Shown in pieces: positions 1-25,858 of a stretch of DNA of 25,858 bases. Numbering within the stretch: position 1 is the first letter of the stretch; each line of letters begins with the position of its first letter. This stretch comes from a virus: positions 1-25,858 of IMG/VR virus record IMGVR_UViG_3300028597_000066; one strand, written 5' to 3'. The position numbers were made by a program, and so were the translations under genes. Below the pieces are notes generated by a model that searched no databases, was not told the DNA's origin, and saw only the letters and a list, made by a program, of their open reading frames with translations.

Positions 1-99
1 CGGGCTATTGGCCTGCCAGTTGGACCCGGCTTCACCGAAGAAGACCGCCCCTGGTACAAGATCAGCTTCGAGTTGACCGGTGTGGCCCTCTCGGGCTGA
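1..99 (+). CDS. C-terminal end of an unrecognised phage protein (partial)
   Basis: Frame 1 is open from the window edge to a TGA at 97-99, giving the last 32 residues of a protein that begins upstream. The tail includes EEDRPWYKISFELTG. It ends 27 bases before the tail tube gene on the same strand. In siphovirus tail operons the gene just before the tube protein usually encodes a tail terminator or neck/completion protein, so that is the likely class. This rests on position only; I do not recognise the fragment itself. Confidence 0.6.
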   Translation, partial: RAIGLPVGPGFTEEDRPWYKISFELTGVALSG

Positions 100-126
100 C
101 TTTTCCAATCATAGAGGGTTCACACA

Positions 127-621
127 ATGGCAGGCTGCGAAAGTTCTGCGTTCCTGGGTCGTGATACGACTCTCGAGTTCGCAATCGGTTGCCCGGATCA
201 GCTTCCGGAAGAAGGCGACTGGAAATTTATTGGCGCGCTTCGCTCCAATGGCATCAGCACTGAATGGGACGTCGTCGACAGTACCGCTGACGACTCGCAA
301 GGCAACATTCGCGAGCAAGAGGCAACCTATCGCACTATCACCATTTCGGCAGATGGCGTGGCTCGACGCACGGACAACGCGGTAGTGCACCAAACCGAGC
401 TCTACTTGCACTACATGAACCCGACCGCCACGGGAGGGCAACCGAAGGTGTGGATGCGCCGGACCGACCCGCGGGTGCAGCAAGTAGGCTATTTCCTGCT
501 GTCGACTTATGACCTGGAGGCGCCCTACGATGAGATCTCCACGTTCTCGATAGAAGCCACCAGTACGGCGAACTCCGTCATCCCTGGCGGCGTTTCCACC
601 ATCCCGACCCCAGTGGTGTAA
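127..621 (+). CDS. Major tail tube protein
   Basis: A 164-residue protein of the size and composition of siphovirus tail tube proteins, which stack as hexameric rings to form the DNA conduit of the tail. It is rich in beta-strand-type sequence (residues about 30-150) with a Ser/Thr-rich C-terminus. The start at 127 is supported by AGAGGG at 113-118. It lies upstream of a chaperone-like gene and the tape measure, the normal order, although a reverse-strand island now separates it from them. The assignment relies on size, composition and gene order as well as a general resemblance to tail tube proteins. An alternative is another minor tail structural protein. Confidence 0.7.
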   Translation: MAGCESSAFLGRDTTLEFAIGCPDQLPEEGDWKFIGALRSNGISTEWDVVDSTADDSQGNIREQEATYRTITISADGVARRTDNAVVHQTELYLHYMNPTATGGQPKVWMRRTDPRVQQVGYFLLSTYDLEAPYDEISTFSIEATSTANSVIPGGVSTIPTPVV

Positions 622-624
622 ATC

Positions 625-978
625 ATGGCAGTGATCAAAGCAATCCAACCGGGTTCGGTCAATGGCAAGTTCGCTGTTGCCCCAACTGCACTTACCGGCA
701 CCGATTCTCTGGTTTACAAACCGTCGGTCAACCAAGTGCTTTACGTCTTCAACACCTCGGCTTCTCCCGTGACTGTCACTGTTGACGGCGACGGCGGTAC
801 TACCGTCTCTCCGCCTGGACTCGGCGGCACCGTTGACGTCAGCGCCGGCTACGCCATCGCAGTGGCGGCGGGCACGGTGCAGGCGGTACAACTGCGCACG
901 ATCAGCTCGTTTCTGCAGGGAGTCGTGGCGGTGTCTGGCGGGGTGGCAGGCGTGGTAGCCTGGATCCAAGAAGGCTAA
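625..978 (+). CDS. Small uncharacterised structural-type protein
   Basis: A 117-residue protein starting three bases after the tail tube stop codon, so probably translated by coupling; only a weak ribosome binding site is visible. The sequence is low in charge and rich in Val, Thr, Ala and Gly, with runs such as SASPVTVTVDGDGG. That is typical of a beta-sandwich virion protein. There is no signal peptide. A strong intrinsic terminator follows directly. Position between the tube gene and the tape measure region suggests a tail-associated or decoration role, but I do not recognise the family. Confidence 0.75.
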   Translation: MAVIKAIQPGSVNGKFAVAPTALTGTDSLVYKPSVNQVLYVFNTSASPVTVTVDGDGGTTVSPPGLGGTVDVSAGYAIAVAAGTVQAVQLRTISSFLQGVVAVSGGVAGVVAWIQEG

Positions 979-985
979 GTGATGT

Positions 986-1009
986 GCCCCGCACTTGGCG
1001 GGGCTTTTT
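986..1009 (+). terminator. Rho-independent terminator after the tail tube operon
   Basis: GCCCCGC (986-992), a five-base loop, and GCGGGGC (998-1004) form a perfect 7-bp GC-rich stem followed by TTTTT (1005-1009). It sits 8 bases after the preceding stop codon and abuts the 3' end of the convergent HNH gene. On the minus strand no T-run follows, so it should act on + transcripts only. Confidence 0.85.
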
Positions 1010-1671
1010 CATTCCGGCTGCCATCGGGGCCCTTTGCTGGTGTTCTCGAAAGCCGTCAAAATTTGCAAATTCGCCAAAACATGTAGACCACTGACAAATT
1101 CGCCTTGCAATGGGAGAATATGGTCGACATGGTGCGGAATTCCGGTTGCCAGTTCCATGCCTTTTGCGAAGTCGTAGAGCATCTGGATCTCTAGGAAGTC
1201 CGCGGGCGTTAGCCATTTTGGCGTGCGTTGAAGCTTTGCGGCTCGACGTTTTGCTGCGGTAGCAGCGTTCTTTTGGGGGTTACGCTCGCGCCAAGCTTTA
1301 CCATTTGCGGCATGCCGCTCTTTGTTTTCGGTGTGCCAGCGTCGGCTCTTTTCCGCAACTTTATCCCTATTGGCGCGTTCCCACTGGTGGGCGGCTTCAG
1401 GGTTGGCTTTGTTCCACGCTAGATTTGCGGCTCGCTTCGGTCCAGGATTTGCGGCGTATTTTGCACGAGAAGCTGCGTTGCGGGCATCCCGATTAGCGTG
1501 GTGGTAAGCGTTGGTCCGGGCTTTAACCTGTTCTTTGTTTCGCTGATAGCTTTCTGCGCTTTTAGCCTTCTTGCAGGTACGGCATTGGGTGTAGAGACCA
1601 TCCCGAGCCTTCGCTGAAGGCGGGAATTCGTCGAAGGCTTTGCTCTGTTTACATACGGTACAAGTTTTCAT
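1009..1671 (-). CDS. HNH homing-type endonuclease (copy 1)
   Basis: A 220-residue protein with an N-terminal zinc-finger pattern (C4, C7, C30, C33), a basic middle of degenerate repeats rich in Arg, Asn, Lys and Ala (about 45-150), and a C-terminal HNH nuclease core. The core has HHVDHILPLQG from residue 180 (D183, H184), then N201 and N210 in the expected positions. HNH enzymes of this type cut DNA in a metal-dependent way and act as selfish homing elements in phages. The last 80 residues closely resemble copy 3 at 24111-24887, so the two are paralogous. It is the last gene of a three-gene minus-strand island. The start codon lies inside a strong hairpin, and no good ribosome binding site is exposed. 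Confidence 0.9.
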   Translation of the reverse strand: MKTCTVCKQSKAFDEFPPSAKARDGLYTQCRTCKKAKSAESYQRNKEQVKARTNAYHHANRDARNAASRAKYAANPGPKRAANLAWNKANPEAAHQWERANRDKVAEKSRRWHTENKERHAANGKAWRERNPQKNAATAAKRRAAKLQRTPKWLTPADFLEIQMLYDFAKGMELATGIPHHVDHILPLQGEFVSGLHVLANLQILTAFENTSKGPRWQPE

Positions 1672-1709
1672 ATTCGGAGAATGTCCTATTCGGTGAAAAA
1701 CTTGTACCG
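1656..1709 (-). promoter_or_regulatory. 13-bp hairpin around the start codon of HNH copy 1
   Basis: CGGTACAAGTTTT (1656-1668) and AAAACTTGTACCG (1697-1709) are perfect 13-base inverted repeats with a 28-base loop. In the minus-strand transcript the downstream arm is the first few codons of the HNH gene, just after the ATG (1671-1669). The AUG and the only purine-rich upstream stretch lie in the loop. The upstream arm therefore seems built to pair with the start of the coding sequence. TATTCGG also occurs twice in the loop (1671-1677 and 1688-1694). Hairpins that hide ribosome binding sites are known for phage homing endonucleases such as those of T4. The function here is inferred. Confidence 0.7.
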
Positions 1710-1720
1710 CATCACGATTG

Positions 1721-2017
1721 TTACGTCAATTCCTCCCGCATGATTTTCACCTCTCGCGGAAACTCGAAAGCGAGCACCACTTCCTGACCCCGGCGCGACG
1801 GTCGCAGCTCCACGTTACCGCCGCCAAAGGTCATCGACTGGCCCGGGCGCAGCGCATCGACCACGCTGTGCGCACCTGACGAGCTGAGCTTCAGCCGCAC
1901 CGAGAACGCGCCAAACAGGCCCTTGGTCGCCTCGGTGAGCAGGCGCCAGGTTGTGCCGTTCGGTTCAGTGACGATCACCGATTCGCCGGCCTTGCGAGTG
2001 AGTACGAGTTTGCCCAT
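1721..2017 (-). CDS. CsrA/RsmA-like RNA-binding regulator with a large internal insertion
   Basis: A 98-residue protein. Residues 3-17 (KLVLTRKAGESVIVT) match the first strand of CsrA. Residues 68-98, ending in FPREVKIMREELT, match the rest of CsrA, including the conserved Arg in the REE motif (R94) used for RNA contact. Between them about 50 residues (18-67) are inserted where normal 60-residue CsrA has a short turn. CsrA proteins bind GGA-containing mRNA leaders and control translation, so a phage copy could act on host or phage messages. The ATG at 2017 is preceded by GAGGTG (2022-2027). It is the middle gene of a minus-strand island within the tail operon. The match is from memory of CsrA; whether the insertion leaves RNA binding intact is unknown. 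Confidence 0.75.
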   Translation of the reverse strand: MGKLVLTRKAGESVIVTEPNGTTWRLLTEATKGLFGAFSVRLKLSSSGAHSVVDALRPGQSMTFGGGNVELRPSRRGQEVVLAFEFPREVKIMREELT

Positions 2018-2025
2018 GGTGCACC

Positions 2026-2232
2026 TCAGATGCTCAACGGAGCGCATTGGTAAGTGATGACGGTTTTATTGCCGTGCCCTTCAGTTTGAACGGCTCCAGC
2101 TTGGGCTACCCTTCCCGCATTCTTACAGGCTTGCTCCGATGTAAAGCCGGGAGTGCTGGTTTGGGTTACGGCTACGGGGCTGGTGTTGAAAGGACCGAAA
2201 AGGTACGTCGTGAGAATCAGCGCGTAGATCAT
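2026..2232 (-). CDS. Small exported two-cysteine protein
   Basis: A 68-residue protein with a hydrophobic N-terminus (MIYALILTTYLFG) that looks like a signal peptide or membrane anchor, followed by a Thr/Ser-rich stretch and two cysteines in SEQACKNA and YQCAP. The two cysteines could form a disulfide in the periplasm. The start is firmly set by a consensus AGGAGGTG about 7 bases upstream (2239-2246). It is the first gene after the putative minus-strand promoter at 2260-2288 and ends 8 bases before the CsrA-like start. The protein at 15610-15855 has the same layout (SDQGCFQA, YQCITP). Function unknown; small exported phage proteins often change the host envelope, but that is not shown here. 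Confidence 0.75.
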   Translation of the reverse strand: MIYALILTTYLFGPFNTSPVAVTQTSTPGFTSEQACKNAGRVAQAGAVQTEGHGNKTVITYQCAPLSI

Positions 2233-2259
2233 GTGTGCACCTCCTGTTGATGTGGGCTC

Positions 2260-2288
2260 AGTGTCGCCCCTAGTGACACGTGTGTCAA
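2260..2288 (-). promoter_or_regulatory. Putative operator/promoter A for the reverse-strand island
   Basis: On the minus strand TTGACA (2288-2283) is followed after exactly 17 bases by GACACT (2265-2260), a weak -10. The perfect palindrome TGACACGTGTGTCA (2274-2287) overlaps the -35. About 40 bases around it resemble the region at 17720-17760, including a GTCAC-CTAGGGC-like spacer. It lies 28 bases upstream of the first island gene. The operator-like repeat is clearer than the -10. Confidence 0.45.
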
Positions 2289-2329
2289 CTACTATTTGGG
2301 CCGCCCGTCACCGTGGTATCCTCTGCGCC

Positions 2330-2944
2330 ATGACCATACTCACCAGCATCGGCGAACAGCTCGTTACTGTGGGCGACCGCGCCGTCAAGTTCCGCCCGTC
2401 ACTGCTCGCCATGACGCGCATCGGCACGCCCCGCGAGATCGTGGACGTATTCGCCCAAGTCTGCGGCGCACCGTCGCACCCGGCGCTCGTGCGCGAGTGG
2501 CGCAAGCAGCAATTCGCCGCCGCCTGCTGCGTAATGATCGCATGCGCCGAGGATGACGACATCTCCTGGCTGATCGGCCACGTCAACGAGCGGTTCCGTT
2601 ACGTGCGAGGCGTGCTGCCGCTCGAGGACATCGTGGGCTTGGCCTCCGGGCTGCTCAAGCATGGCGTGGTGGGCGACGTGAAGCCCGACCGGCCCACCCG
2701 CGGCGACTACGTTCGCGAGTTCGACGCCCGGGGCATCGCTGCCACAGCCATGGCGCACCTGGGCCTGAGCGAAGCCGAAGCCTGGCAACTGACCATGACC
2801 AGCTACATCGGCGCCATGCGGGCCAAGTACCCGCCGAGCGAGAAGGACGCCAAGGCCGACCCGCGCAGCGACGCGGAAGTGTATGATTCAGCCAAAGCAT
2901 TCCTGGCCCGCGTGAAGGCCGCAAAACAATTGCAGGGAAAATAG
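2330..2944 (+). CDS. Probable tail assembly chaperone (DUF6246-like)
   Basis: A 204-residue protein immediately before the tape measure region, where siphoviruses encode chaperones that coat the tape measure during tail assembly. The N-terminal pattern IGEQ...FRPSLLAMTRIGTPREIV is what I recall for DUF6246-type proteins found in this position. The ATG at 2330 fits the family start; an upstream in-frame ATG at 2231 adds atypical residues, and neither has a good ribosome binding site. The gene ends in GGGAAAATAG, a slippery heptamer abutting the stop codon, with a stem-loop 9 bases on. That suggests a -1 frameshift like the lambda G/GT pair. The family call is moderate; the chaperone role comes from position. 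Confidence 0.7.
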   Translation: MTILTSIGEQLVTVGDRAVKFRPSLLAMTRIGTPREIVDVFAQVCGAPSHPALVREWRKQQFAAACCVMIACAEDDDISWLIGHVNERFRYVRGVLPLEDIVGLASGLLKHGVVGDVKPDRPTRGDYVREFDARGIAATAMAHLGLSEAEAWQLTMTSYIGAMRAKYPPSEKDAKADPRSDAEVYDSAKAFLARVKAAKQLQGK

Positions 2945-2976
2945 TGTATATTGAGCCATCGATCAGTGAGGCTCAA
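2935..2976 (+). promoter_or_regulatory. Candidate -1 frameshift signal: slippery heptamer plus stem-loop
   Basis: G GGA AAA (2935-2941) is in the correct phase of the chaperone-like frame, directly before its TAG (2942-2944). After a 9-base spacer, TTGAGCC (2951-2957) and GGCTCAA (2970-2976) form a perfect 7-bp stem with a 12-base loop. This matches the standard layout of a -1 programmed frameshift. The shifted frame runs 18 codons to a TAA at 2995-2997. The same stem-loop covers the GTGAGG ribosome binding site of HNH copy 2, so it may instead, or also, control that gene. Confidence 0.5.
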
Positions 2977-2977
2977 C

Positions 2978-3670
2978 ATGAACCCGAAATTTTGTAAACG
3001 ATGCGGGCAGTGGCGCACGGAAGAGGACTTCTACCGAAGCACTCGTAACAAAAGCGGGTTCGCCTCGCAATGCAAGAAATGCGAACGCGCTAAGCCAAGC
3101 GCACAACGGAAAACGTTACCGGTACTCTTCAACTCGACTGAAAAACAATGTAGCCGCTGCCGCGAAGTGAAACCACATAGTGATTTTTACCGCCGAAAGG
3201 GATCTCCGACGGGGTTGCATTGTTACTGCAAATCCTGCCAATTGGCGGCAACGGGCGCGTCTAGCAAAAAGCACATCGAGAGACGCCGAGCCCGTGAAAG
3301 GCAGAGGCTAGAAAGCTGCCCCGCAACACACATGAAATACCGCATCCTCGGCCTTGTCCGTAAAGCCATTGACCGACACGCGCTAGACTATCCCGTAAGC
3401 AGCGTGACCCGGGAGTTTTGGCTAGCGGTAGGGTATACTCGGCAAGAATTGGCAGAACACCTGGAAGCTCTTTTCCTCCCGGGGATGTCCTGGGAAAACC
3501 GTCGAGAGTGGCACATCGACCACATAATTCCAGTGTCCTATTTCAAACCAACGTCTTTTTCCGACCCTAAGTTTTTGGCATGCTGGGGCCTGAATAATCT
3601 CCGCCCAATGTGGGCTGCCGACAATCTGCGGAAGCGGGCTAGCCTCGAGTTTCTGCACCTCGTGGAGTAG
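2978..3670 (+). CDS. HNH endonuclease (copy 2)
   Basis: A 230-residue protein with two N-terminal zinc-finger-like cysteine blocks. The first has C6, C9, C32 and C35; the second repeats the pattern with CSRC and CKSC. The C-terminal HNH core has WHIDHIIPVSYF followed by a conserved LNNLRP and DNLRK. The ATG at 2978 has GTGAGG just upstream (2967-2972); an in-frame TTG at 2951 is less likely. The gene lies between the chaperone-like gene and the tape measure, which are normally adjacent, and looks less GC-rich than both. Its last codons supply the GGAG used by the tape measure. It belongs to a different HNH subgroup from copies 1 and 3. Probably a mobile intergenic endonuclease. Confidence 0.88.
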   Translation: MNPKFCKRCGQWRTEEDFYRSTRNKSGFASQCKKCERAKPSAQRKTLPVLFNSTEKQCSRCREVKPHSDFYRRKGSPTGLHCYCKSCQLAATGASSKKHIERRRARERQRLESCPATHMKYRILGLVRKAIDRHALDYPVSSVTREFWLAVGYTRQELAEHLEALFLPGMSWENRREWHIDHIIPVSYFKPTSFSDPKFLACWGLNNLRPMWAADNLRKRASLEFLHLVE

Positions 3671-3676
3671 AAAGCT

Positions 3677-6229
3677 GTGGAACAAGTCGGAGCTATCACA
3701 TACCTGGTTGACATGGACACCGCAGCCGTCACCAAGGGCGCGGACCGGGTCAATGCGGCGCTTGATTCCGTGGGCAAGGGGGCCGATCGGCTCGACGGCA
3801 CCATGGGCAAGGCCGAGCGCACGGTAACGCAGACCGGCAAGGCCAGCGCCAAGGCCGCTAATGACGTTGGCAAACTGGAGAAGGCCACGGAGAGCGCCAG
3901 TAACGCCGCTGGTGGGTTCACCGCCAAGTTGACCCCACTCGCTGCAGCCATCGGCGGCCTCGTCACAGCCCAGGCGATTCTCGACCTAGGCAAGATGGCC
4001 GAACAGTTCACTCTGCTGCAGGCGCGAATAACTCGGCTCTCTGCTGATGCCGAGACCGCTGCCGCGACTTACAACCGGCTCCTCACCGTTGCAGCAGCTA
4101 CAGGGCAGACAATGCCCGAGACGGTCAAGCTGTGGGAGACGTTGACCAGCAGCCTCAAGTCGCTCGGCGCGACGAATGATCAGGTAGTCACTCTCGTTAC
4201 CACGTTGCAGAAGATCGGCAAGATCGGCGGCAGTAGCGCGGAAGAAACATCCAATGCCCTCCGTCAGCTGGGCCAGTCGTTGGACCGTGGCACACTACAA
4301 GCCGAAGAATTCAACAGCATTGTCGAGCAGACTCCCGAGCTGATTCGCCAGTTGGCAGCAGCCTCGGGCCGCAGCATGGGCGAGTTCCGCCAGGCGATGC
4401 TCGACGGCAAGATCACATCACAAGAGCTGTTCGACCTGCTGATGAGCCGCACCCAGGAAGTCGACGCCGAGTTCAAAAAGCTGCCGCGCAGCGTGGCAGA
4501 TGCCGCGAACGCGATCATGGTGCAGATGGGCGCAGCCGCTTCAGCCATCGACCAGGCGACCAGCGCTTCGAAAGCCTTGGCATTCATCCTGGACCGCATT
4601 GCTGACGGTATCCAGGTAACGTTCAATCCGACGGACGTGCAGAAGTTCAACACGCTGTTGCGAGACCGCTCGCAGGCTGAGTCGGTGTACCAGGCGCAGT
4701 TGCAGAACGGGTCGAAGCGCTCCCAGGAAGCCGCAAAGAAGCGACTAGACAGCCTCAACGCCGAAATCAAGGCGATGCAGGACGCTCGTATCGCAGCCAT
4801 CAAGGCACAGAGCGGCGGGGGCGGGACGAGTGCGGGCAAGCCGGCCCCAACCACGACAGCGGACGGGCAGAAGGCCCTCGACCAGCTTGCCGAGCAGAAC
4901 CAGCAGCTGCGCGCCCAGGGGGTTGAGCGCGCCAAGATCATTGCCTTGCAGAAGCTCGGCGCCGGTGCGACGCAGCAGGAGAAAGACGCTGCCGTTGCCC
5001 TGGCGGTCGAAAACTACAACATGCAGGAAGCGGAGAAAGCCCGCACCAAGGCTTCGACCGACGGAGCAGCGCAGCGAAAGCGTGACGACGAGGCTGCAGC
5101 CGCTGCGATTCGCAAAGAGAACGAAGAGGCCAAGCGCGCGTACGAGGCCAACCGCAAAGTCATCGAGGGCTTGGCTCTGGAGCTGGGCAACGCAGCGCTG
5201 AAAGGCGAGGAACTGGCCGTTGCTCAGGCAAAAGCAAAGCTCAATAAGTTCGCCAGCCCCGAAGACGTGGCCGAGGTGGAACGCCTGACCCGTGCCATCG
5301 TGCAGCAACAGCAGGTTATCGCCAACAAGCAGCTCGCCGGTCAGGTGGACCCGTTCGTCGGTGCGCAGCAACAGCGCGACCAGCGACTTGCTGACCTGAA
5401 GACCTTGGAGCAGGCCGAGCTGCTGAGCGCCCAACGGGTCAACGAGCTGAAACTACAGGCCGAAACCACATATCAGGAGCAGGTACGCGCGCTACAGGAA
5501 GAAACATTCCGTCAGGCCTCCGTGGGCAACGACCTGTTGATCGGCACGCTGAACCAGTTGCAGCAGGCAGGCACGCAGGCATTTGTAGGCCTGATCACCG
5601 GTGCAAGCAATGGGCAGCAGGCGGTGCAAGCGTTGGCCAGTGCCCTGCTCAATGAGGCGGTGGGCGCCCTTGTGCAGATGGGTGTGCAGTACGTCAAGAA
5701 CATGATCATCGGCCAGACAGCGCAGACGGCGGCAACCACAGCCAGCGTGGCGGCAGCGGGTATTGTCGGTTCGGCTTGGGCGGGGCCGGCAGGCTTGGTG
5801 TCTCTCGCGTCGTTCGGGGCCAACGCCGTACCGGCCCAGGCCGCCATCGGCTCTACAATTGCTCTTGCTAAGGGCGCCGCTCTTGCAGGCGGTCGGCAGT
5901 ACGGCGGCCCCGTGGCCTCTGGAAACCTTTACCGTGTGAACGAAGGTGGCGCACCGGAGATCTTCAACGCCGCCGGCGGCAAACAATACATGATGCCCAA
6001 CAGCCGCGGCGAGGTGGTCAGCAACAAGGACGCGACGGCACAGAGTGGCGTTGCTGCCGCACCTGTGGTCAATGTCTATGAAGCAAACCCTGGGACGACG
6101 GTCAAGAGCCGATGGAGTCCAGAAGACGAAAACTGGATCATTGACGTGGTAAATGGGAATATCAACAGCAACGGCAAGATCGGCCAATCCGTCAACCGAG
6201 TTACCGGCACCCCGCGGAGAGGCGCATGA
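3677..6229 (+). CDS. Tail tape measure protein
   Basis: At 850 residues this is the second-longest gene in the window. The tape measure sets tail length and is threaded through the tube. Residues about 1-35 carry the usual VGAITYLVDMDTAAV start. About 100-260 form the conserved tape measure domain with LQKIGKIGGSSAEETSNALR. About 330-610 are long charged helices likely to be coiled coils. About 650-760 is a hydrophobic Ala/Gly-rich part, and the end has GGPVASGNLYRVNEGGAPEI, often seen in such proteins. It starts with GTG at 3677, with GGAG 9 bases upstream inside the HNH gene. An internal ATG at 3713 would cut off the conserved N-terminus. The stop overlaps the next gene (ATGA). Confidence 0.93.
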   Translation: MEQVGAITYLVDMDTAAVTKGADRVNAALDSVGKGADRLDGTMGKAERTVTQTGKASAKAANDVGKLEKATESASNAAGGFTAKLTPLAAAIGGLVTAQAILDLGKMAEQFTLLQARITRLSADAETAAATYNRLLTVAAATGQTMPETVKLWETLTSSLKSLGATNDQVVTLVTTLQKIGKIGGSSAEETSNALRQLGQSLDRGTLQAEEFNSIVEQTPELIRQLAAASGRSMGEFRQAMLDGKITSQELFDLLMSRTQEVDAEFKKLPRSVADAANAIMVQMGAAASAIDQATSASKALAFILDRIADGIQVTFNPTDVQKFNTLLRDRSQAESVYQAQLQNGSKRSQEAAKKRLDSLNAEIKAMQDARIAAIKAQSGGGGTSAGKPAPTTTADGQKALDQLAEQNQQLRAQGVERAKIIALQKLGAGATQQEKDAAVALAVENYNMQEAEKARTKASTDGAAQRKRDDEAAAAAIRKENEEAKRAYEANRKVIEGLALELGNAALKGEELAVAQAKAKLNKFASPEDVAEVERLTRAIVQQQQVIANKQLAGQVDPFVGAQQQRDQRLADLKTLEQAELLSAQRVNELKLQAETTYQEQVRALQEETFRQASVGNDLLIGTLNQLQQAGTQAFVGLITGASNGQQAVQALASALLNEAVGALVQMGVQYVKNMIIGQTAQTAATTASVAAAGIVGSAWAGPAGLVSLASFGANAVPAQAAIGSTIALAKGAALAGGRQYGGPVASGNLYRVNEGGAPEIFNAAGGKQYMMPNSRGEVVSNKDATAQSGVAAAPVVNVYEANPGTTVKSRWSPEDENWIIDVVNGNINSNGKIGQSVNRVTGTPRRGA

Positions 6230-6717
6230 GCACCGTACTTGACATTCTCCGCTCCAGCGGCGGCACTGACTGCGAGATCCACACGCTTGAGCTGACGTGC
6301 ACCGCGTGGGCTGACGCTCTACTGATCTGCAACCAGTTCTTCGACTTCACGGCCACCACGGAAGATGGCCGGACGCTGACATTCATCGCCACGGCATTTG
6401 ACCCATCCCTGCCCAAGAAGGACAACAGCGGCGCGCAGACCCTGGGCATCGCCATCGACAACGTGACCGGCGAGGCGCAGCGCCGCATAGACCTGGCCAA
6501 CGAAGCGGCTGCACCGATTCGGCTCACGCTGCGCACATACCTGGAATCCGACCCAAGCGCGCCAGCTGAGCCGCCGCTATACCTGGACTGCCTGGCTGCC
6601 GAGATCGAGGGCCCAACGGTGCAGTTCACCGCCGGGTACTTCGACCTGATCGATACTGCCTGGCCCAGATTCCGCTACACCGACCAGTTCAGCCCTGGCG
6701 TGAAGTACATCACATGA
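6226..6717 (+). CDS. DUF1833-type minor tail protein
   Basis: A 163-residue protein starting in an ATGA overlap with the tape measure stop and led by GGAGAGG. Its pattern (short helix, then a beta-rich body with TFIATAFDPSLPKK and GIAIDNVTGEAQRRI, and an ending with RFRYTDQFSPG) fits DUF1833, a phage protein family placed between the tape measure and the NlpC/P60 peptidase. By position it should belong to the distal tail or baseplate, comparable to lambda M or L. The biochemical role is not known. Its stop overlaps the next gene by four bases. Confidence 0.8.
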   Translation: MSTVLDILRSSGGTDCEIHTLELTCTAWADALLICNQFFDFTATTEDGRTLTFIATAFDPSLPKKDNSGAQTLGIAIDNVTGEAQRRIDLANEAAAPIRLTLRTYLESDPSAPAEPPLYLDCLAAEIEGPTVQFTAGYFDLIDTAWPRFRYTDQFSPGVKYIT

Positions 6718-7127
6718 ACCAGTTTCTAGCTGTGCCGTACCTCGACGAAGGCCGCACGCTGGCCGGTGCCGACTGCTGGGGTCTCTCCATGCTTGCACGC
6801 GAGGCCATGGGGCTGCCCGAGATACCCTTAGCAGTCGGCACTACCAGGGGCACGGTGCACGCCATGCAGCAAGAGTTTCGGCGCGTATCGGCGTCACTGG
6901 CGCGCGACATGGTGCGCCCTGGCGCACTGGCAGCGGTGTTCAAGGGTGACGCGTTCGTCCACGTTGGGGTTGTGGTCGAGGCTGATGGTAGACTGTGGGT
7001 ACTTGAAACCAACCCGGGCGTCGGGCCGTGCATGCGCCGCATCGCAGACTTCAACGCCGCTTATTACAAAGTGGTCTACTATGCCGATCGAGATCTACCC
7101 GAATCGCCTCGAAGCGCGCCCGATTGA
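6714..7127 (+). CDS. NlpC/P60-type tail tip cysteine peptidase
   Basis: A 137-residue NlpC/P60-like domain. The catalytic Cys is C21 in GADCWGLSML, and the catalytic His is H83 in FVHVGVVVE, followed by a strand with LWVLETN that may give the third polar residue. Such proteins sit at the tail tip, like lambda K, and are thought to cleave peptidoglycan cross-bridges during entry. The domain fills nearly the whole protein and no JAB-type domain is fused to it. The gene starts in an ATGA overlap with the DUF1833 gene, and its last 47 bases overlap the J-like gene in another frame. Confidence 0.88.
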   Translation: MNQFLAVPYLDEGRTLAGADCWGLSMLAREAMGLPEIPLAVGTTRGTVHAMQQEFRRVSASLARDMVRPGALAAVFKGDAFVHVGVVVEADGRLWVLETNPGVGPCMRRIADFNAAYYKVVYYADRDLPESPRSAPD

Positions 7128-9756
7128 GACGCACCAGGTCGAGACGCGAATGTCGATTGCTGCGTTTCTCGATCAGACCATGGCTGCCGGCTACCGCACA
7201 GGCGATTCCCTCCCACTGAGCGCCTGGGTTAACGACGAGCGTGTGCCACAGGAACAATGGGGCGAGTTCGTATTCCTGCCGAAAGACCGTGTGCGTCTCC
7301 ACATCGAACCCCGCGGCACTGACCCCTTCTCGATTACCGTGGCGCTGTTCGCCGGCGTGAAAGCCGTGTTCGGGATGCTGATGCCGAAGCTCCCCGGTAC
7401 GCCCAATACGCCAGGCACTGGCGAGTCCCTGGGACAAGGTAGCGTCAGGGGAAACAAAATCAAACTGGGTGACCCGGTTCGCGAGATCGCCGGCCGGATG
7501 AAGGTTTACCCGGACTACCTGGTGCCGCCGCGCAAGTACTTCCGCAACTACCGCGAGCAATGGACCGAGCTGGGCCTCTGCGTCGGCGTGGGCCGCATGC
7601 AAATCTTCGCGGAGAACGTGAAGATTGGCGACACCTCGTTGCTGTCCCTGGGGGCCGACGCTGAGTACCAACGCTTCGAGCCCGGCGAATCCGTGGCCGG
7701 CTACAGCCCCTTCGAGTGGTGGCATACCGCACCAGAGGTAGGAGCCTCTTCCACCGGGGCCGCGGGCCTAGAACTGACCGCAGTGGCCACGGTCACGCCT
7801 GCACCGACAGCCACGCAATTCAACTTCAGCGGGTACACCATTTCGATCCCTATCGCCGGGGCAACTTTCCCTGCAGATTGGACGCCTGGCCTGGTACTGC
7901 GCGTTATCGCGCCCTACACATACACCGTCACCGATGGAGGCGGGGCCGCACGAGACGTCATCTCGGGACCGCTCGCCATGCTCGACCCCTCCGTGGGAGA
8001 CACAATTGAAGTCGTTGGCGTGAACCAGGGGCGCTACCTAGTCGATAGCTACAATAGCGGCACCCAGCAGATGACGCTCAGTAACCTGGACAGCAGCCCG
8101 GCCAATGCTCTTGCACTTGGTACTGGATCGGCGGCCATAGGCCCGGACGGGCTTCGGTTCCGCATCACATCCATCTCTGGCGGCTCGATGACCGTGGAGC
8201 GCCTGGACGAAGCCGGCGCAACCGACCCTTCGTTCCCCGGCTTCGACGCAGGCACGTTACCCGGGGCCTCTGTGCGCATCGACGCGAGCAACTACGAGAC
8301 GGGGTGGCGCGGCCCATTCGCCGCGTGCCCGGAAGGTGAGGTTACCGATACACTGGAACTGGACTTCTTCTACCCCGAGGGTCTGTGCGGCGTAGGCCGT
8401 GAAGGGCAGATTTACGAGCGTTTCGTCGACTACGAGATCCAGTGGCGCGAGATCGGCACCGTAGATTGGCAAAGTGGCGGAATCTACCGCGACGCCAACT
8501 CTACGCTGGACCAAGGCGGTTACACGGTGGTGCGCCCGCTCTATCGACTCATGCGGCCCGAGGTGCGCGTGCGGCGGGTTGCGCCGCTGGAGGAAAACCT
8601 CGAGTACCACGATACCGTGCAGTGGTACGCCATGCGGGCCAAACTGCAGGGGCCTACCAGTTACGCCGGCGCTACGACCCTGGGCGTCAAGGTCCGCAGC
8701 TCCGACCGCATCTCGGCGCAGACCGAATCCCTTATCAACGTGATCGCAACGCGCATATTGCCCCGTCGAGACGGAACGGAAGGGCCCACACGCAACCTGG
8801 CCGACTTTGCCCAGTATATCCCTCGGTCCCTCGGCTACCCGGATAGCCGCATGAACCAGGAAGAACTCGACCGCCTGGACGCGATATGGAATGCACGTGG
8901 CGACACCTTTGACATGGCCTACGACAAGGAAACCACGGCGCAGCAAGCACTGCAGGACGTGTTCGGTGCAGGGTTTGCCGAGCTGACCGTCGACCGCGGG
9001 CAGATCACGCCGGTGCGGGATGAGCCTCGCACCGTGTTCGAGCAGATGTACACCCCGCAGAATATGACCGGGTACCTGCGCCGCACACCGCGCATCCTGG
9101 CCAACCCGGAAGAGTTCGACGGCGTGGACGTGACTTTTACCGACGCGTCTACTTGGTCGGAGAGTACGGTCTCGTGCCGCTTACCAGGTGACGTCGGGGC
9201 CAAGGTTGAGAAGATCACCGCAGTGGGGGTCACCAACCGAACCAAGGCCTATCAAATCGGCATGCGCCGCCGCCGCGTTCAGCGGTACCGCCCTGACGCC
9301 TTCCGGTGGCAGACCGAGGCAGATGCCCTGGTGAGCCGATATCTCAGCTACTGCGCCGTCGCGGACGATATCAGCGGCTACCCGCAGAGCGCCTTGTTGG
9401 TGAGCTACCAATTGGTCAGCGGCGGGGCGATACTGGAAGTCAGCGAACCCCTTGACTGGGCGCCGGGTGTCGCACATGGGGTCATGCTGCGACGGCCTGA
9501 CGGCTCCGTGGCCGGTACATACGCCGCCACCGAGATTGATGAGTACACCCTGCGCATTGACACGCCGCTCGACTTTACGCCCGATGTGTCTTGGGACGAC
9601 GCGCAAGACCCACCACACGTACTCTTCGGCCAGTTGACGCGGCTGTGTTACCCCGTGTTGGTCACAAGCGTGGCGCCCAATGGCCTCAGCAGTGCAGAAG
9701 TTGAGGCAGTCGGGTATGATGCACGGGTATACCTCGACGACGACAGCACGCCATGA
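7081..9756 (+). CDS. Tail tip protein J-like (host specificity/central hub)
   Basis: An 891-residue protein resembling lambda J-type tip proteins. The first 80 residues (PIEIYPNRLEARPIETHQ, then LPLSAWVNDERVP) fit the ubiquitin-like N-terminal module common in this class. Next come a hydrophobic segment (about 84-100), a NKIKLGDPVREIAGRM motif, and a long body with repeated beta domains and QWREIGTVDW-like fibronectin-type strands. The start at 7081 keeps the conserved N-terminus; an internal ATG at 7150 would lose it. J proteins form the hub and can contact the receptor. Here separate spikes lie downstream, so the hub role is more certain than receptor binding. Confidence 0.87.
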   Translation: MPIEIYPNRLEARPIETHQVETRMSIAAFLDQTMAAGYRTGDSLPLSAWVNDERVPQEQWGEFVFLPKDRVRLHIEPRGTDPFSITVALFAGVKAVFGMLMPKLPGTPNTPGTGESLGQGSVRGNKIKLGDPVREIAGRMKVYPDYLVPPRKYFRNYREQWTELGLCVGVGRMQIFAENVKIGDTSLLSLGADAEYQRFEPGESVAGYSPFEWWHTAPEVGASSTGAAGLELTAVATVTPAPTATQFNFSGYTISIPIAGATFPADWTPGLVLRVIAPYTYTVTDGGGAARDVISGPLAMLDPSVGDTIEVVGVNQGRYLVDSYNSGTQQMTLSNLDSSPANALALGTGSAAIGPDGLRFRITSISGGSMTVERLDEAGATDPSFPGFDAGTLPGASVRIDASNYETGWRGPFAACPEGEVTDTLELDFFYPEGLCGVGREGQIYERFVDYEIQWREIGTVDWQSGGIYRDANSTLDQGGYTVVRPLYRLMRPEVRVRRVAPLEENLEYHDTVQWYAMRAKLQGPTSYAGATTLGVKVRSSDRISAQTESLINVIATRILPRRDGTEGPTRNLADFAQYIPRSLGYPDSRMNQEELDRLDAIWNARGDTFDMAYDKETTAQQALQDVFGAGFAELTVDRGQITPVRDEPRTVFEQMYTPQNMTGYLRRTPRILANPEEFDGVDVTFTDASTWSESTVSCRLPGDVGAKVEKITAVGVTNRTKAYQIGMRRRRVQRYRPDAFRWQTEADALVSRYLSYCAVADDISGYPQSALLVSYQLVSGGAILEVSEPLDWAPGVAHGVMLRRPDGSVAGTYAATEIDEYTLRIDTPLDFTPDVSWDDAQDPPHVLFGQLTRLCYPVLVTSVAPNGLSSAEVEAVGYDARVYLDDDSTP

Positions 9757-10280
9757 CGCCATCGTACCCTGCCGGGCTGCCACTGGGCCTGCATAACGGA
9801 CGTACCTACCAGCTGGAGAGCCCGCTGCAGCGCACACAGCTGAGCAGCGGACGTGCCCGACAGCGCCGGCGCTTTACCAGTGTGCCGGAGTATGTCGACA
9901 TCAGCTGGATGTACAACGGCGTGCAGGCCTCGGCATTCAGTGTGTGGTTCCGTGATGCGCTGATTGACGGTGCCATGTGGTTCACCTGTCCACTTGGGAC
10001 GATCTTGGGCCTCGAGGACTACGAATGCCGTTTCTCCACGCCAGAAGGCTTCAGCGGGCCGTCACGAGTTGGGCCGGACCTCTGGAGCGTGACCGCACGC
10101 TTGGAGATCCGCAATCGGGTGGTGTCGTTCTTCCCGCCAGGATGGGGCGAATTCCCCGAGTTCATCCTCGAAGCTTGCATCATCGATAGCGCCCTCAACG
10201 ACGAGTGGCCGCTTAACAAATTCCAGGTTCACATTCTCGACGTGGACAGCGCAATCAACCAGGAGTGGCCAGAAGCATGA
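9753..10280 (+). CDS. Tail-associated protein, possibly linking the tip to the spikes
   Basis: A 175-residue protein starting in an ATGA overlap with the J-like stop. Residues 1-130 look like a compact domain with VDISWMYNGVQASAF and FRDALIDGAMWF, a pattern I associate with small tail proteins next to J in similar phages. The C-terminus holds two copies of a short motif 20 residues apart (IDSALNDEWP at 144-153 and VDSAINQEWP at 164-173). Location between the tip protein and the spikes suggests an adaptor or attachment site for the spikes; this is inference. Confidence 0.75.
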   Translation: MTPSYPAGLPLGLHNGRTYQLESPLQRTQLSSGRARQRRRFTSVPEYVDISWMYNGVQASAFSVWFRDALIDGAMWFTCPLGTILGLEDYECRFSTPEGFSGPSRVGPDLWSVTARLEIRNRVVSFFPPGWGEFPEFILEACIIDSALNDEWPLNKFQVHILDVDSAINQEWPEA

Positions 10281-12079
10281 CCTACACACCTACCAACAGG
10301 CCGGTGCCTTCTGACGCGCCCGAGGACCTGTACTTCAACAGTGACCGCCTGGACTTGCTTATCAATGGCCCCGCGTCGCCAGTTGTGGACCGCAATGGTG
10401 TGCCGCGGAAGAGCTGGGCCCAGATCGAGGCGGAAAATGCTAGCCTCGCCGGCGATTTGCTGGAGCCCGATGGCACTGATCATGTCCGGTACGGCAACCG
10501 TCTGCTGACGCAAAAGCTCGGGGACATACCATCTTTAGAAGATTACGGCACTAGTGCTGTGGATGGGGTGACGAACAACCAAGACCGATGGGTTGCAGCA
10601 GCCGCAGCCAATCAGGGTGGCGCCGTGTGGGTCCCGTTCAAGACTTTTCTTTCCGATCAGAGTATTCCGGGTTTCCACAATGTCGCCTGGTTCGGGCCTG
10701 GGTCTCTGCGGCGCGGCGCCACCGTCTTTCATATTTCGCAGCTGCCGACCACAAGCAATGCACTGTACGTGGCACCTTCAGGAATTATTGGGCAGGATGG
10801 CCTGACTCCAGGCTTCCCCATTGTGGGCCTGGCGGAAAGTTTTTCGGTGCTCCCGAAGTATGGCCCGGTGCTACAGGGTTCCTGGTCGGTCAATTTGGCG
10901 GCCGGAACGTACCCAGGGGGTGAAACGTTCCCGATCTATCTCCGTGGCAAGGAGCGAATCATTCTCCGTGGCCCAGCTGCAGGAACCCCAAATGTACCGA
11001 CTGCGGTATTTGACGGAGGCGGGGTTAGAAGTTTTGGCCTTGTCATCAACGGAGGGAACAATATCCTTGTGCAGGATATCAAGTACCAGAATTACCGGGA
11101 CTTCGGCATAAACTCACAAGACCTAAACGACGTCTTCTTCAACAACGTCCATTACGAAAACATCGCAGGGGGGAGGGGGTTGGGCTTCCACTTCCAGGAA
11201 GGTCGAATCCGCGTGTACGGCGGTAAAGCAACGAATTGCAGCGTTGCTGGAGGTTCTTTGATCAGCCAGTGCACCGTAAGCATGTCCTCACTCACCGCGG
11301 ACGCGGCGGGGGGTTTCCAAATCGAGAACTGCCCCACCGGTATTGCTGCGCAGGAGCAGGTTACCGGCCATATCGACTACGTCACCATTACCGGGGGCGT
11401 TACGGGGATTGACCTTGTTATCCAAAGTCGGATCAACAGCTCGGGCTGTACAATCACCGGTCAAACTAACGCATGCGTGCAAAGCCGTTTAGGCGAGAGT
11501 CTGTGGCTTGATAACGCCAACAATACGCTAACGCCTGGCCCTGGAGGCGTTAGGGCAAAATTCTATGGCGGCGGAGGGGAGATCAACGAACTCAACGCCA
11601 CGGTCCAAGAACGACGGGTTGTGTTCGATTCCACGGCTGTAAGCCATACCGGCACGACTACAGCCACTGAGGTAAAGAGCTACCCAGCACTGATAGACGC
11701 AAACTCTTTTGATTGGAATGGTAGGCGGTTGCGGGTTTCGGTACGGGGCAATTTCACAGGTGGTTCTGGAACCAAAACATTGACTTTCCGCCTTGGAGGA
11801 AATCTTATTTTTGGACTGACCAGCATCGTATCGTCAACCGGGTTTTTCGTATTTGACGGCATTCTTAACGCTGTGGATGGCGCAAACCAGAGGTACTCGG
11901 CTTTCATGCTAGACACCGCCGCTCAGAACGCTCCGGTTTCACCCTGTAAAGGTGACGTGGGTGTGAGGACGTACAACTTCAACACCGGGTCGGATCTAGC
12001 GCTGACTGTTAACGCTCAGCTAGCGAATGCGGCGGACGGGGTTACTATCCAAACCGTCGAAATTTGGGAAACTGCATAA
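10277..12079 (+). CDS. Tailspike/tail fibre 1 with beta-helix body
   Basis: A 600-residue protein starting in an ATGA overlap. Residues 1-55 form an N-terminal anchor with APEDLYFNSDRLD and DRNGVPRKSWAQIEAE, related to the anchor of the next gene. Residues about 140-440 have short repeating strands and turns (NILVQDIKYQNYRDFG, VFFNNVHYENIAGG) typical of a right-handed parallel beta-helix of the pectate-lyase type. The last 150 residues look like a jelly-roll tip. Such spikes bind and often cleave surface polysaccharide. No catalytic residues can be assigned with confidence. Parts of the body look less GC-rich than the tail genes, as expected for a swapped receptor-binding region. Confidence 0.82.
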   Translation: MTYTPTNRPVPSDAPEDLYFNSDRLDLLINGPASPVVDRNGVPRKSWAQIEAENASLAGDLLEPDGTDHVRYGNRLLTQKLGDIPSLEDYGTSAVDGVTNNQDRWVAAAAANQGGAVWVPFKTFLSDQSIPGFHNVAWFGPGSLRRGATVFHISQLPTTSNALYVAPSGIIGQDGLTPGFPIVGLAESFSVLPKYGPVLQGSWSVNLAAGTYPGGETFPIYLRGKERIILRGPAAGTPNVPTAVFDGGGVRSFGLVINGGNNILVQDIKYQNYRDFGINSQDLNDVFFNNVHYENIAGGRGLGFHFQEGRIRVYGGKATNCSVAGGSLISQCTVSMSSLTADAAGGFQIENCPTGIAAQEQVTGHIDYVTITGGVTGIDLVIQSRINSSGCTITGQTNACVQSRLGESLWLDNANNTLTPGPGGVRAKFYGGGGEINELNATVQERRVVFDSTAVSHTGTTTATEVKSYPALIDANSFDWNGRRLRVSVRGNFTGGSGTKTLTFRLGGNLIFGLTSIVSSTGFFVFDGILNAVDGANQRYSAFMLDTAAQNAPVSPCKGDVGVRTYNFNTGSDLALTVNAQLANAADGVTIQTVEIWETA

Positions 12080-14049
12080 TGACCAACACATACCGCACCG
12101 GCAACGCGCTCGGCTCATCCGCGCCAAAGGACCTGTTCGACAACGCCTCCAACTTTGACGAGGCGATGAACTCCACGTCGCCGTCGTTCGACGACCGCAC
12201 CGGCAAGCGCCGCCAGACCTGGGCGGGGGCGGAGTATGAGTGGCAGCAAATCCTGCAGAACGCCTTCTACGAGCCGGTGCACCTGACCTATGTGGACGGA
12301 ACCCCCCTGGTCGTATCTCGCCCAACACAGCTTTTTGATCGTGCCGGTTCGGTGTACCGCGTCAAGACCCCCGCAACGTTCCCTGTGACCCTGACCGGCA
12401 CCTGGGCAACGGACTTGCCCAACGTCGTAGACGTAGGCGACGCCTCGTTGCGCACCGAGCTTGGCCCGGGGTTCCGCCAGAAAATCGACGGCAGCTTCTA
12501 CCAGCCGAACGACCTCGACTTGAGCGGAGTTACTGACGAGACTGCGAAGGTCTTGGGGTACTTGGGTACCTATAAACGCGTGCGCCTCCCCGCGGGACGG
12601 GTAAAGCTCGACATTGTCGTGCCCAGTGGCTGCAGCTTGGTAGGTGCCGGCCGCACCGATATGGATCGCACCTCAAAGGTGTGGGCTTCGGGCGGCACTA
12701 CCATTATTGGCTCCGTGGGCCTCACCGGGTCGCAAGGTTGTGTGGTGGGGGCAATGAATATCGACTGCTTTGCGTCTGGCGGCAACGCCTTGGCCGGTGT
12801 CAGCTCGACAACGCGTGATCACTACGTCTACCAGGTGAATACTCGCGCCAACAACCACGGTCAGTTGTGGGAGCAGAACGCCGCTCCTGCGAACCGCGGC
12901 CAGGGCGGCAACATTTTCGTCACGGACTGCAAGCATTACGACGGCCCGAACGGCTTCGTGTCCAAGATGAAAGACGTTACTTTTCAGCGGTGCTATGGTT
13001 ACGACGTGACGGTGCAGTGCCACGTGGCCGTATCGGACAACATCAACGGTGCCGCGATCTACAGTCGTGCAGAAAACACGCGTTTCATCGACTGCGGCGG
13101 GGACGGCTGCAATATCGGACTGACGATTTACAGCCGTGACGTGTTTAGCGCCAGTAACGCAAACGGTGTCGCCGGCACGATTGGCACCTATTGGAATGGT
13201 ACCCACACCAACGTCACTGCGGGCTTTATCCACGTGGGGCTATTCCGCCCGATCGACGTCGGTACGACTGCCCTGTTCAACGACCAGGTAACTATCGACG
13301 GTGGTCAGTACTTCAACGCCCCGATCTTTGGCGTGCGGTTTGACGATGCGGCGCGCCCCCGAGTCATGGCTGGGCATTTCCAGAACTGCGCAAACCCGAT
13401 TGTCTATGGGGTCCAATGCGTCGACCCGTACGTTTCTGACGAGGTGAGCTGCTTCGGCACGATCAACCCTGGGATCCTTTCACCCTACATCCTGGAGAAT
13501 ACCAACGCCTCTGCGGTAAACATCGACATCGTAAAAACGTTCTTGATTTTCCAGAACACATTGGCGACCACCGTTACGTCTCTCGTAAGCTCGGCTCGCA
13601 CTCGCACTTTGCGCGTCATCATCGACGACAACGTAACGACATTGGCTATTGCCGGCAGGGCCCTTACTGGCAAAGGTTCGGTCATCGACCTGCACTGGGA
13701 CAGCACCACCGCAGGCTGGACCGTGCTTTCCGGGGGCAGCCAGCTGCCGGACTCGGAGGTGCCCTTCCCCTACGCGCTGAACTTGAGCCTGTTCTGGCGA
13801 AGCAAAGCGGCATTCGTGCAGATGACGGGCAATATCAACCTGCTCGACGTATCCGGCGCAAACGTGCCGAAAGGCACCTATGTTACGTTACGCCTCGCCT
13901 CGGCCAGTGCTTTTTCGATTACGTCGTGGTCGGGTGTAACTTGGGGCCTGATCACGCCCGTTACGGCGATAACGGCAGGCCAGAATATCGTGATCCAGTT
14001 CTACTACACCGGGGCTACCTTCCTGGCCATGGCGGTGAACAAGTTCTGA
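12079..14049 (+). CDS. Tailspike/tail fibre 2 with beta-helix body
   Basis: A 656-residue protein whose ATG overlaps the stop of spike 1 by one base. Residues 1-55 (SSAPKDLFDNASNFDEAMN, DRTGKRRQTWAGAEYE) match the spike 1 anchor in layout and key residues, so both probably attach to the same site or to each other. Residues about 150-460 carry beta-helix-type repeats such as GNIFVTDCKHYDGPNGFVS. The C-terminal 100 residues form a compact beta domain ending FLAMAVNKF. The bodies of the two spikes differ, which suggests two receptors or host types. Substrate unknown. Confidence 0.82.
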   Translation: MTNTYRTGNALGSSAPKDLFDNASNFDEAMNSTSPSFDDRTGKRRQTWAGAEYEWQQILQNAFYEPVHLTYVDGTPLVVSRPTQLFDRAGSVYRVKTPATFPVTLTGTWATDLPNVVDVGDASLRTELGPGFRQKIDGSFYQPNDLDLSGVTDETAKVLGYLGTYKRVRLPAGRVKLDIVVPSGCSLVGAGRTDMDRTSKVWASGGTTIIGSVGLTGSQGCVVGAMNIDCFASGGNALAGVSSTTRDHYVYQVNTRANNHGQLWEQNAAPANRGQGGNIFVTDCKHYDGPNGFVSKMKDVTFQRCYGYDVTVQCHVAVSDNINGAAIYSRAENTRFIDCGGDGCNIGLTIYSRDVFSASNANGVAGTIGTYWNGTHTNVTAGFIHVGLFRPIDVGTTALFNDQVTIDGGQYFNAPIFGVRFDDAARPRVMAGHFQNCANPIVYGVQCVDPYVSDEVSCFGTINPGILSPYILENTNASAVNIDIVKTFLIFQNTLATTVTSLVSSARTRTLRVIIDDNVTTLAIAGRALTGKGSVIDLHWDSTTAGWTVLSGGSQLPDSEVPFPYALNLSLFWRSKAAFVQMTGNINLLDVSGANVPKGTYVTLRLASASAFSITSWSGVTWGLITPVTAITAGQNIVIQFYYTGATFLAMAVNKF

Positions 14050-14089
14050 CGTGATACACTTTCGCCATCACCGGGGAGGGTGTTAGGGC

Positions 14090-14401
14090 ATGGACAAATT
14101 CAGCGAAGAGATCGGCCTGCTGGTGGGCGTAGTAGTCGGCGCGGTCGTCGGGGTATGGTTCCAGAAGGAAATCGTTACCTGGCGCGACCGCGTGGCGTAC
14201 GCATTCATCGGCATGGCGTGCGGATACTACCTGACGCCACTCGCCATGGCTTATTTTGGAATTGACCCGAGCTTTACCGCCGGGGCGGGCTTTGTTGTAG
14301 GGGCCTTCGGCGGCAGCATCCTGGCGGCCGTGTTCAAGGCGCTAGGGAACTTGGACCTTCTGGCATTGGTCAAAAACCGCATAGGCGGAGGAGGCCAGTA
14401 A
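14090..14401 (+). CDS. Putative holin (membrane protein 1 of the lysis cassette)
   Basis: A 103-residue protein with three hydrophobic segments at about 8-24, 36-55 and 64-86 and a basic tail ending in NRIGGGGQ. It is the first gene after the spikes and lies two genes before the endolysin, the usual holin position. Holins form the timed holes that release or activate the endolysin. CCGGGGAGGG lies upstream of the ATG, although somewhat far, and TTAGGG is closer. Its stop overlaps the next ATG by one base. The assignment rests on topology and location; an anti-holin role is possible. Confidence 0.7.
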   Translation: MDKFSEEIGLLVGVVVGAVVGVWFQKEIVTWRDRVAYAFIGMACGYYLTPLAMAYFGIDPSFTAGAGFVVGAFGGSILAAVFKALGNLDLLALVKNRIGGGGQ

Positions 14402-14664
14402 TGATCGCAGTCGGGATTCTGTTGGTTCATGCCGTGTGGTGCCTTCTGTGCAAGCGCGTCAGCGACGGCATTCTCGGAAAACTGCTCTATGGCCTGCTCT
14501 CCTTAGCGGCGTTGGCCTATCTCAGCCAGCCTGACGCATATTCGACAGCGATGCTGCATGCGTCTCTTGCGGCCATTGCCATTCGTCACTTCTGGATGAA
14601 AACCTATTGGGCCGCCCTGCGCGGGCGTATACTGCGAAGGGTCGCCGCCACCGTCCGGAAGTGA
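14401..14664 (+). CDS. Small membrane protein of the lysis cassette (holin or antiholin partner)
   Basis: An 87-residue protein with hydrophobic segments at about 3-17, 26-43 and 47-64 and a strongly basic C-terminus (RGRILRRVAATVRK). The start at 14401 overlaps the stop of the preceding gene and is led by GGAGGAGG, so expression should be strong and coupled. Pairs of small membrane proteins before the endolysin often act as holin and antiholin. Which of the two is the pore-former cannot be decided from sequence. Confidence 0.7.
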   Translation: MIAVGILLVHAVWCLLCKRVSDGILGKLLYGLLSLAALAYLSQPDAYSTAMLHASLAAIAIRHFWMKTYWAALRGRILRRVAATVRK

Positions 14665-14667
14665 ACC

Positions 14668-15156
14668 GTGTCCTACCCCCGCGCTGCAATTGATACTGCA
14701 TTCTCTCTACTCCCCCGCGCCATGGACTCGATCCCGGCGCGCCGCATTCATGCGGCCATAGGTTGGCAGGAGTCTCGCTACCTCCATCGACGCCAGGTTG
14801 TCCAAGTACAAGGCGTGCTCAAAGAAGCCGGGCCCGCATGTGGCTACTGGCAATTCGAGAGCGGAGGGGGCGTCAAAGGCGTGATGAACTTTGGCGGCAA
14901 CGTCACCTCGCGCGCCATGATGGTCTGCAATACCCAGGGCGTGCCGTGGGTGCGTAATGACGTATGGATCGCACTGTCACAGGATGACGTGCTTGCAGCG
15001 GCGTTTGCCCGACTGCTGATGTACACCGACCCTGGTGCGCTGCCCACCACTGCCAATGGCGCTTGGGACCTCTATGCCCGAGTGTGGCGTCCCGGTAAGC
15101 CGCACCCGCAGACCTGGGGCGCTGCGTGGGCATTCGCTCTTGAGCAATATCCGTGA
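14668..15156 (+). CDS. Endolysin, lysozyme/transglycosylase-like
   Basis: A 162-residue protein starting at GTG 14668 with GGAAGTG upstream, three bases after the previous stop. The segment RRIHAAIGWQESRYLHRRQ places a likely catalytic Glu at residue 35, as in lysozyme-like muramidases. GPACGYWQFESGGGVKG follows, where such enzymes have a substrate-groove motif. The enzyme should cut the glycan strands of peptidoglycan. There is no N-terminal signal-anchor, so it probably depends on the holin. Its place between the membrane proteins and the spanin genes supports the call. Its TGA overlaps the Rz start (GTGA). Confidence 0.82.
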   Translation: MSYPRAAIDTAFSLLPRAMDSIPARRIHAAIGWQESRYLHRRQVVQVQGVLKEAGPACGYWQFESGGGVKGVMNFGGNVTSRAMMVCNTQGVPWVRNDVWIALSQDDVLAAAFARLLMYTDPGALPTTANGAWDLYARVWRPGKPHPQTWGAAWAFALEQYP

Positions 15157-15605
15157 GCCGCTACTGGCTGCATCTGCTAACACTGGCGGTAGCGGTGTTC
15201 ACGGCCTTCTGGCTATACGGAAGTGGTCTTAAACATGGCCGTGCCGAAGTGGTGCAGCAGTGGCAGCAGGCCCAGGCGGCTTACGACGCCGCAGTCCGCC
15301 AACATGAAGACCAATGGGCCGCCGCGCGCCAGGTTGCGGCTACTCAGCGACAAGAGGAAAACAAAGATGCGGCTGCCACTATTGCTCGCGTGCGTGCTGA
15401 CCATCAGCGCGTGCAGCGGGCGCTCACCGACGCCATCAAGCGACTCGATGCCCCGGGCGGGTCAGCCGCCGGAGGGTCCGGAAGTACCGGCGATGTGCTC
15501 GCCCACGTGTGCAGCCGGGCTGGAGAAGTTGCAGCAGTGCTGGCTGAGTATGCTGACCGAGAGCGCGCCAGCCGCCGAGAGTGCCAAGCGGCCTGGCCAA
15601 GATAG
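15153..15605 (+). CDS. Rz: Rz-like inner-membrane spanin
   Basis: A 150-residue protein with an N-terminal membrane anchor (residues about 5-23) and a long charged, Gln/Ala-rich helix (30-95) likely to be a coiled coil across the periplasm. This is the standard architecture of an i-spanin, which works with Rz1 to fuse inner and outer membranes at lysis. The GTG start overlaps the endolysin stop. A lipoprotein gene is nested in the +1 frame, confirming the type. A Gly/Ser-rich break (about 100-113) separates two helical parts. Confidence 0.88.
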   Translation: MSRYWLHLLTLAVAVFTAFWLYGSGLKHGRAEVVQQWQQAQAAYDAAVRQHEDQWAAARQVAATQRQEENKDAAATIARVRADHQRVQRALTDAIKRLDAPGGSAAGGSGSTGDVLAHVCSRAGEVAAVLAEYADRERASRRECQAAWPR

Positions 15606-15618
15606 CTGCTCAGAATAG
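15367..15618 (+). CDS. Rz1: Rz1-like outer-membrane spanin lipoprotein, nested in Rz
   Basis: An 83-residue protein in the +1 frame of Rz. A basic start and hydrophobic core lead to a lipobox ISAC with the lipidated Cys at residue 16, so the mature protein is about 68 residues. The ATG at 15367 has AAGAGGA about 11 bases upstream. It begins inside Rz and ends 13 bases after it, so it is embedded with a short overhang. The mature part has several Pro and three further Cys. Its last 9 bases overlap the 3' end of the convergent minus-strand gene. Confidence 0.82.
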   Translation: MRLPLLLACVLTISACSGRSPTPSSDSMPRAGQPPEGPEVPAMCSPTCAAGLEKLQQCWLSMLTESAPAAESAKRPGQDSCSE

Positions 15619-15855
15619 CGCACGCGGCGAATGGTCTTGAGGCCTCGAGCCGCTCAGTTGTTCGAAGTGCTGAGGGGTAATGCATTGGTACCTGGCGGGC
15701 TCGCCCTCTGAACGGTTGTAGTCATTGGCCATCTCCGCCGCCTGAAAGCAGCCTTGGTCGCTCGTGACCTCCAGGGTCGAGGTGGCGTCGATGTAGCTGC
15801 AGATGCGTTCGCCATCAGCGGTGCAGAGGGCCATGGCCAGGACTAGGGTAAGCAT
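15610..15855 (-). CDS. Small exported two-cysteine protein, second copy of the type
   Basis: An 81-residue protein with a short hydrophobic N-terminus (MLTLVLAMALC) and the pattern SDQGCFQAAEMAN then YQCITP, parallel to SEQACKNAGRVAQ and YQCAP in the protein at 2026-2232. The ATG at 15855 has GGAG at a good distance; longer in-frame starts upstream lack one and overlap a different gene. It is the last gene of the tiny-gene cassette and overlaps the end of Rz1 head-on. Probably periplasmic or membrane-tethered. Function unknown. Confidence 0.72.
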   Translation of the reverse strand: MLTLVLAMALCTADGERICSYIDATSTLEVTSDQGCFQAAEMANDYNRSEGEPARYQCITPQHFEQLSGSRPQDHSPRALF

Positions 15856-15953
15856 TTTGTGGTCTCCAGAAAAATGATCACGCTGTACACGCTGATGCCG
15901 TAGAACAGCAGCGACACGGTGCAAAGGTAGCAAGCGACGCGCAGGGTGCTCAT
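15843..15953 (-). CDS. 36-residue membrane peptide
   Basis: An ATG at 15953 opens a 36-codon frame with one hydrophobic stretch (residues about 5-28, including VSLLFYGISVYSVIIFL). TGAGGG lies about 9 bases upstream. It starts in an ATGA overlap with the stop of the preceding gene and ends 13 bases inside the following one, a spacing shared by its neighbours, which is the main reason to believe it. A single-pass membrane peptide; function unknown. Confidence 0.6.
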   Translation of the reverse strand: MSTLRVACYLCTVSLLFYGISVYSVIIFLETTKCLP

Positions 15954-16114
15954 GCTACGGCCCTCACGCTGGTGACACGCCAGGTACCGCCGGGACGCTC
16001 GCCCAGCAGGCGGCAGAGGCCATCAGCTCCAGCCTGGGCGTCAAGTTCCGAGGCTGCCCAAACGGTGGTGCGGAAGGACTCTGTGGCACTGGCCACTTCA
16101 ATTAGGTAGTTCAT
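15950..16114 (-). CDS. 54-residue uncharacterised protein
   Basis: Begins MNYLIEVASATESFRTTVW and ends with GGTWRVTSVRAVA. It is soluble and acidic in the first half, with no cysteine pattern or signal peptide. GAGCGAGAG precedes the ATG at 16114, and its stop overlaps the next start (ATGA). The start lies 17 bases inside the previous gene. Size and linkage suggest an early host-interaction gene, but no family is recognised. Confidence 0.65.
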   Translation of the reverse strand: MNYLIEVASATESFRTTVWAASELDAQAGADGLCRLLGERPGGTWRVTSVRAVA

Positions 16115-16340
16115 ATCGCTCTCGCTCAATTTGGCTGAACAGGTCCATCAGGACGGAAGTTTTATCACGCGAGCACAAGTGCCACTTGCTACAGGTCGGG
16201 CACTTGTAGGGTTTGAGCCGGACACCCTTGGTGTGTAGGTGGCCAGCTCGTTTCTGTGCGGCGACCTGGTCCGGGTATGCCTTCTTGTTCCGGCAACTGG
16301 CCGCAATACGCCTCTGCTGCGCTTGCTTCTTGGTTGGCAT
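16098..16340 (-). CDS. Small zinc-finger-like basic protein
   Basis: An 80-residue protein, very basic in the first half (KKQAQQRRIAASCRNKKAY), with a CPTC knuckle in KPYKCPTCSKWHLCS. This KPY-CPTC-WHL pattern is one I recall in small phage proteins that look like half zinc fingers. The ATG at 16340 has GGAG about 8 bases upstream, giving a clear start. The first 150 bases overlap, in another frame, the 3' part of the preceding Cys-rich gene. May bind nucleic acid, inferred from charge and the Cys/His content. Confidence 0.75.
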   Translation of the reverse strand: MPTKKQAQQRRIAASCRNKKAYPDQVAAQKRAGHLHTKGVRLKPYKCPTCSKWHLCSRDKTSVLMDLFSQIERERYELPN

Positions 16341-16548
16341 AGAAGCACTCCGGTGAGCCGCGACGGTGCGTGTACCAGTAGCCGTCGCAGGTGCAATTGG
16401 TTCGTTTGTGTTCCTTGCCGCGCCGGTACCAGTCGACCCGGTAAGCGCCACCACAGGGGCAGGGCGGCACCCGCTGATAGTGGTCGGGCTGGCGCGCCAG
16501 GGTGCGACGTGCACCGCAGCGCCGGCAGCGGCAGGGGTAGCGGGTCAT
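16189..16548 (-). CDS. Cys-rich putative zinc-binding protein
   Basis: A 119-residue protein starting with YPCRCRRCG, then VPPCPCGGAYRVDWYRRGKE and TNCTCDGYWYTHRRGSPECF. Residues 1-72 contain about nine Cys in CxC and CxxC pairs, so one or two metal sites are likely. I recall similar small proteins from Pseudomonas phages. The start is in an ATGA overlap with the preceding stop. The last 50 residues overlap the zinc-finger-like gene in another frame and look less protein-like. The native C-terminus may have been changed by a frameshift. Confidence 0.7.
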   Translation of the reverse strand: MTRYPCRCRRCGARRTLARQPDHYQRVPPCPCGGAYRVDWYRRGKEHKRTNCTCDGYWYTHRRGSPECFYANQEASAAEAYCGQLPEQEGIPGPGRRTETSWPPTHQGCPAQTLQVPDL

Positions 16549-16754
16549 GCCGGGTCAAGGCGCAATACGGGTAAAGGACCGGCCCAAGCGTATACGTGGC
16601 CTCTGTAGCGTTGATCGGAAAGTTGGTATTCCCAGTCGGTGCCGGACCAGATGAGCAACATCCGATTTGCCGCAATTGGGTAGTCGCCATCGACGTAGGC
16701 CACATATAAACCCTTTTGCGGAGGGTTGCAGCCTTGGGCAAATTCGATATTCAT
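16545..16754 (-). CDS. 69-residue uncharacterised protein
   Basis: Begins MNIEFAQGCNPPQKGLYVAY and has WSGTDWEYQL and a VYAWAGPLPVLR ending, which suggests a small beta-rich domain with several Trp and Tyr. GAGGG precedes the ATG at 16754. Both ends overlap the neighbours as ATGA. I recall short phage proteins with this CNPPxxGLYVAY opening but know of no function for them. Confidence 0.72.
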   Translation of the reverse strand: MNIEFAQGCNPPQKGLYVAYVDGDYPIAANRMLLIWSGTDWEYQLSDQRYRGHVYAWAGPLPVLRLDPA

Positions 16755-16975
16755 CGCCCTGCCCTCAGATCTGCCAGTTTGCGGGTCAGGTCCAGGCTGG
16801 CGCGTCTGGCTGCTGCGGCCAAGACAGAACGTGGGCGCCAACCATACGGCAGAATTCGAGCCGACGGGCCCGCAGGTGGGACAGCTTGGGCCTTGCGCTC
16901 GTCACGCAACGCCTTCAGCGCTTTCATCGTCCGGGCCAGTTCGACCAGTGCTTCGTCGATCGTGTGGTCACGCAT
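16751..16975 (-). CDS. 74-residue basic helical protein
   Basis: Begins MRDHTIDEALVELARTMKAL, a likely amphipathic helix, followed by a Pro-rich break and a second basic Ala-rich helix. The ATG at 16975 has GGAG upstream. It overlaps the end of the preceding gene by 8 bases and ends in an ATGA overlap. Could be a small nucleic-acid- or protein-binding factor; no family recognised. Confidence 0.68.
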   Translation of the reverse strand: MRDHTIDEALVELARTMKALKALRDERKAQAVPPAGPSARILPYGWRPRSVLAAAARRASLDLTRKLADLRAGR

Positions 16976-17105
16976 GTTGTTTCTCCACAGTGCAACCGGG
17001 CCAGATGACCCGGCAGTGTTCAAGGGCTTCGGCGTAGCTGCACGACGACAGCAACCGAAACGGTGGGTAACCCGGCACCGTCACGCGCCAGTACCCGCAG
17101 GTCAC
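16968..17105 (-). CDS. 45-residue protein with GTG start
   Basis: The GTG at 17105 overlaps the TGA of the preceding gene (GTGA). The product has CGYWRVTVPGYPPFRLLSS and SYAEALEHCRVIWPG, a pattern I recall as a small conserved protein in Pseudomonas phages. No separate ribosome binding site is evident, so translation is probably coupled. Longer in-frame starts upstream would lie inside the well-supported preceding gene. Function unknown. Confidence 0.65.
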   Translation of the reverse strand: MTCGYWRVTVPGYPPFRLLSSCSYAEALEHCRVIWPGCTVEKQHA

Positions 17106-17524
17106 TCCCAGCGCAGGCCGATCCATTCTTCCGGCGTCCCGCAGTTGAAACCGTCTTCCGTAACCGACGAATCTTCCAATGCGGCCAGGTACTGGTTTAC
17201 CTGGCGCGCCTGCTGCAACTGCCATTCAAGCTTGCGCAGTTGCACAGCCTTGCGGTTGCGGAACGATAGCGCAGCCAGCTTCAGGTCCGGGTTGAACGCC
17301 CGGGGGTATAGCTTGGGCGACCATTTGCGAGTGCTGCGATATGCACTTTCGTAGATGGGCCGCACTGACCCGTCAGGGTAGAGGTAATAGTCGCAGCGCT
17401 GCGGGATCAGCCAGTAACCACAAGGCGTCTCCGCCACAGGTAGCCACTTGTCGACTTTGACAATCACGCCATCGCTATCGGCGTAGTCCCGCAACTTATA
17501 GTGCACTGGGCCTGCGAGCTTCAT
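17102..17524 (-). CDS. 140-residue uncharacterised protein
   Basis: The largest gene of the tiny-gene cassette. The N-terminal half is beta-like (CGYWLIPQRCDYYLYPDGS), then a basic stretch and a likely helix rich in Gln, Leu and Arg (AVQLRKLEWQLQQARQVNQY), with an acidic tail. GAGGTG lies 6 bases before the ATG at 17524, which overlaps the previous stop. No signal peptide or membrane segment. Function not recognised. Confidence 0.8.
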   Translation of the reverse strand: MKLAGPVHYKLRDYADSDGVIVKVDKWLPVAETPCGYWLIPQRCDYYLYPDGSVRPIYESAYRSTRKWSPKLYPRAFNPDLKLAALSFRNRKAVQLRKLEWQLQQARQVNQYLAALEDSSVTEDGFNCGTPEEWIGLRWE

Positions 17525-17691
17525 GCGGCACCTCGCATCATCCGCAGAATCGCCTCGGTGGTAACCTGTGCGGCCTGCTGGTACTGGTGCAGGTTGGGCA
17601 GTCGGGCCAGGTGTCCGGCGCTCATCACCAGTCCGGTGGGCGTCACAGCGGCGTCGGGTACCCAGGGGCGGTTGTTCAGGGTGTAGGCCAT
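17521..17691 (-). CDS. 56-residue protein, first gene of the tiny-gene cassette
   Basis: Begins MAYTLNNRPWVPDAAVTPTG and continues with a likely helix rich in Gln and Ala (HQYQQAAQVTTEAILRMM). GGAG lies about 9 bases before the ATG at 17691. Its stop overlaps the next ATG as ATGA, which supports both. It is the first gene after promoter B, with a leader of roughly 25 bases. No family recognised. Confidence 0.7.
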   Translation of the reverse strand: MAYTLNNRPWVPDAAVTPTGLVMSAGHLARLPNLHQYQQAAQVTTEAILRMMRGAA

Positions 17692-17724
17692 GGTGCGTGT
17701 GCTCCGTTTGTTGGTGTTGTGCGA

Positions 17725-17753
17725 AGTATTGCCCTAGGTGACGTCCGTGTCAA
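17725..17753 (-). promoter_or_regulatory. Putative promoter/operator B for the tiny-gene cassette
   Basis: Minus-strand TTGACA (17753-17748), a 17-base spacer and AATACT (17730-17725) make a good sigma70-type promoter. TGAC-N6-GTCA (17739-17752) overlaps the -35 in the same place as the perfect palindrome of site A. It starts 5 bases after the polymerase stop codon and lies about 34 bases upstream of the first cassette gene. Confidence 0.55.
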
Positions 17754-17757
17754 CTAC

Positions 17758-20127
17758 TTATTTCTTGTACCGCTTGGCCCTGTACGTACCCCCGCAGCGC
17801 ACCGGCCACCCCGCGGCCCAATCGGGCAATTGCGCCATCAGCGCTTCGAATTCCACCTCGCTGCCGTAGCCCTCGCCCACCTCGCTCACGATTTCATCGT
17901 GGACGCGCATCACCACGGGATAGCCGTTGGCCTCTAGGCGCACCACTGCGGCGGCCATCAGGTCGCGGGCCGTGGCTTGCACAATGTTTTCCACCAAGCG
18001 GCCGGCATAGGTTTCCATTCGGGTCCATCCCAACGGCCCCATGCCCGGGTTGGAGTTCCAGGTCATGTACGACAGCGCATACGTCTGCACACCTTGGAAG
18101 CGTTCCGTGCGCTCCGCCCGCGGCGAGTGATACGTCAGGCGCCGACCGCTGAGCAGCTTGACGAACAGGATGTCGTTCAGCACCTGGAACTCGATGCCGC
18201 GGTAGGTGAACACCTGGCCCGGGTACAGCACGGCGTTCAGGAACATGCCTTCGTAGCCGTAGTTCTCGAAGCGATCCGGGCGCCACGGTTTGCCGCGAAC
18301 CTGGCCGCCGGCGCACTCGGCCAGCATGGGCGACGCTGCGCGCCACTTGTTGATCAGTTCCTTGACTTCGTCGTCGCTGAAGTTGTCCGTCTTGTCGAAG
18401 TTGCGCCAGGCGCCCACCCAGCCCATGAAGCCCAGGGCCAGCTCGGCAACCTTGCCGATCTTGTTCCGGTCGGGGTGTTCGCTGCCGTGCTCTTTCTTGT
18501 AGTCCACGTAGAACTGGTACGGCTTGCCCGTCACCCCGGCGGCACCGTGGTAGTAGATGGACTCGCCGCGGTGGAATGCGTCGATGCGCCATTGCTCGCC
18601 GGCCAGTACGGCCAGGACCACGGCTTCAATTGCCGAGTAGTCGCTGCATAGCAGCTCTTTGCCGGGGCCGGCGCACAGCAGCGACCTGACACAGCCGGAG
18701 ATCGTCAGCACCGCGTCACCGAAGAAATACTCCACCAGTTCCAGGTTGCGGAAGCGCATGATGTGGAGTGCGTCTTCGACCGCATCGGCATCCCATGTGC
18801 CCTTCTCGCGCAGCTCGCTAAAGGCCGACGACGCGCCGCACCAGGGGCAAGCATCGTTCTGCATGCCGTAGGGTTTGCCGCAGCCTACATCGCCGCACCA
18901 GCGGATCTTGGGGCCGGACTTGGGCAGGTTGCCCGGCTGGACATCCGCATGGGTATCACGGCCCGTGCGGGCACCGTGGTAGTTGAACAGATCGCAGAGG
19001 CGACTGTCGGCCGTGGCCATGCGCGCCATGGCGTACACTTTCTTGACCGCTGCGGAGCCGATGAGGTTGCGGATCTCGAGGGCGCGCAGCACATGGCTCT
19101 CGAAGGGGTCGATGGCCGCCATTGCAGCTTCCACGGCTTCTGTGTCCCCTGACTTCATCCGGTACCCGGTCTGATCGCTGACCCATTCCTGCAGCTTACT
19201 GATCTCGCTGGCCCGGGCAACGGTGCCACCGGTCAGCTGGTACAGCTCGGCGTTGTACTTGGCATGCGCTTGGTCCAATACCGCAATGCACGCCTGCACC
19301 GACTCGAGGTCGACGCCCACTCCGCGCCAGTTGCAGCGCTGATCGGCCAGCCAGTAATCCAGTTCCTGTGGGATCAGGTCGGGCATACGCCGGCTGGCAT
19401 CGGCTTCTGCGACGATGTCGTCGTCGTTGTAATCCTCAAACTGTGCCGCCTCGACGGGCCTATCCGTGGCGTAGACTCGACCTTCTTGCCGCGCCTTGGT
19501 GCGATTCTGAGGTATCGAGAACAGCTTGATCAGCTTGTCGCCGTTCGGATTCTTCGGAGTCGAGCCTAGGACCGTGGCTAAATGCTCTAGTTTACCTGGC
19601 AGGCTATAAGCACGGGCCTTCGACATGCTGCAACGCATCTGCTCAATGTGCAGAAGTGGCCACCCGTACTTGTGATGCAGGACGTAGATTGCGCAACGCA
19701 ATTCAAATCCGGAGTTGTGGGCCTCGATAATTCCCGACTGCGTGTAGGACGGTCGCTCAAGTGGGTTGAACGTCTGCAAATACGCGATCAAGTCCAGCGG
19801 CAACGGCTGCCCCGGCTTCCATCGACGGCGCCCTTGGCCGTCTTTCAAGTCATACGCCAGGCACACTACGTCGACGCTCGCATGCTCGTAGTAGACCGTG
19901 CTGCCTACGGCAGGCAATCCCTTTTTGGTCGCGCCGACAGGGGCTGAATATTTGCCGGTCTCGGGGTCGAGAATAAAGCCTGCCTCGCTGTACGTCTCCA
20001 CATCCCAGTCGGGGAGCACCGTGGAATAGCCCCAGGCAACCGGCACACGCTGGCCCGCACGGAGCAAATGCAACGGCGGCAGCGGGGCGCGGGCGGTGGG
20101 CGGTGGGGGTGCGATTGGGGCTGTCAT
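17758..20127 (-). CDS. Family A DNA polymerase with 3'-5' exonuclease domain
   Basis: A 789-residue replicative polymerase. The exonuclease domain has DVET (D42, E44), HNSGFE (137-142) and a YNDDD third motif (233-237). The polymerase domain has motif A SDYSAIE (D496, E501), motif B RNKIGKVAELALGFMG (R554, K559) and motif C VHDEIV (D744, E745), so both activities should be intact. A four-Cys zinc-ribbon-like insertion (411-431) follows RTGRDTHADVQPGNLP. The ATG at 20127 is led by GAGAGGTG and overlaps the stop of a small gene. Residues 1-25 are Pro-rich. The DUF2800, DUF2815 and helicase genes nearby complete a known phage replication/recombination set. Confidence 0.95.
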   Translation of the reverse strand: MTAPIAPPPPTARAPLPPLHLLRAGQRVPVAWGYSTVLPDWDVETYSEAGFILDPETGKYSAPVGATKKGLPAVGSTVYYEHASVDVVCLAYDLKDGQGRRRWKPGQPLPLDLIAYLQTFNPLERPSYTQSGIIEAHNSGFELRCAIYVLHHKYGWPLLHIEQMRCSMSKARAYSLPGKLEHLATVLGSTPKNPNGDKLIKLFSIPQNRTKARQEGRVYATDRPVEAAQFEDYNDDDIVAEADASRRMPDLIPQELDYWLADQRCNWRGVGVDLESVQACIAVLDQAHAKYNAELYQLTGGTVARASEISKLQEWVSDQTGYRMKSGDTEAVEAAMAAIDPFESHVLRALEIRNLIGSAAVKKVYAMARMATADSRLCDLFNYHGARTGRDTHADVQPGNLPKSGPKIRWCGDVGCGKPYGMQNDACPWCGASSAFSELREKGTWDADAVEDALHIMRFRNLELVEYFFGDAVLTISGCVRSLLCAGPGKELLCSDYSAIEAVVLAVLAGEQWRIDAFHRGESIYYHGAAGVTGKPYQFYVDYKKEHGSEHPDRNKIGKVAELALGFMGWVGAWRNFDKTDNFSDDEVKELINKWRAASPMLAECAGGQVRGKPWRPDRFENYGYEGMFLNAVLYPGQVFTYRGIEFQVLNDILFVKLLSGRRLTYHSPRAERTERFQGVQTYALSYMTWNSNPGMGPLGWTRMETYAGRLVENIVQATARDLMAAAVVRLEANGYPVVMRVHDEIVSEVGEGYGSEVEFEALMAQLPDWAAGWPVRCGGTYRAKRYKK

Positions 20128-20270
20128 GGGCTCACCTCTCCGAGCTGCGTCTGCGCGATGTAGCAACAAACAGCACAAAGAGCGTAGCCGACAATGCCGG
20201 TCTTCCAGGATTTATAGGGCCATACCGCGAAAGCCCCCGAAGCTTGCAAAGACATGATCAGTAGCCACAT
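20124..20270 (-). CDS. 48-residue small membrane protein
   Basis: An ATG at 20270 with AAGGAG upstream opens a 48-codon frame ending in an ATGA overlap with the polymerase start. It has two short hydrophobic stretches (1-18 and 25-40, with IVGYALCAVCCYIA). The good ribosome binding site and exact overlap make it a likely gene. Its role may be partly to couple translation into the polymerase. No family recognised. Confidence 0.65.
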   Translation of the reverse strand: MWLLIMSLQASGAFAVWPYKSWKTGIVGYALCAVCCYIAQTQLGEVSP

Positions 20271-20286
20271 GGCGGGACTCCTTGAA

Positions 20287-20308
20287 CAGAAACGGCCCCG
20301 TAGGGCCG
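20287..20308 (-). terminator. Possible weak terminator between the ssDNA-binding and polymerase genes
   Basis: On the minus strand CGGCCC, the loop TACG and GGGCCG (20308-20293) form a 6-bp stem with a stable-type tetraloop, followed by TTTCTGTT. The T-run is broken, so this may only attenuate transcription into the polymerase gene. Confidence 0.4.
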
Positions 20309-20329
20309 CACTGTGACAGTGGTTGAAGG

Positions 20330-21247
20330 TTACGCCAGGTAGCCCTGGGCGCGCAGGTTGTCGTCGGTCCAGCCCGCATCCAGGAATGCCTGATACGTCA
20401 CGCCGGGTTGCTCCTGCGCCGCCTTGGCGGTCAGCACTGGGCCAGGTTTGACCAGGTCATGCGCCGGTACTACGGGTGCTGGTGCTGGTGCTGGTGCTGG
20501 TGCTGGTGCTGGTGCTGGTGCTGGTGCAGCAGGCTGCGGCGCGGGGGCAGGAGCGGTACCGGGTGCGGCGGCTGGCGGGGTCTTGGTGGCGCCCGCTGGC
20601 AGCGTGATACCCTGGCCGAAACCTGCTTTGCTCACGTCCACGTCGCCACCGCGCAGTACTGGGCCGTAAGCGATCAGGGCGACTGCTTGGTGGTTGGCAA
20701 ACAGGCCCGGGCTCGGAGCCGGCTTGTTGTCGGTGAACTCGCACATTACCTGGATGAAGTAGCCGCGTTTGACCACATCAGCTTCGGTCAGCTCGCTGCC
20801 GTTGCTGTTCAGGTAGTCGAGGATCTTCGGCGCGCGCATCGAACTGAAGTGAATGATCCAGTGACCCGGCCAGCCTTCCTTGTCGCAGTTGCGATTGCCT
20901 TTCTTGTTCGGCACGGTATCGTCGCCGTCCGCGATCTTCCAGGAAAAGTCAGCACGCTGCGCCAACGCTGGGAATTCAGCATGGCCCAGGGCCCATATCG
21001 GTGCGAACATCGCGCCCGCGGCACCGTTGACCAGTGCCTGGATCGGATCTTGCGACCAATGGGTGACGCCCGGGGTCTTAGGGAACGCCACGGAGAAATC
21101 GTAGGTGCTGAACGGTTGGCCGGCATTAGGGCCGGACTTGATGACGCGAGGGTTGCCCTCGTAGTCCTTGTCGTTGGCGATGTAGAGCGACCCGCTGACC
21201 AGGCGGCCAACTGCGGTGGTAATCGCTACGGTCTGTTTGTCTGCCAT
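20330..21247 (-). CDS. DUF2815-type ssDNA-binding protein with Ala-Pro tail
   Basis: A 305-residue protein. Residues 1-215 match what I recall of DUF2815 (GRLVSGSLYIANDKDYEGNP, DGDDTVPNKKGNRNCDKEG, GYFIQVMCEFTDNKPA), a family proposed to bind single-stranded DNA in phage replication. Residues about 225-260 are an Ala-Pro linker, partly encoded by a hexanucleotide repeat. The C-terminus has AGWTDDNLRAQGYLA, a motif also found in the protein at 22787-23770. It starts 4 bases after the nuclease stop, with GGAG upstream. The layout of core, flexible linker and C-terminal peptide is like that of SSB proteins, whose tails recruit partners. Confidence 0.82.
   Translation of the reverse strand: MADKQTVAITTAVGRLVSGSLYIANDKDYEGNPRVIKSGPNAGQPFSTYDFSVAFPKTPGVTHWSQDPIQALVNGAAGAMFAPIWALGHAEFPALAQRADFSWKIADGDDTVPNKKGNRNCDKEGWPGHWIIHFSSMRAPKILDYLNSNGSELTEADVVKRGYFIQVMCEFTDNKPAPSPGLFANHQAVALIAYGPVLRGGDVDVSKAGFGQGITLPAGATKTPPAAAPGTAPAPAPQPAAPAPAPAPAPAPAPAPAPVVPAHDLVKPGPVLTAKAAQEQPGVTYQAFLDAGWTDDNLRAQGYLA
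20475..20528 (+). repeat. GGTGCT hexanucleotide tandem repeat
   Basis: Eight perfect copies of GGTGCT (20475-20522) followed by GGTGCA. On the minus strand it encodes alternating Ala-Pro in the linker of the ssDNA-binding protein. The unit is two codons, so slippage changes linker length without breaking the frame. Confidence 0.95.
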
Positions 21248-21251
21248 TGTC

Positions 21252-22418
21252 TCATTGCTCCAGTTTTACACCGAACCCAGCACGGGCACGGTTAAGTAGG
21301 TTGGTGTCGCGGGCCAGTTTTACACCGGTCCTTGGGGTGTGAGAATACTCAGCGATGACACTGGTGTCAACACCATTTTCCTTCAGCAGCTTCTCGCTTT
21401 GCAGCGGGGTGATCGGTGCCGCAGCCTTGCGCAGGTCTACGCCCATCATGTCGCCCAGCATCAGCACGGTCTCGACCTCGCCATCGCGCCAGGTGGTGCG
21501 GCCATACGTCGGCTCGAGCGTCCAATCTGCAACACGCTCGCCGCGCTTGAGCCGCGCTTCCACATCAGCGCCCCGGGCACGCAGGCGCGCCTTGACCAAC
21601 TCTTGGATGTGCTCCAGCAGCTGCATCTCGTAGCCGGCGCTGTCAGCGTCGAGTTCCTCCGCAACCGCTGCACCGAGATAGTCTGCCGCCGACCACGTGG
21701 CCCGCTTGAGCGTCGGGCAGTGCGCCGCCGCCTTGCAGTGCAGGCAGTGGGGCCCTGACATGGTGTGGGGGTGCGCCGACATCGCCTCATGCGCAGCGGC
21801 GTTCAGCTTGTTGAAGTAGCCCCGCAGGTCACTGGCCCGCACGCGCCACGAACGCACCTTGCCGTCGCGGTGATGCGCCCGGGGCTGCACAATGCGCATG
21901 TCGCACCAGAGCAATTGGTCATTGCGGCCATCAATGCCGAGCAGGTCCAGGATGCCGCACATGTAGCAGATCATCTGCCAGTTGCCGACGTGCTCGACCG
22001 TGCCGTGCCCGTACTTGAAGTCCCACAGGTACACGGTGCCGGCCTGCTCCGCATAGAGCCAGGTGTCGGGGGTACCGTACGCCTGCTCATGGATGCGCGG
22101 CATCTCGACACGCTGCTCGACCTGCAGGTGCTCCAGTGGCAGCCCGTGCTCCAGGCAGACCGTCAGCGCATCGTTGACCCACAGTGACGCGCCGTCGAGC
22201 ATTTCATCAGTGAGCACTACGCCATTGGGTGCCAGGTCGCCCACGCGAACCGGGCGGCCCAGCAGTTCCTCCGACCCGGCATGGTGCGCGGCGGTACCCT
22301 CGGCGGCCTCGGGGCTCTCTTCAAGTTCCGGGTAGGCTGCCTCGAGCGGGACGGAGCCAGGGCACGGCTGCCACCGGTGCGCCGAGCTGGGGGCAAGCGG
22401 GGAGTGGGCGGTGCTCAT
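21252..22418 (-). CDS. DUF2800-type PD-(D/E)XK nuclease, possibly with an iron-sulfur cluster
   Basis: A 388-residue protein with RecB/Cas4-type motifs: EGTAAHH (40-46), GTPD (115-118) and WDFKYGHG with D133 and K135, the expected order of a PD-(D/E)XK active site. C19 near the N-terminus and C225, C228 and C234 later match the four-Cys arrangement of AddB/Cas4 iron-sulfur nucleases. DUF2800 proteins sit next to DUF2815 proteins in phage replication modules and probably act as exonucleases in recombination. It starts in an ATGA overlap, with AGGTG upstream. A promoter-like element with a perfect operator palindrome lies inside its 3' part (21342-21370). Confidence 0.85.
   Translation of the reverse strand: MSTAHSPLAPSSAHRWQPCPGSVPLEAAYPELEESPEAAEGTAAHHAGSEELLGRPVRVGDLAPNGVVLTDEMLDGASLWVNDALTVCLEHGLPLEHLQVEQRVEMPRIHEQAYGTPDTWLYAEQAGTVYLWDFKYGHGTVEHVGNWQMICYMCGILDLLGIDGRNDQLLWCDMRIVQPRAHHRDGKVRSWRVRASDLRGYFNKLNAAAHEAMSAHPHTMSGPHCLHCKAAAHCPTLKRATWSAADYLGAAVAEELDADSAGYEMQLLEHIQELVKARLRARGADVEARLKRGERVADWTLEPTYGRTTWRDGEVETVLMLGDMMGVDLRKAAAPITPLQSEKLLKENGVDTSVIAEYSHTPRTGVKLARDTNLLNRARAGFGVKLEQ
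21342..21370 (-). promoter_or_regulatory. Putative internal promoter/operator D
   Basis: Minus-strand TTGACA (21370-21365), a 17-base spacer and TATTCT (21347-21342), with the perfect palindrome TGACACTGGTGTCA (21356-21369) over the -35. It lies within the nuclease gene, about 95 bases upstream of the ssDNA-binding gene, which it could serve. Being inside a coding region it might be chance, but the palindrome is the same as at site A. Confidence 0.4.
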
Positions 22419-22741
22419 GCTGCACCTGTGGCTTTGGCCAGCAACGCCTCAATCTGCTGCTGGAAGGGCCCGAAGGACTGCGCCATGTCGTCAGCCGTGG
22501 CGATGGGCGCGCAGACAAGCCAGTTGTTCAACTCGCGGAGAAGGGCCGCCATTTCTGAGGCAGCGCGGAGCAGCCGTGCATTTGCATACTGCCTCGCGTT
22601 GTAGTCGGGGACCGGGGCGTCATCGATGAAGACTTTGCAGATGCTCGAGCCATTGGCGTCGCGGATCACGATATCTTGCAGCGGGCAATCGTGCTCACTT
22701 TCATCAGTAGCCCAGGGGCCCGGACCGTGTGGGTGTGCCAT
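22415..22741 (-). CDS. TPGPW-type small phage protein
   Basis: A 108-residue protein of a very common phage type: a GPGPWATD start, a short beta region with IVIRDANGSSICKVF, then YNARQYANARLLRAASEMAALLREL, corresponding to the usual NARLIAAAPEL motif. These proteins occur in early regions of many phages without a known role. The ATG at 22741 has GGAG upstream; the gene ends in an ATGA overlap with the nuclease gene. Confidence 0.82.
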   Translation of the reverse strand: MAHPHGPGPWATDESEHDCPLQDIVIRDANGSSICKVFIDDAPVPDYNARQYANARLLRAASEMAALLRELNNWLVCAPIATADDMAQSFGPFQQQIEALLAKATGAA

Positions 22742-22786
22742 ATGTTGCTCCAAGGGGGCCGCAGCGCAGCCCCTGTGACAGATGGG

Positions 22787-23770
22787 TTACTGGAGGCCCT
22801 TGCTCGACTTGAGCGAGTCGACCACGGTAGCGATCAGGTCGGTGCGCTTGGCCAGGTCGGGAATGGTGGTCAGACCGGCCGCCTGCACCGCAAGCTGCAC
22901 GTCGGTCTGGTTGCAGCGTTGAGCTTGGGTGTGGCCCAGTACCCAACGGGTGAATTCAGCAAACGTCATGCCCCCGGCAGTAGGCGGCGTAGGCGCTGGC
23001 GCAGCAGTGGCGGCAGGGGATGGTGCCGATGGCGCTGGAGCCGGTGCAGGCGTAGCAGCGGGGGTTGGCGCCGCTGGAGCGGTAGCTTGCAATGGCACGC
23101 CGCGCAGCTCGGCTTCGATCTGCTCCTTGTAGCCATCCGGCAGGTTCTTGCGGGTCTTCCACTTTCCCGTTTTGGCCTTGCGCTCGGTGGCGTCGCTGTG
23201 GATGCGCGCGTCCCATGGCAGGCCGTCAGCATCGAGCTCGGCGGTACCGGTGCCAGGTGCTGCGCCCGGAGCCGGCGCCGCAGAAGGGGCAGGGGCTGCG
23301 GGTGCGACCGTGGCAACAGCCAAAGGGCGCTGTTCGATCACCTCGCACAGGTAGCCATTCTCCAGCAGCGCCGCGTCGGTCCAGCCAGCAGCGGTCAGCG
23401 CCGCGTGGTCATAGGCGGCCAGTTCACCTGCATATTCAGGGTTGCGCTCGTGGCCGACAACCACTTGCTCGTATTGTACCGGGGCTGGCTCCGGCTCTGC
23501 ATCGGCAGCAAAGGCTTCGGTTACGCTGCCACCTGCTGCGGTGAGAGGCTTGTCGTGGTCGCCGCCGGCTGGTGCGAGTTGGGCGACAAGGGCCTCGACC
23601 GCTTCAGTGGCCAGGGGGTGCACTTCGTTCACCACCTCGATAGCGCCCAGGGTAGCCACGGGGCCGCGCACCTCGTCACGGATCACGTCGGCCAGTTGCG
23701 ACAACTTGGTCAGGAACTCGGCGCCCTCGCGCAGTGCGGTGGCGGACAGGGGGAGGTTCAAATGGATCAT
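22787..23770 (-). CDS. Ala/Pro-rich protein with GLPWDARIH motif, probable replication/recombination accessory
   Basis: A 327-residue protein made of short conserved blocks joined by Ala-Pro linkers. Residues 1-65 form a helical block. 119-141 contain AGWTDAALLENGYL. 179-224 contain LDADGLPWDARIH and a Lys-rich stretch with TGKWKTRKNLPDGY, which I recall in phage proteins near recombination genes. 270-327 is a helical C-terminal block. GAGG precedes the ATG at 23770. The AGWTD block also ends the ssDNA-binding protein, which hints at a shared partner. Enzymatic motifs are absent, so a scaffold role is plausible. Confidence 0.75.
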   Translation of the reverse strand: MIHLNLPLSATALREGAEFLTKLSQLADVIRDEVRGPVATLGAIEVVNEVHPLATEAVEALVAQLAPAGGDHDKPLTAAGGSVTEAFAADAEPEPAPVQYEQVVVGHERNPEYAGELAAYDHAALTAAGWTDAALLENGYLCEVIEQRPLAVATVAPAAPAPSAAPAPGAAPGTGTAELDADGLPWDARIHSDATERKAKTGKWKTRKNLPDGYKEQIEAELRGVPLQATAPAAPTPAATPAPAPAPSAPSPAATAAPAPTPPTAGGMTFAEFTRWVLGHTQAQRCNQTDVQLAVQAAGLTTIPDLAKRTDLIATVVDSLKSSKGLQ

Positions 23771-23780
23771 GGGTATGGCC

Positions 23781-24035
23781 TCAGTGAGCTACGTGGAATG
23801 GGTTAGCGCGACGGATGCCGTCAGCAAGGCCGAGATGGGCTTTGTTGAAACGGATAGATTGCGATGCGCAGTATGTGACGCGGGCTGCCTTGCGCTCCCG
23901 CTTGGCCGCAGCCGCTTCAATGCGCGCCGCCTGTACCGGGTCGGCGGGGTTGTGCCAGTGGCGGGCATCGGTGGTGCGGTGATAGGTCTCGACTTTGTAG
24001 CTGCCATCGAGCCATTTAACGATTCGGTTGAGCAT
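23781..24035 (-). CDS. 84-residue uncharacterised early protein
   Basis: Begins MLNRIVKWLDGSYKVETYHR, then a basic helix (ARIEAAAAKRERKAARVTYC) and a tail with NKAHLGLADGIRRANPFHV. GGAG lies about 10 bases before the ATG at 24035. It is the first gene after promoter C and lies 10 bases before the next gene. No membrane segment or known motif. Being first in the early block suggests an early host-interaction or regulatory role; this is speculative. Confidence 0.7.
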   Translation of the reverse strand: MLNRIVKWLDGSYKVETYHRTTDARHWHNPADPVQAARIEAAAAKRERKAARVTYCASQSIRFNKAHLGLADGIRRANPFHVAH

Positions 24036-24049
24036 GTTGTGGTTCTCCG

Positions 24050-24078
24050 TTGACGACAGGCCGAACAATAGATAGAGT
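24050..24078 (+). promoter_or_regulatory. Putative rightward promoter for the HNH3-helicase operon
   Basis: TTGACG (24050-24055), a 17-base spacer and TAGAGT (24073-24078) on the + strand, about 32 bases before the HNH copy 3 start. It faces and overlaps promoter C on the other strand, so the two may exclude each other. Confidence 0.4.
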
Positions 24079-24093
24079 TGCCGCACGTGTCAA
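24065..24093 (-). promoter_or_regulatory. Putative promoter/operator C for the early minus-strand block
   Basis: Minus-strand TTGACA (24093-24088), a 17-base spacer and TATTGT (24070-24065). The GTGTCA half-site (24087-24092) is present; the other half is degenerate (TGCCGC). It lies about 30 bases upstream of the first gene of the block. GATAG-A-GTTG (24071-24080) can also pair with CAAC-AA-CTATC (24091-24101), just before the ribosome binding site of the divergent HNH gene. Confidence 0.5.
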
Positions 24094-24110
24094 CAACTAT
24101 CGGAGCCATC

Positions 24111-24887
24111 ATGGCGGAGCTGGAGAAAAAGTGCAGTTGCTGCCAGGTGCTGAAGCCCTTGGGTGATTTTCACAACGCCCGAGGTCAGCGAGACGGCAAA
24201 GCCTTCTACTGTAAAGCGTGCGCCAAGCAGAAATCTGCAGACAGGTACCTGAAAAATCGAGAATCGATTCTGGCCCGGAACAAAACGTGGGATCTGGAGA
24301 ACCCTGAAAAGCGTAGAGCTATTTCGCGCCGGGGCGAAGCCAAAAACCCGGAGAAGCGTCGTGCTCAAGCAAAAGCGCTCCGGGAGGCTAATCCGGACCG
24401 GCAAAAACGCTACGAGCGTACCTGGGCAGAGAAACATCCCGGCGCCCGCGCAGCAGTGTCGAGGGCATGGCGGCTGCGCAATAAGGCGAAGGCCGCTGCA
24501 GCGGACAAGGCCCGGCGCGAAGGGAACATTGAGCGCTACCTAGAACGGGAACGCGCATACGACCGGGCAAATCGCGAATATCGCAAGCTTAAAAACAAAC
24601 GGTGGCAGCAAGCTAACCCACATAAGGTTGCAGCGCATGCGGCCAAACGACGAGCCGTAATCTCCGAGCGAACGCCGAAGTGGCTCACCGAACAAGATTT
24701 TGACGCCATCGACTGGTTTTACGCTTCTGCGAAAATGGCAGAGGCCACAACCGGCATACCCCATCAGGTAGACCACGTTATCCCGTTGCAGGGAAAGCGG
24801 GTGAGCGGGCTACATGTACCGAATAACTTGCAGGTTATTCCTGCTTCCGAAAACCTCAAGAAATCCAATCACTGGAGCGTGGAATGA
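24111..24887 (+). CDS. HNH homing-type endonuclease (copy 3)
   Basis: A 258-residue paralogue of copy 1. It has an N-terminal CSCC/CKAC zinc-finger-like pattern, a long basic middle with repeats of the NPEKRRA type, and a C-terminal HNH core with HQVDHVIPLQGKRVSGLHVP (D221, H222, N239). The ATG at 24111 has GGAG at 24102-24105. The stop overlaps the helicase ATG (ATGA), and GGAG near its 3' end serves the helicase. A + promoter lies upstream. The longer middle region than copy 1 suggests repeat gain. It is inserted between the divergent promoters and the helicase, a conserved type of replication gene. Confidence 0.9.
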   Translation: MAELEKKCSCCQVLKPLGDFHNARGQRDGKAFYCKACAKQKSADRYLKNRESILARNKTWDLENPEKRRAISRRGEAKNPEKRRAQAKALREANPDRQKRYERTWAEKHPGARAAVSRAWRLRNKAKAAAADKARREGNIERYLERERAYDRANREYRKLKNKRWQQANPHKVAAHAAKRRAVISERTPKWLTEQDFDAIDWFYASAKMAEATTGIPHQVDHVIPLQGKRVSGLHVPNNLQVIPASENLKKSNHWSVE

Positions 24888-25858
24888 CAGCCTTTCCCTC
24901 ACCGGCCACCGGTGTCGCGGCCGCTATCCGTAAAACGCAAAGCCCGAAATTGCGCTGGTACCAGCAAGACCTAAAGCAAGCTGCAAACGACGCCTGGGCA
25001 GAGCTGGGGCCCCGGTCCAACGTGCTCGCCGTGCTCCCTTGCGGCGGAGGGAAGACCGTCCTGTTCGGGTCGATCGTTGCGGAGCATGTCGGCAGCTCAT
25101 GCCTGATCGCGCACCGTGGGGAATTGATCCAACAAATCAGCCTTACCCTGGCCCGGTTCGGCATCCGCCACCGGCTCTTGGCGCCTGACGCTCAGGTGCG
25201 CTACATCTGCAAAATGCACCTCGAAAAGCTGGGCATGTGCTTCTATGACGCCAACGCCCGCGTAGGGGTGGCGTCGGTCCAGTCGTTGACCCCGTCCCGG
25301 GTGAAACGCGAAGCCAAATTCATCCACCAATGCAGCCTATGGGTGACCGACGAAGCGCATCATTGCCAGAAAGACAACACCTGGGGCCGAGCCGCCGAGC
25401 TATTCGTGAACGCCAAGGGCCTTGGGGTGACAGCCACGCCGATTCGCGCAGACGGGGGCGGACTTGGCCGCCATGCGTCCGGCCTGTTTGACCGGATGGT
25501 CGTTGGCCCGACGATGCGCGAGCTGATCGACTGGGGCTATTTGGTCGACTACCGCGTCATTGTCGCGGAGACCCACATCGACCTTTCAGGCGTATCGATC
25601 GGTAAAGAGGGGGATTACGTCCTTGACCGCGGCAAGGGTAAAGCTGCTGTGCGCAAGTCGTCGCTTGTGGGCGACGTGGTGGCCACGTACCAAAAGCATG
25701 CACCTGGCAAGCAATTCATCTGTTTCACCAGTGACCTAGAAACCGCCGAGGACATTGCCGAACAGTTCCGCGCTGCAGGAATCCCAGCGAAAGCTGTCGA
25801 CGGTAACACGCCCGGGCCGGAACGCGACAAAGCCATGCGTGACTTCGAGGCCCGCGAA
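24884..25858 (+). CDS. SF2 DEAH-type helicase (partial, runs off the window)
   Basis: The frame stays open for 325 codons to the window end. Motifs in order: RWYQQDLKQA (Q-motif-like, about 24-33), Walker A PCGGGKT (52-58), TDEAHH with DEAH at 156-159, and TATP (183-186); the second RecA-like domain begins around 265 with KQFICFTSDLETAEDI. This fits the phage DEAD/DEAH helicases of the RadD/SSL2 type that accompany DUF2800, DUF2815 and family A polymerase genes. It should unwind or remodel DNA using ATP in replication. Start: ATG overlapping the HNH stop, GGAG 6 bases upstream. About 100-150 or more C-terminal residues are missing. Confidence 0.92.
   Translation, partial: MTAFPSPATGVAAAIRKTQSPKLRWYQQDLKQAANDAWAELGPRSNVLAVLPCGGGKTVLFGSIVAEHVGSSCLIAHRGELIQQISLTLARFGIRHRLLAPDAQVRYICKMHLEKLGMCFYDANARVGVASVQSLTPSRVKREAKFIHQCSLWVTDEAHHCQKDNTWGRAAELFVNAKGLGVTATPIRADGGGLGRHASGLFDRMVVGPTMRELIDWGYLVDYRVIVAETHIDLSGVSIGKEGDYVLDRGKGKAAVRKSSLVGDVVATYQKHAPGKQFICFTSDLETAEDIAEQFRAAGIPAKAVDGNTPGPERDKAMRDFEARE

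Follow-up and report, generated by a model that had tools for sequence, protein, structure and literature searches.

The minus-strand open reading frame at 2017-1721 of the window (the whole 25,858-nt stretch of viral DNA that was analyzed) encodes a 98-residue protein related to the translational regulator CsrA. With a probability of about 0.72, this protein is a single-chain CsrA "pseudo-dimer", in which two cores are joined head to tail and share one RNA site, and it likely serves as a GGA competitor or repressor. The usual CsrA is a chain of ~60 residues with one core and a C-terminal helix, and it forms a strand-swapped homodimer with two RNA sites. The window protein does not have this chain plan: it is 98 residues long, ends two residues after its REE sequence with no C-terminal helix, and has relatives that hold two cores; from its anatomy, a two-site homodimer is not predicted. 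The extra stretch most likely consists of strands 3 and 4 of a first CsrA copy followed by strand 2 of a second (Table 1).

Table 1. Features of the window that bear on the CsrA-like gene; the division into copies and the RNA surface are predicted.
Feature	Position	Strand	Basis
Putative single-chain tandem CsrA-like gene, 98 aa + stop	1721..2017	-	Conserved in L003; by synteny in phage vsMR
Predicted copy 1, residues 1-46, strands 1-4 (KLVLTRK / GESVIVT / TTWRLLTEAT / FSVRLKLSS)	1880..2017	-	HMM match of 4-17 to CsrA 2-15; model strands; clear in L208, L229
Predicted junction, residues 47-58	1844..1879	-	No model strand of ≥3 residues; copy 1 of relatives runs straight into copy 2 strand 2
Predicted copy 2, residues 59-97, strands 2-5	1727..1843	-	HMM match of 76-97 to CsrA 26-47; PHROG 9500 match of 57-97 to 7-47; RPGQSMTFG
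Copy 1 strand 1, KLVLTRK, half of the retained predicted RNA surface	1991..2011	-	L4, L6, R8 invariant; role of L4/L6 from PMC3791407, PMC7652899
Copy 2 strand 5, PREVKIMREEL, other half of the retained predicted RNA surface	1727..1759	-	P87, R94, E96, L97 invariant; V90, I92 nearly so
Tail tube protein (flank)	127..621	+	PF06199; also in MR14, L003, vsMR
DUF6246 gene, tail-assembly chaperone position (flank)	2333..2944	+	PF19759; also in MR14, L003, L007, vsMR
HNH-endonuclease-like downstream neighbor	1009..1671	-	Sequence by eye; no Pfam hit
Small upstream ORF, 68 aa, signal-peptide-like start, two cysteines	2026..2232	-	An unrelated ORF takes its place in L003
Conserved leader: TTGACA overlapping inverted repeat TGACACNNGTGTCA (2274-2287), and AACAGGAGGTGCA Shine-Dalgarno	2233..2288	-	Few changes relative to L003

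The open reading frame for this CsrA-related protein is real. It begins with ATG at 2017, preceded by the Shine-Dalgarno sequence GAGGTG, and terminates at 1721-1723. An alternative in-frame ATG lies at 2047; only the start at 2017 has GAGGTG and is conserved in a second contig, L003 (IMGVR_UViG_3300028596_000238). The gene is kept: the L003 copy shares 92% amino acid identity with the window protein, and of the codons that differ, 11 changed synonymously and 8 non-synonymously. All eight non-synonymous changes fall in residues 13-37 and none in residues 38-98, a pattern that may in part be due to recombination with a boundary close to codon 37. DNA identity to L003 breaks at window positions 1906-1907 (codon 37/38), being ~80% before and 98% after, and this break is likely a recombination point inside the gene.

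Both ends of the protein are CsrA-like, as a sequence-only reading of this DNA had held. The Pfam CsrA model (PF02599) scores the window protein at 30 bits against a cut-off of 27, and the match is split into two stretches, residues 4-17 and 68/76-97. A CsrA HMM of our own aligns residues 4-17 with CsrA 2-15 and residues 76-97 with CsrA 26-47, and for either end none of 1000 shuffles was as good. The score against the csrA equivalog TIGR00202 (NCBIfam) is 24.5 bits, below its cut-off of 70.1. The critical arginine is kept as R94 in the C-terminal MREELT, and the equivalents of the RNA-contact residues L4 and R44 are found among L4/L6/R8 and V90/I92/R94/E96, which are conserved in the relatives. 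The proposed kinship with CsrA is thus borne out by the Pfam and HMM scores and by the homologues, whose ends also align with CsrA.

A second core was suggested by the following results. Unguided, MAFFT placed CsrA strand 2 at RPGQSMTFG (residues 57-65) and not at GESVIVT; PHROG 9500 matches residues 57-97 with its positions 7-47, which are of equal length with no net gap; and RPGQSMTFG, held on the fixed CsrA diagonal, fits the profile better than ~99.99% of shuffles (p ~1e-4). The middle of the window protein is diverged. Taken alone, it has no significant CsrA likeness, and 55 of 1000 shuffles of residues 18-67 reach the real family score (p ~0.05). Self-alignment of the two halves of the protein yields a weak, non-significant internal repeat.

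The relatives were sought by degenerate IMG/VR scans for MxxL[VI]LTR[KR]xGE and for the C-terminal P..[DE][VI].[IV].RTEL, which returned 28 more long proteins (85-104 residues). A further member, from phage vsMR of Pseudomonas alcaligenes, was found by tblastn, so that the family comprises 31 members: 29 further phage proteins, the window protein, and the L003 copy. In most of these, one chain spans CsrA positions ~8-28 or more two times, with copy 1 supplying strands 1-4 and copy 2 supplying strands 2-5. In L208, which reaches a Pfam CsrA score of 57 bits, residues 4-36 match CsrA 2-35 (iE 1e-8) and residues 44-84 match CsrA 8-48 (3e-11). The corresponding matches are 1-24 with CsrA 1-24 and 49-87 with CsrA 9-47 in the vsMR protein, and about 4-33 with CsrA 2-28 and 49-91 with CsrA 7-49 in most other members. 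In profile-profile comparison, the family middle stripped of its terminal motifs (L208 residues 13-43) matches CsrA 11-41 (P 8e-6), and the C-terminal part matches CsrA 7-49 (4e-14). Compared with the family profile, the solved RsmE (2jpp) yields two matches, one of chain residues 1-31 and one of 11-49.

The double coverage of CsrA positions 8-28 or more is clear in L208, vsMR, L198, L229, and others, whereas in the window protein it is read from register, model, and homology only. The full-length identity of the window protein is 37% with L208 and 36% with L198, and an HMM built without it and L003 matches its residues 1-97 to positions 1-91 end to end (40 bits). On the basis of these identities, the end-to-end match, and the place and orientation shared with vsMR, the window protein is placed in the tandem family. 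The existence of a phage family of single-chain tandem CsrAs is held with high confidence and the membership of the window gene with good confidence.

Eight family columns are invariant, namely M1, L4, L6, and R8 in copy 1 strand 1 and P87, R94, E96, and L97 in copy 2 strand 5, although this terminal conservation is partly forced by the motifs used to find the members. Apart from M1, all of these columns lie in strand 1 or strand 5. The C-terminal motif left the N-termini of its finds unconstrained, as the N-terminal motif did the C-termini of its own, and neither motif was involved in finding the window protein, L003, and vsMR. The second strand 5 and strand 1 are missing in the family or lack the arginine, as judged from alignments read by eye.

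The family gene occupies different positions in different phages. The window, L003, and vsMR have it in the tail region; L198, L229, and most others have it in the early region, next to small genes that also occur in the window phage. The family profile found no member in bacterial genomes drawn from the class and phylum (369 and 398, overlapping; E 1e-12/1e-10); known members score 1e-18 or better in the control, which is a weak one since they are part of the profile. A tblastn search with the window protein against phages and plasmids gave no match, and neither did a search of 369 genomes. Gapped DNA patterns demanding REE retrieved nothing beyond the known pair, chance matches, and ordinary CsrAs.

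For structure prediction, the AlphaFold2 input consisted of L003 and of ordinary CsrA rows that covered only residues 1-8 and 57-98, with none over residues 9-56. The resulting model is of moderate confidence (mean pLDDT 68.9, two of the five models above 60) and places strands at residues 2-9, 13-17, 23-32, 38-46, 61-64, 67-73, 79-86, and 92-96. This order corresponds to predicted strands 1-4 followed by 2-5 and supports the tandem reading but does not prove it. The pLDDT is ~78 for residues 10-30, where no CsrA row informed the model. With only the two close sequences and no CsrA rows, the pLDDT was 43 and the prediction unusable.

In a Foldseek search of BFVD, the best match to the model is a 94-residue viral protein (44% identity, TM 0.74-0.77), and a 114-residue "Carbon storage regulator" also aligns over 95 columns. 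The predicted folds of A0A345BNA3, A0A6J5RUQ1, A0A2H4PHU8, and other BFVD proteins of 81-114 residues match the model over most of its length. These proteins are unnamed or labeled only "carbon storage regulator", and the comparison is by predicted fold alone. Foldseek gave no match below E 0.001 in the PDB. The top Foldseek/VIA rows there were OB-fold single-stranded DNA-binding proteins and other beta proteins, which were taken as noise (TM below 0.4, Z up to 7.2). CsrA chains are absent among the Foldseek/VIA PDB matches listed, which excludes nothing.

The sequence-only reading had taken the protein for a CsrA split by a 50-residue insertion after the first strand, at a place other than that of the RsmN helix. 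However, residues 1-17 cover both strand 1 (LVLTRK) and strand 2 (GESVIVT), such that the additional residues begin only past strand 2 and separate it from strand 3, at the same position as the helix of RsmN (PMC3791407). With its location so corrected, a true CsrA chain with 50 non-CsrA residues between strands 2 and 3, forming a homodimer with two RNA sites as an extreme RsmN-like protein, is the strongest competitor of the tandem reading but still unlikely. In its favor, CsrA scores in the window protein are confined to the two ends, the extra stretch stands at the RsmN helix position, and the C-terminal helix is absent as it is in RsmN. In contrast, the same stretch corresponds to CsrA strands 2-4 in the relatives, the model predicts strands there instead of a helix, and RPGQSMTFG falls on the CsrA diagonal. 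A split by insertion is therefore not the best reading, as in the homologues the middle itself is CsrA.

RsmN/RsmF of Pseudomonas aeruginosa resembles the window protein in having strands 2 and 3 separated by extra residues, no helix at the C-terminus, a conserved arginine in strand 5, and the pair formed by R8 and the glutamate two residues after that arginine. RsmN is a two-site dimer whose 16 extra residues are helical (PMC3791407). In the window protein, the ~50 extra residues are predicted strands with no helix, and the preferred reading assigns them to a second CsrA core. RsmN-like phage proteins of ~66 residues with a helical-looking insert (MSYLVLTRKQGEALVIRAAPDADEQALLEQLRTTGIEV...) were also encountered in L210 and L216 (minus strand) and at 4365 of L199 (plus strand).

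In CsrA, each of the two RNA surfaces pairs strand 1 of one monomer with strand 5 of the opposing one (PMC7652899). GGA is held in RsmN by L4/L6, the backbone of strand 5, and the arginine of that strand (PMC3791407). The CsrA dimer bridges two GGA sites, and full repression of glgC needs both pockets (PMC7652899).

The sequences establish homology to CsrA, doubled CsrA segments in the relatives, a conserved gene position, and the pattern of conservation; for the window protein, we infer a monomer that binds RNA at one site and acts during infection. Two CsrA cores would be fused head to tail, with copy 1 giving strands 1-4 and copy 2 strands 2-5; the internal elements at the junction (copy 1 strand 5 and C-terminal helix, copy 2 strand 1) are lost or degenerate. 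Such a fusion would retain exactly one strand 1-strand 5 pair, from copy 1 strand 1 and copy 2 strand 5, and discard the second surface. One intact site per chain is proposed because the invariant columns belong to this pair, while the other pair is missing or lacks the arginine; confidence in a one-site mechanism is moderate. The fused chain is expected to fold as a monomer and to bind one GGA hairpin. Since the CsrA dimer bridges two GGA sites and requires both pockets to repress glgC fully, a one-site chain would compete for GGA without linking a pair of sites on the same RNA. As a single polypeptide, it is also expected not to swap strands with host RsmA. With one predicted site per chain and no free subunit, the anatomy as read from the sequence is unlike that of normal CsrA.

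In the most likely use, the gene would have a promoter of its own that reads against the tail genes, and its product would compete with host RsmA-type proteins for GGA sites; alternatively, it may repress single-site messages during infection. The wider proposal, that phages made a monomeric single-site CsrA that binds GGA without bridging, is insulated from RsmA strand exchange, and acts as a natural Csr/Rsm antagonist, is tentative and stands slightly below even odds. The earlier suggestion that a phage copy rewires host Rsm control or protects phage messages is plausible. ACARGGA and strong GGA sites show no enrichment within the window. Autoregulation at the gene's own start was considered and rejected: CAGGA precedes the L003 gene but CTGAGG stands in the window, and the region folds no better than shuffles.

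A tandem CsrA that does not bind RNA but acts by protein contact, e.g., as a decoy partner or as a scaffold blocking host RsmA, would be in keeping with the loss of one site and with a fast-evolving middle in which 8 non-synonymous changes lie within residues 13-37. This is improbable, as the RNA-contact equivalents L4, V90, I92, and R94 and the R8-E96 pair are the most conserved parts of the protein. Low similarity to host CsrA and a mosaic neighborhood with HNH-like genes might point to a decaying, non-functional csrA fragment from the host, but this is very hard to credit given that 31 phage records keep the frame open at a similar length, that every change in residues 38-98 is synonymous, that the Shine-Dalgarno sequence and leader are conserved, and that vsMR has the gene in the same position.

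With CsrA/RsmA proteins (PF02599; E. coli CsrA, Pseudomonas RsmA/RsmE), the window protein shares strand 1 LxLTR, strand 5 PxEVxIxRxE, the L4 and R44 equivalents, and a beta-strand core; it differs in that its 98-residue chain appears to hold two cores with no C-terminal helix and a single predicted RNA surface where CsrA has two. Phage- and plasmid-borne csrA genes of the ordinary kind have been described, including RsmM-type proteins of P. aeruginosa phages and RsmQ of a Pseudomonas plasmid (PMC7366521, PMC9928087). These likewise reside on Pseudomonas mobile elements, but they are single domains matched by tblastn in one piece. E. coli CsrA matches 98 phage records by tblastn; proteins of the window type are not among the matches listed, and tblastn with the window protein finds none of those records. 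No mention of a single-chain or tandem CsrA was found in the open-access full texts searched, and the tandem form has apparently gone unnoticed so far, unlike ordinary phage-borne CsrA. Short phage CsrAs of ~60 residues (MSRLVLTRKxGE...NQVRISFEAD) were seen in L204, L205, L207, L212, L213, and L217; they seemingly lack the usual C-terminal helix, and A-D replaces A-P.

If true, a natural one-site single-chain CsrA would offer a direct test of the role of bridging, show a route from strand-swapped dimer to monomer, and suggest that phages possess a means of acting on a global regulator of the host. The family alignment can serve as a search profile for proteins that are elsewhere annotated as hypothetical or simply as "carbon storage regulator".

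As a virus record, the window measures 25.9 kb; it is related to Pseudomonas phage MR14 (identity of shared proteins in matched pieces, 38-86%) and more distantly to vsMR. The CsrA-like gene runs antisense to the tail operon: on one side lie the tail tube gene and its small neighbor, on the other the DUF6246 gene and then the tape measure gene. The vsMR copy is likewise antisense between the tail-tube and tail-chaperone genes. At the same place, MR14 has only ~115 bp, and it has no CsrA match at all. L003 carries the gene in the same place with a different flanking small ORF and, in place of window 1009..1671, a different HNH-like gene (~42% identical). Three HNH-endonuclease-like genes without Pfam hits occur in the window, at 1009-1671 (-), 2951-3670 (+), and 24114-24887 (+); their GC is 0.53-0.56 compared with 0.61 for the phage, and two are near the csrA cassette. 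In the more distant phage L007, the same antisense spot between tail tube and DUF6246 holds an unrelated 212-residue gene (5354-5992, -), for which reason the spot seems to be an insertion site for accessory genes.

The small upstream ORF is probably in the same transcript as the CsrA-like gene, and an ORF at 15610-15876 (-) looks similar to it. The leader, TTGACAC(A/G)CGTGTCACTAGGGGCGACACT...AACAGGAGGTGCA, is nearly identical in the window and L003. With up to 2 mismatches, the inverted repeat TGACACNNGTGTCA has 13 sites in MR14 compared with 2.4 expected, and it looks like a phage-wide operator. Its sites in MR14 (L151) include 7051, 22622, 23954, and 31336, several being intergenic, and in the csrA cassette it overlaps the -35-like TTGACA. 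In both phages, a weak copy of the repeat is retained immediately beyond the DNA polymerase gene (window 17739-17752, MR14 23954-23967).
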